Source: a virus. From it: a stretch of DNA of 59,582 nucleotides. The position numbers were made by a program, and so were the translations under genes. The notes under the pieces are model-generated. The model had not been told where the DNA came from. It was given only the letters and a program-made list of their open reading frames with translations, and did not search any database. Of this stretch, positions 1 through 59,582 are shown piece after piece. The stretch is taken from positions 1 to 59,582 of the IMG/VR virus record IMGVR_UViG_3300025082_000008. One strand, given 5' to 3'. Position 1 is the first letter of the stretch. Every line of letters begins with the position of its first letter.

Positions 1-632
1 ATGATGGCATATGGTATAACACAGGCGGCTACGGCCCAGACGGAGGCGCTAACCCCTACACAGGCTCTCGAGGAAAAGATATGTGGCAGAACTCGACTTA
101 CGGAACGATGCAGACAAATGGGATCACTATAAGGCCGAAGTACTATTTTAGTCATCGTCACTTCGGGCATTACGCAGACATGGCCAAGCAAGGCCGTGAC
201 TCAAAGATGCTGATGTCACTAGCTTCAGCCCACGGAGGCACGCTCGCAGGAGATGCCCGCGTGAGGCGCTCAGCGACATCCAGACATAGCCTGCCGTCGC
301 CTGTGCAAGTGAAGCTAGTGTCTGGTGCTGTGACAGAAGGTGCGAAGATCAAGAACTACTATCTTGAGTCACATCCAGCTAGCCTGTTTCACATTACTGA
401 AAGCATTGCAAGTGACACAGAAGGACAGATGCTTTTCATCTACACTAAAGGGAACGTAAGTCTTCAGTCGACATCATCATTCGGCTGGTCAGAGTCTGGA
501 TCTGGTCGTGTCGTTAACGTACCGCTATATAATTTGTTTGCAATGCTCGAGTTCGGATGGGTCACAGCAGAGCAGATGTCTGCTGCATCAGCCTATGCAA
601 ACATTGCAACGAGAATGATGGTCCCAGATTAA
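1..632 (+). CDS. Virion structural protein, C-terminal part (5' truncated by window)
   Basis: The reading frame (codons from base 3) is already open at the window edge and runs to a TAA at 630-632. The ATG at 81 is therefore probably internal, and the true start lies outside. The visible ~209 residues are Gly/Tyr-rich at first (from base 3) and then contain the segment FSHRHFGHYADMAKQGRD. From memory, such "R-H-(F/Y)-G-H-x-x-D-M" segments occur near the C-termini of large virion proteins of aquatic phages. No enzymatic motif is visible. It precedes a run of structural genes on the same strand, which supports a virion role. Exact function is unknown. Confidence 0.6.
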   Translation, partial: DGIWYNTGGYGPDGGANPYTGSRGKDMWQNSTYGTMQTNGITIRPKYYFSHRHFGHYADMAKQGRDSKMLMSLASAHGGTLAGDARVRRSATSRHSLPSPVQVKLVSGAVTEGAKIKNYYLESHPASLFHITESIASDTEGQMLFIYTKGNVSLQSTSSFGWSESGSGRVVNVPLYNLFAMLEFGWVTAEQMSAASAYANIATRMMVPD

Positions 633-706
633 TTTTTAATTGATGACAGACCATAATTTTTATCTAGCGGATAATTATTGTATGATAAGAACAGGGAAGT
701 GATTAA

Positions 707-1753
707 ATGGCAGGGATACTTGACAAAAAGACGAGATTTATTGACTATGTAATCACACAAGAGGGCAAGCGACAGTTAGCGTCAGGGAAGATGCGCGCGA
801 TGTATGCTTCTGTTACAGATATGCACACATTCTATGACGTCAATGAGCATGATGATGTGAATAATAGAATATTCTTTCAGGTCATGGAACGCCCTGAGAA
901 TGTCATTGTCTTAGAGAAGGATGACAGCGGAAGCCTCATTGACTTTAATTTTTCACCGACAGGCAGCATAGTTGGTAACGATATATTTGATAAGGATGCA
1001 ACAGCTACAAACATCCTGAAGCTAACGGCTGTCACAGGATCAAAGTTTGCCAGCACAAGCGACCAGATCCTGCGGTCTTTCTTGACACACTTCAAGCGAA
1101 ACACTATGGTAGGCACTTACTTTTCTAACGGGTCCAATGACTTCAGATTAAATCGTAAGCGCTTAAACTTTTCAATTAGTAATTCTGTTCCGTTTGAGCA
1201 TGGACCTCAAGGTGAGACGATTAATGTCAATAATGCTGAGCCGTTCTTTTTTGATTCAAAGTTAACACACTTAAAAAACTTCATGTTCCTCCCGCCTGTC
1301 AACACAGACGGCTCACCATATGGTGTTCATAAAGACTTAAGAAGCACAAAAAAAGAGACGCTACGAATGATCAAACGTGAGTTAGGCGTAGGTGCATTTG
1401 ACTCTGACACACTTGAAGTAGAAGATAATTATCGTGCTAGAGTTGACAAAATGGGTGACTTCAGCGTCATAAATAGAAATAAGCTGAAGTCTGTCAACAC
1501 GAGCATGCCAAAAGAGTTCAAGACAGTTATTTTTAAGAAGACATCAAGAGATAATAATTTGTTAATACAGTTATTTGAAAACAGTAAAAATGCAAAACTT
1601 ACAAAGCTTGATATCATCGATGCCGGAGCATTCTATGATAGGAAGGCAACAAACGGAAGGAATGAGAAGCGAATTTTTTATGTAGGAAAGATATACTTTG
1701 ATGACTTTAAGGTTCCAACATTCATAAACATATTTACGTTAGTATTTGATTGA
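707..1753 (+). CDS. Virion structural protein with "GILD...T..G...LA" N-terminal module
   Basis: 348 residues, starting at an ATG preceded by an AGGGAAG ribosome site. The N-terminus (MAGILDKKTRFIDYVIT, then EGKRQLASGK) resembles the N-terminus of the protein at 11536 (GFLDHSTNNIIVDAVLT, then DLGRQALAKN). This module recurs in tail or baseplate-associated proteins of large phages. The remainder is mixed alpha/beta without a catalytic motif. It is followed after 8 bases by the next structural gene, so it is probably co-transcribed with the large proteins downstream. Virion assignment is inferred from the module and neighbourhood; the exact position in the particle is unknown. Confidence 0.6.
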   Translation: MAGILDKKTRFIDYVITQEGKRQLASGKMRAMYASVTDMHTFYDVNEHDDVNNRIFFQVMERPENVIVLEKDDSGSLIDFNFSPTGSIVGNDIFDKDATATNILKLTAVTGSKFASTSDQILRSFLTHFKRNTMVGTYFSNGSNDFRLNRKRLNFSISNSVPFEHGPQGETINVNNAEPFFFDSKLTHLKNFMFLPPVNTDGSPYGVHKDLRSTKKETLRMIKRELGVGAFDSDTLEVEDNYRARVDKMGDFSVINRNKLKSVNTSMPKEFKTVIFKKTSRDNNLLIQLFENSKNAKLTKLDIIDAGAFYDRKATNGRNEKRIFYVGKIYFDDFKVPTFINIFTLVFD

Positions 1754-1761
1754 GTTAATAG

Positions 1762-4569
1762 ATGAAAGTTTTAGTAGACAAACATGATATCTTTGTGAAT
1801 CCGCAAGACCTGGATTATAAAATATCAACAAAACCAAAGATCACCAAAATAACTAAGTACTACGAGCCCAGTCTCGATCGTATTCAGAAGGTGCTCGAAA
1901 TAGAACTATACTGTGTTGTAGATCAAAGAAATCTCTATGAGGGGAAAGTTAGAAAAATAGAAGCGTATTTAAGTGAGAATAGTATTGATTTTTATAACTC
2001 ACCTGACGCTAGTGCATATGCAGATGCAGACATGACTGATCCTTTAGAAGTAAATAATATTTCGTATGATATCGTAAGCATTCGTGAAGATAAAGAAGTT
2101 AAAAAGTACAATGACATGGCGTACTTAACATCATTTGAACCATATCGAAATTTTAATAAAGTTCCTGCAAAAATGATTAATATACGCAAACTAACTGATG
2201 AGCAGGCATTTGGAAGTAGAGCAAGATATAAAATTGTAAGTCGCCGCAGCAGAAATTCAAATTCATCAAGTAATAGACGACAATCTGCAACAACGAGTTC
2301 AACTATCTTAGATTTCTTTGAGTCTACCGGCCGAACTGCATCCGGAACAAAGATTCAAGAGACAGAGAAAAATACTAAAAATTATGGCCGCGCTTTTAAG
2401 AATAGATATCATATGATAACATCTCAGGGCCGTGACCCTATGTCTATTTTTCAGCATCCCGAAGATGGCCAGGGTATGGTCGCGTTTTTCAAAGGTGTGA
2501 AGTGTATTGATAAACCTGCTATACATAATCATAGGCTGAGAAAGATTGTAAAAAAGTATGCAACACAACAGATGGAAAAAAATCCTAGTGTAGCAACGTC
2601 TGTTAAAAAAATACGTGTGTCTCGAAGGGTTAAAAGGCTAAAGACAAAACTTAAGCTAACTGCAAAACAGCTCATACAGCTGTCAACAGTTGGTGATGAG
2701 CTTCTTATTTTTGCGTACGATAAGGAAGGAAATAAAATAGACAGTACAGGATATCAGCTAAATGCAAAACAGATACTTAGAAGCATAAAAGCAAAAAGGC
2801 CTGTTACAAAATTTCACGCAACGTCAACAAGAAATATAAGAGGGAAAATTATTACAACAATTCAAAACTATGATAAGCGCCCAGTCCACTTGAACGTCTA
2901 CACAAAGAAAATTTTTAATTATTACCCTAATACAAGAAGTGAATTTCTAAAAACAGATGATGATGTCTTTATTAAAGGAAAGGGCAGGGCCACTATAATT
3001 GATGGAATGGATGAAAAGTCAGGTGACCTCACACCTCTTTTTGGAACGTCAACACCTGTCTTTCATAGATTTACAGCAGACTATGATGATTATGAGTTAG
3101 CAAACTCCGCATGTTCATTTGTGGGACCAGTTAGAGGCAGCAACGATAAACCGTATTGCAGCTTTTATGCAAAAGTAATAAATGATGCAGATACTCCAAG
3201 AATCAGAATCCGAGTGAGCAATGTATCGCAGGGTGTGAATAGTTTTAGAGTTCTTAAGCGTGTTGTTAGCACTAGCTTAAGAGGACAAAACTATATAATG
3301 TTAAGAGATGAAAACTTTGCTGTGCAGCGTGATGTGTTTATCACAAGTCAAGATGATACTGAAGCAGGCAATTATTCAGTTGATGACTATGATATCGAAG
3401 ATGATGTAACTTATGAGTATGTGGTCCAGATGAGAACTACTGCAGGTATAAAATATACAACTGGACACACATGTTTTGAAAAGTACATGAAACCTAGCTC
3501 CGCCCTTTCATTGACAGTTAAAAATGCCAAATTTTCTCCTAAGACGTCTGTCAACAAAGATGTACCCTATGCATCAACTGTCAAGACTTCATTTCTTGTG
3601 AGTGTTAATGTAATAGAATCAGATGTCGATAAGCTTCTAAACTCTGTTCATGGAGACGCGCATGAGCTGTTTAAGGATGAATTTTCTTCTGTAAAAGACG
3701 CGTCAAACCTGATATACGGTGTTAAAGTTCATAGGATCAACAGGGGGACAGGCGAGACTAATTATGTTGGTAACTTTAAAGCAGCAAAGTCAAAGACAAG
3801 TAGTGAAAAAACAGAAATTGAAGGCTATGAGCAGGCAATATTTTGTACTGTTACTGATACACACTCACCATTTTACAATTATGAGTATAAAATTGAGCCC
3901 TATATTATGCCACCGTCTCATGTCTTAGATAAAGTAGACGGCCTTATTGCAAACTTGGCAAGAAAAAACTTTAAGAAAAATACATTGGCCACAAAATTCG
4001 CAGCATCAGCAGCTGCTATAAGAAAAAATTCAGCATCTAAAACACTTGTAAGCTCTGTAGGGTCAAAATTTGCATCAGTAAAGTCAAACAAGGGTGCTAT
4101 CTCTAGTAACAGGTCACTACTTACAACAAACTCTGATGAATTATTCTCTGAGGGTTTAACTGGAGATATACTGTATTTTCCAGTCAAGAGTGCATTTGGT
4201 GATTACTTTAAGAAGGCAAATTTTTTATCAAAAGGCACAGTTAAAAAGTTAACATATTTTCAAAGGCACAGATCGCCATCCATCGCGCGAATCAGAAAAT
4301 CATATACGAAGGTGCGAATGAAAATTGATGGCGATGATAGATTTGTAGACTTCTACATTATTCTTAAGAGAGAAAATGCGCAAAAAGATTTACTTATTGA
4401 TGGTGCTGTACACAGTTGGGATTCCCATGGCACTTCTCAGGTTTATAATTTTATCTCTAAATGCGTGGGGAGTTTTGGTGCAATTGAGTATTTTGTTATA
4501 CCTGTTGCTAAAGATGGAACGCTGGGTGCTTTATCACCTATCGGAGCAATTTTAATAGATGAAGAGTAA
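1762..4569 (+). CDS. Large virion protein, probable FN3-like beta domains
   Basis: 935 residues, starting 8 bases after the previous gene. The first third is rich in Lys/Arg and Ser/Asn, with a serine-rich linker near residues 155-180. The middle (about residues 470-580) has alternating beta strands and a segment VTYEYVVQMRTTAG, followed by a second similar region at the C-terminus (YFVIPVAKDGTLGALSPIG). These Y-x-V-x-x-x(T/K)xxG strand endings are typical of fibronectin-III-like folds. No signal peptide, membrane segment or enzyme motif is seen. Probably a tail-peripheral or baseplate-peripheral protein made with its neighbours. FN3 is my fold reading, not a search result. Confidence 0.55.
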   Translation: MKVLVDKHDIFVNPQDLDYKISTKPKITKITKYYEPSLDRIQKVLEIELYCVVDQRNLYEGKVRKIEAYLSENSIDFYNSPDASAYADADMTDPLEVNNISYDIVSIREDKEVKKYNDMAYLTSFEPYRNFNKVPAKMINIRKLTDEQAFGSRARYKIVSRRSRNSNSSSNRRQSATTSSTILDFFESTGRTASGTKIQETEKNTKNYGRAFKNRYHMITSQGRDPMSIFQHPEDGQGMVAFFKGVKCIDKPAIHNHRLRKIVKKYATQQMEKNPSVATSVKKIRVSRRVKRLKTKLKLTAKQLIQLSTVGDELLIFAYDKEGNKIDSTGYQLNAKQILRSIKAKRPVTKFHATSTRNIRGKIITTIQNYDKRPVHLNVYTKKIFNYYPNTRSEFLKTDDDVFIKGKGRATIIDGMDEKSGDLTPLFGTSTPVFHRFTADYDDYELANSACSFVGPVRGSNDKPYCSFYAKVINDADTPRIRIRVSNVSQGVNSFRVLKRVVSTSLRGQNYIMLRDENFAVQRDVFITSQDDTEAGNYSVDDYDIEDDVTYEYVVQMRTTAGIKYTTGHTCFEKYMKPSSALSLTVKNAKFSPKTSVNKDVPYASTVKTSFLVSVNVIESDVDKLLNSVHGDAHELFKDEFSSVKDASNLIYGVKVHRINRGTGETNYVGNFKAAKSKTSSEKTEIEGYEQAIFCTVTDTHSPFYNYEYKIEPYIMPPSHVLDKVDGLIANLARKNFKKNTLATKFAASAAAIRKNSASKTLVSSVGSKFASVKSNKGAISSNRSLLTTNSDELFSEGLTGDILYFPVKSAFGDYFKKANFLSKGTVKKLTYFQRHRSPSIARIRKSYTKVRMKIDGDDRFVDFYIILKRENAQKDLLIDGAVHSWDSHGTSQVYNFISKCVGSFGAIEYFVIPVAKDGTLGALSPIGAILIDEE

Positions 4570-4571
4570 AC

Positions 4572-7500
4572 ATGTCAATTAAACCAACAAACGCAAATTT
4601 TACTTTAAGCGCAAGCTTAAACAACCTTAGTAAACCAGTAAACTTAACTCTTGCAGGTATAAATCTCACTGATGATTCTTCATCATCTCTCGGCTCAGAG
4701 GGCTATGATACGATGACAAATGCGAATGCTGCTGATCGCTATGAGATACTTTACTTATCTGGGCTTAACCCCCTAAAAGCTCTTTTGATTGCTAACACAG
4801 AGTTTGTTCCCATTGCTGTGGGGGCCAAAAATGATGATTCGTCAACAATTAATTTAAATTTTGGGGAGGAAGAGAGCATAAGCGTAACAAATTGTGCACG
4901 CCTGATTGAGTTGCATAGGCAGATAAGAGAGTATATATTAAATACTGCAACTAGTCTACTTTCTAGATCGCAAGACTTCAATGTGAATAATTTTTATAAG
5001 TCGTTGCAGTATGTGCTTAACACAAAGCCTAAGAGTGCGGGATCATCTTCAAAGTCAAAAAGTAGAAGTAAGTCACCTGGAGGTTTGTCTGTCTCAAGAT
5101 CCCGCGTGCCGAATCCGAACACAGCAATTAGTATCGGCTCTTGTATTGATGCTTCCAATCCAACAATGTCTGGCACTGTGAATAATATCATAAAAAAACT
5201 TCAAAGTACGCCACACACAGCAGGCAAGCTGTCAGTCAGCAAGACTCAAAGTTTTAAGTTAAACTCACTTCGTGCTGTAGCAACACAACATAAAAATAGT
5301 CCTCTACTTAAATCAATTGTAGAATATATTTTATATGAAAAAATAATTCTTGATGCCATCGAGTACTTAAGCGGGATCTTACGGATCAAGTCAGACTTAG
5401 AGGACAATTACTCGCTCAGTATGATGGAAATGAAAGGATCTTCATTTGATGATTTAGACATAGGATTTGGTGGCATGCAAGTTGATTTTGATGAGCTTTC
5501 TAATACCGGGATGTTGGGTGATCGCACCGGTGCAGCATCCGTTGCTACGACAGTCAAGGGTGCCGGTGTCATAAGGAATAATATGGGTCTGTCATTTGAC
5601 AGCACTGCTAGTAATATTGATGAGTACTTCAACTTATTGACCTCATTGGCATCAAAAATTTTACTAAATGACTCTGCAACTGTATTGCAGTCTTTTAAGA
5701 GTAATGATAAGAATACCAGTATGTCCGGCGGACAGGTCATTGTTCAGAAAGAAGGTGACTTAAGAGAAGCTATGGTGAGACTGTCAAAAATTAGATTCTC
5801 AGCTGTTGTCCCTTCTGAAGAGAGGGTAACATCATTAAGCTCGACACAAATTCTATCTGACGAGAATATTGAAAAAATTGAAGGTGCAATTTCTGATGAT
5901 CTTGTTGGAACATACGCTGAGCTACTTGTTGCGGCCACCTTTGATAGCATATATGAAATGACAGGTAGATGTGATGTGGAACTTAAGTTACCCAAAGTAT
6001 TGCCCCAGGGCGGCTCAAGTAGACTAAACCCATCAGCCAAGTCAGCAACAGGAAAAGCAACAATCGTATCGTACTTAAAATACGCGCTAGGTGACATGAT
6101 ACCTGATTCCGCCGCTAGCGATAAGGATATAAAAAGTCATACACTGAGTAAAAAGGAATATTCAGCTATAAGAGTACCCAGAGGAAGCCGCGGAACTAGA
6201 GCTAATGTGACTAATTTAGGCGTTTTGGGTGAATTTTTATCAAGAATAGAGAAGGCTTCTGACGGATTGAACTATATTCCCCTAGAGAGCACAATTGGAA
6301 AGCTAAATGCAAAAACTGGTAGCACTTCTTTCTATACAGGCCCAGAGGCTTTTATTGATAGAGCCTTACAAGCAGGTGATATCAAGTTTGAAGAATTTTC
6401 AAAATTTGTCGACATGTATATGGATGTGACAGAGGCTTTTGCAGAGGATATTCTTAAGCTGACAAATTGTGGGTATGGTCATTTGACAACAAACAAGAAT
6501 TCAAAAATAACACCGCTAGGAGCGTTATCACCTTCTGGCTGCATTGAATCGTTACTATGCTCGCTAGGGAAGGATATAAAGCGGGGGGCTGAGACATCAA
6601 AAGCAATCCCAGGTTTAGCATATACTGCTATGTATAGCTACGGAGTTGAAAATAGAAGAAATTGTTTCCAGGCATCTTTGCTCGGCCTGCTGGCCTCTGG
6701 TGTATGGACAGGCCTCGGGACAGCTACAGCAAGACTTGATACTAGCGCTACAAAAGATGCTGCTGAGGAAAACCAGAATAAAGTTGAAGCAATGGCCAAC
6801 GTTCTGTATTTTGCGCATGAGGCGAGAACAGAGAAACTAACGATCAATCTTTTGTATGCGCAAGCAAAAGTCAAGAAGTTACAGACTATGTCCAGAAAGT
6901 ATTTTATGAATGATGACGAGAAGTACAAAGTTGTTATAACTGATGACAAACATAGTTGGTTAACTGACAAAGACAAAGATCTACACAAATTAGGAAAAAG
7001 CAAATACGTAATTCAGCGAGAAGCAAATAAGCCTGATGAGTTTGAAGAGGCCTCAGCGCTGCACGCACTCGGGGACGCTGGCCATTTTTCGTTCAAGATA
7101 ATGAAAAAGTCTGGTGATACAGACTTAGCAGATGCTTTTAGAATGAGAGACATTGACGGTAGTATTTTAGCAACTTCTATTGCGATTGGATTATTAGCAG
7201 CTGTTGCAATAGGAAGTGGCGGACTTGCCGTCTTTGCAGCTGCGTGGGGGGTAATGCTTCCTGTAGCCATAGGCGCAGCAGTTGGAGCAGCCAGCGCTGC
7301 AGTCACAATTGGAGTAGCAAAATCAATTAGATCAAGAGACAATCTAACTCAGGACCAGCAGGAATCAATGGCATTCCAGGGCCCGCAACTGAGTAGATAT
7401 GCTGGTGCATTTAATACTTTCCTCATGGATGAACACCTAACTAACGATCCAGAAACAAGCAGAGCAACAGAGTACTCAAGAATGTCAAATTCTATAGGTG

Positions 7501-9311
7501 AGAATGCTTCACATGATTTTTTTGCAACACTTCTTGACACAGAAAAATCTGCATTCATAGGCAGTGCATCAAATCATATCCGTAGTGGCAAAAAATTCCA
7601 GTGGCGATGGCGAACAACAGTGAGAAACTACGGACCAATATATAGTCTCGGCATGCATCAAAGAGCTTGGGTATGGTGGAACTGGTCTGCACAGTGTATA
7701 CAAAGATACACGACTGTTAGACTTTCGTCTAATAATCCTGGTGGTGCAAACAATGCGTATGTGAAAATTCATATGTATAAAGACCAGATTAACGCTATTG
7801 GGGATGCATTTTGGGATGTGGGTAATGGCGCAACTTCATACTCATTCCCTCCGCACCCGAATGCGTTATTTTCTCTTTGGTATGAGAACAGTTATAAGCA
7901 CGCGTATCACGCAGCAAGAGAGATAGTGAAAAAGGCTCAAATAAGAGAGCAACAAATTGTTGGACTGTGTTTAGCACTTATGACGCACGCAAAGAACTTA
8001 GGGCGATATCGAGATAAATTCATCAAGTATATAAAGACAGGTGATGGCACAAAAACAAAAGCACTTGCAATTAAAGCGCTGAGAGAAAACAAGATATACG
8101 GTAAGTCTGTCAAACTATTAACAAAAGAGAAGGTGAGTCAGATGTATGCAGACTATCTAACATCTTTTAAGTCTGTTAATGGCACACCACTATACTCTTA
8201 CGATGACACTTATAACTTGACTTCATTGAAGTTAATGTATAAGGTGCTCTCGCAGAGAGGCTATGGGCTATTAGAAGGCAGAGGAAAAGAGCTTAGAGGT
8301 AATAAGACTGTTCTTCATGTAGGTGTGACAAATTCAATGATAGCAACTATGAGACTTGATGCATACAAAGACACAGGAGACAGAAAGTATTTAAATTCGT
8401 CAAAGATTTGTATTAATGTCTATAAGAAAAATCAGTTAAACTCATATGAGCTATTGTATCCCAAAGCATATATTTTTGACATGTCAGCACACATACTAGA
8501 TATAGATCAAAATGGAGACCATTTATCTCATATATCAGACTTTCAAGAGACATGGAATCTATCTGATGTTATTAAAAACACATCAGTTACAAGATGGACA
8601 GATCAAGGTGATAATCCTGGATTAGAAACAGATGCGTATACAGATGACTTTAGGGCAGTTATTGGAAAGGGTATGACAGCAAAGGGGATAAATGATAAAG
8701 ATGTTTTTATTAATCATATGTTCGATTATTCATTTAAGCTGTATTATAGACTCACGCTAGGAATTGATATAAAGGAGCGCACGTATCTCCTAGGGAAGAA
8801 TATTATAGAGCATGATAACGTAACTGCAACAAGAAGTGTGGGACAAGCTGCATTGCAAGCGCAGTATGATTCACTGGAAGGTAAAGTTACTGAAATGTAT
8901 CCTGCTGCTAATCTTGATCCTCTACTATCATCAGAGATGTTCAGAGTTTTAAACGTCATAAAAGCATCAAGTCTTTATAGCGGCCTGAATAAGATAAAGA
9001 AAGTGTTTAATCCAAAAATGTTTGATAGAGTGTTTGCAGTACTAGTCAATGAAAAAGATTTCGTAGTTCATAAGGACTCGCTATCAAAGGATTGGCTAGA
9101 CATATATCAGAGCGAGCCTTCATTTGAGTATACATCGAAGCTCTATAGACCTGACGTAGTTGATGATTTTTCAGGAGATATCTCTTCATCGACTCAGGTT
9201 AATAACATTACAACTGTGACAAAGAAGTATAAAGCATCTTGTTTTAATAACTACCCAGAAGTGTATACTTATTATGTTAACATTTCACTGTTACCTGATG
9301 ACGCTTACTAA
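4572..9311 (+). CDS. Giant virion protein with internal hydrophobic Gly/Ala segment
   Basis: 1579 residues, the largest gene in the window, starting 2 bases after the previous stop. The N-terminal half is largely helical and polar, with a Ser/Lys-rich linker near residues 155-180. Residues about 865-916 form a strongly hydrophobic Gly/Ala-rich stretch (two parts split by Leu-Pro), long enough for a membrane hairpin or amphipathic bundle, flanked by charged sequence. A Trp/Arg-rich part follows (about residues 1010-1045). No lysozyme or peptidase motif was recognised. Its position among structural genes suggests a virion component. The hydrophobic hairpin could be relevant to membrane contact during entry, which is inference. 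Confidence 0.55.
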   Translation: MSIKPTNANFTLSASLNNLSKPVNLTLAGINLTDDSSSSLGSEGYDTMTNANAADRYEILYLSGLNPLKALLIANTEFVPIAVGAKNDDSSTINLNFGEEESISVTNCARLIELHRQIREYILNTATSLLSRSQDFNVNNFYKSLQYVLNTKPKSAGSSSKSKSRSKSPGGLSVSRSRVPNPNTAISIGSCIDASNPTMSGTVNNIIKKLQSTPHTAGKLSVSKTQSFKLNSLRAVATQHKNSPLLKSIVEYILYEKIILDAIEYLSGILRIKSDLEDNYSLSMMEMKGSSFDDLDIGFGGMQVDFDELSNTGMLGDRTGAASVATTVKGAGVIRNNMGLSFDSTASNIDEYFNLLTSLASKILLNDSATVLQSFKSNDKNTSMSGGQVIVQKEGDLREAMVRLSKIRFSAVVPSEERVTSLSSTQILSDENIEKIEGAISDDLVGTYAELLVAATFDSIYEMTGRCDVELKLPKVLPQGGSSRLNPSAKSATGKATIVSYLKYALGDMIPDSAASDKDIKSHTLSKKEYSAIRVPRGSRGTRANVTNLGVLGEFLSRIEKASDGLNYIPLESTIGKLNAKTGSTSFYTGPEAFIDRALQAGDIKFEEFSKFVDMYMDVTEAFAEDILKLTNCGYGHLTTNKNSKITPLGALSPSGCIESLLCSLGKDIKRGAETSKAIPGLAYTAMYSYGVENRRNCFQASLLGLLASGVWTGLGTATARLDTSATKDAAEENQNKVEAMANVLYFAHEARTEKLTINLLYAQAKVKKLQTMSRKYFMNDDEKYKVVITDDKHSWLTDKDKDLHKLGKSKYVIQREANKPDEFEEASALHALGDAGHFSFKIMKKSGDTDLADAFRMRDIDGSILATSIAIGLLAAVAIGSGGLAVFAAAWGVMLPVAIGAAVGAASAAVTIGVAKSIRSRDNLTQDQQESMAFQGPQLSRYAGAFNTFLMDEHLTNDPETSRATEYSRMSNSIGENASHDFFATLLDTEKSAFIGSASNHIRSGKKFQWRWRTTVRNYGPIYSLGMHQRAWVWWNWSAQCIQRYTTVRLSSNNPGGANNAYVKIHMYKDQINAIGDAFWDVGNGATSYSFPPHPNALFSLWYENSYKHAYHAAREIVKKAQIREQQIVGLCLALMTHAKNLGRYRDKFIKYIKTGDGTKTKALAIKALRENKIYGKSVKLLTKEKVSQMYADYLTSFKSVNGTPLYSYDDTYNLTSLKLMYKVLSQRGYGLLEGRGKELRGNKTVLHVGVTNSMIATMRLDAYKDTGDRKYLNSSKICINVYKKNQLNSYELLYPKAYIFDMSAHILDIDQNGDHLSHISDFQETWNLSDVIKNTSVTRWTDQGDNPGLETDAYTDDFRAVIGKGMTAKGINDKDVFINHMFDYSFKLYYRLTLGIDIKERTYLLGKNIIEHDNVTATRSVGQAALQAQYDSLEGKVTEMYPAANLDPLLSSEMFRVLNVIKASSLYSGLNKIKKVFNPKMFDRVFAVLVNEKDFVVHKDSLSKDWLDIYQSEPSFEYTSKLYRPDVVDDFSGDISSSTQVNNITTVTKKYKASCFNNYPEVYTYYVNISLLPDDAY

Positions 9312-9328
9312 CACAGGCAAGTAGCTAC

Positions 9329-11476
9329 ATGGCAATTACAAAAAATAAATCAACATCGTCGAAAGGACTTTCTAGCACTTTAAGCACAGCAGTTGTGTCA
9401 GGAAAAGCTCGCTCCGGTACCAACAAGTCTTCTGTTGTAGAGATTGAAAATCCACAATTTGATGTTCATGACATGATAGGTGTAACATCGGGCCGCGAAA
9501 GTTACGTATCTCTACCTGCTAACAGAATTAATATTCCTGAAGTTAGAAGAGCAAAGGCGGAGTTTGTTTATAATTACTTTGTTAAAGACGAGCGCGTAAA
9601 AAAGAGTACCGGTCTTTCGAAGGATAAAATTCTCGATCTTGGTGTTGACTTTAGTAATGAAATATTCTTCCAAATGTCAAATGATAGGATGCCACGATAC
9701 GTGAAATTATCGTTTAAACCTCCCAAGACATACGGAATTATTAAAAAGTCGACAGTATCTAAATTCATCGAGGACAACTTAGATAAAATAACTATTGAAG
9801 GTGCATCGTCAAATACTTATTTTACAGGAATAGAATTTATTGACACAGGCAAGGAAAAAGAAATATACTCACTTTTAAACTCAACAATGTTTTTTACAGA
9901 CATAGTCACAGCGGAAGGTTCTCCGCAAGATGCTGCTGAGGCGCTTTATGATACACTTGAAGAGAAAGGAGGTTTGTTCGGAAAAGACAAGCGATTACTC
10001 AAGGAGGGTCTTAGCAATATGCAATCATCAGGTTATGTTCTCGCAGCATCAGATGTTCCTCCAGAAATTGCAGAATTCTCAGACGACCCGTTGACAAAGC
10101 AAAACTTTTCAGTTCAATTTAATAATTTGACAATATCAGAGACAGTGAAAACCGCGACAAGAATACCTGACACAGTTTTTCAAGATGAGTTCAGAGCACT
10201 TGACTCGTTCTCAGAAGGCATAAAAACAAAAATGTTGAAAACTGTTAATCCGTCAAAGATATCTGACACACAGTATGAGATGACAGTTAAAGCAGTAGAA
10301 ATAAAGACACTTTCTGATAAGACACTTTACCCTAACAGAACAAGGAATGTAAGAAATTTTGGAGCAAGGAAGGGTCGAAAGAACTATGCTAATAGAAAAT
10401 CTTTGTATGATAAGTACCCACAAATAAAGCTAGCAGGTTATATAATACAAAAGTATGAAGTTGACACGGATGAATCGACAACATTCTTGGGTACAATGTA
10501 CTCAAATAATACTAACGGGCTGTACATAGTTGATAAGGATGTGCGATACGGTGGGAACTACATATACAAGATAAGAACAATTGCAGAAGTTGACACTATT
10601 GTGACAACATCAACAGCTTCAGCATCTCAGAATTCACTGTCTTCTTTTGCAATTGCAAAGATGTTAGTCGCATCAGAAGGCGCCACTGTTAGTGCTACTT
10701 GCACTGAGTATGTTCCGCCGCCGCCTCCGGAGAATCTAAGGATAGGCTTTAACTTTAGGAGAAAACTTCCTTTTCTTTCATGGCAGTTTCCTTTGAATGT
10801 TCAGCGTGATATAAAAAGATTTCAGATATTCAAAAGGAAAAATCTTAGAAAACCCTTTACACTGATAGCTGAGCTTGACTTTGACGATTCAGTTATTAGA
10901 GGCGGTGTTGCAGAGATTGCGCTGGAAGAAAATGTGCACAGAACTGATCAACCTCGAGTGAACTATCTAGACAAGACGTTTAATTTAGGAGACACACCTA
11001 TATACGCAATAGCAAGCGTCGATGCGCATGGGATGAGCTCAAATTACAGCGCACAAATTAGAATGAGATATAATAAGTACACTAATAAGTTAACAACAAA
11101 GGTCCTGAGCGGCCCAAATGCACCGAAACCGTATCCTAATCTATTGCTGAACGTTGATGCATTCGATGATGCTATAAAAGTTAGCGGGTACGAACGAATG
11201 AAAGTTTTCTTTGATCCTGAGTATTACAAAGTGTACAAGAATGAGAAAGGTCAACGAGGAGAACGAGGCAAGGTGGACCGCGTTAAAAAAGAGTTATCTG
11301 TCAATTTCTTAAGGGTCAATCCAAATGTGGATACATATAAAATTCACATCATGAATTTAGACTTACAAAAAGATAGGATAGTCGGTGTCAGGATAGCTGA
11401 CTTCAGCGGCGCGCCTATAGGTGTCTCCCCGGCGAGCTTCTCTACGACAAACTTAAGTTTTGAGTTTGGAACATAA
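9329..11476 (+). CDS. Virion protein with fibronectin type III-like domains
   Basis: 715 residues. After a Ser/Thr-rich N-terminus and an alpha/beta region there are two FN3-like stretches. One lies at about 365-425 (YIIQKYEVDTDESTTFLGT then NYIYKIRTIAEVDT). A clearer one follows a five-proline linker from about residue 467 (PPENLRIGF, LPFLSWQFP, IKRFQIFKRKN, YAIASVDAHGMSSNYS), with the Trp, Tyr and (A)xDxxGxxS landmarks of FN3. Such domains in phage virions usually mediate weak surface or carbohydrate adhesion or act as spacers. It belongs to the same gene run as 1762-9311. A 59-base gap follows before the next gene. Confidence 0.6.
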   Translation: MAITKNKSTSSKGLSSTLSTAVVSGKARSGTNKSSVVEIENPQFDVHDMIGVTSGRESYVSLPANRINIPEVRRAKAEFVYNYFVKDERVKKSTGLSKDKILDLGVDFSNEIFFQMSNDRMPRYVKLSFKPPKTYGIIKKSTVSKFIEDNLDKITIEGASSNTYFTGIEFIDTGKEKEIYSLLNSTMFFTDIVTAEGSPQDAAEALYDTLEEKGGLFGKDKRLLKEGLSNMQSSGYVLAASDVPPEIAEFSDDPLTKQNFSVQFNNLTISETVKTATRIPDTVFQDEFRALDSFSEGIKTKMLKTVNPSKISDTQYEMTVKAVEIKTLSDKTLYPNRTRNVRNFGARKGRKNYANRKSLYDKYPQIKLAGYIIQKYEVDTDESTTFLGTMYSNNTNGLYIVDKDVRYGGNYIYKIRTIAEVDTIVTTSTASASQNSLSSFAIAKMLVASEGATVSATCTEYVPPPPPENLRIGFNFRRKLPFLSWQFPLNVQRDIKRFQIFKRKNLRKPFTLIAELDFDDSVIRGGVAEIALEENVHRTDQPRVNYLDKTFNLGDTPIYAIASVDAHGMSSNYSAQIRMRYNKYTNKLTTKVLSGPNAPKPYPNLLLNVDAFDDAIKVSGYERMKVFFDPEYYKVYKNEKGQRGERGKVDRVKKELSVNFLRVNPNVDTYKIHIMNLDLQKDRIVGVRIADFSGAPIGVSPASFSTTNLSFEFGT

Positions 11477-11535
11477 AAAGTTTACTTTAATTCGTCGTAA
11501 ATATATATTTATAAGCAGAAAGTGAGGAATAACAA

Positions 11536-12231
11536 ATGGGATTTTTAGATCATTCAACAAACAATATCATCGTTGATGCTGTTTTAACAGATTTAGGACG
11601 TCAAGCGTTAGCAAAAAATGACGGTTCTTTTAACGTGTATCAGTTTGGGTTAGGTGATGATGAGTGTGACTATAATGTGATCCAGCAGTTCGGAAGAACT
11701 GTGGGCAAAGAAAAGATAGAAAAGAACACACCCATAATAGAAGCACTGACAGCTGGAAGCGTAGCGCTTAGACATAAGTTACTCAGTGTTTCAAATGAAT
11801 TCTTGACGCACCTGCCTGTTCTAGAATTCGCTGATACATCAACGATCGCGCTGTCTAGAGGCGGAAATGTCACAACTAGCACGCTGACAGCGACTATCAG
11901 TTCAAAGACAGGTGTGGGCATAGATCAGGATCTTATAGACGGAGAGTTCAGGGTGGAAGTTAATCACATGTTTTTGGGTCTCACAGGTGAGGCTCCTGAT
12001 ATCGTCCATACAGATAACATCGCTATCTATAGGTACCCAGCTGGATTCGGTGACACAGCAGACACAGTTTCAGCAAGCATTCAGTTATTTTTAAAATCAT
12101 TTTCAGACACAACTTTTGATACCTTTTCTACTTCTGGTGGGACATACATTAGAACATTCGTCAAAGTGACAGGTATTAACTCAGGACTTACACAGAACAT
12201 AGAAGTTCAGATCGAAAAGGGAAGCAGCTAG
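11536..12231 (+). CDS. Virion structural protein with "GFLD...LTDLGRQALA" module
   Basis: 231 residues from an ATG with a GTGAGG ribosome site. The N-terminal 60 residues (GFLDHSTNNIIVDAVLTDLG, then FGLGDDECDYN) match a module I recognise from structural proteins of many large aquatic phages, and it is related to the N-terminus of the protein at 707. Short overall, with a beta-rich C-terminus ending in a conserved-looking IEVQIEKG strand. The 59-base upstream gap is AT-rich (TATATATTTATAAG) and could hold a promoter, but no clear -35 is visible. It leads into two further structural genes. Probable tail or baseplate accessory protein. Confidence 0.55.
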   Translation: MGFLDHSTNNIIVDAVLTDLGRQALAKNDGSFNVYQFGLGDDECDYNVIQQFGRTVGKEKIEKNTPIIEALTAGSVALRHKLLSVSNEFLTHLPVLEFADTSTIALSRGGNVTTSTLTATISSKTGVGIDQDLIDGEFRVEVNHMFLGLTGEAPDIVHTDNIAIYRYPAGFGDTADTVSASIQLFLKSFSDTTFDTFSTSGGTYIRTFVKVTGINSGLTQNIEVQIEKGSS

Positions 12232-12247
12232 GAGGCCAATCTAATAA

Positions 12248-13567
12248 ATGAGTACTTATAAAACAATATCAAGCGCAGACATAAAGACAACGCGGTCAAA
12301 CTTAAATCAGCTTGTTGACTTCGTTGAAGAGGATGTGTCTGGGTCTACAACAAGAAAACGTTACCAGGTTTTCATAACAGGCTCTGGCGCAAATTCTATC
12401 ACATCATCACTGTTTCATACAGTGTATGATCAGGATTATACACTCCAGACAGCAAATGAGCTATTTGACATGACAGTGGGTGTATACTCAGGATCGCGCA
12501 CTGTCTCCACTGCTAGCTCAGGGATGGACGTGAACGGCAAGCTTCTCTTCACAGGAAGCCAGCCGATGATGAGGGAGAAGGTCAATATATACAGACAGTT
12601 TTCCCAGCTATTGCTCGGAGATGCGTCACAGAGATTCACGTCACCGTTCTCAAATGCTACAACAACAGTAGAGAACATCGACAATGCACTGTTCCTCACG
12701 TTCAAGCGACTTTTTGTCAGAGACGGTATCAAGCGCGAGACTTTCGCGATGCGGATATACCAGAGCTCATCGAGGGCAAGCCCCTCCACCGGTACTACAG
12801 ATGCTGACACAGCTGGTGAGGGTGGATCAGGACCGGCACAGAACATAGCAGTAACATCAGTCCATCCAGCCAGTGGCTCAGTAATTATAACAGACGTAGG
12901 TGCTGCATCTAGCATTGAACGTTCTCAATTTGGAGGCGACGTAGGGAATCTTGTTCTTGCGTCTAATACATCACATAATGTTGGTTTGATATTCTACCAG
13001 CACGGCATACTAATACTTGACATGGAAAGAGCCTTAGACGGAGACCAGATCATGTCAGGTTCAATCTCTGCAGTCGGTGCACCCGGGAAGGTAGCTTCTT
13101 ACGACGGTGTAACCGCGGATACAAGAGTGGAACACCCAGCAGGAACCACTATTGGTGGTGGTGCTCTGTCAGGTATGGCCCACGTTTCAGCGTCATTTGT
13201 TCCTCACTTTGTGGCGTCTGCCTCTATTGACACACTGCTTGATCACATAGCAACCACGCGGTTCTCAAGTGGCTCGCAGACTTTCCTGACATTCCAGAAT
13301 AACACACAGATAAATTCAACATTGATTTTCTGTAGAGCGACAGCTGATGAATTTAATTACTCGTCTAACCCAACGTACACTGACACTGAGGGAAGAATTG
13401 TTGTCATTGACGAGTCTCAACAGGGCGTGCAAAAATCGTTCGCCTTTGTTTCAACAATTGGACTTTACGACGCTAATGAGCAACTCCTCGCAGTCGCGAA
13501 ACTTTCAAGGCCAGTCGAAAAGAATGATGAGAAGGATTTGACTTTTAGAGTTAGGCTTGATTTCTAA
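12248..13567 (+). CDS. Virion structural protein, beta-rich, shared C-terminal motif
   Basis: 439 residues. A GGAGG ribosome site lies 10 bases before the ATG. The protein is Ser/Thr/Gly-rich and beta-rich, with a Gly/Ser low-complexity loop around residues 180-200. Its last ~25 residues (AKLSRPVEKNDEKDLTFRVR then LDF) align with the end of the next, larger protein (RASFSQPIVKTQEDEFVIRL then KQDF). The two probably share a common assembly or docking tail. Codon use is somewhat richer in C/G third positions than in the genes before it, fitting a well-expressed virion protein. Specific role is unknown. Confidence 0.55.
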   Translation: MSTYKTISSADIKTTRSNLNQLVDFVEEDVSGSTTRKRYQVFITGSGANSITSSLFHTVYDQDYTLQTANELFDMTVGVYSGSRTVSTASSGMDVNGKLLFTGSQPMMREKVNIYRQFSQLLLGDASQRFTSPFSNATTTVENIDNALFLTFKRLFVRDGIKRETFAMRIYQSSSRASPSTGTTDADTAGEGGSGPAQNIAVTSVHPASGSVIITDVGAASSIERSQFGGDVGNLVLASNTSHNVGLIFYQHGILILDMERALDGDQIMSGSISAVGAPGKVASYDGVTADTRVEHPAGTTIGGGALSGMAHVSASFVPHFVASASIDTLLDHIATTRFSSGSQTFLTFQNNTQINSTLIFCRATADEFNYSSNPTYTDTEGRIVVIDESQQGVQKSFAFVSTIGLYDANEQLLAVAKLSRPVEKNDEKDLTFRVRLDF

Positions 13568-13582
13568 CACTAAGAGGCAGAC

Positions 13583-15979
13583 ATGTCATTTGTCAAATTA
13601 GACAGGCAGAATTTTGAACTAACATCAATCCTTCTTAAGCCAACTGTACACTTTGTGTCATCTTCAAAAGACCCGGGTGGTGTTGTTACTGGATCGCAGT
13701 ATGTTTCATCTGTTAGATCAAAGTGTATTAAGCAGGTTATTGATCTAGCAGCTGCTACGAATAATCTCGAGGAGGATATTGAAGATGATGTGTCATCAGT
13801 ATCTCAGTACAATATTGACAGTTACACAAGAGCAGTTGCTCTATATACAGCACAAACAAAAGCAGCAACAAGCGGTACAACTGATTTAACTGGATCTTTA
13901 GAGTTGTACATGTCTGGCGTCTATGTCGCACCGAAAGATGTAAGATTCGAAAAGACAATTGATGTTTTCAGATTTGATCCACCGTTTAAGTACACAAATA
14001 ACACAACTGTTAAGAACGTAGTTAGAAATGTCTTAATGCCGTATAATCGGCACAGATATGAAAACTGTGGTTTTTGGTACTCTAATTATAATACTCTTAA
14101 TTTTTTCGATAATGACATAGTGCCATCAGGATCTTGCCTAATATATCCAAACTATACAAGATCGCTTGATCTACCTGACACGTTTTCTTTGAATTTCTGG
14201 ATAAATCCGAGGTACTCAAGAGCTGATAGAGCATATAAAGCTGGAACGATATTCCACATGTCCTCTTCAATTGCTGTGTCACTTGTTTCTGGGTCTAGCA
14301 TAAATGTGTACGGTGAGGAAGATGAGTTCAAGCTACTCCTTCAGCTTAGCCACAGTGCTGACATACCTCCATCATCAATCGATCTAGCAGCACCTAACAG
14401 TGCATTCCCGGGAGATTTAGTTTTTACATCGTCATTTGTTCTTAAAAAGAATCACTGGCATCATGTTGCAATCATGTGGGGCGCGAACACAAATAATCAA
14501 AGCGGTTCCATGTGGATCGATGAAAATGAAACAATCTTTCACGTGCCATCAAGCTCATTAAGCTCATCATACCAACCAGACGGGCTAGTTATTGGAAATT
14601 ACTACGATGGAAATGCAGATGACTTGTCAGCATTATTCGGCACGCACGTAGAAGCAGAGGGTGTGAGAGTAATGGGCCCAGATGATTCCGCAGATCCTTC
14701 AATAGGCCCAAACATGTTCGCGCATCCATTGAATGCAGAAATTCATGACATAAGACTCTATAATCAGTTCAGAGATAAGGCAGTCACATCATATCAAAAC
14801 CCGGGCGCGGTGGGCCCAGAGACAACTGAGAACTTAGTTCTTTGGATACCTCCGTACTTTTACCCAACGACGCCTACGAGAAGTGTGCTAGTCACACCTT
14901 TTCAGACGATAGATGACAGTACAACAAATGATCCGTTCAACGTCCAGTTTTCATTCGGTGTGGGCGGAAAGATGATCAATCTTGAGAATTTTGTTAGAGA
15001 TTTTGTGACAGGTGAGTATCCAAGGCTTTTAGAGTTAGTTCCAAAGACAATAGACACAACAATAGAGGACATAACAGCAGACCAGTATGTCTATGAAGCA
15101 GGCACAAATCCTATATTTTCAGGTGTGGTGATACCTACTGGGTCTCACATAAAGAGAAATATGACAATTCTCCCTTGTGACAATGGCCTACATAGTCCTA
15201 GATACACAATACTTTCTAGCTCTGCAATGTCAGCAAGCGCGATGTATCAGAAGTCTTGTAATGGTGTTCCTGATTACTCTATTATAAATTTGGACTATCT
15301 AATTCCAACAGCTTCTTTATTCCCTGGCCTGATTTTTGCAACTGGGTCTATCTTCTCTGACATCTGTGGTACTGCTCCTGATAACCCTGGTGTTGCACCA
15401 GGCTCAGTTCTTACAATAGCACAGAGGACAAGAGACGTAAGCTCAAATGAAATTGTTGTCTTTGATATATCGAATCTTTATTACGGAAATAAGATAAACC
15501 CAGGAAGTCTTGAGATGTATGATGAGCATCTAACAGGCTCTCAGGGAGATGTAAAGATAAAGTTAAGAGATAACGGAAGGGGTAGCATTTATAGAGCAGA
15601 TTCTGTCACAAAGCATGCGACATGGAATAATTTAGGAAATGTGTTATATGAAGACGGCATCGTTGTTTTAAAGACGCCTCACCTGCTCTACTTCAACAAG
15701 GATAAGACAAATATAAAATTTAAGGGTGAACAGAACATTCATACAATGATAGTGAACGTTCCCTGTCATGAGTGGAATTTCACTTCATCTTCAAATAAGA
15801 CCTATAAGGAAATAACACCGACTGCCGGCGCAAATGACTCGACTCTCAAAGCTGTTTATTTAACAGGCGTGAATATTCACGATAATAATTTCAATGTGAT
15901 CATGCGAGCAAGCTTCTCCCAACCGATTGTTAAAACTCAAGAAGATGAGTTTGTTATTCGTTTAAAGCAGGATTTCTAA
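13583..15979 (+). CDS. Virion protein with LamG/concanavalin A-like domain
   Basis: 798 residues. Residues about 193-390 form a LamG-like jelly roll with these landmarks in order: LPDTFSLNFWINPRYS, KNHWHHVAIMWG, SGSMWIDENE, DGLVIGNYYDGN and AEIHDIRLYNQFRD. The W-H-H-V-A strand and the final (I/L)x(D/E)(I/V)R(L/I)Y strand are diagnostic of this fold. In phages such domains occur on fibres or head/neck appendages and often bind glycans. The C-terminal ~25 residues match the previous protein's C-terminus. The TAA stop is followed immediately by the TTG start of the resolvase gene. Glycan binding is inferred from the fold only. Confidence 0.65.
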   Translation: MSFVKLDRQNFELTSILLKPTVHFVSSSKDPGGVVTGSQYVSSVRSKCIKQVIDLAAATNNLEEDIEDDVSSVSQYNIDSYTRAVALYTAQTKAATSGTTDLTGSLELYMSGVYVAPKDVRFEKTIDVFRFDPPFKYTNNTTVKNVVRNVLMPYNRHRYENCGFWYSNYNTLNFFDNDIVPSGSCLIYPNYTRSLDLPDTFSLNFWINPRYSRADRAYKAGTIFHMSSSIAVSLVSGSSINVYGEEDEFKLLLQLSHSADIPPSSIDLAAPNSAFPGDLVFTSSFVLKKNHWHHVAIMWGANTNNQSGSMWIDENETIFHVPSSSLSSSYQPDGLVIGNYYDGNADDLSALFGTHVEAEGVRVMGPDDSADPSIGPNMFAHPLNAEIHDIRLYNQFRDKAVTSYQNPGAVGPETTENLVLWIPPYFYPTTPTRSVLVTPFQTIDDSTTNDPFNVQFSFGVGGKMINLENFVRDFVTGEYPRLLELVPKTIDTTIEDITADQYVYEAGTNPIFSGVVIPTGSHIKRNMTILPCDNGLHSPRYTILSSSAMSASAMYQKSCNGVPDYSIINLDYLIPTASLFPGLIFATGSIFSDICGTAPDNPGVAPGSVLTIAQRTRDVSSNEIVVFDISNLYYGNKINPGSLEMYDEHLTGSQGDVKIKLRDNGRGSIYRADSVTKHATWNNLGNVLYEDGIVVLKTPHLLYFNKDKTNIKFKGEQNIHTMIVNVPCHEWNFTSSSNKTYKEITPTAGANDSTLKAVYLTGVNIHDNNFNVIMRASFSQPIVKTQEDEFVIRLKQDF

Positions 15980-16531
15980 TTGATACTAGCACTTGACATA
16001 TCCACTAGTTGCACAGGTTTCTGCGTCTTCAGTTATGAAGGCACACTTGTTAATAGCGGCGCGATTAGACTTGATAGGGAAAAAGACTTTTTTATGAAAG
16101 TTCGGATGGTCGAGAGAATAATTCGAAAGCTAACAGTAGAGTATGGCTTAAAAGTTGTCGTTATTGAGGAATCATTACAATCATTTCGTCCAGGATTTTC
16201 ATCTGCTAAGACCCTGTTTACGCTATCAAAGTTCAATGGGATAATTCAGTACATATGCTATAACTTAGATATGGAAGTTTTCACACTAAATGTAAACACT
16301 GCTCGTAAGCTTGCTTCAATTAAAATTGACAGAAAGAGCAATGTGTCAACAAAGGAGCAAGTTGTTCAGCAGGTCTCGCAGAACAATGAATTGAGGCTTG
16401 ATTTACCCAAGAAGATACTTAAGAGCGGCCCAAGAAAGGGTCAAGAAGTGTATGAGAATGCTGCGTATGACATTGCAGACGCTTATGTGATAGGTAAGGC
16501 ATATTGCGTTGAAAATCACACAGAATGTTAA
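15980..16531 (+). CDS. RuvC-like Holliday junction resolvase
   Basis: 183 residues. The start is a TTG directly after the upstream stop. It is supported because the first catalytic Asp lies at residue 6 (ILALDISTSCTGFCVF), the usual distance in RuvC/RNase H-fold resolvases. Further landmarks are VVVIEESLQSFRPG (Glu63/Glu64) and the C-terminal YDIADAYVIGKAY (Asp164, Asp167), giving the expected D-E-D/D set. Role: cutting four-way or branched DNA before packaging or during recombination, a job done by endonuclease VII in T4. It sits just upstream of primase and in the same block as the recombination nuclease at 22114. Confidence 0.75.
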   Translation: MILALDISTSCTGFCVFSYEGTLVNSGAIRLDREKDFFMKVRMVERIIRKLTVEYGLKVVVIEESLQSFRPGFSSAKTLFTLSKFNGIIQYICYNLDMEVFTLNVNTARKLASIKIDRKSNVSTKEQVVQQVSQNNELRLDLPKKILKSGPRKGQEVYENAAYDIADAYVIGKAYCVENHTEC

Positions 16532-16543
16532 TATAATCGTTCT

Positions 16544-17500
16544 ATGAGTGTTATCACTGAAAAGCAAAAGATAGAGCTTATAAGGTCTGCTTTTGGTGAA
16601 GGTATAGTTTCAAAAGACTATAAGAATATATCAGTGTCGTGCCCTATATGCGGAAAAACTAAGTCTGTTCACAAAAAAAAGTTATCTGTTTGTCTAGATA
16701 CGGGAATGTATCACTGCTGGGTTTGTGAAGCTAAAGGCAGGAATATTGCTAATCTAGCAAAAAGGACTGGAACATTTCAGAACACTTTAGATAGCTTATA
16801 TGTAATATTTGGTTACCCAAAAGGCGAAGAGCAGGAAATAGTTGAAATATTGAGTCTTCCGTCTGACTTTAAGCTTCTTTGTTTGAATAACAGCAAGGCG
16901 GCAAAGATTGCTAAACATTATCTTAGTTCTCGAGGTTTTGACGAGAAAGACATAACAAGCTACAAGGTAGGGACAAGCAATGAAGATCAATATAATAATA
17001 GGATTATATTCCCGTCATTTAACGATCGACTCGAGCTGAATTTTTTTCTATCAAGGACGTATGACTCAAGACAGAATATTCCTTACAGGAATTGCAAGTT
17101 TAGTAAAAAAGATATTATTTTTAATGAGAATTTTATTGATTGGAACAATACGCTTGTTTTAGTTGAAGGTGTCTTTGATTCTGTAAGAGTTCATGGAAAT
17201 GTAGCATGTATGCTAGGAAGCTGGATCGATGAGACACACTTGCTCTTTAATAAGATAGTGATAAACAAAACACCCGTTATTCTAGCGCTAGACCCAGATG
17301 CCAAGGAGAAGGAACAAAAAATTGCTCAAAAATTATCTGAGTACTGTGTTGATGTTAAGATTGCTAGCAATAAGCTTAAAGACTTTGGGGATATGACACA
17401 TGAAGAAGCACAAAGTTTTATTAACAGTGCTAAACATTTTGATGTTACTGATAGAATAAGATATTTAATAGGTGGAATAAAATCTGGTTCCGTCTATTAA
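16544..17500 (+). CDS. DNA primase (CHC2 zinc finger plus TOPRIM)
   Basis: 318 residues. The N-terminal zinc motif is CPICGKTKS then YHCWVCEAKGRN (two CxxC pairs, residues about 27-65). It is followed by a TOPRIM domain with TLVLVEGVFDSVRV (catalytic Glu) and VILALDPDAKEKEQ (DxD). It synthesises RNA primers for lagging-strand replication. At 318 residues it lacks the RecA-like helicase domain of T7 gp4-type proteins, so the helicase must be encoded elsewhere. There is no strong ribosome site; an AT-rich TTAATATAATCG lies just upstream of the ATG. Followed after 9 bases by a small acidic protein. Confidence 0.8.
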   Translation: MSVITEKQKIELIRSAFGEGIVSKDYKNISVSCPICGKTKSVHKKKLSVCLDTGMYHCWVCEAKGRNIANLAKRTGTFQNTLDSLYVIFGYPKGEEQEIVEILSLPSDFKLLCLNNSKAAKIAKHYLSSRGFDEKDITSYKVGTSNEDQYNNRIIFPSFNDRLELNFFLSRTYDSRQNIPYRNCKFSKKDIIFNENFIDWNNTLVLVEGVFDSVRVHGNVACMLGSWIDETHLLFNKIVINKTPVILALDPDAKEKEQKIAQKLSEYCVDVKIASNKLKDFGDMTHEEAQSFINSAKHFDVTDRIRYLIGGIKSGSVY

Positions 17501-17509
17501 GGTGTAAAT

Positions 17510-17827
17510 ATGAAAAAATTAAGTCGTGCTAGTCTTAGAAAGCTAATTAGAAATGAAGTTCGGAGCATCGTCGATGAAGATGCTCTTCTTTCATCACCTG
17601 ATATAGGCGAGCCTTATTACGTTCCGAGAGATGAGATGGAGTATGATGATCATGACCACAGCCTCAGCGCGCAACCGTGCTCTGCGTGTGGAGATTATCA
17701 TGATGACTCACCCTGCGCAACAGAGCAGGATCCATTTTTAGACACACTTGGCGCAAGATCTGACCTCTATGAACTTTCTGATGTCTACAACAGAACAGGC
17801 AGAAGAAAACGAAATGATAGATCTTGA
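17510..17827 (+). CDS. Small acidic protein with N-terminal "LRKLIRNEV" helix and Cys/His cluster
   Basis: 105 residues of unknown function. The N-terminus (MKKLSRASLRKLIRNEVRSI) is a basic amphipathic helix of a type also found on the proteins at 19210, 30996, 31584 and, at the C-terminus, 39955. The middle has DDHDHS and then CSACGDYHDDSPC, a possible metal-binding Cys/His cluster. The C-terminus is basic. It ends directly before the PAP2-Fic gene start, so the two are probably translated from one message. No enzyme motif was recognised. It could be a virion-packaged or regulatory protein; this is not resolved. Confidence 0.55.
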   Translation: MKKLSRASLRKLIRNEVRSIVDEDALLSSPDIGEPYYVPRDEMEYDDHDHSLSAQPCSACGDYHDDSPCATEQDPFLDTLGARSDLYELSDVYNRTGRRKRNDRS

Positions 17828-19135
17828 ATGCCTTCGCTACAAACTTTATTTGCAGAAACGTCTGACTATAACATAGATAGTAAGCATTTAAAAAAAGTTT
17901 CTAAAGTTTGTAGTCGTCTTGGCAGCGCAGAAAACTTACTACCTTCAATGAGTTATCCGTCAGTTAATTCTGCAGCATTTGATAATGATTTGGATGAAGT
18001 GGTGAGATGTATTAAACACCCACATATGGATAATAGATTTATAAAATGTTCTGATGGCTCAGTTGAAGAAACATTTAAATCGTTTTTAGAAAGAGAGCAT
18101 AATGACTTCATAGACTGGAGTGAAATATCAAAACTATTAGAAGAGGTTGATACAATAGTTTTGAGGCTAAAATACGAGTATAAAAGACCCAGGCCCAAAT
18201 GTTTTTTAATAGATGTCAGTGACAGATATAGAACAATAAAAGATTCGAAATCACCCTCTTTTCCTAGTGGTCATACAGCAATTGCATATTTTTTATCCGG
18301 AATACTATCTAAACTCATTCCAGAGCTTACAGGTGATCTTTTGACATTATCTGAGATGGTAGGACAGTCAAGAATTGAAAATGGTGTACATTTTCCTTCT
18401 GATATTTTGTATGGGAGGCTAGTGGGCGAAATGTTATCTGACAGCTACAATAATGAAGAAAGACGCATAATAGATGGGTTAAAAAGAAATCACTATCGTG
18501 AGTGTAGTCAAAATTTGAGAGATGTTGCAGAAAAGATACGTCCAAGTCACTTGAAGGTAGATGCTTTGGATAGCTACGCAAGGGACCTGGCACAATATAT
18601 TTTTAGAACTAATCAGATAGAGCGATATTCTTTGGACTTCGATGATTGCAATCAATCTGCTCGGGAATTTTTAATGGGTTATCCATCAGACTATGTAACT
18701 GATGATAAACACATAAGCTCAACACTTGACGGAATTGTGTATACAAATCTACTTGAGACTATTGATAGTCCACAAAAAATTATACAGACACACAGGGCGT
18801 TTCATCCCGACGTCATAGAAAGACAAGCCCCCGGTTCTTTACGAGACTTTTCACATGCTTCTCCGTCAGGTACAGCTTACTCAGAACCTCAGGATATTCT
18901 TCATTGTTTGAAACAGTGTTGTAAGATCAAAGATCAACCTGTGCTAAAGCATATTGTCTATGAATGGGTGCACCCATTTTGTGATGGTAACGGTCGTTCT
19001 GGAAGGTTAATTCTAGCGTCAGACTTAGGTTATAACTTTGATATTGCTAACCAGGTTATTGATGACAACTACATTCCAATGTTAAGAGAGTTCATGGAAA
19101 ATACAGATATGAACGATTTAGTAAATAGCTTATGA
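17828..19135 (+). CDS. PAP2-type acid phosphatase / Fic AMP-transferase fusion protein
   Basis: 435 residues in one uninterrupted frame with two complete catalytic signatures. The PAP2 (acid phosphatase/haloperoxidase) part has K115-x6-R122-P123, PSGH at 146-149 and SR-x5-H-x3-D at 181-192 (SRIENGVHFPSD), i.e. all three motifs. The Fic part has HPFCDGNGRSGR at 382-393, the canonical HPFx(D/E)GNGRxxR, preceded by an arm-like segment (PGSLRDFSHASPSG, YSEPQDI). Fic enzymes usually transfer AMP (or another nucleotide-derived group) to a protein hydroxyl; PAP2 enzymes remove phosphate. No signal peptide or membrane segment is seen, so it is probably cytosolic. Upstream of the Fic core, SSTLDG (297-302) resembles the inhibitory (S/T)xxxE(G/N) motif with Asp for Glu. 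Target is unknown; acting on host proteins or nucleotides is inference. Confidence 0.85.
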   Translation: MPSLQTLFAETSDYNIDSKHLKKVSKVCSRLGSAENLLPSMSYPSVNSAAFDNDLDEVVRCIKHPHMDNRFIKCSDGSVEETFKSFLEREHNDFIDWSEISKLLEEVDTIVLRLKYEYKRPRPKCFLIDVSDRYRTIKDSKSPSFPSGHTAIAYFLSGILSKLIPELTGDLLTLSEMVGQSRIENGVHFPSDILYGRLVGEMLSDSYNNEERRIIDGLKRNHYRECSQNLRDVAEKIRPSHLKVDALDSYARDLAQYIFRTNQIERYSLDFDDCNQSAREFLMGYPSDYVTDDKHISSTLDGIVYTNLLETIDSPQKIIQTHRAFHPDVIERQAPGSLRDFSHASPSGTAYSEPQDILHCLKQCCKIKDQPVLKHIVYEWVHPFCDGNGRSGRLILASDLGYNFDIANQVIDDNYIPMLREFMENTDMNDLVNSL

Positions 19136-19144
19136 TTGATTTTC

Positions 19145-19173
19145 GTGTAACTTTTCATTTTTTGTTTTATAAT
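19145..19173 (+). promoter_or_regulatory. Phage promoter, GTGTAAC-N16-TATAAT
   Basis: A -35-like GTGTAAC (19145-19151), exactly 16 bases, then TATAAT (19168-19173, continuing ATTAT). The same arrangement precedes the genes at 19710, 20817, 37280 and 39226. It lies in the gap after the PAP2-Fic gene and 36 bases before the next start. Confidence 0.65.
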
Positions 19174-19209
19174 ATTATCAAGAAATGAGTTTAATAAGCG
19201 GAGAGGGCA

Positions 19210-19644
19210 ATGATTCCAAAGCTGACACAATCACAGATCAAAATGATCAAAGAAGAGCTTCAAAAGAATGTTGAAGAATTCGACGCAGAAGAAGACCTTG
19301 ATACTGTTGACTTAGCAGCTGTTAAAAAGCGTTATTCGTATGAGTTAAACGACGACGGAACGATGCATTCAGATGAGAAAACAATCAATAGGCAGATCAA
19401 GCGAAAGATGCTTCGAGAAGCCAGAAATACGAAGAAAGTATCTGTTGCGTGGAATTTAGAGGCAGGTGATACTGTCCAATTTAAGAAGAACGGAACAATT
19501 GTATACGGGATGATCGTAAAGCAGTCAGCAGATGGAAGTTACAGAAACGTATCAGAAGCAAAGTATAGAGGGAAAGTTCTCGTTATGTGTGCTTCTGGCA
19601 ATATCTGGATGAATCCAAATAAGCTTGAAAAGCTTGATGACTAA
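19210..19644 (+). CDS. Small protein with N-terminal helix motif and SH3-like C-terminal domain
   Basis: 144 residues, with GGAGAGG just upstream of the ATG. The N-terminus (PKLTQSQIKMIKEELQKNV) is the recurrent helix motif seen in several small proteins of this phage. An acidic linker follows. The C-terminal half is beta-rich (VSVAWNLEAGDTVQFKKNG, VYGMIVKQSADG, GKVLVMCASGNIWMNP), consistent with a small SH3/KOW-like barrel that could bind nucleic acid or protein. It has its own promoter upstream and is followed by another copy of that promoter. Function is unknown. Confidence 0.6.
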   Translation: MIPKLTQSQIKMIKEELQKNVEEFDAEEDLDTVDLAAVKKRYSYELNDDGTMHSDEKTINRQIKRKMLREARNTKKVSVAWNLEAGDTVQFKKNGTIVYGMIVKQSADGSYRNVSEAKYRGKVLVMCASGNIWMNPNKLEKLDD

Positions 19645-19650
19645 GAACTC

Positions 19651-19679
19651 GTGCAATATTAAGAAAAACAATTTATAAT
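19651..19679 (+). promoter_or_regulatory. Phage promoter, GTGCAAT-N16-TATAAT
   Basis: GTGCAAT (19651-19657), 16 bases, TATAAT (19674-19679, then ATAG). It starts 7 bases after the previous stop and drives the AAA+ ATPase gene at 19710. Confidence 0.75.
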
Positions 19680-19709
19680 ATAGAAGAACAAATCATTAAA
19701 GGATAAAAA

Positions 19710-20762
19710 ATGAATATCAAAACCTTCGTTCAAGTTATTTCGGCTCTCCCACCCCATATCGCAGTGTTGGCAAAGGGACCAACTGGAATCGGTAAGTCAG
19801 ACATCTTTAAGGCTGTTGGAAATAATCTTTCCATGCCTGTTATCGACCGTCGACTGTCTCAGATGACAGAGGGCGATATCATCGGGCTCCCTGAGCTCAC
19901 TGACGGCATCACACGATTTGCGCCAGTGGACTGGTTTGTCCGGGCTTGCAATGAGCCGGTCGTTCTGTTCTTTGATGAGCTCAACAGAGCTACAATTGAG
20001 GTTCAGCAATGCGCGTTCCAGATCGTTCTTGATAGAGAGTTGAACGGGCACAAGTTGCATCCTGAGACTCGGGTCTATACTGCGATCAATGAAGGTAGTG
20101 AGTACCAAGTCACAGACATGGATCCTGCCTTGCTTCGTCGTTTCTTTGTAGCCACTCTAGAGCCTACGACTGAGGACTGGCTCGTCTGGGCGGAAGGTGC
20201 GGGCGTTGATGATGTCATCACTTCGTTCATTAAGAAATATCCCACACATCTCCGACATGACGGTGAGTTGCAGCCAGGAAAGGTGTATCCAAACCCGGCT
20301 TCGTGGGATCGCTTGGGTCAATCCCTTTGTTTCGCGAACATGGCACCCTCTGATTTGATTGGAGGAGAGGTACCTGACATTCTTTTCTCGATGTGCACGG
20401 GATTCATCGGCACAGAGACTGCTGTGGCATTTACTGATTACGTTAGAAATTACGAGATCAAGTTCTGTGCTGAGGATGTTCTTAACAACTGGAAGTCTAA
20501 GAAGTCTGGAATTAACAAGCTCACGAACGACAAGAAGAACGATCTTCTTAGTCAGATTGTGACATTCAGCAAGGATGTAGAGCTTACGCTAACTCAGGCA
20601 AAAAATGCATGCGCATTCGCAGCAACTTGCTCTGATGAGATCCTCGTTAATTTTATGAACTCAGTGATGGAGACCAAGAATATTCCTAACATCAGGAAGG
20701 TCCACAAGCACATCGCTCAGAGGGTTGTTGAGATCGTGAATGCTGCTCAAGCTATGAAGTAA
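19710..20762 (+). CDS. MoxR-type AAA+ ATPase
   Basis: 350 residues with an AAAGGA ribosome site. Walker A is GPTGIGKS (residues 23-30) and Walker B is VVLFFDELNRA (Asp89-Glu90). An arginine-finger-like DPALLRRFF lies near residue 140. The short N-terminus and "DELNRA" wording are typical of MoxR/RavA-like AAA+ ATPases, which work with von Willebrand A partners as chaperones that remodel or activate protein complexes. Exactly such a partner follows at 20817. Codons contain more C/G-ending forms than neighbouring genes, suggesting high expression. It has its own promoter, as does its partner. The substrate is unknown. Confidence 0.8.
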   Translation: MNIKTFVQVISALPPHIAVLAKGPTGIGKSDIFKAVGNNLSMPVIDRRLSQMTEGDIIGLPELTDGITRFAPVDWFVRACNEPVVLFFDELNRATIEVQQCAFQIVLDRELNGHKLHPETRVYTAINEGSEYQVTDMDPALLRRFFVATLEPTTEDWLVWAEGAGVDDVITSFIKKYPTHLRHDGELQPGKVYPNPASWDRLGQSLCFANMAPSDLIGGEVPDILFSMCTGFIGTETAVAFTDYVRNYEIKFCAEDVLNNWKSKKSGINKLTNDKKNDLLSQIVTFSKDVELTLTQAKNACAFAATCSDEILVNFMNSVMETKNIPNIRKVHKHIAQRVVEIVNAAQAMK

Positions 20763-20765
20763 TTC

Positions 20766-20794
20766 GTGCAATTAATATAAATATGTTGTATGAT
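20766..20794 (+). promoter_or_regulatory. Phage promoter, GTGCAAT-N16-TATGAT
   Basis: GTGCAAT (20766-20772), 16 bases, TATGAT (20789-20794, then ATAG). It is immediately downstream of the ATPase stop and 22 bases before the start of the metallopeptidase/VWA gene. Confidence 0.75.
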
Positions 20795-20816
20795 ATAGGC
20801 AACAAGAGGATATAAC

Positions 20817-22106
20817 ATGACTCCCCAAGCACAAATTAGCGAAGATATCGCTACATGCACTCCGACTCTCACAGAAGCGAGGTTCAGTAAGATCTTGATT
20901 AAGTTCTTGCTCAATGAACCTTTCTTTTCTTCTATTGTCAGGAATCTCAGAAAGGAAAAGACATATAGCATTCCAACTGCAGGTGTGACATTTATTGATG
21001 GGTCAATGTCGTTGTACTGGAATCCAGATTTTATCTCTAGTCTTAACACAAGAAAGACGTTTGGTCTGCTTAAGCATGAGTGTTATCACCTTATTTTTAG
21101 ACATCTGACGTCAAGAAAGCAAGATCCTCATCTTTTTTGGAACATTGCAACTGATCTTGCGATTAATAGCACAATTCCTGAAGATGAGTTGCCAGACGGT
21201 GGTCTGGTTCCAGGAAAGCCTCTTGAGATCAAGTCAGACTCACCGCTTCCAGACGATGTCAGAGAGCAGGCAGAAAAGATGTCAGCTTTTATTGAGTCAT
21301 TGCCACGGAATCGTGCATCTGAGTGGTACATGGAACGACTCATGGAAAATCCTGAGATTCAAGAAGCGTGCAAGACAGTTTTTGAACCGGGCGAACCGGG
21401 TGAAGGCTCAGCTGCAGGATTCGACTTTCACTTTGATGATGACATGTCTGACGGCGAGCGTGAGATGATTGATGCTCGAGTAAAGAAGATCGTTGGTGAA
21501 GCTGTTGAAAGAGCAGATAGAACTAATTCGTGGGGCTCTGCACCAAGTGAGATGAGGTCAAAGATTCGATCAATGCTCGATGACACTGTTGACTGGAAGA
21601 AGGTCTTGCATTACTTCTGCGGAACTAAGCAGAGAGCAAATAAGTCACGTACATTCAAGAGAATTAATAGAAAGTATCCTTACATTCATCCTGGTCGCAA
21701 GATTAAGCACACGTCAAATCTTGCAATTTACATCGATCAGAGCGGTAGCTGCTCTGACGACGACATCGCTATGTTCTTTGGTGCTCTGTCTGATTTCTCA
21801 AAGGAAGTCAAGTTCACAGTTTACCACTTTGACACTAGTGTTGATGAGAAAAGTAAGCATGTCTGGAGAAAGCGTCAACCGCACCGAGATCCCTATAGAA
21901 CGAGAAGCGGTGGGACTTGTTTCGATTCTGTCGAGACACACTTCAGAACAACACGTGGCGAATACGATGGATACATCATTATGACTGATGGTGCTGCTCC
22001 TAAACCAAAAAATTGTATTTCTAAGAGATGTTGGGTAGTATTACCAGGACAACAGCTTCATTTTGCACCTGAAAAGAGGGACACAGTAGTGACGATGAAG
22101 TGTTAA
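20817..22106 (+). CDS. DUF2201-like metallopeptidase/VWA protein, MoxR partner
   Basis: 429 residues, AGAGGA ribosome site. The N-terminal half has HECYHLIFRH (HExxH zinc motif, His87-Glu88, His91), then an acidic segment. The C-terminal half has a VWA-like MIDAS sequence IYIDQSGSCSD (Asp307-x-Ser-x-Ser) and later RSGGTCFDSVE and YIIMTDGAAPKP. This order (HExxH domain plus VWA-like domain) matches the DUF2201 family, typically paired with MoxR ATPases, as here. The pair probably acts as a protein-remodelling or proteolytic machine in the host cell. Whether the HExxH site is an active protease is unknown. Confidence 0.75.
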   Translation: MTPQAQISEDIATCTPTLTEARFSKILIKFLLNEPFFSSIVRNLRKEKTYSIPTAGVTFIDGSMSLYWNPDFISSLNTRKTFGLLKHECYHLIFRHLTSRKQDPHLFWNIATDLAINSTIPEDELPDGGLVPGKPLEIKSDSPLPDDVREQAEKMSAFIESLPRNRASEWYMERLMENPEIQEACKTVFEPGEPGEGSAAGFDFHFDDDMSDGEREMIDARVKKIVGEAVERADRTNSWGSAPSEMRSKIRSMLDDTVDWKKVLHYFCGTKQRANKSRTFKRINRKYPYIHPGRKIKHTSNLAIYIDQSGSCSDDDIAMFFGALSDFSKEVKFTVYHFDTSVDEKSKHVWRKRQPHRDPYRTRSGGTCFDSVETHFRTTRGEYDGYIIMTDGAAPKPKNCISKRCWVVLPGQQLHFAPEKRDTVVTMKC

Positions 22107-22113
22107 GGAATTA

Positions 22114-25100
22114 ATGAAAATACTACATATCGCTGATGTGCATTGGCGAGGTCTAACAAGACACCAAGAGTATATCTTGTCTTTTAAACGGATGTTTACT
22201 AAGGCAAAAATGCTTGAGCCCGATGTAATCTATGTTGGTGGCGATATCGTCCACTCAAAAACGCAGGGTATTTCTCCTGAGTTAATAGACTGTCTTTGCT
22301 GGTGGTTTACAGAGATGGCAAAGATTGCACCAACACATGTAATTCTTGGGAATCATGACGGTCTGATACTAAACAAAGACAGACAGGATGCAATAACACC
22401 AATAATTGATGCATTAAATAATTCAAATATACACCTCTACAAAGAATCAGGGACATATGACGTAGGCATTCCAGGCTTTGAGTGGTGTGTCTTTTCGTGC
22501 TTTGATGAAGAGAGGTGGGGTACTGTTTCGCCTAGCAATGACAAGATCAGTCTTGCTCTGTATCATGGTGCAGTCCGCGGGTCTTTGACAGACACAGACT
22601 GGCAGCTCGACGGTGAAATCAACGTGTCCGCGTTTAAAGACTATGATTTTGCGCTGCTTGGCGACATTCATAAGCGACAATTCTTAAATGAAGATAAGAC
22701 AGTCGCATATTGCGGATCTACGATTCAACAAAATTATGGAGAAGACTCAGAGAAGGGATTTCTCTTTTGGGATATTCGTAGCACTGATGATTTTGATGTA
22801 GAATTTTATCAAGTTGACAATGATTACGTTTTTGCAACTGTTGACTGGAAGGGTAACGTAGAATCAACTGTCTTGGCATGTAATCAGTATCCTAACTTAA
22901 CAAGATTTAGAATTAGATCTGACAATTACATATCACAGTCAGACTCGAGAAGATTACAGAAAATCTTATCAAAGAAGAACAATGCAACAGAAGTTGTTTT
23001 TAAGATAGATACAAAACTAGAGACAGACTTTATTAACCAAGGTGGTAAAGACTCGCTTGATCTTAGAGACGTCAATGTGCATAAACGATTAATTAGTGAC
23101 TACTATGTTAGTCACAATTTAGGAACTGAAGACTCAGAAGCTTTAGACAGCATGACTGAGGAATACTTGTCAGAAGTGTTGCAAGATGAAAGAGACTTAA
23201 GAAACATAAAGTGGTCAATTAGTAAGATCAAGTTTGATAATATTTTTTCGTATGGCCCTAAGAACTATATAAATTTCGAAAATTTACCCGGAATAACTGG
23301 AATATTCGGTAAAAATGCGAAAGGGAAGTCATCAATTATTGGAACGATAGCGTACGCGCTATTCAATACTACTGATAGAGGAAGCATTAAAAATCTTCAC
23401 GTGATCAATACTAGACACAATTCATGCAAAGTAGAGATAGATTTACTGATTAATAATGTTCCGCACAGAATCATACGATCGACTGTTAAAAAACAGAGCA
23501 AGAAGGGCTATTGGGCACCTACAACGTTAAAGTTCTTCAAGCTAAATAGTCTGGGCGAGATCATAGAAGACATGACTGAGGAGCAACGAAGAGAAACTGA
23601 AAAAATAGTTAGAGGAATGATAGGAACTTCAGAAGAGTTCTTGATGACTAGTTTAGCTTCACAAGGTGAAATGAATACCTTTATAAGAGAGAAGGCTTCA
23701 CAAAGAAAGACAATTCTAACAAATTTCTTAGATTTGACAGTTTTTGATAAAATGAATGAGCTGGCCAAGAAGACATCAAATGACTTAAGAGCAGAGGCTA
23801 GACATCTTTCTGACAACAACTGGAAGAAAAGAATAGAAACACTTACAGCAGACATTTCTACACAGGAGTCTGGACTATACACCTCCCGCGAAGATATTAA
23901 GCGAACAAAAGCGTCAATTGAAATATTGACCAGGGAGCTTCATGAGTCAAGCGATTCTGTCTACGTTGACGAACAAGAGGTCAAGAACGCAGAAAAAACA
24001 CACAGGGCATCAATAACAAGAAAAGAAAACATACAAGTTGAACTAGATGAATTACGAGACAAGATATTTGACACTGAAGATAAAATTGAAAAGATAACTG
24101 ATTTTCTTACGACATTTGATATAGACGATGTTAAAGAAAAGAGAGCAGCACAGTTACAGATAGAAAAAACTTTGTATGAAGTAACAAATGACTATAATTT
24201 AGAAAAGAAAGAATTGTCAGTATTAACAAAGTCTGTTGATAAGTTAAAAGAAGTGCCCTGCGGTGATCAATTTCCAACATGTAAGTTTATTAAGGAATCA
24301 CATAAGAACAAGAAGAAGCTTCAAAGTCAGGAAGAAAAAGTTATTGTTTTAAGAACGCACATGTCTGACATTAATTCTGCATTTAAAAAGCTAGTCAGAG
24401 AAGACTATGAGAAGAAAATAGAAAAGTATAACGTAATTCTACAAAAGAAGGTGTCTCTTGTTACATCAATTTCGGAAAAAAGAGTAAAGATCAATAGTCT
24501 TGAGAATGATATCACTAATTTAACGAGGACAATAAAAGAAAAGAAAGAGAAGCTTCAAGATCTTAGCGCTCGATTTGAGAGTCAAGATGAGAATGACGCG
24601 CGCGTAGGACTAAGCAGTAGAATACAAGAAAAAAAGCGAGATTTAAATCGTTTTGATAAAAATAGAATTCAAATTATTAATAATATTGCCAATTCAAAAG
24701 CATCATTATCTGTTGCAGAGAGCCAAAAATTTGATTATGAGCGTGTGAATAAAAGCATAAGAATATTTGACTTATTCATTCAAGCAACATCGAAGAGGGG
24801 AATTCCGGTTCAAATTATTAGTACTTTGTTACCTAAGATTAACGCTGAGATCTCAAAGATCCTTAAGGGTGTGGTTGATTTCACAGTTGTCTTGGAGGCT
24901 GACCTAGATTCAAACTCAATGGACATATATATTGACTACGGTGATTCAAGGCGAATTGTTGAACTGGGATCTGGCATGGAGAAGATGTTATCATCACTAG
25001 CTATTAGAGTGGCATTAATTAATATTTCATCACTTCCAAAGACAAATATGCTGATGATCGACGAAGGGTTTGGATCACTTGATGAAACAAATCTTGAATC

Positions 25101-25242
25101 GTGTGGAAAATTATTACATTCTCTTAAGAAGTGGTTTAAGAACATTATAGTCATTTCTCACATAGATACAGTTAAAGATATTGTTGACAACACGATAGAC
25201 ATCACAAAGAAAGGTTCTGATTCACATGTCAAGAGTTTATAA
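22114..25242 (+). CDS. Fused SbcD-SbcC (T4 gp47-gp46-like) recombination nuclease
   Basis: 1042 residues. Residues 1-~330 are a Mre11/SbcD/gp47-like metallophosphoesterase: HIADVHW (Asp8, His10), GGDIVHS (Asp44), LGNHDG (80-83), ALYHGAVRG and LLGDIHKRQ. Residues ~355-1042 are a Rad50/SbcC/gp46-like ATPase: Walker A GKNAKGKSS (399-407), Q-loop region ASQGEMN, long coiled coils, a hook region with CGDQFPTC (716-723), signature ELGSGMEKMLSSLA, and Walker B MLMIDEGFGSLDE (Asp983-Glu984). T4 encodes these as separate genes 47 and 46; here one chain holds both. Role: resection of DNA ends for recombination-dependent replication and degradation of host DNA. It overlaps the next gene by 17 bases. Confidence 0.85.
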   Translation: MKILHIADVHWRGLTRHQEYILSFKRMFTKAKMLEPDVIYVGGDIVHSKTQGISPELIDCLCWWFTEMAKIAPTHVILGNHDGLILNKDRQDAITPIIDALNNSNIHLYKESGTYDVGIPGFEWCVFSCFDEERWGTVSPSNDKISLALYHGAVRGSLTDTDWQLDGEINVSAFKDYDFALLGDIHKRQFLNEDKTVAYCGSTIQQNYGEDSEKGFLFWDIRSTDDFDVEFYQVDNDYVFATVDWKGNVESTVLACNQYPNLTRFRIRSDNYISQSDSRRLQKILSKKNNATEVVFKIDTKLETDFINQGGKDSLDLRDVNVHKRLISDYYVSHNLGTEDSEALDSMTEEYLSEVLQDERDLRNIKWSISKIKFDNIFSYGPKNYINFENLPGITGIFGKNAKGKSSIIGTIAYALFNTTDRGSIKNLHVINTRHNSCKVEIDLLINNVPHRIIRSTVKKQSKKGYWAPTTLKFFKLNSLGEIIEDMTEEQRRETEKIVRGMIGTSEEFLMTSLASQGEMNTFIREKASQRKTILTNFLDLTVFDKMNELAKKTSNDLRAEARHLSDNNWKKRIETLTADISTQESGLYTSREDIKRTKASIEILTRELHESSDSVYVDEQEVKNAEKTHRASITRKENIQVELDELRDKIFDTEDKIEKITDFLTTFDIDDVKEKRAAQLQIEKTLYEVTNDYNLEKKELSVLTKSVDKLKEVPCGDQFPTCKFIKESHKNKKKLQSQEEKVIVLRTHMSDINSAFKKLVREDYEKKIEKYNVILQKKVSLVTSISEKRVKINSLENDITNLTRTIKEKKEKLQDLSARFESQDENDARVGLSSRIQEKKRDLNRFDKNRIQIINNIANSKASLSVAESQKFDYERVNKSIRIFDLFIQATSKRGIPVQIISTLLPKINAEISKILKGVVDFTVVLEADLDSNSMDIYIDYGDSRRIVELGSGMEKMLSSLAIRVALINISSLPKTNMLMIDEGFGSLDETNLESCGKLLHSLKKWFKNIIVISHIDTVKDIVDNTIDITKKGSDSHVKSL

Positions 25243-25492
25243 CGTTAGAACATACGAGGGGGCAGATACTGACAATAATAGTTTTTATTGTCAAATTTGC
25301 AAGTATCCTATTATAAGCAGAGAAGATATCTCGTCAAACAAATCGTATAAGTGTTGCAATGATTGTTATTTAACATTTATTGAGTCGAGAAAGCAAGAAT
25401 GGGCAAAAGGTTGGCGTCCAAAACAAAATAAGGTAGATAGTTATATAGAGACAAAAAATAAACTCTATCAAAAAACGAGGAGATTACTGTGA
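25226..25492 (+). CDS. Small zinc-ribbon protein
   Basis: 88 residues, starting inside the 3' end of the recombination nuclease gene. Two Cys pairs, YCQICKYP and CCNDCYLTF, spaced about 24 residues apart, look like a four-Cys zinc ribbon. The C-terminal half is Lys/Arg-rich, with an aromatic EWAKGWRPKQ segment. Its stop overlaps the GTG start of the next gene (GTGA). It could contact DNA or the terminase; this is inferred only from position. Function is otherwise unknown. Confidence 0.6.
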   Translation: MSRVYNVRTYEGADTDNNSFYCQICKYPIISREDISSNKSYKCCNDCYLTFIESRKQEWAKGWRPKQNKVDSYIETKNKLYQKTRRLL

Positions 25493-25872
25493 ATTTTGAA
25501 GAATATAATATTTTAGGTTCAATTGTTGAGGATGTGTACGGAACAGCACGGAGCGAAGAGTCAAACGGCTCTTTCAAGATTGTTTCGAAAATAGTGGGAG
25601 AGGAAAGACTTAGAATTACTTGCATGATTATTGTTAATCTATTGAACAGGTCAGAAATGCAAAAGGAATCTTCCAAAGCAAAAGAGCAACTCGCAAAGGC
25701 GTGTAATGAACATCTTAAAGAGATAAAGAAGCAGTTTAAGTCTAATGCAGGAAGGGCACTCAAAACAAAAGAATTGGGTCATGACCAGTCCGTTGAATTA
25801 ATCAATATGTCTGTGTATTCACCAAAGGGAACGGCACTAGTCAGATGCGTGTATAATTTTGAAGCTAAGTGA
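25489..25872 (+). CDS. Small protein directly upstream of TerL; candidate terminase small subunit by position
   Basis: 127 residues from a GTG that overlaps the previous stop. The pattern is beta-strand (FKIVSKIVG), beta-strand (RITCMIIVNLL), a long charged helix (residues ~66-100) and a final beta pair (ALVRCVYNFEAK). I do not recognise the family. Its stop overlaps the TerL start, so the two are translationally coupled. A small subunit is expected in this place in many phages, but there is no helix-turn-helix signature, and T4 gp16 looks different. The identification is therefore tentative. Confidence 0.5.
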   Translation: MNFEEYNILGSIVEDVYGTARSEESNGSFKIVSKIVGEERLRITCMIIVNLLNRSEMQKESSKAKEQLAKACNEHLKEIKKQFKSNAGRALKTKELGHDQSVELINMSVYSPKGTALVRCVYNFEAK

Positions 25873-27497
25873 TGGCAAAATACAACAAGCAGCTACAGGT
25901 CAAAGAAATTGTAAAGTGCGGTAAAAATCCAGAATATTTTTTTAAAAATTATCTGAAAATACAACACCCAGTAAGCGGTCTTATATCGTTTGATACTTAC
26001 GAATTCCAGGACAAGTGCATAGAAGACTTTTTGGAACATAGATTTAATGTTGTTTTAAAGTCTAGACAATTGGGAATATCAACACTTGTTGCTGCATACG
26101 CAGTTTGGATGGCGATCTTTCAGAGAGAGAAGAATATTCTCATTATTGCTACTAAACTAGCAGTTGCTCAAAACTTTATCATAAAGGTAAAGACAATGTT
26201 GAGATCTTTGCCAAAATGGCTTCTTCTTCCTGAGATCGTTGCTAACAACAAGCAGATGGTCCAGTTCAGCCATGGCTCACAGATAAAAGCAATTCCGACA
26301 TCAGAAGATGCAGGAAGATCTGAAGCACTTTCACTGTTGATAGTTGACGAAGCAGCATTCGTTAGAAACTTTGATACGATCTGGACAGGAATCTATCCAA
26401 CAATTTCAACTGGCGGCCGCGTCATTATTCTATCAACACCCAACGGTGTTGGAGGCCAGTACCATAAGTTGTACACAGATGCAGAAGCTGGTTTAAATGA
26501 ATTTAATCCAATAAAGATAATGTGGGATGAACATCCCGAACGTGGTCAGGAGTGGTTTGACGAAGTCACAAAGAATCTGTCAAAACGACAGATAGCGCAG
26601 GAGTACCTCTGCGACTTTGCAACAAGCGGAGAGACTTTTTTAGATGCATCTTCACTAGAGTGGCTTTCTACATTAGTTGAGAAGCCCATCGATAGGAAGG
26701 GAAATGATAAGAATGTATGGATTTGGAAATATCCGCTATCAGAGCATGACTACGTTCTATCTGCTGATGTCTCAAGAGGTGATTCTAAGGATTACTCTAC
26801 GTTTCACATAATTGATAATGAAACATCAGAAGTAGTTGCTGAGTATAAGGGAAAAATAAGACCTGATACATTTGCAGAGTTAATTAATGAGTTCGGCTTA
26901 ATGTATAATAATGCAATTGCCTGTCCTGAGAATAATAGCTATGGATATGCTACAATACTTAAGCTACAAGAGTTAAAGTATCCGAGGCTCTACTATAGAA
27001 AGAGAAGAGTTCCTTTGATAGGCGACTATGTTGCTCCAGCTTCTGCAGACACAGCCGGATTCAATACAAATGGTAAGACAAGATCAACAATTCTATCAAA
27101 ATTAGAAGAAGTTATTAGAAACAAACAGCTGATTATTCGTTCTTCAAGATTTTATGAAGAGTTAAAGGTGTTCACATGGAAGACAGGCAGGGCACAAGCA
27201 AAACGAGGGTTTAACGATGATCTTGTTATGAGCCTTGCAATAGGCGCTTGGCTATTTGATGCTTCATCAGACTATAGTAAAAACTCTAAAGCTTTGAACG
27301 ACGCTATATTGGGAGGGTTTCAGGTACAAAAAAGACAGTATAATGATACTCCTGCCGCAGTGTTACAGCCTGTGGGTGTATATGCTTCAAGTGCTGAGAA
27401 GGAAAATAGCGACAAGGGAAATATAGTTAAGCAAGATGTTAATAAAACTTTAGAACGTGGTAATATACCAGAAGATATGTTATGGCTTTTAAAGTAG
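25872..27497 (+). CDS. Terminase large subunit (T4 gp17-like)
   Basis: 541 residues from the ATG at 25872, which overlaps the previous stop (TGATG); a GTG one codon earlier is possible. ATPase: Walker A-like SRQLGIST (64-71), Walker B LSLLIVDEAAF (Asp159-Glu160), motif III ILSTPNGVGG. RNase H-like nuclease: VLSADVSRGDSKDYS (first Asp near 299), CPENNSYG, and FNDDLVMSLAIG with the last Asp near 450. This is the packaging motor that translocates and cuts concatemeric DNA at the portal. Followed after 8 bases by the portal gene. Confidence 0.95.
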   Translation: MAKYNKQLQVKEIVKCGKNPEYFFKNYLKIQHPVSGLISFDTYEFQDKCIEDFLEHRFNVVLKSRQLGISTLVAAYAVWMAIFQREKNILIIATKLAVAQNFIIKVKTMLRSLPKWLLLPEIVANNKQMVQFSHGSQIKAIPTSEDAGRSEALSLLIVDEAAFVRNFDTIWTGIYPTISTGGRVIILSTPNGVGGQYHKLYTDAEAGLNEFNPIKIMWDEHPERGQEWFDEVTKNLSKRQIAQEYLCDFATSGETFLDASSLEWLSTLVEKPIDRKGNDKNVWIWKYPLSEHDYVLSADVSRGDSKDYSTFHIIDNETSEVVAEYKGKIRPDTFAELINEFGLMYNNAIACPENNSYGYATILKLQELKYPRLYYRKRRVPLIGDYVAPASADTAGFNTNGKTRSTILSKLEEVIRNKQLIIRSSRFYEELKVFTWKTGRAQAKRGFNDDLVMSLAIGAWLFDASSDYSKNSKALNDAILGGFQVQKRQYNDTPAAVLQPVGVYASSAEKENSDKGNIVKQDVNKTLERGNIPEDMLWLLK

Positions 27498-27505
27498 GAT
27501 AATTT

Positions 27506-29545
27506 ATGGCTGATATAAAAAACAGTAGAAATTTATTTAACAGACTCACACGACTCTTTAGAAGTGGTCCAGTTGTTAAAAGAAATGTCATGTCACCTGA
27601 TGCAAAGTACACTTCATCAGCGTTCGACATGTTTCGCAAGAATCAAAGTCAAGTTTACAGCACTGCTATGTCTGCCTATGGGACATATGACAGGATGGCT
27701 AGATACAGTGATTTCAGCGAGATGGAGTACACACCAGAAATTGGCAGCGCTCTAGACATATACGCAGAAGAATCATGCTCTTCAGACGAATCCGGAAAAG
27801 TTTTGCACATCTTCACAGATAATGTAAAAATTAAACAGATACTAGAAGAACTATTTTATGACACCTTAAATATTGAATTCAATATGACGCCGTGGATTAG
27901 AAATCTTGTTAAGTATGGTGATTTCTTTTTATTCAATGATGTTAATCCAAAGTACGGTGTAATTAATGCATATCCGCTTCCAATTTCTGAGATTGAGCGA
28001 GAGGAAGGATTTGATCCGAAGGACCCAATGGCAGTACGATTCAGGTGGGTCACACAAGGAAATCAGGTCTTGGAAAACTGGCAAATTTCTCACATGAGAC
28101 TGCTGGGAAATGATGCGTTTCTTCCATACGGTTCGTCGGTATTAGAGCCCGCAAGGCGAATTTGGCGACAGCTCATTCTCATTGAAGATGCAATGTTAGT
28201 CTACAGGATAGTTCGAGCGCCAGAAAGACGAGTGTTTAAGATTGATGTAGGCAACGTCCCACCAGACGATGTGGCATCATACATGGAAAAAGCAACGTCC
28301 TCGCTTAAGAGAGCTTCAATAACAGACCACACATCCGGCAGAGTTGATCTACGCTATAATCCGTTGTCTGTTGATGAGGATTACTTTATTCCAGTAAGAG
28401 GTTCAGAGTCAGGAACAGATATTGTCTCATTGGCAGGCGGCACAATTGCAGGTGAGACAAATGATGTCGAGTACATACAGAAAAAGTTATTTGCTGCGTT
28501 AAAAATACCTAAGGCATATCTCGGATATGACGAAGGTCTAGGTGCGAAAGCCACCTTGTCTCAGGAAGATATACGATTTAGCAGGACTATAGCAAGAATT
28601 CAACGAACAATACTGTCTGAAATGAACAAGATTGCAATTGTGCATCTGTACTGCAATGGCTTCACAGATGAGGATTTGTTAGATTTTAAGCTAAAGCTAT
28701 CAAATCCATCAACAATCGCGCAACAACAAAAGCTTGAGCTGATTAAGTCTAGATTTGAAGCAGCGACATCAGCAGTAGCAGTAGAGGGAATGGTTGATAA
28801 ACTTTGGGTACAAAAAAATATTCTTCGATTGTCAGATGCAGAAGTTGCTGCAATTAAGGATGGCCTAAAGAAGGATAAGGTTATGTCGCTTGAAATTGAA
28901 GCCACGCAGATAACTGCTCCGGAAGGCCCAGAGTCTGCCATGGCCGGTGAACCAGCGCTAGGTCCCGCTATTGATATAGGCCCACCTGCAGGAGCTCCTG
29001 AGGCAGGAGTACTAGATTTTGGAGCACCAGCACTAGCTGAGACAAATTCAGTAAATGACGATGTCGTTCCAATTAGAATACAACAAAAAATTGATGACAT
29101 CGTGTCTGTGTTAGATGAAGATAATACTCCGGATAAAGAAGGTTCAGATTCTGAAATGACAGAATTTGAAGAGTTTCAAAAAGAGTATGAAATAGACTAT
29201 AAGATTAAAAGATCGAAGGCAAAAAATACTCGAAAGGCAGAGTTTGCAGATAACATGTCAAGTACTTATCAGCGAACTAGAAAACAAAATAGTGTTGATG
29301 GTATGTCAAGGCTTGGTGGCGATTTAAGGAGTTTAGTAAAGCCTAATCTAAATGAAGAAGATTTTGATATAGGAGAATACTTAGATAGTAAGATAGTTCA
29401 AAACGCACACATGACCAGCCAGATTAAATCAACTTTGAGTAAGCTGAATACACAGTTTGGTAAGGAAGAAAAACGACAAATTGTCATATCTGAGAATAAT
29501 TCATCAGAGGAAGTAAATTTAAATGAAGACACAGACGAAACATAA
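27506..29545 (+). CDS. Portal protein (T4 gp20-like)
   Basis: 679 residues. Diagnostic segments are EYTPEIGSALDIYAEE (N-terminal wing), LVKYGDFFLFNDV, RAPERRVFKIDVGNVPP, VRGSESGTDIVSLAGG and KLFAALKIPKAYLGYDEG, all typical of T4-type portals. The C-terminal ~130 residues are an extra acidic and then basic tail with a Pro/Gly/Ala-rich linker (residues ~470-520), longer than in T4 gp20 (about 524 residues). Forms the dodecameric DNA gateway at one capsid vertex. Its 3' end overlaps the next gene by 23 bases. Confidence 0.95.
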   Translation: MADIKNSRNLFNRLTRLFRSGPVVKRNVMSPDAKYTSSAFDMFRKNQSQVYSTAMSAYGTYDRMARYSDFSEMEYTPEIGSALDIYAEESCSSDESGKVLHIFTDNVKIKQILEELFYDTLNIEFNMTPWIRNLVKYGDFFLFNDVNPKYGVINAYPLPISEIEREEGFDPKDPMAVRFRWVTQGNQVLENWQISHMRLLGNDAFLPYGSSVLEPARRIWRQLILIEDAMLVYRIVRAPERRVFKIDVGNVPPDDVASYMEKATSSLKRASITDHTSGRVDLRYNPLSVDEDYFIPVRGSESGTDIVSLAGGTIAGETNDVEYIQKKLFAALKIPKAYLGYDEGLGAKATLSQEDIRFSRTIARIQRTILSEMNKIAIVHLYCNGFTDEDLLDFKLKLSNPSTIAQQQKLELIKSRFEAATSAVAVEGMVDKLWVQKNILRLSDAEVAAIKDGLKKDKVMSLEIEATQITAPEGPESAMAGEPALGPAIDIGPPAGAPEAGVLDFGAPALAETNSVNDDVVPIRIQQKIDDIVSVLDEDNTPDKEGSDSEMTEFEEFQKEYEIDYKIKRSKAKNTRKAEFADNMSSTYQRTRKQNSVDGMSRLGGDLRSLVKPNLNEEDFDIGEYLDSKIVQNAHMTSQIKSTLSKLNTQFGKEEKRQIVISENNSSEEVNLNEDTDET

Positions 29546-30389
29546 TAAAAAAAGAAATGTGGGTATCATCTATGAGCTACTTTTAAAACATCTGGGCAAT
29601 TGTTTAATTGATGGAAATTTAACTGAGCTAAAGAAGGTTACAAAAATCTTAGAAAAAAGATTTGCTAATGGCACAGAGTTGTATAAGGAGTTCAGGTTAT
29701 TCAATGCGCTAGCACAGACAACTGCTAGTGACACGCATATCGTTGCATCTATTTTGTCAGAAGCAAAGTATGCAGCGAGAGAGTGTGATATCAAGAAGCT
29801 CAATAAAGAAAAGTCTGATCTAATTAGGGATATTAACTATAAGATTAATGATTCAGCTTTTTATTATAGGTCTATTTCTAATTATAGAGACCTTGCAACA
29901 ATTCAAATAATGCTTAATGAGTGGAGAAAGAAGCGTGGGTCAAATGTGCAAAAATTGATCGAATTTGAACAAAAAATAGGCACTTTGCTCTTACAGGATA
30001 AAAAAACTATCAACTTAGAAAATGAGATGAAAAGATTAAACGCCTCAGACTCTAGTTCGTTAATTTTAAAGATTATGACAGAAAAAATAAACAAAAAGTA
30101 TGGGTCAGACTTGAGTGAGAGCCAGAAAGAAATAATTAGAAACTATGCAATTTATTCTGAGGGTGACAAAAAAGCATTTAAACAGTATCTTACGATAAAA
30201 AAGAAAGAGGCACAGAATCTTTTAGAAAACTTTGAAGTCATAGAGAATAATAAAATTTTGATTCAGAAGGTAAGCACTGTAAGGGAAAGAATAGAAGAGC
30301 TTAAAATTGATAATATTGATGATGATTCAATAATCAAGTTTTTGACAGTGACAAAATTAATAACAGAGTTAAATCAATCAGGAGACTAA
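29523..30389 (+). CDS. Helical head-assembly protein of unknown role (between portal and protease)
   Basis: 288 residues, almost entirely helical and charged, starting inside the portal gene. The N-terminus (KTQTKHNKKRNVGIIYELLL) is basic. Several heptad-like helices follow. Location between portal and prohead protease is where T4 carries gp67/gp68 prohead core genes, but this protein is larger and without clear sequence similarity. Likely a prohead core or portal-associated assembly factor by context only. It ends one base before the protease start. Confidence 0.55.
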   Translation: MKTQTKHNKKRNVGIIYELLLKHLGNCLIDGNLTELKKVTKILEKRFANGTELYKEFRLFNALAQTTASDTHIVASILSEAKYAARECDIKKLNKEKSDLIRDINYKINDSAFYYRSISNYRDLATIQIMLNEWRKKRGSNVQKLIEFEQKIGTLLLQDKKTINLENEMKRLNASDSSSLILKIMTEKINKKYGSDLSESQKEIIRNYAIYSEGDKKAFKQYLTIKKKEAQNLLENFEVIENNKILIQKVSTVRERIEELKIDNIDDDSIIKFLTVTKLITELNQSGD

Positions 30390-30390
30390 A

Positions 30391-30996
30391 ATGAGTAGCC
30401 TTACAGTTTTAAGAGAGTGGACACCAATATCTTGCTCAAAAAAGATGCTAAAAGAGTCAAAAGAAAAATATGGTAAAGTAATGTTAAGCGGCATTATTCA
30501 AAGAGCAAATACGTTAAATCAAAACGGAAGAATCTATCCTAAGTCAATTCTAGAAAGAGAGATAATGAATTATCAGAAGCTGATTAAGGAAAATCGCGCG
30601 CTAGGCGAGTGTGATCATCCAGACTCATCTGTTGTTGAGCTAAAAAATGTTTCTCATATTGTTAGAGAAGCACGCATGGAAGGTGATGATGTTTACGGGA
30701 CTATTGAAATATTAGATACACCAAGCGGAAAGATAATACAGAGCTTGATTGAAAGTGAAATAACACTAGGGATCAGCTCAAGAGGTGTGGGTTCAACAAC
30801 ATCAAAAGGAGATTCTCAAGTTGTTCAAGATGATTTTCAGTTAATTTGTTTTGATATGGTAAGTGAGCCCAGCACTCCTGGCGCGTACATGCTTCGCGAG
30901 GGAAAGACAATCCAGAGAAAAGAGTTAGACAAATTTTTTAACAGATCAGACAAAATTGATAGAATTTTTAATGAAATATTAAGCTGGGATAAGTGA
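30391..30996 (+). CDS. Prohead core protease (T4 gp21-like)
   Basis: 201 residues. The core has SGIIQRANTLNQNGRIYP (typical N-terminal strand), GECDHPDSS with the catalytic His76, and LGISSRGVGS with the catalytic Ser near 129-130. This His/Ser arrangement is that of the herpesvirus-assemblin-like phage proteases (T4 gp21). It matures the head by cutting scaffold and capsid proteins, usually after (L/I)xE. Its stop overlaps the start of the next gene (TGATG). Confidence 0.9.
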   Translation: MSSLTVLREWTPISCSKKMLKESKEKYGKVMLSGIIQRANTLNQNGRIYPKSILEREIMNYQKLIKENRALGECDHPDSSVVELKNVSHIVREARMEGDDVYGTIEILDTPSGKIIQSLIESEITLGISSRGVGSTTSKGDSQVVQDDFQLICFDMVSEPSTPGAYMLREGKTIQRKELDKFFNRSDKIDRIFNEILSWDK

Positions 30997-31514
30997 TGAA
31001 GCTAGATAAACAGGCACTTAAGACTATTGTTAAAGAATGTTTGGTTGAGATATTAGCTGAAGGAATAGTTGCACCTGACCGCGGAAAGTCGTCAAGAAAA
31101 AAGAGAGCGCTATCTGAGGCAATTCAGGCTAGAAGCGAAAAAAGTCGCTCAATTGAGGGTCTCGGTGTGTCAAATGATACACGAAGAACCCGCGCTGATC
31201 CTGTGCGAAAGCCCAGCTATCTTGATAGTATTAGGTTTGGTGATGAAAATGGCGCCAGTGAACAAACAACAAGGCACAGCCAAGCAGTTTCTAATGTGAC
31301 TAAGTCAATAACAAAAGACCCGCTGATGCAGGAACTGTTGGCAGACACAGCAAATACAACCCTGCAAGAGCAAGTTTCAGCTGAGGGCTCTGGTGCTAGA
31401 TCTGCTGTATTGTCAAAACCTGCTGATGAGGCAGCCGCGATTGTGAGACAAAATGAGCCTGAAGATATTTTTGGCGAATCTGCAAAAAATTGGGCGACTT
31501 TAGCGTTTAGTTGA
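30996..31514 (+). CDS. Small head-region protein with recurrent N-terminal helix
   Basis: 172 residues from the ATG at 30996; a GTG one codon upstream is also possible. The N-terminus (MKLDKQALKTIVKECLVEIL) carries the recurrent short helix of this phage. The rest is polar, Ala/Ser/Glu-rich and probably disordered, ending FGESAKNWATLAFS. It lies directly after the protease and may be a prohead core component that is cleaved or packaged; this is inferred from context. Confidence 0.55.
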   Translation: MKLDKQALKTIVKECLVEILAEGIVAPDRGKSSRKKRALSEAIQARSEKSRSIEGLGVSNDTRRTRADPVRKPSYLDSIRFGDENGASEQTTRHSQAVSNVTKSITKDPLMQELLADTANTTLQEQVSAEGSGARSAVLSKPADEAAAIVRQNEPEDIFGESAKNWATLAFS

Positions 31515-31583
31515 TATTTAAGTTGAAATATATCTTGTGAAGTTATAATTAATCTTGATCGCATTATTTGAGGAGGAATAATC

Positions 31584-31850
31584 ATGGCCAAAGTAAGAAA
31601 GTTGACACCTCGACGTTTAAAGAGAATCATTGAAGAAGAAAAAAGAAGGCTCAGAATTTCAAAGCCCAGGCCTGTGACTAAGTCAAAGCCCAGGACAAGA
31701 AAGAAGAAGCACAATTCGTCATCAAGTGTCGTAGCACAGATAAGAGCGCTAGCCGAATTAAAGCGCCGCGAGACAAAGGCAGCTAAGCGCCTAAAGAGAA
31801 TCTATGAAGCCCGGAAGTTAATCAAGAAAGAATTGATTAGGAGACTATAA
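31584..31850 (+). CDS. Small very basic protein, possible internal head or DNA-binding protein
   Basis: 88 residues with a strong GAGGAGGA ribosome site. The protein is dominated by Lys/Arg (VRKLTPRRLKRIIEEEKRRL, then repeated K/R-rich helices), with a Ser-rich centre. The N-terminus again shows the L-x-x-x-x-L-x-x-I-I-x-E-E pattern. High positive charge and position in the head cassette suggest a DNA-condensing internal protein or prohead core component. A weak sigma70-like TTGAAA, 15 bases, TATAAT lies upstream at 31524-31550. Its TAA overlaps the next ATG. Confidence 0.55.
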   Translation: MAKVRKLTPRRLKRIIEEEKRRLRISKPRPVTKSKPRTRKKKHNSSSSVVAQIRALAELKRRETKAAKRLKRIYEARKLIKKELIRRL

Positions 31851-32359
31851 TGGCAGAACAACCGCAAACTATAGTTGAAGCTGCTTTAGCCACAGACCGC
31901 GCTATGGGTGCAAGAAAAGAAAGTAATTTAAGATCATCATACCCGGCGTCGCCGATTTACTCAGGTGATGTTACTGATGCTGAAAGAAAGAAACTTTTTC
32001 AAGAAACAGCACTTGATGGCGTCGTCCTGGGCGGACTCGGTGTGAACTCGTATGATCGTGACTTCAAGGGAACAACACAAGATCCTGTTCCCAGTCTAGA
32101 AGATGTTGCAACAGGCGGAGGCGGCCTTCCTGCTACACCATACATACCGAACTTGACTAGTCCCGGGCCCGGAAGTGTGAGTGCAACAGATCAGCCTGAA
32201 TTCAATGGAATACTACCTACTCCTGAAAATAATTTGGAGTTTGGAAGCGGATTACCAGGAACAACATCACCAGATGAAACTTCAGAAAGAATAGCTGAAC
32301 AGTCACTAGGTAATTACATCTCAGGAAAATCGTATCTAGGATCAAACGGTCAGTCTTAG
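31850..32359 (+). CDS. Hypothetical head-region protein, Gly/Pro/Ser-rich
   Basis: 169 residues, translationally coupled to the previous gene (TAATG). The sequence is low in hydrophobics and rich in Gly, Pro, Ser, Thr and acidic residues (DVATGGGGLPATPYIPN, TSPGPGSVSATDQ), so it is probably extended or disordered. No motif was recognised. Its place in the protease-scaffold interval suggests a structural or assembly protein of the head. Confidence 0.5.
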   Translation: MAEQPQTIVEAALATDRAMGARKESNLRSSYPASPIYSGDVTDAERKKLFQETALDGVVLGGLGVNSYDRDFKGTTQDPVPSLEDVATGGGGLPATPYIPNLTSPGPGSVSATDQPEFNGILPTPENNLEFGSGLPGTTSPDETSERIAEQSLGNYISGKSYLGSNGQS

Positions 32360-32362
32360 ACA

Positions 32363-32980
32363 ATGTCTGCTTTTGGCCTTACCCCATATGAGCCAGGTAC
32401 TCCTGGAGGATTAGGAAATGTTAGAGGCGGTGGTCACCCTGTAACTGGAAAGACTAGGGGCCAGACATTTCCTATTTATGATAAGAATATAGGTGATGAA
32501 TCTTATTATCTTGATTATGATGAAGAAGATGAAGATTTCGATCCTCAAGATTTTGATGAGACCGACGCGTACATTAATAAGATAAGAAGAAAAACCGACT
32601 CGCATGCTGTTCACAGGGCAGACATTGGAGGAAGAAGAGATGTGGGTAACGCTGTAACAAACGTAGGTGGATATTTAACTATGGAGTTTGCAGGTGATCA
32701 CACGACACCCGTATCTAAAGGTCTTTCACCAAGACTAACATACAGAACAAGGACGAACACAAAAGGTCCTGCCATGGGCACTCAAGGGAGTGCTATGTAT
32801 ATAAGGAATAAGCCTGGGCGCCAAGACGGCACGCAGTTTGGTACATCACGCGCACCCTTGCCCAAGCATTACGAAGATGAAGAAAATATCTGGTCTTTGT
32901 CAGATATTGACCCTTACGATAATGCTGTGAAAAGACAGAATAAAATAAGAAACTATATTCATTCATTAGAAGATTATTAA
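32363..32980 (+). CDS. Hypothetical head-region protein, acidic patch
   Basis: 205 residues, starting 3 bases after the previous stop. A Gly/Pro-rich N-terminus is followed by a strongly acidic stretch (YYLDYDEEDEDFDPQDFDE) and then a basic Gly/Thr-rich part ending in a Tyr/Asp tail. The acid-then-base charge layout resembles structural adaptor proteins, but no family was recognised. Located just before the scaffold gene and separated from it by 54 bases. Confidence 0.5.
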   Translation: MSAFGLTPYEPGTPGGLGNVRGGGHPVTGKTRGQTFPIYDKNIGDESYYLDYDEEDEDFDPQDFDETDAYINKIRRKTDSHAVHRADIGGRRDVGNAVTNVGGYLTMEFAGDHTTPVSKGLSPRLTYRTRTNTKGPAMGTQGSAMYIRNKPGRQDGTQFGTSRAPLPKHYEDEENIWSLSDIDPYDNAVKRQNKIRNYIHSLEDY

Positions 32981-33034
32981 AGAAGAGATAATACACATTA
33001 TGAGTGATATTTATTAAGCGAGATAGGTGATAAC

Positions 33035-34495
33035 ATGTCGAGTAAAATTTTTGAGGAAGCAATAGCTGATGCAAAAAAGCTTAGAGAAGTTGCAGAAGAC
33101 AATGCAAAGAAAGCAATTCTTGAAGCTGTCACACCGAAAATAAGACATTTTATAGAAGAGCAGCTGTTAGAATCGAGTGATACTAACGAAGACATGTTCA
33201 TCGCTGATGAAAGAGAAGAGCTATCTGAAGATGTTTTTTTAGATGAGCATGCATTGAGCTCTTTGGTTGCTATGCTTGGAGGTGACGAAATATTAAACTC
33301 GCTTAGTGAGTCACATTCAGCTTCAGTGATAAATAGTTCTGTAAAAGAGGCAGTTGCTTCTCTTTCGAGCAGACAAAGAGATAAATTATTAGAAATTGCA
33401 AATAAAATTAACAATACTGTGGATAATTTAGCAAATAGCGAGATAAGTAATAAAGTCGTCAAAAATGAGGAGAATTCAGTTATGGCAGATAGAAATTTTT
33501 ACGAAGTTGATCTAAAAGCGCTTCGTGAAGCACTTGAAGAAGACTTAGGAACCGAGAACACGGCAACAGAAGGTCAAGAGCTCTACCCAGAAGAAGGGGT
33601 AGACGAGATGGACTGGGCTACAGAAGATAGCGACCTGTCTGAGATGCTTCAAGAGTTGCGTTTAGTTCTTGACTTAGGCCCAGATATTGAAGAAGATGCA
33701 CTGCCAGAAGATCTCCTCGGTATGGTGCTTCCTGACGAAGACGAAGAAGGCGATGAAGACCTCGACATGGACGATGAAGATGAAGGTGATGAAGGTGATG
33801 AAGGCGAATTCGAGATGCCTGACTTCGGTGACCTTGGAGATGATGCGGGTGAAGAGCCCCCACCGGCTGAGGAATCTTATACAGTCGACGCGACGATGCT
33901 CAAAGAGGAGCTCGCGCGCGCGCGACGCATGCTGCGTGAAGGTAATGTTGACCATCACTTCGGAGGCAAGGGCACATCAAAGGCCGGCACGAAGAACGCG
34001 TTTGGTGGATCAGGAAAGAAGAATGTAGGTTACAAAAACGCCTTCGGAGGCGGAAGCTACGGCTCAGATCCATTTGAAAACCCACCACAGATTAATAAAT
34101 TAAACGAGGCTATACGCCAGCTGAGACGCATGAATCGATCTCAGAAAGAGAAACTGAATAAATACAGAGGCGCGATCAATACGCTTCGTGAACAGTTGGA
34201 AGATCTCAACCTATTTAATGCTAAGCTGCTTTATGTGAATAAGCTTCTTCAGAACAAGACTCTTTCTGAGTCTGAGAAGAAGTCAGTCATTAAGGCGCTC
34301 GATGAGGCAAGAACTCTTAGAGAGGCTAAGTCATTATATGGTTCTTTGACCGAGACATTCGGTAGAGGATCCAAAGGTAACTTAACTGAGTCTAGACGAT
34401 ACGGAAGTTCGTCTAGAGCAACTACGTCCTCGTCTGGCACTGGTCGAGTCAATGGTGAACTCGACAGATGGCAGACACTAGCAGGACTTAAGTAA
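33035..34495 (+). CDS. Prohead scaffold protein (T4 gp22-like position)
   Basis: 486 residues, highly acidic and helical. Residues 1-149 form a helical head; residues ~225-270 are an extreme Asp/Glu run with a (DEG)3 repeat; residues ~350-400 are a long coiled coil (RQLRRMNRSQKEKLNKYRG). The C-terminus is Ser/Gly/Arg-rich. Acidic coiled-coil composition, position between protease and major capsid gene, and many (L/I)xE-type protease sites all fit a gp22-like core scaffold. An internal ATG at 33482 with a good ribosome site could make a shorter 337-residue form. Scaffold identity is from context and composition. Confidence 0.75.
   Translation: MSSKIFEEAIADAKKLREVAEDNAKKAILEAVTPKIRHFIEEQLLESSDTNEDMFIADEREELSEDVFLDEHALSSLVAMLGGDEILNSLSESHSASVINSSVKEAVASLSSRQRDKLLEIANKINNTVDNLANSEISNKVVKNEENSVMADRNFYEVDLKALREALEEDLGTENTATEGQELYPEEGVDEMDWATEDSDLSEMLQELRLVLDLGPDIEEDALPEDLLGMVLPDEDEEGDEDLDMDDEDEGDEGDEGEFEMPDFGDLGDDAGEEPPPAEESYTVDATMLKEELARARRMLREGNVDHHFGGKGTSKAGTKNAFGGSGKKNVGYKNAFGGGSYGSDPFENPPQINKLNEAIRQLRRMNRSQKEKLNKYRGAINTLREQLEDLNLFNAKLLYVNKLLQNKTLSESEKKSVIKALDEARTLREAKSLYGSLTETFGRGSKGNLTESRRYGSSSRATTSSSGTGRVNGELDRWQTLAGLK
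33467..33484 (+). promoter_or_regulatory. Internal ribosome site and in-frame ATG within scaffold gene
   Basis: GAGGAG at 33467-33472 lies 9 bases before an in-frame ATG (33482, residue 150). Translation from here would give a second, shorter scaffold product beginning MADRNFYEVDLKAL. Nested scaffold starts are known in other phages (for example lambda C/Nu3). Confidence 0.5.
33779..33805 (+). repeat. Three tandem 9-base units (Asp-Glu-Gly) in the scaffold gene
   Basis: Three consecutive copies of GATGAAGG(T/C), encoding DEGDEGDEG within the acidic run of the scaffold protein. Length changes here by slippage would stay in frame. Confidence 0.7.
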
Positions 34496-34540
34496 AGTAA
34501 AAACTGTTCACAATAATTAACTTAAAAGGAGAAAAATATT

Positions 34541-36457
34541 ATGTCTAGAACATTTTCCCTCAATCAGTTAACGGAAGGGATCCGTGATCGCAATGTGGGC
34601 GCCGAAGGGCGTCGTCTAGTCGAGAAATGGACCCGAACCGGTCTACTGAGAGGACTCGGAGATTACAAGCGCGAGGCTATGTCTCGTCTGCTTGAAAACC
34701 AAGCCGCACAGGTACTACGTGAGGCCAACGTGCTTGGTTCTTCAAACGCTGACTCAGGTCGTGTCGATGGATTTTCAAACATCGCTTTCCCGATCGTGCG
34801 TCGTGTTTTCGGCGGACTCGTTGCAAACGAGCTCGTTTCAATTCAGCCCATGAGCTTACCGTCTGGTCTGCTCTTCTACCTTGACTACACCTACGGCTCT
34901 GATGTCGGCGGTGACAGCTCACAGTCAGGCACAAACCTGACAGGTACTAACGTCACGTATGAACAAGGCCAGTCGCTATATAATAACCCCCCAGGCTCCG
35001 GTGTCCGTTCAGGTTCACTTGCTGTAGGTGGTCATTACGACTTAGTCGGTACGTCATACACACAACAGCATGCAACTGCAGTGCTTGGTGCAGGTGACTG
35101 CATAATGTTCTCCGGATCATTCGGTGGCGGATCTGCACAGGTCGCAGCAAATGCTGTCCGTGCTACAACTAGTGGCTCTGATGGTAAGCTACTTCAGTTC
35201 GACCCGCAGATCGTACAGCTGATAGAAGAGGATAACCCTCACACATTCTTGATCGTGGCCGCGAACGTGCTGTCATCTTCAAATAGTGTCAGGATGGATC
35301 AGACTGCAGTTAAGTCATTAGCACTTTACGATGCAGGTAGCGGTCAGTCAGCTCTCGCGAGCTTAGGTGACTCAGTCCAAGGTGGCTCAGGCATCAAGAA
35401 CGTGCGACGTCTTAACCAGCTAGGTACGTGGAACTCGACAACTTCGAAGTTTACTGTAAACGCGCTTAAGCCGCTTACAGACGCTGATGCAGGCGTTCTT
35501 TGTGTCGTTTCAGGAACGTACGCAGGCTCAATTGCTGCTACGTCAACCAACTTCCAGTATCTTACAGCATCATTCGTTATCTCTGATAGCGTATCTGCTG
35601 CAGGTGGAACTGGTGGAACACTCACAATTCCTAGCTTCGAGTCTGACTTCGCAGCTACACCTTCACCCGTCATCCCTGAGATCGACATCAAGATCGAGTC
35701 AATCGCTGTTACAGCGACGACCCGTAAGCTCCGTGCTCGCTGGTCACCAGAACTCGCTCAGGATCTGAACGCTTACCACAGCCTCGACGCTGAGGTTGAG
35801 CTCACACAGATCCTCTCTGAGCAGATCGCTCTAGAGATCGATCGTGAGATCCTTAACGATCTCCTGGTAGAGGCTGCAGGTGCAAACTATTACTGGTCAC
35901 GTAGTCCTGGTAAGTTCGTTAATAAGAACAGCGGCGCTGCTGCTACTCTTGCTAGCACGCTAGCCACAGGGCCTCAGTTCACTGGTACAGTTCGTGAGTG
36001 GTACGAGACACTCGTCGAGACAATCATCGACGTGGCTAACGAGATCCACAGAAAGACTCTCAGAGGTTCTGCTAACTTCATCGTGGTTTCACCTGAAGTT
36101 GCAACGATCTTCGAGGCCTCTGTGCTCTACAAGCCCACTATCAAGCTTGATGGTGATGGACAGGTCTCTGCTCCATTCTCACTCGGTGCTGCTGCAATTG
36201 GTAGCTTGAGCAACCGTTTCACGGTCTATAAGGACCCCTACTTCCCACGCAACAAGGTACTTGTTGGGTACAAGGGCGGTAGCTACCTTGAGACAGGTTA
36301 CGTATACGCTCCTTATGTCCCGCTTATCGTCACCCCGACGATCTTTGCGCCAGAGGACTTCACACCCCGTAAGGGCGTGATGACTCGCTACGGCAAGAAG
36401 ATGGTTCGAGCTGACTTCTACGGTACAGTTACAGTCATGGATATGGACATCATCTAA
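34541..36457 (+). CDS. Major capsid protein (T4 gp23-like)
   Basis: 638 residues with AAAAGGAG upstream of the ATG. Segments SNIAFPIVRRVFGGLVANEL and VSIQPMSLPSGLLFYLDYTY are hallmarks of T4-type HK97-fold capsid proteins. The C-terminal part (DLNAYHSLDAEVELTQILSE, PLIVTPTIFAPEDFTPRKGV) also fits. A likely maturation cut by the prohead protease is after VLRE (Glu61), near the T4 site at residue 65. A Gly/Ser-rich inserted region (~residues 120-360) may form a surface domain. Codon use differs from neighbours (CGT and ATC rather than AGA and ATA), as expected for the most abundant virion protein. A strong terminator follows. Confidence 0.95.
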   Translation: MSRTFSLNQLTEGIRDRNVGAEGRRLVEKWTRTGLLRGLGDYKREAMSRLLENQAAQVLREANVLGSSNADSGRVDGFSNIAFPIVRRVFGGLVANELVSIQPMSLPSGLLFYLDYTYGSDVGGDSSQSGTNLTGTNVTYEQGQSLYNNPPGSGVRSGSLAVGGHYDLVGTSYTQQHATAVLGAGDCIMFSGSFGGGSAQVAANAVRATTSGSDGKLLQFDPQIVQLIEEDNPHTFLIVAANVLSSSNSVRMDQTAVKSLALYDAGSGQSALASLGDSVQGGSGIKNVRRLNQLGTWNSTTSKFTVNALKPLTDADAGVLCVVSGTYAGSIAATSTNFQYLTASFVISDSVSAAGGTGGTLTIPSFESDFAATPSPVIPEIDIKIESIAVTATTRKLRARWSPELAQDLNAYHSLDAEVELTQILSEQIALEIDREILNDLLVEAAGANYYWSRSPGKFVNKNSGAAATLASTLATGPQFTGTVREWYETLVETIIDVANEIHRKTLRGSANFIVVSPEVATIFEASVLYKPTIKLDGDGQVSAPFSLGAAAIGSLSNRFTVYKDPYFPRNKVLVGYKGGSYLETGYVYAPYVPLIVTPTIFAPEDFTPRKGVMTRYGKKMVRADFYGTVTVMDMDII

Positions 36458-36480
36458 TCTAAGATAAGATACGTTCGAAT

Positions 36481-36510
36481 AAAAGGCACCCCTTGCGGGG
36501 TGCCTTTTTT
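36481..36510 (+). terminator. Rho-independent terminator after the capsid gene
   Basis: Perfect 8-base stem GGCACCCC (36485-36492) / GGGGTGCC (36497-36504) with a TTGC loop, an A-run before and a T-run after. It ends transcription of the head operon. Confidence 0.92.
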
Positions 36511-36514
36511 GTTT

Positions 36515-36543
36515 TTATACATTGTTAGCTCTATGTGTATAAT
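36515..36543 (+). promoter_or_regulatory. Probable promoter after the terminator (TTATACA-N16-TATAAT)
   Basis: TATAAT at 36538-36543, preceded by GTG and, 16 bases further up, TTATACA. It shares the spacing and the GTG-TATAAT context of the GTGCAAT promoters but has a weaker -35 match. It sits between the terminator and the gene at 36563. Confidence 0.5.
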
Positions 36544-36562
36544 GAGTGTAAAGGAAGTGATG

Positions 36563-36799
36563 ATGTTAATAGATCCGGACGCAACGCGCGAAAAAGCTGA
36601 GGATGAGATTGTTGAAACATTCGACACATGTGCAGAAACGGACATGGGAGTTCGAATGCAATTACTTAACTTAGCAAAAGAAATACTACAGCATAAAGCA
36701 GCAATGCGATGGGAAACTCATAAGCAAATTGAAGATATAACAATTGACTCGCTAATAGAAGAGACAAGAAAACTTTACTCTTTTGTGACAGAAAATTAG
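36563..36799 (+). CDS. Small acidic helical protein
   Basis: 78 residues, starting at the second of two adjacent ATGs (36560 and 36563), after an AAGGAAG ribosome site. Upstream in-frame starts, including a GTG inside the terminator stem at 36500, are implausible because they precede the -10 box. The protein is a predicted all-helical acidic chain (REKAEDEIVETFDTCAETD). No family was recognised. Transcribed as the first gene after the head operon terminator. Confidence 0.55.
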   Translation: MLIDPDATREKAEDEIVETFDTCAETDMGVRMQLLNLAKEILQHKAAMRWETHKQIEDITIDSLIEETRKLYSFVTEN

Positions 36800-36866
36800 A
36801 AGTAATTGTTTTGTAAGTATATGTAGATGCATCATATTTAATATACGGTGTATAGGAGATTCACTA

Positions 36867-37217
36867 ATGTATATGTTGTTATTGTTACTGTTATTGTCAG
36901 TTCAGATCAGTTATCCAGCTTTTGCAGATCCAGGTCAAAAAGTCCAACCAGTTTATGAGCCAACTCAAGAACGTGAAGTCAGTAATATTGTTGTTGCTGT
37001 CCCTCGTGATGAGAGCTTGAATCTATCAATTGCTTTTTTGACATATATCGGTATGAGTAGCAAAGTTTACGTGCAAACGACAGGCACAACTATTTTTAAT
37101 AATCCAGCTATTATATTAACCACCCCGGTTGATGCTTGTGACTATGTTGCAATAAATGAAAAATGTCTTAATAAAGAACCCGTTTGGAAATTCATACTAT
37201 TTCGAAACGAAGGCTAA
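36867..37217 (+). CDS. Secreted (signal-peptide) small protein
   Basis: 116 residues with a TAGGAG ribosome site. The N-terminus is a classic signal peptide: a run of Leu (MYMLLLLLLL), polar c-region and AFA before Asp-Pro, suggesting signal peptidase I cleavage after about residue 20. The mature ~95 residues are beta-rich, with two Cys (CDYVAINEKC) spaced for a disulfide. The product is therefore probably periplasmic. Phage proteins of this kind may alter the cell envelope, superinfection or lysis timing, but no family was recognised. Confidence 0.65.
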   Translation: MYMLLLLLLLSVQISYPAFADPGQKVQPVYEPTQEREVSNIVVAVPRDESLNLSIAFLTYIGMSSKVYVQTTGTTIFNNPAIILTTPVDACDYVAINEKCLNKEPVWKFILFRNEG

Positions 37218-37233
37218 TCAAGTAAAACTCCGC

Positions 37234-37262
37234 GTGTACAACTCGTAGGCGCTGTGTATACT
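37234..37262 (+). promoter_or_regulatory. Phage promoter, GTGTACA-N16-TATACT
   Basis: GTGTACA (37234-37240), exactly 16 bases, TATACT (37257-37262), preceded by GTG like other copies. It lies just before the dUTPase gene and overlaps an upstream in-frame TTG codon. Confidence 0.55.
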
Positions 37263-37279
37263 TGAATTATGGCATTGCT

Positions 37280-37738
37280 GTGATACTAGAGTATTCAAAA
37301 ATACACGACGGCGCTCACGCGCCTGATCGTGCAAATCCTTCTGATGCTGGGATAGATGTATTTTTTAGTCCTGGCATTGATGAACCACAGGAAACTGTGA
37401 TCGAGCCAACCACAAGTATTCTGCTTGGCACGGGATTAAAATTTGGGATACCTCATGGATACATGCTTGAGGTGAAGAATAGATCATCTTGGGCATATAA
37501 GTTTCAGCTCTTGGTAGGCGCCTGCGTAATTGATTCTGGCTATTTAGGGGAGGTGATGATTAATTTACACAACGTGGGTAGCCTACCAAGAGTTGTTAAA
37601 TCGGGAGACAAGATCGCGCAGATTGTGATGATCCCAGTTATTCACTTCCGACCTCATCTAACTAGCGAGGAGCATCTTTATGAAGATGAGCTATGTGTCT
37701 CATCAAGAGGCACAGGCGGTTTCGGATCAACTGGATGA
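37280..37738 (+). CDS. dut: dUTPase (trimeric type)
   Basis: About 152 residues. All five dUTPase motifs are present: 1 PSDAGIDVFF; 2 KNRSSWA; 3 GACVIDSGYLGE (catalytic Asp in VID); 4 SGDKIAQIVMIP; 5 SSRGTGGFGSTG. It hydrolyses dUTP to dUMP and pyrophosphate, keeping uracil out of DNA and feeding dTMP synthesis. Start choice: GTG at 37280 gives MILEYSKIHDGAHAP, matching the usual dUTPase N-terminus. The in-frame TTG at 37262 overlaps the -10 box and is less likely. No clear ribosome site is visible. The 3' end overlaps the convergent minus-strand gene by 12 bases. Confidence 0.92.
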   Translation: MILEYSKIHDGAHAPDRANPSDAGIDVFFSPGIDEPQETVIEPTTSILLGTGLKFGIPHGYMLEVKNRSSWAYKFQLLVGACVIDSGYLGEVMINLHNVGSLPRVVKSGDKIAQIVMIPVIHFRPHLTSEEHLYEDELCVSSRGTGGFGSTG

Positions 37739-38065
37739 CATGTATTTAATCCAGCTATAACGCTTTCTATTTAAAATATAAACCCAGTCACCTTGATTGG
37801 TATATGCTTCTCGCTCAAAAGGTATCTCAGTATACGCTTTGTGCGAGTTTTTATATTTTACCATTCCTATCAGCCAAAATATTGCGTAAAGAACATAGAA
37901 CCCAACTAGAAGAAGTTCTTTTTGCTGTTTTAAGTGTATATTCTCGTGATTAAGCGTAATGGGATTCCCTTCATCTCTTACGAAGATAAACGGCCACAAA
38001 GTAATTGCATACACATCTATAAACACAGACGATAATTTAGGTACAATACTATTCTTGATAATCAT
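37727..38065 (-). CDS. Membrane-associated HExxH protein on the minus strand
   Basis: 112 residues and the only convincing minus-strand gene. It begins with ATG after an AAAAGG ribosome site (minus strand). Motifs: ITLWPFIFVRDEG, then NHENIHLKQQKELL (HENIH, His40-Glu41, His44), a hydrophobic membrane segment (~51-69), and IPFEREAYTNQ, whose Glu could be the third zinc ligand. The same wording (H-E-x-I-H-x-x-Q-Q-x-E, then F-E-x-E-A-Y) occurs, from memory, in small membrane proteins of Bacteroidota and marine phages. Probably a small membrane metalloprotein; protease activity is unproven. It converges on dUTPase and is divergent from the gene at 38147. Confidence 0.75.
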   Translation of the reverse strand: MIIKNSIVPKLSSVFIDVYAITLWPFIFVRDEGNPITLNHENIHLKQQKELLLVGFYVLYAIFWLIGMVKYKNSHKAYTEIPFEREAYTNQGDWVYILNRKRYSWIKYMSSS

Positions 38066-38146
38066 AGCAAAACCTTTTAAAGTTTGAGTAGTTGCGTTAT
38101 AATTATCCTACGAGTATATCATTTTTCATTTTAAAGGAGAAAAATA

Positions 38147-38359
38147 ATGCCCAGAGCAGCAAGAACAACAACAGACCACAGTCATGCAGACTTAGAGAAA
38201 GAGATCGCTGCGCTTCGTAAGGAAGTTGCAGAGCTTAGAGCGCAATTAGCGAAGAGGCCTGCCAGAGGCGCCGGCGGCGCAGACCCTAGGGTAGACGCTT
38301 TGTGGGAATCGCAAGGCGGAGAGGGTAATCCTACTTTAGCAAAATTATTGAAAAAGTAG
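38147..38359 (+). CDS. Small coiled-coil protein
   Basis: 70 residues with an AAAGGAG ribosome site. A short basic N-terminus is followed by a clear heptad coiled coil (LEKEIAALRKEVAELRAQLA) and a Gly/Ala-rich linker ending in Leu-Lys-Lys. It probably oligomerises. The upstream gap has a TATAAT (38098-38103) but no clear -35 match to the phage promoter class. The gene precedes the possible decoration protein. Function is unknown. Confidence 0.6.
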   Translation: MPRAARTTTDHSHADLEKEIAALRKEVAELRAQLAKRPARGAGGADPRVDALWESQGGEGNPTLAKLLKK

Positions 38360-38375
38360 TATTAAAAGTAGTATT
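38352..38375 (+). repeat. 12-base tandem duplication at the end of the coiled-coil gene
   Basis: Two adjacent copies of AAAAGTAGTATT. The first contains the stop codon of the preceding gene. Probably a small replication slippage event. Confidence 0.6.
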
Positions 38376-38462
38376 AGCTGGATATATAAAAGCAGGCCCG
38401 GTTTATTATAATCACCTGACACCCACAGGGAATCGGAATCATTGGGAGCAAAAGGAGAGATT

Positions 38463-39071
38463 ATGCCAAAAGTAACATACACAGTAGGAAAAGGTTTAGT
38501 TCAGGAAAGTGGTGGCGGAATCACAATGAACTATCTGGATTTCCTATCAGGAAACCTAAACAACCTGACAGACACCGTAGCAGCAGTTACAGATGCTGAA
38601 GCTGATAGTGCAAAAGCCAGCGCGACCGCTACCACAATCGCAGCTGCTCGAGTAGCACCAAATGCTGTCAACACCCTAGCATGGGATTCCGGCGCCGCAG
38701 GATCTATCTATCTGCCAAGAGGAACTGTTGATACACACTTGGTAGTACACCTTACCGGTGACCCGGATGAGGCCAATGCACTTGATATCTTTTGTCAAGG
38801 TGCAGCTGATGCTAGCGGATCAGAAGTTTTGGCAAAGCAGGTAATCAGCTCTAACGTTGGTTCTGCAGCAGCCGCCTCTGTTTTGACTGCAGGTACATCC
38901 ACTGTACCAACTTCTGTTAAACTAATTTATACGCCGGCTGCTACAGCAACAAATTTTTTACAAGCAGGTAGCTTGATTCATTTTTATTGCATTGTAGAAA
39001 ACCAATGGCTGGTCAGAATTCAGAATGTTACTGAAGGTGTTGGTAGTACCGGTGCTTTGACAGTCGCTTAA
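38463..39071 (+). CDS. Probable virion surface or capsid decoration protein
   Basis: 202 residues. The ATG at 38463 has AAGGAGAG in front; the in-frame TTG at 38442 is rejected. Sequence is Ala/Gly/Thr-rich and beta-rich (MPKVTYTVGKGLVQES then GGGITMNYLDFLSGN), without Lys/Arg-rich helices, in the style of abundant virion surface proteins. It stands as a single transcription unit closed by a strong terminator, which fits high independent expression. Capsid decoration is inferred from composition, operon layout and proximity to the capsid gene. Confidence 0.5.
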   Translation: MPKVTYTVGKGLVQESGGGITMNYLDFLSGNLNNLTDTVAAVTDAEADSAKASATATTIAAARVAPNAVNTLAWDSGAAGSIYLPRGTVDTHLVVHLTGDPDEANALDIFCQGAADASGSEVLAKQVISSNVGSAAAASVLTAGTSTVPTSVKLIYTPAATATNFLQAGSLIHFYCIVENQWLVRIQNVTEGVGSTGALTVA

Positions 39072-39094
39072 TACATAATTAAGTGCTAGGTTTT

Positions 39095-39123
39095 AAAGAC
39101 ACCCGCAAGGGTGTCTTTTTTTA
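39095..39123 (+). terminator. Rho-independent terminator
   Basis: Perfect stem AAAGACACCC (39095-39104) / GGGTGTCTTT (39109-39118) with a GCAA tetraloop, followed by a T-run. It ends the transcript of the probable decoration gene. Confidence 0.92.
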
Positions 39124-39162
39124 TTTCTTACGTACACGACGTTGATTTGTGTGCACTTTCAC

Positions 39163-39191
39163 GTGCAATAACATAGTTATAGGTGTATAAT
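39163..39191 (+). promoter_or_regulatory. Phage promoter, GTGCAAT-N16-TATAAT
   Basis: GTGCAAT (39163-39169), 16 bases, TATAAT (39186-39191, then ATAAG), preceded by GTG. It lies directly after the terminator and before the gene at 39226. Confidence 0.8.
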
Positions 39192-39225
39192 ATAAGTGTT
39201 AAACTAGAAGCAAGTGAGGGTACAC

Positions 39226-39948
39226 ATGAAGAAGTCATCTAGGGTAAGTGAAGGCACACGCGAAGATGCAGTTGCTGCTGCTATTTCAAATCTTGAGAAT
39301 CAATTCGGAAAAGGCACAGTCATGAGAAAAAATCTAGCTGATCACATGAGCAAGCAGATGAGCAGGACAAGCGACATGTCAATAGTTCATGATATCGCGC
39401 TAGCGCATGACATGATGATAGAGCTAGCTCCGTCTCTGGTAGAGGCTGAATCTCAACAGCAACCTAGAGCACCTGGCACACCGATAGGCCCAAGTAAGTT
39501 TAGAGAAGTCGTCGGTCAAATTGTTATGAGAACAGATCTTGATAAACGATTTATTACATTTCATTTAAGATACGCAGTAAATGATGCCAAGTCAGGTGAG
39601 CTACTTTCATTACCCACAGGAGCAGACCTTATCACAAAAGAAACAACACGCCGTGAAGAAGCTGAGCGTGCAAGAGTAGAGCGACAGCGAATCGATGATG
39701 AGTCGACTGAGATGATAGCTGGCAGAAGAATCAAGACGCTTCCGGCACACGGCCGAGGCCAAGGACGTCCAACTTACGGTCACACTAGTATAGGAACATC
39801 ATTTGCACCTGAGGGTATGACAGACGAGGATGCAGTAGAATATTTATCTAATAAATACAGAGGCGCGCCCATGTGGAGATTTGATATAAGCAGAGATCCA
39901 GAGACAGGTAAGCTATACGCGTACTTTGAAATTGATACATCAGGGTGA
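39226..39948 (+). CDS. Unknown protein with RecA-like N-terminal motif
   Basis: 240 residues. The ATG at 39226 follows a GTGAGGG ribosome site; an in-frame GTG lies four codons up. The N-terminal helix AISNLENQFGKGTVMR closely resembles the RecA N-terminal polymerisation segment (QIEKQFGKGSIMR), but no Walker motifs follow. The rest has a helical region, a beta segment (KRFITFHLRYAVNDAKSG), a charged coiled coil (RREEAERARVERQRIDDES) and a C-terminal strand pair. Driven by its own GTGCAAT promoter and followed by a small basic protein. Function is unknown. Confidence 0.6.
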   Translation: MKKSSRVSEGTREDAVAAAISNLENQFGKGTVMRKNLADHMSKQMSRTSDMSIVHDIALAHDMMIELAPSLVEAESQQQPRAPGTPIGPSKFREVVGQIVMRTDLDKRFITFHLRYAVNDAKSGELLSLPTGADLITKETTRREEAERARVERQRIDDESTEMIAGRRIKTLPAHGRGQGRPTYGHTSIGTSFAPEGMTDEDAVEYLSNKYRGAPMWRFDISRDPETGKLYAYFEIDTSG

Positions 39949-39954
39949 TCACGC

Positions 39955-40200
39955 ATGCCGTATCGTATTAGAAAACAAGATTGTGTAGACTCAAAGGGTA
40001 ATACCGGCACGTATGTCTTACAAAAAAAGAAAAATGGAAAGTGGGTAAAAGCATCCTGCCATTCATCTAGGGAAAAAGCTGAAGGTGCAAGACGAGCCAG
40101 AGGAATACAAAAAGAAGAAAAAGTTTTTAGTATGTCATTAAATGAGTTGAGAGAGTTGATTAGAGAAGTATTTTTTGAAAATAGTTTAGAAAAATCTTGA
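39955..40200 (+). CDS. Small basic protein with C-terminal helix motif
   Basis: 81 residues, starting 6 bases after the previous gene. The N-terminal half (MPYRIRKQDCV, then GKWVKASCHSSREKAEGARR) matches a small phage family I recognise by its K-A-S-C-H-S-S-R-E-K-A core. Two Cys are present. The C-terminus has SLNELRELIREVFFEN, the recurrent short helix of this phage, here at the end instead of the beginning. A ~87-base gap follows before the neck gene. Function is unknown. Confidence 0.6.
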   Translation: MPYRIRKQDCVDSKGNTGTYVLQKKKNGKWVKASCHSSREKAEGARRARGIQKEEKVFSMSLNELRELIREVFFENSLEKS

Positions 40201-40286
40201 TGTAGATGATACATCATTATGTTGAAATTGCGTTTAGTTAGTCGAGTTGTGTATGCCTATATATAGATGTAGAAAAGGAGCACAAA

Positions 40287-41462
40287 GTGGCGACATTCGC
40301 GAATACCACGAATCCAACACCCTTTGGGTTATTTGATTCAGAGACATCATTTTTAACTGATGCTGATAGCATGGTCACTTTTGTTAAGCGGAAGCTAGGT
40401 GATGACATACTTTCTGTTGAATTAACAAAAAAACAGATATTCTCAAATTTTGAAGAAGCTGTTCTTGAGTATAGTTCAATTTTAAATCAATACCAGGCAA
40501 AATCACAGCTTGTTAACTACTTAGGCTTCCCAACGGGCAGCGCTGACAATCCAGATATGGAGACTGGCGCTGAAGAAAGGTTCGTAAGAGATAATCTAGA
40601 GTACTTGTCAAGATTTGCTGAACCATACGCGATGGAAGCGGGCATAGGGGGCTCTTATAACACACTGTCTGGGTCAATAAGTCTCCAACAGGGTCGACAA
40701 GACTATAATCTATATACAGAGCTGTCTGGTGCTAATGGTGGATTGTTTGATAACTCAAAAGGTAAGTTAAGAATCGTAGAGGTTTTTCACTATAATCCAC
40801 AAGCAGCATATAGATTCTTTGATACGACGTCAGCTATTAATTACTTGAATAATGAGTTCTCATTTGAATCTTTTACACCTGAGACAATATTTTATGTGCT
40901 CCCTGTGTTTGAAGATATTCTTAGAGCCGGCCAGCTAGACCTATCTAATAGAGTTAGAAGATCAAACTACTCTTATGAAATAAACGGTACAAATCTTAGA
41001 ATATATCCTACACCAACAGTAGAATCAGATACAAAAAAATTGTGGGTGAAAATAAGACAGTATCCTGATCCAACATCACCATCGTATGAGGACAAAACAA
41101 TTGATGGTGTGTCTAACATGTCGAATCTCCCGTTTGGGAATCTTAAATACGCAAAAATAAACTCTATAGGAAAACAGTGGATAAGACAATTTTCGTTAGC
41201 ACTTAGTAGAGAACAATTGGGAATAGTTAGATCAAAATTTGGAAGCATTCCTGTGCCCGGCGCAGAAGTTCAGTTAAATGGAAGCGACTTAGTATCATCT
41301 GGTCGCGAAGATAAGGAGAAGTTGATAACACAGTTAAGAGAGATGTTAGACACGTTGACATATGATAAGCTAATCGAGATACAGTCGGCTAGAGCTGAGC
41401 AGATGAACAAGCAGTTGCGTTTCGTTCCAATGCCAAATGGCAAAGCAATATTTATGGGGTAA
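40287..41462 (+). CDS. Neck protein (T4 gp13-like)
   Basis: 391 residues from a GTG with AAAGGAG in front. The N-terminal segment FVKRKLGDDILSVELTKKQI, followed by FEEAVLEYSSILNQY, is characteristic of T4/cyanophage gp13 neck proteins. The C-terminal third is helical. The protein caps the filled head and makes the joint to the tail together with gp14. The next gene, 3 bases on, fits the partner role. Confidence 0.75.
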   Translation: MATFANTTNPTPFGLFDSETSFLTDADSMVTFVKRKLGDDILSVELTKKQIFSNFEEAVLEYSSILNQYQAKSQLVNYLGFPTGSADNPDMETGAEERFVRDNLEYLSRFAEPYAMEAGIGGSYNTLSGSISLQQGRQDYNLYTELSGANGGLFDNSKGKLRIVEVFHYNPQAAYRFFDTTSAINYLNNEFSFESFTPETIFYVLPVFEDILRAGQLDLSNRVRRSNYSYEINGTNLRIYPTPTVESDTKKLWVKIRQYPDPTSPSYEDKTIDGVSNMSNLPFGNLKYAKINSIGKQWIRQFSLALSREQLGIVRSKFGSIPVPGAEVQLNGSDLVSSGREDKEKLITQLREMLDTLTYDKLIEIQSARAEQMNKQLRFVPMPNGKAIFMG

Positions 41463-41465
41463 CGA

Positions 41466-42131
41466 ATGGGTAGACTTTTTATAACACCGCGAGAAATTAA
41501 TTTTATAAATGACTTGGGTAAAGAGATAATCAAGGATGTAATAGGGCAAAAAATATTCTACTTTCCTATTTCTGAAATCAAATCAAACATTCATGATGTT
41601 TACGAAGAATCACCTGACAAAGTTTTTGAAAATCCAATAGAGATAGACTGCTTAGTGAAGTATGAATCTGATCAAGTAAGAACAACTCGTTTTGGATCTG
41701 AGACGTATTACACAATCGAAGCTTACATTCAGTCTCGTGATCTCTTGGATAAGGGAATTGAACTACTTGAGGGTGACTTTTTCTCTTATGGTACAGTATT
41801 TTTTGAAGTTATTAAAGCACCAAAGTCTGATACAATATTCGGACAAATTGAGCATAAGCGTTACGTAACAATTACAGGTAAACAATCAAGAAAGGGACAG
41901 TTTTTATCAAAGGTTTTTGGACCAACATCAGAGAAATATACAGATTCAGATGCAGTTCAAGATACATTTGTTCAACAAAGAGGACAGACTTTCAATAGTA
42001 ATGGTGAGACTGGAGATATACGAGAGCTTCGCAAGAGAGGAGTGTTAGATGATCCAATCACTGGCGCTAAAGAGGTCTCGCCCGCAGGCGATTCGACAGG
42101 CGTTGGGTCGTCATTTTATGACGAGGATTAA
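41466..42131 (+). CDS. Neck protein (T4 gp14-like)
   Basis: 221 residues. It opens with REINFINDLGKEIIKDVIGQ and has a beta-rich centre (SETYYTIEAYIQSRDLLDKG, GDFFSYGTVFFEVIKA). Size and position directly after the gp13-like protein match T4 gp14, which together with gp13 forms the neck. It precedes the tail terminator. Assignment rests on context and general pattern more than on a strong motif. Confidence 0.6.
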   Translation: MGRLFITPREINFINDLGKEIIKDVIGQKIFYFPISEIKSNIHDVYEESPDKVFENPIEIDCLVKYESDQVRTTRFGSETYYTIEAYIQSRDLLDKGIELLEGDFFSYGTVFFEVIKAPKSDTIFGQIEHKRYVTITGKQSRKGQFLSKVFGPTSEKYTDSDAVQDTFVQQRGQTFNSNGETGDIRELRKRGVLDDPITGAKEVSPAGDSTGVGSSFYDED

Positions 42132-42133
42132 AG

Positions 42134-43342
42134 ATGTCAAAAGCACCAGGGCCTAAGGGACAAAAGATCATAAAAGATTTTGATGGAAACAATTCACCAG
42201 ATGATTTCACGATACCCTCTGTCGGGATAGAAGATATTGACAGGGCTATTTTTGAACTGTTTGACAAGAAAATTTCTTTTGAAGTGAGCAATGAAGGAAA
42301 GCTGCAAAAAGTTCCTGTTATATTTGCGTCAGGAGAGCGATTCGCATTAACAAGAAGAAAAAATCCGATAAGAGACAGGGCAAACGCATTGATCTTGCCT
42401 ATAATTTCGATAATGCGAAATGACATAGACTTCACCCCCTCACAATCAGGAAAAGGAACAGCAATATCATTCAGGGAGCAGCAAAGCTATAGAGTAAGAT
42501 ACAGACTTAGCGAAAGAGACAGAAAGTTTCAGAACATTGTCAACAAGATGGGAATAAAAAATCAGAGCAATGTTGCGTCGCTGAATAATTTATTAGAGAA
42601 TACAGGCCTTACAGGAGGCAGAGGCGCAGTTCCTGGGACTGTTGCAACAAGAAGAACGAACGAATCGATGAGCTTCTCAAAAGATGCAAAACTTGCTTTA
42701 GAAAGTGATTTAGGCGTCAATATTTTTGAGATAATAGAAGTTCCGTATCCTGAATTCATAGCAATTAATTATGACATAATTTTCTGGACGCAGTATATGA
42801 AACAAGCAAACCAGATGATTGAGACACTTTTAGTTAACTTCACCGGTCAGGGTGAAGAAATTCCAATAACAACAAACGGTGGGTATGAGCTAGTTGCATT
42901 TTTTAAAGGAACTTTTTCTAACAGTTCGAATTTAGATGAATTTACAGACTCAGAGAGGATTATCAAGCACACGTTTTCAGTTACCATACCTGGATACATA
43001 ATAAATCCTCGGCATCCAGGGCTTCCAAACTTAGTAAGAACATACACATCAGCACCTGTTATTAGCTTTACTTTTGCTGATGCGAATGCTGCTGTAATAA
43101 GTTACCAGTCCGAAACGAATGAAGAGAAAGTTGCGAGACATGTTCTCACAGACTTAACTGCAGTTGATGAAAATTCGCTTAGAAGAGGAGAATCAAGTGC
43201 TGTTATTGAGAATTTTGTACGAAATCCGTTTAGCAGCAGTACAAAGACAGAATTTTCTAGGATCAAGTCTAGAAATGTGAGAACAGGAGAAACTGTTGCG
43301 TCTTCCAAAATAATTGGTGCACTTGAGGATCAACAAGAATAA
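42134..43342 (+). CDS. Tail terminator / sheath stabiliser (T4 gp15-like)
   Basis: 402 residues. The central segment (INYDIIFWTQYMKQANQMIE, then ETLLVNFTGQGEEIPITTNG) and the following FSVTIPGYIINP fit the gp15 pattern, in which an F-x-I/F-W-T-x-Y strand-helix is prominent. T4 gp15 (272 residues) forms the ring that ends the tail tube and stabilises the sheath; this protein is longer at the C-terminus. It stands between neck and sheath genes, where it would be expected. Followed by ~60 bases before the first sheath gene. Confidence 0.65.
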   Translation: MSKAPGPKGQKIIKDFDGNNSPDDFTIPSVGIEDIDRAIFELFDKKISFEVSNEGKLQKVPVIFASGERFALTRRKNPIRDRANALILPIISIMRNDIDFTPSQSGKGTAISFREQQSYRVRYRLSERDRKFQNIVNKMGIKNQSNVASLNNLLENTGLTGGRGAVPGTVATRRTNESMSFSKDAKLALESDLGVNIFEIIEVPYPEFIAINYDIIFWTQYMKQANQMIETLLVNFTGQGEEIPITTNGGYELVAFFKGTFSNSSNLDEFTDSERIIKHTFSVTIPGYIINPRHPGLPNLVRTYTSAPVISFTFADANAAVISYQSETNEEKVARHVLTDLTAVDENSLRRGESSAVIENFVRNPFSSSTKTEFSRIKSRNVRTGETVASSKIIGALEDQQE

Positions 43343-43402
43343 TTAATGATAAGATGTTTGAATATTAAAGCGATAGTTATATAGGTAATTGAGGAGAGAT
43401 TG

Positions 43403-46400
43403 ATGGCAGAACAGACTTTCAGATCTCCGGGTTTTTTTGAGAGAGAAATTGACTTAACCCAGAGAACACGAGAAATAGAAGGCGTCCCTGCAGGAGTCAT
43501 TGGAATGGCCCAAAAAGGTCCTGCATTTGTGCCTGTCACAGTAGGCTCTTTTGTCGACTTTGAAAGAAGATTCGGAACGCTAGACACTGAATTATTTGGC
43601 CCGTATGCAGTCAATGAGTGGCTTGAACATAGAACTGCATTAACTTACATAAGAGTTCTCGGCGCCGGCGCTAATGCAGACTCAACAGATATTGCTGCTA
43701 CAGTTGCAAAAGGAACAGTTAAGAATGCGGGATTCCGAGTGCTTGGTAAGGGTGAAGAGAGCGACACCCCAGCAGCTTTAGCAGGTGGCGGAAGACTCCG
43801 AGGTGGTGTGCAGTTCATATCAGCAGTACATAATGTGATAACAGAGTATGAGTCTGTGGGATACCCGATCTTTTCTGACAACGACTCATTTGATACGTCT
43901 ACTGATCTTAGGCTGGTCCGCGGAATGGTGATGATGGCCTCAGGCGCAAGAATGGAGGTGCTTCATCACAATAGCTACTACTCCGGAGTGCAGACGACGA
44001 CAGATCTAGCTCAGATATCGTCATATGACGGAACTTCTGGGGAAGGAACATTCAAACTTATAATTTCTGCCTCCGGTACTGGCTTTAGTAATGATGAGGG
44101 TTTCCCTGGCATTAGAATTTACACGGCATCGTTAGATCCGTCTAGCAAGCATTACATCGGAAAGATCTTAAATACAAGCACTGACAGGTTTCATGCAGAG
44201 CAACACATACTCTACGCAGATTTTGCAGTCGAAAGCGAACTTGCTAGGGTTAAGTATGATGCTTCTAACCCATCAGTTGGAATCTTATCCGGATCAACAG
44301 AGACATCAAACTCTAGTGGCGACACGTCATTAAGGTTCTGCGATGTGTACGGATCTTTCAACACGAGATACCAGGCCGCTAGAACAACATCATTTATCTC
44401 ACAGCCTTACGGCGCTGATGAATATGATCTATTCCACTTCGAGATGATAGATGATGGAACTGCCGGCAATGCTAAGGTGAAGGTCTCAATTTCAAATCTT
44501 AAAAGATCCACAAACCCAAAGAGCAAGTATGGATCGTTCACAGTTTTAATTAGAGACTTCACAGACACAGACACTAACATGAAGATTCTTGAGCAGTATC
44601 CTCTTTGCACGCTTAATCCTGCAGATGATGACTACATAGCTAATAGAATTGGTGACTTAAAGGTTTCATATAACTTTGATGCAGAGACTGATTCTGAGAA
44701 GAGATTAATGGTTTCAGGAAAACGACCTAATAAGTCAGCATATGTCCGAGTTAAGATGACAGCAGCTGCTGAAAATGATGATATTCCTGCTGATGCTCTA
44801 CCCTTTGGATTCCGAGGCTTGCCTGTTCCAAAGACGACAGATAACCTAAGAGATGACACATCAACACTTTCTGTAGGCTCAAATAGGGGAAGACTAACAA
44901 GAGTCGCAGGAGGAATTGCAGAAACTGGAACTGAGACGCTAACACATGCGGTCGTGCCTCCTGTTCCACTGAGATTTAAGGCTACAAGAAATGCAATTCT
45001 TCAGACAGACACACCAGGCTTCACAGGTGCCCCCGGCGCTCTCGAATTAGCTGATAATAGATACTTCTTTGGAGTAAAGTTTGAGCGTTGTCCGGTGACA
45101 GCAAGTCTAGACAATGCTGTCTTGACATCAAATGCTTCATCTGCAAAGAATCCTCTCGTTTCAGCTTACTCAAAATTCTTAGGAATTGCCAAGTTAGACG
45201 CACTAACTACTGGATCTGGTGCAGACGCTTTTTGTAATAATAAGTTCACGCTGGCAAAAGTTGCTTTCTATAATAGTACTACAGCTGCAACTACAACAAT
45301 TGATTCAGAAGTAGACGTAGTATTCACAGGGTCAGTTGATGAGCACATGCGAGAAGCAGCTTACTTAAGAAACGGAAGATTAGTGACGCCGCAGTATACA
45401 ATTCAAGATGGGGCAACAAATCCAAGACGAATAACATTTGCTTCTCTTGCTGCAGCCCGTTCAGCAACCAAGTTCAATAGATTTACTGATTACATGAAGT
45501 TTACAAACATGTTCTACGGTGGTTTTGACGGCCTAAACATTCTTGATAGAGATCAAAGGCTCATGAATGATAAAGCATCATCAGTAGGCACCGGCGGCAA
45601 GGCCGTGGGTGATGAGCTAGGATACACGAATCTCTCTACAGGCTCTTCACCAGGGTCAGGAAAAGAGAATAACATAATTAGTTCATATAGAACCGCTGCA
45701 AAGATCATAACAGATCCAATGGCAACACGCGTTAACGTGATTTCTGTACCGGGAATTAGAGACTCTTATGTTACAGACTTCTTAAGTGATCTAACTAGAA
45801 CTTATAGTAAGGCAATCTATATTATGGATATGCCAGCTTATGATGACGATACAAATCGTCTATATGACGATGCAACAGTTCGTCCAAATGTTAGACGATC
45901 AGTTGAACAGTTTGAGAGCAGAGCACTTGACAACAACTATGTCGCGACATATTTTCCTGACGTGATTATAGAAGATCCTATCAATAGGGCATCAGTGAAT
46001 GTGCCGGCTTCAATTGCAGCTGTCGGCGCATTGGCGTACAATGATGCTGTTGCTTATCCGTGGTTCGCTCCTGCAGGATTTAACAGAGGAGCTCTAGACA
46101 ATGTTATGAACACTGAAGTGAGGCTAACGGCTGAAGATAGAAATGTCATGTATGAATCAATGATTAATCCTATCGCTAACTTTCCTGACGGTGGATTTGT
46201 GATCTTCGGTCAGAAAACATTGCAGCAGGCAAGATCAGCACTTGATCGTGTTAATGTTAGAAGAATGCTTCTAGAGGTAAAACGAATAGTGTCAGACATT
46301 GCTGTTAAGATCATCTTCGAGCAGAACACACCTGCAACAAGAGCTAGATTCGTCGCACAGGTGACACCACAATTAGCAACGATACAAGCTCAGCAGGGAA

Positions 46401-46558
46401 TTGACCAGTTTAAGGTTGTTATGGATTCTTCAAACAATACAGATGAAGACATCGAGCAAAATCGACTAAACGGACGAATTGTTTTAGTTCCGACGAGAGC
46501 TGTTGAGTTTATCGCAATAGACTTTATTATAACAAATTCTGGCGTAAGTTTTGAATGA
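43403..46558 (+). CDS. Tail sheath protein, paralog 1
   Basis: 1051 residues from ATG 43403, after a GAGGAG ribosome site. N-terminal landmarks: SPGFFEREIDLTQRTREIEG, GVPAGVIGMAQKGPAFVPV, ALTYIRVLGAGA. C-terminal landmarks: WFAPAGFNRGALDN, FGQKTLQQARSALDRVNVRR, VPTRAVEFIAIDFIITNSG. These are the hallmarks of contractile sheaths (T4 gp18, 659 residues); the extra length lies in the middle, probably as surface domains. It forms the contractile tube around the tail. A second, diverged sheath gene follows. Confidence 0.93.
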   Translation: MAEQTFRSPGFFEREIDLTQRTREIEGVPAGVIGMAQKGPAFVPVTVGSFVDFERRFGTLDTELFGPYAVNEWLEHRTALTYIRVLGAGANADSTDIAATVAKGTVKNAGFRVLGKGEESDTPAALAGGGRLRGGVQFISAVHNVITEYESVGYPIFSDNDSFDTSTDLRLVRGMVMMASGARMEVLHHNSYYSGVQTTTDLAQISSYDGTSGEGTFKLIISASGTGFSNDEGFPGIRIYTASLDPSSKHYIGKILNTSTDRFHAEQHILYADFAVESELARVKYDASNPSVGILSGSTETSNSSGDTSLRFCDVYGSFNTRYQAARTTSFISQPYGADEYDLFHFEMIDDGTAGNAKVKVSISNLKRSTNPKSKYGSFTVLIRDFTDTDTNMKILEQYPLCTLNPADDDYIANRIGDLKVSYNFDAETDSEKRLMVSGKRPNKSAYVRVKMTAAAENDDIPADALPFGFRGLPVPKTTDNLRDDTSTLSVGSNRGRLTRVAGGIAETGTETLTHAVVPPVPLRFKATRNAILQTDTPGFTGAPGALELADNRYFFGVKFERCPVTASLDNAVLTSNASSAKNPLVSAYSKFLGIAKLDALTTGSGADAFCNNKFTLAKVAFYNSTTAATTTIDSEVDVVFTGSVDEHMREAAYLRNGRLVTPQYTIQDGATNPRRITFASLAAARSATKFNRFTDYMKFTNMFYGGFDGLNILDRDQRLMNDKASSVGTGGKAVGDELGYTNLSTGSSPGSGKENNIISSYRTAAKIITDPMATRVNVISVPGIRDSYVTDFLSDLTRTYSKAIYIMDMPAYDDDTNRLYDDATVRPNVRRSVEQFESRALDNNYVATYFPDVIIEDPINRASVNVPASIAAVGALAYNDAVAYPWFAPAGFNRGALDNVMNTEVRLTAEDRNVMYESMINPIANFPDGGFVIFGQKTLQQARSALDRVNVRRMLLEVKRIVSDIAVKIIFEQNTPATRARFVAQVTPQLATIQAQQGIDQFKVVMDSSNNTDEDIEQNRLNGRIVLVPTRAVEFIAIDFIITNSGVSFE

Positions 46559-46598
46559 GAATAATTAAAGGTATAGAGGAAATTTACGGAGATCATAA

Positions 46599-49500
46599 AT
46601 GGCAGAATTAACATTTAAATCAGCAGGCGTTAGCACAAGAGAAATTGATCTCTCTGGTCCTAGAAAAGTAGGACCAGTTGGCGTACCTGCGGGTGTCATC
46701 GGAACAGCCTTGGAGGGCCCGGCTTACGTGCCCATTAAGGTTGCAACGTTTGATGAGTTTAGTAATACATTCGGTGCAACAGACGGAGAGAAGTTTGGCC
46801 CGATTGCTGTTCATGAGTGGTTAAGGAATGCGCAGTCTCTTGTTTACATTAGAGTACTTGGCGCAGGTGACGGAAAGAAGAAGAGCTCTACGACAGGTAA
46901 CGTGACAAATGCAGGGTTTGTGGTTGGCGATCAGCTAGTTCAAGAGAACGGCATGCTCGGTGATAATCCTTGGGCAAATACAGCTACAAACTTAGGAATA
47001 AAGGGTAGAACTTACTTCCTCGGTTGCTTCATGTCAGAGTCGAACGGTAGCACGATATTTAGTGATGCTGGGATACAAGGTGCATCTCTCGCAGCAGGTG
47101 CAAAAGCATCTTGTTCTATTCAGTTTTCCGGATGGCCCACAACCGATGATGAACTTGTAATAACTGATGCAGCGGGCCTCTCGAGAACATACACAGCCAA
47201 GGAAAGTATTTCACTCGCTGACAACGAATATGACCGAGACGGCGGTTCCGCTGGTTCGACAGCCGCGTCGCTAATCCTCTGCATTGAGCACGCATCCGGC
47301 CATGCCGGCTCAATTACTGCAGTTATAGATGGGGATGCGGGCGGCCTGACGTTGACACAAGCTGTTGGAGGCGCAGCAGGAAACACAGCATGTGATGCTA
47401 GCTCAGTAGATAATACGACAGTAACCGGAGTTAGTCCGACAACAGCGAATACGTTTACTGGCGGAATTAATGGAGATCACGCAGTTCCAATACTCCGCGG
47501 AGTTCTTCTCGCACCTAGCGGTGTTATCCTTCATCTAAGCGGCGGAACAACTGCTGTAACAACTAAGCCTGGTGACACAGACACAGCTAGAGCAAATGAA
47601 TTGACTGTCCACGGTCAGAAGGGCGCAATGACAGGTGCAGTTCACTTAGCATCACAAGAATTCACGATGCTGATGAACGGATATGCAGGAACGACATCAA
47701 ATCTTACACACGTAACCGCTTCATTTGACATGACTTCACCGAGCTACTTCCCGAACGTTTTCAATACAGACCCATATCAGATCGAAGCAAGAGGCCACTT
47801 TTTATGCGCTTCTTACGATGTATATCCTGATCTTGCAGCTGTGACAGGAAGTTCTGCCGTTACAGAAGGTGTGTATACAGTAGGCTCAGACTCATCATCG
47901 CAAGAAGACATCGCGTTTCTCCTTACGTCATCTATCGCAAGGGGCACAGTTGATTCAACTGTACCAATGTACGAGTCATTTGAAGATAGATTCACACACG
48001 CAGAATCGCCTTATGTGATATCACAAGCGTATGGTGGCTCCGCATATGATCTGTTTAAGGTGCATGCACTTTCAGACGGCGCAGGCATATCAACAAAATT
48101 TAAGATATCAATTGAAAACTTGAATAAGTCAACATCTGACACTGATTTATTTGGAACATTTGATCTTCTTGTCAGAAGATTCTCAGACACTGATGATGAA
48201 AGAGTTGTGCTAGAGAGCTTCAGAGGACTAAGTCTTGATGCTTCTTCTGACAGATACATTGCTCGTTCGATTGGCGACCAGAACGCATTTTATAACTTTG
48301 ACAATGACCTCGAGTCACAAAAAATAGTTGTCGACGGTTCTCATCCTGTTAGATCACGATATATCAGGGTCCAGATGTCAAATGCTATGAAGAAGTCAGA
48401 AGTACCTGACGGCGCTCTACCTCTCGGCTTCAGAGGGCCCAAACATCTTGTGACTAGTGGCTCATTACTTGCAGGTGAACCTGACGCGCGCTGCTACATA
48501 GCAACAGACTTACACAAGCGTGTAAGAGAGGTGCCCATACCTTACAGAGAGTCAATCTCCCAAGGCACAGGCCTCCAGAAGAGAGATGACTCTAGACTGT
48601 ACTGGGGTGTCCAGAGCACAAGAAAGACATCAGCAACAGAGCCCAATACTGTCGGCCTTTTTGATCAATCACTATTCTCATTCGCGAAGCACCTTCCGAA
48701 CCACAGAGATGACAGCACAAAGTTTTGGGTAGGTGACAACAACGGTGTCTCAAATGTTGCAGGCTCAGTTCTTGACTGTGACTTGTTCAACAATAACAAA
48801 TTCACTCTTGAGAACGTTAAGGTCAGAACAGGATCAGACGGTGTTGCAGACGCTGAGTATTGGCTTAGCGCGTCTTATGTAAGGGTAGGAAGTATCTCTG
48901 CTGATGATGCCAATAAGCTCCGTGCGTTTAAAGTTGATGATCTTGATAAGGTTTCAAATAGAAAGTTTGCAAAATTTACATTCATACTCCAGGGAGGCTT
49001 CGACGGCACAAATATCTTTGATAAGGACAAGCGAGAGCTATCAAATGCAGCGGCCAAGAGAGAGATTGATGATGAGAACCAGGGAGAGACAGCAGGTCCT
49101 ACAGTTTCAGCTTACAGGAAGGCAATTGATGTTATGTCATCAAAGACAGATGTCGAACTACAGCTACTTGCAATTCCAGGTATGAGGCACACATCAATAA
49201 CAGACTATGCTATTAATGCAACTGAGCAAAGATTCGATGCGATGTACATCATGGACATCGAGGAAAGGGATCAGTATAACAGTGTAATAACAGCATCGGG
49301 CGGCGATCAGATGCCTCACGTCTCAAATACGGTCACAGCATTTAAGAATAGATCACTTGACAGCTCCTTTGGAGCCGCATACTTCCCAGATGTCATCGTG
49401 ACAGATCCAACAACTAGAGCGCTAGTCCAGGTTCCTCCGACAGCAGCTGTGTTGGGTGCTTACTCAGTGAATGATAGACTCGGTCACCCGTGGTTCGCAC

Positions 49501-49985
49501 CCGCAGGTTTCACGAGAGGCGCGCTATCAACAGTTGAGATGGCAAGTGTAAGACTTAATAGAACAAACTTAGACGATCTATACGATGCAGATATTAACCC
49601 TATCACAGCATTCCCCGGAACAGGTGTAACAGTCTGGGGACAGAAGACACTTTTAGCTGCCTCATCAGCCCTGGATAGGGTTAACGTAAGACGGCTTCTC
49701 ATAAGTGTTAGAAGAAAGGTTCGCAATATTGCAAATACACTGCTGTTTGAACCTAACAGGGTTGAGACGTTAGAGAAGTTCAGCGCTCTTGTGAATCCAG
49801 TTCTTCAGCAGGTTCAGGAGCAGAGTGGTGTTGACAGGTTTAAGGTCGTGATCGATACGACAACAACAACACAAGCTGATGTTGAGAATAATACGATTAG
49901 AGGAAAGATCTTCTTGCAGCCCACTCGAGCTGTTGAATTCATTGCACTTGACTTTGTTGTCACAAATGCAGGTTCAGAAATTTAA
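46599..49985 (+). CDS. Tail sheath protein, paralog 2
   Basis: 1128 residues. N-terminal (SAGVSTREIDLSGPRKVG, GVPAGVIGTALEGPAYVPI, SLVYIRVLGAGD) and C-terminal (WFAPAGFTRGALST, WGQKTLLAASSALDRVNVRR, QPTRAVEFIALDFVVTNAG) segments are clearly homologous to paralog 1. The middle diverges. Residues ~172-294 contain a Gly/Ala-rich inserted beta module (LTLTQAVGGAAGNTACDASS) absent from paralog 1. Both copies are intact and adjacent. The sheath may be built from two subunits, or the copies may serve different sections. Confidence 0.92.
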   Translation: MAELTFKSAGVSTREIDLSGPRKVGPVGVPAGVIGTALEGPAYVPIKVATFDEFSNTFGATDGEKFGPIAVHEWLRNAQSLVYIRVLGAGDGKKKSSTTGNVTNAGFVVGDQLVQENGMLGDNPWANTATNLGIKGRTYFLGCFMSESNGSTIFSDAGIQGASLAAGAKASCSIQFSGWPTTDDELVITDAAGLSRTYTAKESISLADNEYDRDGGSAGSTAASLILCIEHASGHAGSITAVIDGDAGGLTLTQAVGGAAGNTACDASSVDNTTVTGVSPTTANTFTGGINGDHAVPILRGVLLAPSGVILHLSGGTTAVTTKPGDTDTARANELTVHGQKGAMTGAVHLASQEFTMLMNGYAGTTSNLTHVTASFDMTSPSYFPNVFNTDPYQIEARGHFLCASYDVYPDLAAVTGSSAVTEGVYTVGSDSSSQEDIAFLLTSSIARGTVDSTVPMYESFEDRFTHAESPYVISQAYGGSAYDLFKVHALSDGAGISTKFKISIENLNKSTSDTDLFGTFDLLVRRFSDTDDERVVLESFRGLSLDASSDRYIARSIGDQNAFYNFDNDLESQKIVVDGSHPVRSRYIRVQMSNAMKKSEVPDGALPLGFRGPKHLVTSGSLLAGEPDARCYIATDLHKRVREVPIPYRESISQGTGLQKRDDSRLYWGVQSTRKTSATEPNTVGLFDQSLFSFAKHLPNHRDDSTKFWVGDNNGVSNVAGSVLDCDLFNNNKFTLENVKVRTGSDGVADAEYWLSASYVRVGSISADDANKLRAFKVDDLDKVSNRKFAKFTFILQGGFDGTNIFDKDKRELSNAAAKREIDDENQGETAGPTVSAYRKAIDVMSSKTDVELQLLAIPGMRHTSITDYAINATEQRFDAMYIMDIEERDQYNSVITASGGDQMPHVSNTVTAFKNRSLDSSFGAAYFPDVIVTDPTTRALVQVPPTAAVLGAYSVNDRLGHPWFAPAGFTRGALSTVEMASVRLNRTNLDDLYDADINPITAFPGTGVTVWGQKTLLAASSALDRVNVRRLLISVRRKVRNIANTLLFEPNRVETLEKFSALVNPVLQQVQEQSGVDRFKVVIDTTTTTQADVENNTIRGKIFLQPTRAVEFIALDFVVTNAGSEI

Positions 49986-50021
49986 ACGAGATATATATAT
50001 TTAGGATTAGGAGAATAACAA

Positions 50022-50510
50022 ATGGCAGAAACACTTTCAGTCACTGACATGCTACCAAATAAATTTGAGCCGAAAAGAAGTTATCGATGGGTACTTGCCA
50101 TTGAAGGCGTCGACTCATTTTTGGTAACCACAGCTAATAGACCTTCGGTTTCGATAACTGAAAAGAAGATAGACTACATCAATAGCTATCGTAGGGTTGC
50201 TGGAAAGCTTGAATTTGGGGATCTATCTGTGAAGCTGCATGATCCAATTGCACCATCAGGTGCACAACAGATCATGGAATGGATAAGAACACATTATGAG
50301 TCTGTTTCAGGAAGAGCGGGCTATGCGGATTTCTACAAGCGCGACGTTCAATTAAAGATGCTTGATCCGATTGGAACTGTTATTGAGCTCTGGGACATCA
50401 AAGGTGCATTCATCACGTCTGCAAACTTCCAGACACTTGACTACAGCGGAGACGAGGTCATGTACATTGATCTAACACTCAAGATGGATAACTGCGTCTT
50501 GCAATTCTAA
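50022..50510 (+). CDS. Tail tube protein (T4 gp19-like)
   Basis: 162 residues with AGGAG upstream. KFEPKRSYRWVLAIEGVDSF, NSYRRVAGKLEFGDLSVKLH, DPIGTVIELWDIKGAFI and LDYSGDEVMYIDLTLKMDN match gp19-type tail tube subunits in order and size (T4 gp19 is 163 residues). It polymerises into the inner tube under the sheath. It directly follows the sheath genes, as in T4 (18 then 19). Confidence 0.95.
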   Translation: MAETLSVTDMLPNKFEPKRSYRWVLAIEGVDSFLVTTANRPSVSITEKKIDYINSYRRVAGKLEFGDLSVKLHDPIAPSGAQQIMEWIRTHYESVSGRAGYADFYKRDVQLKMLDPIGTVIELWDIKGAFITSANFQTLDYSGDEVMYIDLTLKMDNCVLQF

Positions 50511-50516
50511 AATTAG

Positions 50517-50546
50517 ATTTAACTCTAATAATTGCGCCTGTATAAT
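50517..50546 (+). promoter_or_regulatory. Probable promoter before the hub gene
   Basis: TATAAT at 50541-50546 (continuing ATATG), with ATTTAAC (50517-50523) 17 bases further up. Weaker match to the GTGYAAY class, with spacing 17. It excludes the in-frame ATG at 50549, which overlaps it, as the gene start. Confidence 0.45.
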
Positions 50547-50578
50547 ATATGCGGGCGTTTTTATTTGGAGGAGAATGC

Positions 50579-51403
50579 ATGGCTAGAAAAGTAAGTGATG
50601 TTCATCACGAAGCGATGAAACAGAATGTAATGAAAGAAGATTTTGGATGGGAAATTCCCGTCGAATCTGTTCCTTTACCGTCAAGAGGGATACTGTACTC
50701 TCCAGATTCAACGTTATATAATAGAGAGACTATTCCTATCAGAGCTATGACAGCTCATGAAGAGGATATACTGACAAGTCAGGCCCTCATAAAAGAAGGC
50801 ACCGTGATTAATCGGTTGATCAAATCATGTGTGACTGATAAGTCATTTGAAATTGACGATATGACCATCGGAGACAGAAATGCGCTGATGGTGTCAGTTA
50901 GAATAACCGGGTACGGACCTGATTATAACCTGGTCACTACTTGTGCGAGCTGTAGTCATGTTAACAACATTACAGCAAACTTAGCAGACCTTGGAATAAA
51001 GCGGCTGACGATTAAACCTGTAGCGGAAGGAAAGAATGAGTTCGAGTACACTCTGCCCGTGACAAAGAAGAAAGTCACATTTAAGTTCCTCACTTTAAAA
51101 GATGAGCTAGATAGGACAGCCGCAAACAAGAATGAGCAAGCAGCGTTCGGAGTAAAGTTAGAGAGGAACGTAACAAGCTATTTAAAGTACACACTCGTCT
51201 CAGTTGGCGGCGTGACAGACAAGAATAAACTACATCACTTTGTCACGTACATGCCGGCCTTTGATTCAAAGGCCTTAAGAAAGTTCATAAATGATAATGA
51301 ACCAGGTGTAGATATGGGAACAAGCTATGACTGTGAGAAATGCTCACATCATAACGAATTCAACCTCCCAGTAACGTCAGAATTTTTTTGGCCCAGTACA
51401 TAA
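50579..51403 (+). CDS. Baseplate hub / tail assembly chaperone (T4 gp26-like)
   Basis: 274 residues from ATG 50579 with GGAGGAG in front. Landmarks: PLPSRGILYSPD near the N-terminus, two zinc-type Cys pairs (CASCSHVN, CEKCSHHNEFNLPV), and a C-terminus SEFFWPST. This layout (two CxxC pairs and an FFWP end) matches gp26-like hub proteins of T4-type cyanophages. Its last codons contain a seven-T run (51383-51389), where a -2 or +1 shift would extend it into the gp51-like frame. In T4 these proteins help assemble the baseplate hub. Confidence 0.65.
   Translation: MARKVSDVHHEAMKQNVMKEDFGWEIPVESVPLPSRGILYSPDSTLYNRETIPIRAMTAHEEDILTSQALIKEGTVINRLIKSCVTDKSFEIDDMTIGDRNALMVSVRITGYGPDYNLVTTCASCSHVNNITANLADLGIKRLTIKPVAEGKNEFEYTLPVTKKKVTFKFLTLKDELDRTAANKNEQAAFGVKLERNVTSYLKYTLVSVGGVTDKNKLHHFVTYMPAFDSKALRKFINDNEPGVDMGTSYDCEKCSHHNEFNLPVTSEFFWPST
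51383..51389 (+). other. Candidate programmed frameshift site (seven T)
   Basis: A T7 run is read TTT TTT T in the last codons of the gp26-like gene. A -2 slip (or +1) moves ribosomes into the frame of the 61-residue gp51-like protein, which is open from 51375 with no stop before 51627. The gp51-like protein's own first ATG (51444) has only a distant ribosome site. Tail assembly chaperones often use such shifts (lambda -1, Mu -2). Confidence 0.5.
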
Positions 51404-51443
51404 CTGGAGAGAAGGCTTCCTAGAGGAGGCCTTTCAGCTTCAG

Positions 51444-51629
51444 ATGCACCTCGGCATGAATTACACAGAGGTGCGAAATTTACCGATCCGCTATAGAAGG
51501 TGGTTCATAGATAGACTGTTGAAGTATTTTCAGGACAAGAACAATAAGCATAAAAACAGGCAGGAAAAGTCGTCTGAAGGCATCCAGTCATTGTCAAATT
51601 ATGAGGAAATGCTGAACAAGAAATTCTAG
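51444..51629 (+). CDS. Baseplate hub assembly protein (T4 gp51-like), possibly translated by frameshift
   Basis: 61 residues from ATG 51444, but the frame is open upstream to 51375 and adds NWREGFLEEAFQLQ. The sequence HLGMNYTEVRNLPIRYRRWF fits the gp51-type "H-x-x-x-x-Y-x-(D/E)-V-x-x-(L/M)-P-x-x-x-R-(K/R)-(F/W)" pattern of T4-like phages. The upstream in-frame residues look like the normal start of this domain, which supports fusion with the previous gene by frameshifting. The C-terminus is basic. It precedes the tape measure gene. Confidence 0.65.
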   Translation: MHLGMNYTEVRNLPIRYRRWFIDRLLKYFQDKNNKHKNRQEKSSEGIQSLSNYEEMLNKKF

Positions 51630-51674
51630 TGATGCATAAGTATAGATACGTGGAGTAATTTATGAGGTTGTGTA

Positions 51675-54053
51675 ATGCCTGAACCTGTACAAATTGACTG
51701 GACGGGTTTCCCGATGGATCAGTTTGCTGCCGCGCTTGTACAAGCGCAGCAAAGCGGTGCCTCTCCGCCACCGGCTAGCCCGCTCCCTGCACCACCACCT
51801 GGTCAAGGTGGTAGTCCTGTGTCAACTGCTCCGTCGAATGTGTCAGCAGGCGGAGGCGGAGGAAGCTCACTAGACCCGACCGAACAGAAGTCAACGACGA
51901 ACTTTGTTGCAGCTGCAGCTACGTTCGCTGAGGGTCAGGCAGTATTCGCAAGGGACACATTCGACAACTCGATGGCGATAATCGATTCAATCGAAAATAG
52001 TGGTGTGATTGCTTCTTACACACAGATTCAAGATCGCATGGGTTTCTCTGTAGATGCATACGGAAAGCTAAATGAGATCCACAATGAGTTCACGCGATCT
52101 GAGGTTGAAAATTATCAGAAGATGCAACAGCAATACTCTGTGGAAGGTAGCTTGTTATCAAACTTCTATGAATCTGACACTGAGATGCTTAACGACTATG
52201 GGGACTTGCTGTCAAAAATGAATGACCTGAATCATCGTGCGCTAGACTCGTTCGACACAGAAGAGCGCCAGAGAGCGTTAATATTCCAAAAGAACATGGG
52301 TCTGGTCGAGACCGATATTATGGAGCTGATGAACAGGTCATACGCTTTCACAGGTGAGACATCTACAGAGGTTCTTAATAATATAGCAGCGCATGCCAAG
52401 GAGATGTCTGAGCTGACCGGTATAGGCTTCAAGGATCTCTCCCAAGAGATGGCAGGCATACTCACAGACACAGACTTCTTTGGAAAGAAGACAGAAGCAT
52501 TCGCAGCTAGGCTTGGTGCAACATACAGACAGCTGGGAATAGACCTCCAAACAGCAAAGGGCGTCATAGATAAGTTTAGAAGCTTCGACGATGCCGCGAA
52601 GAACATGGGTGATCTCTCTGCTATGTTCGGCATCCAGATGGATGCTATGGAGATGATGTACCTCGCGAACGAGGATGAGGAGGAATTCCTCCATCAGCTG
52701 CGCGGCCAGATGCTAGATCAGGGTATCGATGTCGAGAACATGTCGAACACAAGAATGAGGGCTCTGCAAGATCAATTAGGAATGAGTCGCACACAGCTTG
52801 AGACATTCTTCAGAGACGGAGAGATGGTCGCAGACCAAGCTGACATGGAAGAGGCCTCAAACGCGGCAGCACAGATGGGAATCGAGGAGACAAATACTCT
52901 CGTCGAGAAGCAGGCGCTGGCTGTGAGAAGAAATGCGGAAGAGTGGGGAGCGCTGAACAAACATCACCAAACTTTCAAGAATCTTGACGTTGTCGACGGC
53001 TACGCGGAACTCACTGCTGAAGCTAGTGAGATGTCAGTGCAGATGAACACGTTAAGAGCAGATATTCCTGTCATTACAGATGGTATCATGAGTATCCAAG
53101 ATGCACTTGGCGCTGTATTTTCGCAAACCGGTGAGTACATTGAAGAGGGTGACGGTTTCCTGTTAGACATGCTTGACCCTTCGAAAATTGAGCCGGTCAT
53201 GGGACCTTATCTAGAAAAGATAGAAGGTTCAGCCAAAGAGGGTTGGACCAGGATGACAACAGACGCAGAAGGAGTGTTTGGTGCGGACTCCCTGCCACCA
53301 TGGCTAGAATCTCTTGGTACTGGCCTAGACTGGGTTGCGAATAGTTCAGAGTCACCAGTTCAGAGAATGTCAGCTATAGGTGAGACGATGGCAATAAACC
53401 TCACTGAAGGCTTCAGCTCTACGATCGAGACAGAATTCACTATGTTAATGGAATCAATTCCTGAGATGCTGACAGAGCTCTCTGAGGGTGAGGCTTTCAC
53501 GATTCCCGTCGCTATTGATGTAGCCGCATCAAATGCTGGTGAGGCAGCACCTTTCAATCCGGCTGATCTTCTTAAAGTTGACCCGTCAGCAGCTATAGAT
53601 AAGATACCTGAGAACGTGAGAATAGGATTGGAGTCGATGGAATTCCCAGGTATGAATCTTGAGTCTCTAGACTTAGAGGCTGCGTTGTCAGCTGGGATGT
53701 CAGAATCTGTCGAACAAATATCAACAGCAATTTCTGAGATACCTGGCAGCATTCAGTCAGCAATAGAGACACTTAATGTAGAGAGCCAGAACACAGAAAA
53801 GGTAAATACTGCGTCAATGATAGCTGAGAATATGGAATTCAATAATAGCAAGTCATTTATGCAGCTAGCTGAAGCCCTGAAAACAATGAGCACTGACAAT
53901 AAACTTCTCTTGACAAAAGTGGTCACAGCATTAACAGATAACAGAACAATAGACGTTGACATCTTGTTAGACTCAAATAGTATAGGCAAGGCAATGAAGT
54001 CCTATGAGCCGCAGGGTAGCGGGTCAAGATTTGCAATTCAGGTGGGTGACTAG
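51675..54053 (+). CDS. Tail tape measure protein
   Basis: 792 residues. After a Pro/Gly/Ala-rich N-terminus the protein is almost wholly helical, with long amphipathic stretches (e.g. LLSKMNDLNHRALDSFDTEE, EMSELTGIGFKDLSQEM) and little hydrophobic core. Its position after the hub/chaperone pair and before baseplate genes is the usual tape measure place. It determines tail length and is ejected with the DNA. T4 gp29 (590 residues) is the functional counterpart, and the greater length would predict a longer tail. A GAGG lies 7 bases before the ATG. Confidence 0.75.
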   Translation: MPEPVQIDWTGFPMDQFAAALVQAQQSGASPPPASPLPAPPPGQGGSPVSTAPSNVSAGGGGGSSLDPTEQKSTTNFVAAAATFAEGQAVFARDTFDNSMAIIDSIENSGVIASYTQIQDRMGFSVDAYGKLNEIHNEFTRSEVENYQKMQQQYSVEGSLLSNFYESDTEMLNDYGDLLSKMNDLNHRALDSFDTEERQRALIFQKNMGLVETDIMELMNRSYAFTGETSTEVLNNIAAHAKEMSELTGIGFKDLSQEMAGILTDTDFFGKKTEAFAARLGATYRQLGIDLQTAKGVIDKFRSFDDAAKNMGDLSAMFGIQMDAMEMMYLANEDEEEFLHQLRGQMLDQGIDVENMSNTRMRALQDQLGMSRTQLETFFRDGEMVADQADMEEASNAAAQMGIEETNTLVEKQALAVRRNAEEWGALNKHHQTFKNLDVVDGYAELTAEASEMSVQMNTLRADIPVITDGIMSIQDALGAVFSQTGEYIEEGDGFLLDMLDPSKIEPVMGPYLEKIEGSAKEGWTRMTTDAEGVFGADSLPPWLESLGTGLDWVANSSESPVQRMSAIGETMAINLTEGFSSTIETEFTMLMESIPEMLTELSEGEAFTIPVAIDVAASNAGEAAPFNPADLLKVDPSAAIDKIPENVRIGLESMEFPGMNLESLDLEAALSAGMSESVEQISTAISEIPGSIQSAIETLNVESQNTEKVNTASMIAENMEFNNSKSFMQLAEALKTMSTDNKLLLTKVVTALTDNRTIDVDILLDSNSIGKAMKSYEPQGSGSRFAIQVGD

Positions 54054-54055
54054 AG

Positions 54056-54304
54056 ATGTCAGAGCTAGACAACATTAAAGACATGTTAAATGACTATAGA
54101 AATAGTGTTAAGCAAGACTTTACTAATGATGAGTTAACTGAGATAGATAATTACATGTCAAAGATCTTGGATGACATCACACCAATTGTTACGTTAATAG
54201 AGGCGATAGGCTCAAATGAAGAGTCACTGTGTGATATGAAACTGTACTTAGATAATGTTATACGCGAGGAAAAATGGCTAGAGAAACTCTTAAAGACTTC
54301 CTGA
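54056..54304 (+). CDS. Small acidic helical protein
   Basis: 82 residues, starting 2 bases after the tape measure stop. Acidic and helical (LDNIKDMLNDYRNSVKQD, IDNYMSKILDDITPIVTLIE), ending in a basic segment. It overlaps the following gene by 31 bases, so the two are probably coupled. It may be a tape measure or baseplate chaperone by position. No family was recognised. Confidence 0.55.
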   Translation: MSELDNIKDMLNDYRNSVKQDFTNDELTEIDNYMSKILDDITPIVTLIEAIGSNEESLCDMKLYLDNVIREEKWLEKLLKTS

Positions 54305-57300
54305 GCTCAATAGGCATTGCTGCAGACAGTATCACGTATACTCTCAAGGAAGGCGGCGGCCCTGACGGATTAGGTATTGATCCAAACACAAACATGGAGC
54401 TTCTCGATCTCATCAATGAGACACAGGGGCTGTTAGGTGATTACTTGAATCACATCGTCGGAAATAGTACAAATGCATATAAGATACTACCTGGAAATGA
54501 GCAGGCCTCGCCTACAAGGAGAGGTGACTCGCTCACGCTAGCAGAGGAACAGGGCGCAGAGGATGTGTTTGTTGAGCAAGGAACAGAGCTCGCAGCTAAG
54601 CTGAATGAGTATAGCAATAGTAGAAAATTTAATGAGTCAGGTACTCCTCTATCAGATCTGATCGATAAGACAGGAAACACTAGCAATTTTCATGAAAATT
54701 TAAGTGATATACAAGGAAGAACAGCAAATAAGACAGGAGAAACGTTGATCAATCCCAGCGGAGAAGTTAACGACATAGTTCAAGCGACACAGAACATGTT
54801 TCTGAATAATAATAGGTTCGCAAATGTGGGTAATAAGGATAGAGATGCCTTCACTGTGAAACCACAGAATATCAAGGAGTTCGAGGACTTTGCTAATAAT
54901 AGGGGAACGCTGAATCCCCAGATTAATTTTGGGTTATACGATAAAAGCTACTACAAGACATCGTTCAGTAAACTACGAAGCATAGGCGCATCTCTTCTTC
55001 TCAAGTCAACAGGATTCGTTAACACAGCTGCTCCTGGGGATGACACAACAGCAGAGCTTATAGTCTCCGGGCAGGAAACTGGAGTAGCAGACGGATCAAT
55101 AACTTCAGTGAACGTAAGTGACACAGGCTATGTCCAGAAGGATGTGTCGTTGTTACGAGCAAAGAATGCGTCAGGATTCCCAGCTGATGCCACAGGCGAG
55201 TCAATTCGAGCCGGCACCGGCGAGTTCTTGTCGCACGACCCAGATGCTGTTAACGCTAAGAGTTTTGGAGCAACGTATAACAGTGTCATGACATTTTCTA
55301 GCCAGAATAGAAAAGTTCATAAGATCCAAGCTGCGTTGAGTGTGATAACGTTAAAGGCAGTTGCCAAGTCGTTCTTTGACACATTTAAAGAGTATCTTAA
55401 GACAGAGGATGCAAAAGCATTAGAGGCTTCAACTGATGACTTCTTACAGAGGCATGATAGGACATATGTGGGTCTCCACGTGTTAGGTCAGTCGAGAAAG
55501 CTTTCATCATTATTACTTGATGCAAATATATTCGCGAACGTGCTGACACCGACTTCATATCCGTATAGTAACTGTGTTGACAGGGGTATTGAGATAATGT
55601 TCAGCACTGAGGATTCTCCTGAGAAAGTGTCAGATCATCAATCATTCGCACAGTCACCTGGGTTCTGGATGGCTGTGTCGAACTCTGTGCTAAAGACATA
55701 TGACAATATTGTAAATAGGGTAAATCAGATAGATACAGCATCATTTTCAGGAAAAGAGATTCTTATTATCATAAAGGACATTATTGATGAGAATAACTTT
55801 ATGAGATTCCTTAATGTTATGGCTGTCATTGGAGACGTGAGTCTGCAGAGTACAAACTCAGTTGTCGGCGAGACAGATCCGAGTAAAGTCACACATCACC
55901 GAGATGTTGACTCTTTAGCGGATAAGCCTGGTAATAGGGTTGGAAAGAGCAGAAAAGCTGTGCCAAAAGGAGAGCACTCATTCATTGACATAAAAGCAAG
56001 TATAAGCGGTGAAGAGACGCTAGCGTGGGAGCAAAGTGCCACACCCTCTCTGTACTTGCTTCCTGTTAATATGATAAGGGCTGCAAACTTGCTTAACAAC
56101 TCCGTCCGCGGCGCGTCACCGATGAGAGGCATGTTAGGTAGTAGGATGGCTAGAAATACCTACTTCTCTCTTGACGTTGACGGGACGTTCAATAGAATAC
56201 CGAATAGGGTTGTCAAGATAATGGAAAATAAGTTAGAGGCAGAGTACGTTCCGTTTTACATGCATGATCTAAGAACAAATGAGATACTTTCATTCCACGC
56301 ATTCTTGACTGGGCTGTCTGACAGTATAAACCCTTCATACAACTCAGTCTCCGGATACGGCAGGCTAGATCCAGTACAGATCTACCAGAGCACAACTAGA
56401 CAACTACAGGTCGGATTTACTGTCTACGCGACAAATAGAGAAGATTTTGATGAGATGTGGTTCAAGATCAATAAATTCATGACACTTCTGTATCCGCAGT
56501 GGACACAAGGAACTATGGTTGACAACGGTGCTGGTAATTTTTATCAACCATTCAGTCAAGTTATAGGTCCGTCACCGATAGTCAGGTTGAGAGTGGGTGA
56601 TGTCATCAAGTCAAATTACTCCAGATTCGCTCTTGCAAGAGTGTTTGGAATAGGTGATAAAGAGGTTGTAGCCAGGCCTGCTGACAACTCATCATTTTTC
56701 AGCTTTCTAACGAATAGTATCGATGGTGAAGTCCAGGGTGTCATGAATTTAATTCGTGATATCACAACACTTATCTGGGTCGCTATTTTTGGTAGCCCTA
56801 TTGGTCTAGTTGAGGCTGCAGCATCGTTAATACCGGAGAAACCTGGTCTTGCTGGAACTACTAAGCGTCTAGGCACAGATGCTGCTGTTAGTGGATTATC
56901 CTCAATTCTAACTAATGGATTCGCTAATCCCCTTATCGTTGGTAACGTTCTGAAAGATCTACGAGATCCTAACGTCTACTCTGGGGCCGGCCTAAGTAAG
57001 GCGATATTTCAAACGATAATAATCAAGCCAAATAATAATTCCGGTTACTGGTCGCCTGATGACAATAAGACATATTTCACTTCCACAAGAATGATAGGAA
57101 AAGTGATGGGTCAAGAAAAAGAGGGCAAAAAAGTTGTGTATAAGGTGCTTGTTTCAGATTCAGCATCAGTGATCAACGGAACGCATCTACACGTAGCCCA
57201 CGCTGACATCCTCGTAGACCCAGGCCCGCTTTTTTCAACATCAATTGCCGGTGCAGCTATGATGATCGGTGGCCTTGACTTTGCCGGTATGCTTGATTCA

Positions 57301-57762
57301 CTACTCGGTCCTGTAATTCAGCAGAAGGTACCAGCAGGTGCACAGGGCGCTGCTAATGCGGGATATAATCTCCTGAGAATGCTAATCGCGAACCCTGAGT
57401 CACACTTCATGGATCCTGCAAATAACCCGTTCACAAGGGCATTTGACACAACAAAGGGCCGCGGCCTAGCAGGCGTGATTTCAGGTGTTAGCATTGACTG
57501 GTTGAGCGATTTCCCGTGGGAGACAGATTTTAATGCGCGAGCACCTATTGGCGCCAATATATCATTCAGCTTTGACGTGATACATGATATCCCACCAGGC
57601 TTAGATCACAGTGGGTACAACAGAGCACCGCTTTATAATGTGGGAGAGATCATGCATAATATTGCAGGTGACCCATACGGTGACGACGGTGTCCTTGGCC
57701 AGGCAGCATTCACAGCCGGATCAACAATTAAAGTTCTTGGTGACAAGAAAGGTAAGAAATAA
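54274..57762 (+). CDS. Large baseplate protein, possible tube cap/initiator
   Basis: 1162 residues from an ATG in the previous gene's tail with GAGGA in front. A notable segment YGRLDPVQIYQSTTRQLQVG, followed by FTVYATNREDFDEMWFKINK, resembles the tail-tube initiator or baseplate cap proteins of many contractile phages (P-V-x-x-Y-x-x-T-x-R-x-(I/L)-x-(V/F)-x-F). Hydrophobic Ala/Gly segments occur in the C-terminal third (e.g. LTNSIDGEVQGVMNLI, IAGAAMMIGGLDFAGMLDSL). Placed between the tape measure and the LysM-like protein. Precise counterpart (gp48 or gp54-like) is uncertain. Confidence 0.55.
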   Translation: MARETLKDFLSSIGIAADSITYTLKEGGGPDGLGIDPNTNMELLDLINETQGLLGDYLNHIVGNSTNAYKILPGNEQASPTRRGDSLTLAEEQGAEDVFVEQGTELAAKLNEYSNSRKFNESGTPLSDLIDKTGNTSNFHENLSDIQGRTANKTGETLINPSGEVNDIVQATQNMFLNNNRFANVGNKDRDAFTVKPQNIKEFEDFANNRGTLNPQINFGLYDKSYYKTSFSKLRSIGASLLLKSTGFVNTAAPGDDTTAELIVSGQETGVADGSITSVNVSDTGYVQKDVSLLRAKNASGFPADATGESIRAGTGEFLSHDPDAVNAKSFGATYNSVMTFSSQNRKVHKIQAALSVITLKAVAKSFFDTFKEYLKTEDAKALEASTDDFLQRHDRTYVGLHVLGQSRKLSSLLLDANIFANVLTPTSYPYSNCVDRGIEIMFSTEDSPEKVSDHQSFAQSPGFWMAVSNSVLKTYDNIVNRVNQIDTASFSGKEILIIIKDIIDENNFMRFLNVMAVIGDVSLQSTNSVVGETDPSKVTHHRDVDSLADKPGNRVGKSRKAVPKGEHSFIDIKASISGEETLAWEQSATPSLYLLPVNMIRAANLLNNSVRGASPMRGMLGSRMARNTYFSLDVDGTFNRIPNRVVKIMENKLEAEYVPFYMHDLRTNEILSFHAFLTGLSDSINPSYNSVSGYGRLDPVQIYQSTTRQLQVGFTVYATNREDFDEMWFKINKFMTLLYPQWTQGTMVDNGAGNFYQPFSQVIGPSPIVRLRVGDVIKSNYSRFALARVFGIGDKEVVARPADNSSFFSFLTNSIDGEVQGVMNLIRDITTLIWVAIFGSPIGLVEAAASLIPEKPGLAGTTKRLGTDAAVSGLSSILTNGFANPLIVGNVLKDLRDPNVYSGAGLSKAIFQTIIIKPNNNSGYWSPDDNKTYFTSTRMIGKVMGQEKEGKKVVYKVLVSDSASVINGTHLHVAHADILVDPGPLFSTSIAGAAMMIGGLDFAGMLDSLLGPVIQQKVPAGAQGAANAGYNLLRMLIANPESHFMDPANNPFTRAFDTTKGRGLAGVISGVSIDWLSDFPWETDFNARAPIGANISFSFDVIHDIPPGLDHSGYNRAPLYNVGEIMHNIAGDPYGDDGVLGQAAFTAGSTIKVLGDKKGKK

Positions 57763-58058
57763 TGGCTTTATCAAGATACACATTTTCGAAAAGGACGCAC
57801 GGCGGCAAGGTGATAGAACCTAGTAAAGCAAGCTATAGGATATACCACGCAGTGCAGACTGGAACAATCCAAACATCATCTAGAATCTTAGAAGAGGGGG
57901 AACGCCTAGACCAGATAGCAGGGGTGGTATACGGTGACGGCACGTTATGGTGGGTCATAGCAGCTGCTAGTGGAATCGGTTGGACAATTCAAGTTCCTCC
58001 CGGAACACAATTAAGGATACCAATCGACCCTGGCCAGGCGTTCACACTGTTATCATGA
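57762..58058 (+). CDS. LysM-like baseplate wedge protein (T4 gp53-like)
   Basis: 98 residues; the ATG overlaps the previous stop. The core EEGERLDQIAGVVYGDGTLW and WVIAAASGIGWTIQVPPGTQ, followed by LRIPIDP, is the LysM-like fold used in phage baseplates (P2 gpX, and the LysM-like region of T4 gp53). It would connect the tail hub or wedge parts. Its TGA overlaps the start of the next gene (ATGA). Confidence 0.75.
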   Translation: MALSRYTFSKRTHGGKVIEPSKASYRIYHAVQTGTIQTSSRILEEGERLDQIAGVVYGDGTLWWVIAAASGIGWTIQVPPGTQLRIPIDPGQAFTLLS

Positions 58059-59582
58059 GTAGTAATAGAGTCAGAAACTATAATATGAGCTACGAGCTTC
58101 TTCTAGACGCCATTAATGAGTTTGAGGGGTTCATAACAGGAGGAGGCCTGAATAACCAGCTCTTCGCGTATGGAATGGGCACAGATGTGTTCGGAACGCG
58201 GATGGAGGCGTTAACAAACTCAGAGGTGTCAGCTGAGGAGGCTATTTTCAAGGAGATAGGTACGAGGATCCTCGACAGGACAACAGGCGCGTTCTTCACT
58301 TTTGATGTGACGACAGGAAAAGCTGTTAAGAAGCTTCCCATTCCTGATAACATACAGAAGTATATAGAGATATATCACACAAATGTGGATATGGGTGCAT
58401 TTGAGACAACGTACGAGAGAGATGTGTTCAATAGAGCACACTACACAGATAAGATAGAAGAGTCTGAAATTTCAACTTCTGCTATGGCTGTTAGCACAAC
58501 AGACGCAGTCAGTCTTCATGCATGTATGGCGTCGATGCACCGCGAATCGCTTAGTAGGGCACCAAAGGCGCCAGATGATGACACAACCACAAAAGAGGGT
58601 AAGGATGAAGAAGCCAGGGCCATTTTCACTCATAACATTACAAATTTAGCTGATATCACGTGGGAAAGTCCTCTAACAAATCTATACGATGTGTCAGATC
58701 CACACAGGTACAGCACACCAAGTCTTGCAGCTTACGTGATGAAACACTCAAAACTTAATATGAGTTCAAAGAGGTCAAATCACTCATCTGTATTCTTTAA
58801 TGCGATAACGCCTCTTGAGATGTCACGTTGCTCACCATATATAAATCTTATTATAACTACACAGAAAATGAATCAGAACAAAATGTATAATAAGCTAAGC
58901 AACGTTGCGTTCATGAAATTCCTAAAGAAAGGTACTGGAGACGACTTTGTCCTCGACGAGGCTATCCTCGGCGGAGATTTGTATAAGCCTACGAGCGCAG
59001 ACGGCCCGCCTGATTTTTTTGAGATGCAAGATACAAATTTAAAGATAGATCACGGTTACATGGACATCTTCACAGCGCCACAGATGATGGCGAACGCGAA
59101 CATCAACGGTGCTGGGTCATTCGACTATCTCATGAAGGATGCTGGAAACCCATTTAACGTGTCACCTGTCCTTGATCCAATAGCACCGTTCTTGACGCTG
59201 AACTCCTTAATTGTATCAATTTCTGGAGCGGGATACGGAATCATGGCCTCTAAGGTGGCCTCTTTGAAACTGACACTCCACGACAGGAGTAGATTAAAAG
59301 ACCTAGCACCCCTTCTTGCCACAGACCAGTTCGCCACGACAAAGATAAGGGTTGAGTACGGATGGACACATCCAGACGCAGGGCCCACATCAAATAACAC
59401 TTTGGGGAATTATCTGGATGCGTTACGTGATGTAGGAATGTACACAGTCCACGGTTCAGACTATAACTTCGGTGGCGGAAATACAGTTGACATCAATATC
59501 AAACTTGCGTGCTCTGGGATCAATGAGTCCAAGACTATTCCAGCTGCATGTGGCATACACTCTCCCATGTTCATATTTAAGG
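58055..59582 (+). CDS. Large baseplate/hub protein, N-terminal part (cut by window end)
   Basis: The frame opens with an ATG overlapping the previous stop (ATGA) and stays open to the last base (509 codons seen). Segments: SYELLLDAINEFEGFITGGG near the start, and later SISGAGYGIMASKVASLKLT, LHDRSRLKDLAPLLATDQFA and TKIRVEYGWTHPDA. The "L-x-D-x-x-x-(L/F)...V-x-(Y/F)-G-(W/Y)" wording is typical of baseplate hub proteins with gp27-like or gp44-like beta domains. It follows the LysM-like gene, as hub genes often do. The C-terminal part, which might carry a puncturing or enzymatic domain, is outside the window. Confidence 0.65.
   Translation, partial: MSSNRVRNYNMSYELLLDAINEFEGFITGGGLNNQLFAYGMGTDVFGTRMEALTNSEVSAEEAIFKEIGTRILDRTTGAFFTFDVTTGKAVKKLPIPDNIQKYIEIYHTNVDMGAFETTYERDVFNRAHYTDKIEESEISTSAMAVSTTDAVSLHACMASMHRESLSRAPKAPDDDTTTKEGKDEEARAIFTHNITNLADITWESPLTNLYDVSDPHRYSTPSLAAYVMKHSKLNMSSKRSNHSSVFFNAITPLEMSRCSPYINLIITTQKMNQNKMYNKLSNVAFMKFLKKGTGDDFVLDEAILGGDLYKPTSADGPPDFFEMQDTNLKIDHGYMDIFTAPQMMANANINGAGSFDYLMKDAGNPFNVSPVLDPIAPFLTLNSLIVSISGAGYGIMASKVASLKLTLHDRSRLKDLAPLLATDQFATTKIRVEYGWTHPDAGPTSNNTLGNYLDALRDVGMYTVHGSDYNFGGGNTVDINIKLACSGINESKTIPAACGIHSPMFIFK

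What the first reader, a model, noticed from the sequence alone, without database searches (positions are those of the whole stretch)
17828..19135. A phage protein that joins a PAP2 phosphatase to a Fic AMP-transferase
One uninterrupted 435-residue frame carries the complete three-part PAP2 signature (K115-x6-RP, PSGH 146-149, SR-x5-H-x3-D 181-192) and a complete Fic motif (HPFCDGNGRSGR, from His382). Both sets of catalytic residues are intact, which argues for two working active sites. Fic enzymes add nucleotide-derived groups and PAP2 enzymes remove phosphates, so the fusion could write and trim a modification, consume a by-product such as pyrophosphate, or act on host nucleotide signals. 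It lies beside resolvase and primase genes and before a MoxR/VWA pair. I know of no described phage system with this architecture, but cannot search.
Basis: partly seen in the sequence, partly recalled or inferred. Interest (0 to 1): 0.75.

Follow-up and report, generated by a model that had tools for sequence, protein, structure and literature searches.

The report
Phage phosphatase fused to Fic enzyme
A group of uncultured T4-like phages carries one gene that fuses a soluble phosphatase to a protein-modifying (Fic) enzyme; the phosphatase site is kept in every relative, the Fic site is intact in most but lost in one branch, and the protein's front end resembles the packaging tag of a T4 protein that is injected into the host.

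Summary
ORF 17828-19135 (+, 435 aa) passes the Pfam cut-offs for PAP2 (2e-16) and Fic (1e-6), and its AlphaFold model matches soluble class A acid phosphatases and class II Fic proteins. It is a conserved family, not an accident: 22 distinct full-length proteins are known here, at the same locus in uncultured T4-like phages. No fusion was found in 50,697 annotated phage records, 72,556 plasmids, BFVD, or the bacterial genomes sampled.

(1) The Fic part is class II-like: an inhibitory-helix motif [ST]xxxE lies 117 residues before the catalytic His. (2) PAP2 catalytic residues are intact in all 20 aligned proteins, but the Fic site is destroyed in one five-member clade whose dead Fic domain is still under purifying selection. 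(3) PAP2-only and Fic-only relatives occur in other phages, so the activities are modular. (4) The N-terminus (M-x2-L/I-x2-LF-x-E) is as conserved as the PAP2 core and resembles that of T4 Alt, a packaged, injected ADP-ribosyltransferase.

Best model: a soluble phosphatase plus an auto-inhibited AMP-transferase, probably packaged and injected as a host-takeover or counter-defence effector. Substrates and packaging are inferred, not shown.

The parts
17828..19135 (+). PAP2-Fic fusion protein, 435 aa
   Evidence: family alignment; AF2 model
17828..17860 (+). conserved N-terminal tag (residues 1-11, MPSLQTLFAET); capsid-targeting-like, resembles the T4 Alt N-terminus MELITELFDED
   Evidence: M1, L7, F8 invariant in 20/20; conservation equals PAP2 core; T4 Alt read from NC_000866; function inferred
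17933..18442 (+). soluble PAP2 domain (about residues 36-205)
   Evidence: Pfam PF01569; PDB class A acid phosphatases by sequence and fold
18170..18196 (+). PAP2 motif 1, K115-x6-RP (residues 115-123)
   Evidence: K115 and R122 invariant in 20/20
18263..18274 (+). PAP2 motif 2, PSGH (146-149)
   Evidence: H149 invariant in 20/20
18368..18403 (+). PAP2 motif 3, SR-x5-H-x3-D (181-192)
   Evidence: R182, H188, D192 invariant in 20/20
18560..19132 (+). class II-like Fic domain (about residues 245-435)
   Evidence: Pfam PF02661; Foldseek to CbFic2 8cil, FICD, SoFic
18608..18622 (+). Fic inhibitory-helix motif T261-N-Q-I-E265 ([ST]xxxE)
   Evidence: present in 15/15 Fic-intact relatives, absent as a motif from the five Fic-dead ones; at the end of AF2 helix 243-264
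18971..19006 (+). Fic catalytic motif HPFCDGNGRSGR (382-393)
   Evidence: intact in 15/20; H382, D386 and R393 lost in L014, L015, L016, L019, L029
17510..17827 (+). upstream partner ORF (105 aa here, up to 248 aa in relatives): leader 'MxKLSxxxLRKLIxxE', Cys-rich middle, conserved C-terminal domain in most relatives
   Evidence: directly upstream in all 20 loci examined; function unknown
15980..16531 (+). RuvC-like Holliday junction resolvase
   Evidence: phrog_159, 2e-16
16544..17500 (+). DNA primase
   Evidence: phrog_47, 5e-41
19210..19644 (+). downstream small ORF, conserved in position in most relatives
19710..20762 (+). MoxR-type AAA ATPase
   Evidence: AAA_5 2e-9; phrog_1297
20817..22106 (+). 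VWA / DUF2201 protein
   Evidence: PF13203 5e-20
30391..30996 (+). gp21-type head maturation protease, the kind of enzyme that would process capsid-targeting tags
   Evidence: phrog_207, 3.6e-53

Best explanation
A bifunctional phage effector. The N-terminal half is a soluble, class A acid-phosphatase-like PAP2 phosphatase (His149, His188, Lys115, Arg122, Arg182), expected to hydrolyse phosphomonoester or phosphoanhydride substrates in the host cytoplasm. The C-terminal half is a class II-like Fic transferase: His382 catalyses transfer of AMP (or another NMP) from NTP to a host or phage protein, and Glu265 restrains it by pairing with Arg393. The conserved Alt-like N-terminal tag most likely loads the protein into the prohead core, so that it is injected with the DNA and acts at once on host regulation or defence. 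The two catalytic modules are independent cargo domains on one tag rather than steps of one reaction, and PAP2 is the constant function. Shown: the two domains, intact motifs, family conservation, one clade-specific Fic loss, modular relatives. Inferred: catalysis, auto-inhibition, packaging, injection, targets.
For: Both domains over curated cut-offs. AF2 pLDDT 82, pTM 0.80; Foldseek to acid phosphatase 7f17 (TMt 0.64) and to Fic proteins 8cil, FICD, SoFic. PAP2 catalytic residues 20/20; Fic motif 15/20 with [ST]xxxE present in the same 15. Tree: fusion proteins group together (99/98), Fic-dead proteins one group within them (93/84). Dead Fic domain still under purifying selection: L015/L016 dN/dS 0.11; AF2 pLDDT 87.8 for L014. 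PAP2-only relatives and standalone Fic proteins carrying the [ST]xxxE motif (L109, L110) show modularity. N-terminal tag conservation 3.01 bits per column against 2.23 for residues 11-35 and 3.0 for the PAP2 core. Among 863 ORFs of these loci only the PAP2-Fic genes and two antisense frames match the tag pattern, and in the T4 stretches read only Alt does. Alt is packaged, ejected and cut by gp21 (PMC5694885, PMC9026906). A gp21-type protease is encoded here.
Against: No proteomics, assay or host is known. The window protein lacks a canonical [LI]xE cleavage site within residues 1-20 (it has FAE at 8-10); 12 of 20 relatives have one. The tag resemblance to Alt rests on a few positions. In another phage lineage an N-terminal tag sits on about a third of plus-strand ORFs, so such tags need not mean packaging. 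The last position of the class II motif (G/N) is not conserved. Substrates cannot be deduced. Foldseek TM-scores against Fic structures are modest (target-normalised 0.35-0.43).
Confidence: 0.5

Rival explanations
1. Same bifunctional enzyme, but made and used inside the infected cell during replication and not packaged; the tag serves another purpose such as localisation or oligomerisation.
For: The gene lies between primase/resolvase and gp46/47-type genes; no canonical cleavage site in the window protein; in another lineage N-terminal tags occur on about a third of plus-strand ORFs.
Against: Tag similarity to packaged T4 Alt and unusually high conservation of the first ten residues; the genome mixes structural and replication genes here, so position says little.
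Confidence: 0.3
2. Coupled enzyme: PAP2 removes the pyrophosphate or nucleotide product of the Fic reaction, or trims the Fic modification.
For: The fusion itself; in L057 a PAP2 domain is likewise fused to a nucleotidyltransferase (PolyA_pol head).
Against: PAP2 site kept in five relatives whose Fic site is destroyed; PAP2-only and Fic-only relatives.
Confidence: 0.1
3. The Fic domain is chiefly a binding or regulatory module for the PAP2 phosphatase, with AMP transfer of little importance even where the motif is intact.
For: Dead Fic domain retained, confidently modelled and under purifying selection in one clade.
Against: Catalytic motif and inhibitory motif both intact in 15/20 at about 30-45% overall identity, which suggests selection for catalysis.
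Confidence: 0.1

Closest known systems
Class A non-specific acid phosphatases (PhoN/PhoC; P. aeruginosa acid phosphatase 7F17) and the 'diffusible PAP2' group of the SidL paper (PMC13431035)
   Same: Soluble PAP2 fold, full three-part signature, best sequence and fold match
   Different: Known class A enzymes are single-domain and, from general knowledge, secreted; this one has no evident signal peptide and carries a Fic domain. The SidL paper notes possible conflict roles of diffusible PAP2 proteins, but its held main text mentions neither Fic nor phage
Class II Fic AMP-transferases (SoFic, CbFic2, human FICD)
   Same: HPFxDGNGRxxR, inhibitory [ST]xxxE motif 117 residues upstream, fold match
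   Different: PAP2 instead of the usual partner domains; last position of the inhibitory motif not conserved as G/N; substrate unknown
T4 Alt and T4 internal proteins (capsid-targeting sequence, CTS)
   Same: Short conserved N-terminal tag resembling MELITELFDED on a host-modifying type of enzyme, in a T4-like phage with a gp21-type protease
   Different: No similarity beyond the tag; cleavage site not canonical in the window protein; packaging not shown

Membership tests
PAP2 / class A acid phosphatase-like | K-x6-RP ... PSGH ... SR-x5-H-x3-D | tested here: met
   20/20 relatives keep the catalytic residues
PAP2 / class A acid phosphatase-like | soluble all-helical PAP2 fold | tested here: met
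   Foldseek 7f17 E 3e-5, TMt 0.64
PAP2 / class A acid phosphatase-like | phosphatase activity | not testable with these tools
   no assay
Fic (Fido) AMP-transferase | HPFx[DE]GNGRxxR | tested here: met
   intact in 15 of 20 aligned relatives, lost in 5
Fic (Fido) AMP-transferase | Fic fold | tested here: met
   Foldseek 8cil, 7cb8, FICD, SoFic with probability 1.00, modest TM-scores
Class II Fic | [S/T]xxxE[G/N] inhibitory helix N-terminal to the Fic core | tested here: inconclusive
   [ST]xxxE met in 15/15 Fic-intact relatives; the final G/N position is met only in some and not in the window protein
Class II Fic | AMP transfer relieved by Glu mutation | not testable with these tools
   no assay
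T4-type packaged internal protein (CTS-bearing) | conserved short N-terminal targeting peptide | tested here: inconclusive
   conserved and Alt-like but targeting not shown
T4-type packaged internal protein (CTS-bearing) | gp21 cleavage site [LI]xE in the propeptide | tested here: not met
   not in the window protein (FAE instead), present in 12 of 20 relatives; hence not filed as a member
T4-type packaged internal protein (CTS-bearing) | present in the virion | not testable with these tools
   needs mass spectrometry

The most novel reading that the evidence does not exclude
A virion-delivered, two-headed effector that combines protein AMP-transfer with a phosphatase: an AMP-transfer counterpart of T4 Alt, in which the phosphatase is the constant counter-defence or metabolic activity and the Fic domain is a clade-variable second head, catalytically dead in one branch.
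Probability: 0.35. Interest if true: 0.8.

Novelty: new variant of a known kind. Interest (0 to 1): 0.58.

Why it matters
Phage proteins that rewrite host proteins at the moment of infection are known mainly as ADP-ribosyltransferases such as T4 Alt. A phage family that may do this by AMP transfer, joined to a phosphatase, would add a second chemistry. The natural Fic-dead clade is a built-in control: comparing it with Fic-intact relatives can separate the two activities.

Tried and rejected
Apparent 58% coverage hit in phage record MT835472: a PAP2-only ORF next to a MoxR-type ORF in a bacterial-looking stretch, not a fusion. Plasmids: PAP2-only matches in the rows listed, none covering 80% of the query. 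Phage records with the Fic half of L017: no match. BFVD: single-domain matches only. Reviews of polyvalent proteins and of jumbo phages mention neither domain. Tblastn of a consensus leader peptide in phage records: no match, which for a 22-residue query says little. The MoxR/VWA pair as an obligatory partner: rejected, since absent at the locus in L005, L007 and L017.

Full report
Observation. Pfam places PAP2 at 113-202 and Fic at 319-396, both above their curated cut-offs. Sequence search of the PDB finds class A acid phosphatases for the first half (7f18, 4e-10) and, weakly, Fic proteins for the second. An AlphaFold2 model from eight family members (pLDDT 82, pTM 0.80) matches acid phosphatase 7f17 and the Fic proteins CbFic2, FICD and SoFic. 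The window is a 59,582-base virus record of a T4-like phage with terminase, portal, gp21-type protease and major head protein.

A conserved family. Relatives of the neighbouring primase led to full-length PAP2-Fic proteins at the same position. Profile scans raised this to 20 distinct aligned sequences, counting a near-identical contig of the window's phage as the window copy, and two more, L099 and L102. The locus order resolvase, primase, small leader ORF, PAP2-Fic, small ORF, gp46/47-type gene is shared by the loci listed in full; the MoxR/VWA pair is present in some.

Two active sites with different fates. K115, R122, H149, R182, H188 and D192 are invariant in all 20. H382, D386 and R393 are intact in 15 and replaced in five: L014, L015, L016, L019 (Ala at 382) and L029 (Lys at 382). 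A [ST]xxxE motif, the core of the class II Fic inhibitory helix, lies 117 residues before the catalytic His in the window protein and is present in all 15 Fic-intact proteins. As a motif it is absent from the five others, although in two of them a Glu is aligned at that position. The last position of the published motif (G/N) is not conserved here. On a tree of the PAP2 part the fusion proteins group together (99/98) and the Fic-dead ones form one group within them (93/84), consistent with one fusion and one loss, although the root is not fixed. The dead Fic domain is not decaying at random: dN/dS for L015/L016 is 0.11 against 0.10 for PAP2 (other pairs have near-saturated synonymous sites). 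The L014 model is confident and still finds FICD, behind the acid phosphatases.

Modularity. The same scan found many PAP2-only phage proteins, including large fusions such as L057 (PolyA_pol head, PAP2, topoisomerase IB). A scan with the Fic half found standalone phage Fic proteins (L109, L110) with the same inhibitory and catalytic motifs and a different N-terminal leader. So each half occurs alone.

The N-terminus. M1, L7 and F8 are invariant in 20/20 and the first ten columns are as conserved as the PAP2 core, while residues 11-35 are not. The pattern matches the N-terminus of T4 Alt, read here from NC_000866 as MELITELFDEDTT. Alt is a packaged ADP-ribosyltransferase, ejected into the host and cut by gp21 after ITE-6 (PMC5694885, PMC9026906). 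T4 internal proteins act against early host defences (PMC9391042). This is the basis for proposing packaging and injection. Against it, the window protein has no canonical [LI]xE site near its start, and other phages carry N-terminal tags on many genes, so the inference is moderate.

Mechanism and novelty. The best model is an effector with two independent catalytic heads, PAP2 being the constant one. Substrates are unknown; AMP as the transferred group rests on the canonical motif and established Fic biochemistry. No paper found describes the fusion. The closest conceptual lead is the report that diffusible PAP2 proteins may act in biological conflict (PMC13431035). I therefore call it a new variant of known kinds: known domains in a conserved phage architecture for which I found no description.

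Noticed in passing
L032-L069 PAP2-only loci, e.g. L053:489-6518, L036, L040, L041: In a set of these uncultured phage loci 115 of 338 distinct plus-strand ORFs begin with a shared peptide M-(x)-W-x-x-[IV]-[LI]-K, against 2 of 430 minus-strand ORFs; runs of consecutive genes carry it, while the DNA ligase and protease ORFs of L036 do not. A lineage-wide N-terminal tag of unknown purpose.
   Followed up: partly
window 17510-17827, 30993-31514, 31584-31850; L008; L109; L110:2489-5130: Another recurrent N-terminal leader, MKITKxxLRxIIxEE-like, on many otherwise unrelated phage proteins; a strict pattern gives 27 distinct hits in 3,337 ORFs, all on the + strand. Four ORFs close together in L110 carry a version of it, a standalone Fic protein among them.
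   Followed up: partly
window 17510-17827; upstream ORF in all 20 loci: The gene directly before PAP2-Fic is always a leader-bearing, mostly Cys-rich ORF; most relatives have a conserved C-terminal domain (YMAKxxLYKxxKYAxKLxxMIPDG...VYHxLDY) that the window copy lacks. No PHROG or NCBIfam match for the L024 copy.
   Followed up: partly
L057:4948-10086: A 1713-residue phage protein joins a PolyA_pol-type nucleotidyltransferase head, a PAP2 domain and a topoisomerase IB core.
   Followed up: no
L071:7743-10202: An 820-residue PAP2 protein starting MKSFLQTIQEES with a long C-terminal part that has no Pfam match.
   Followed up: no
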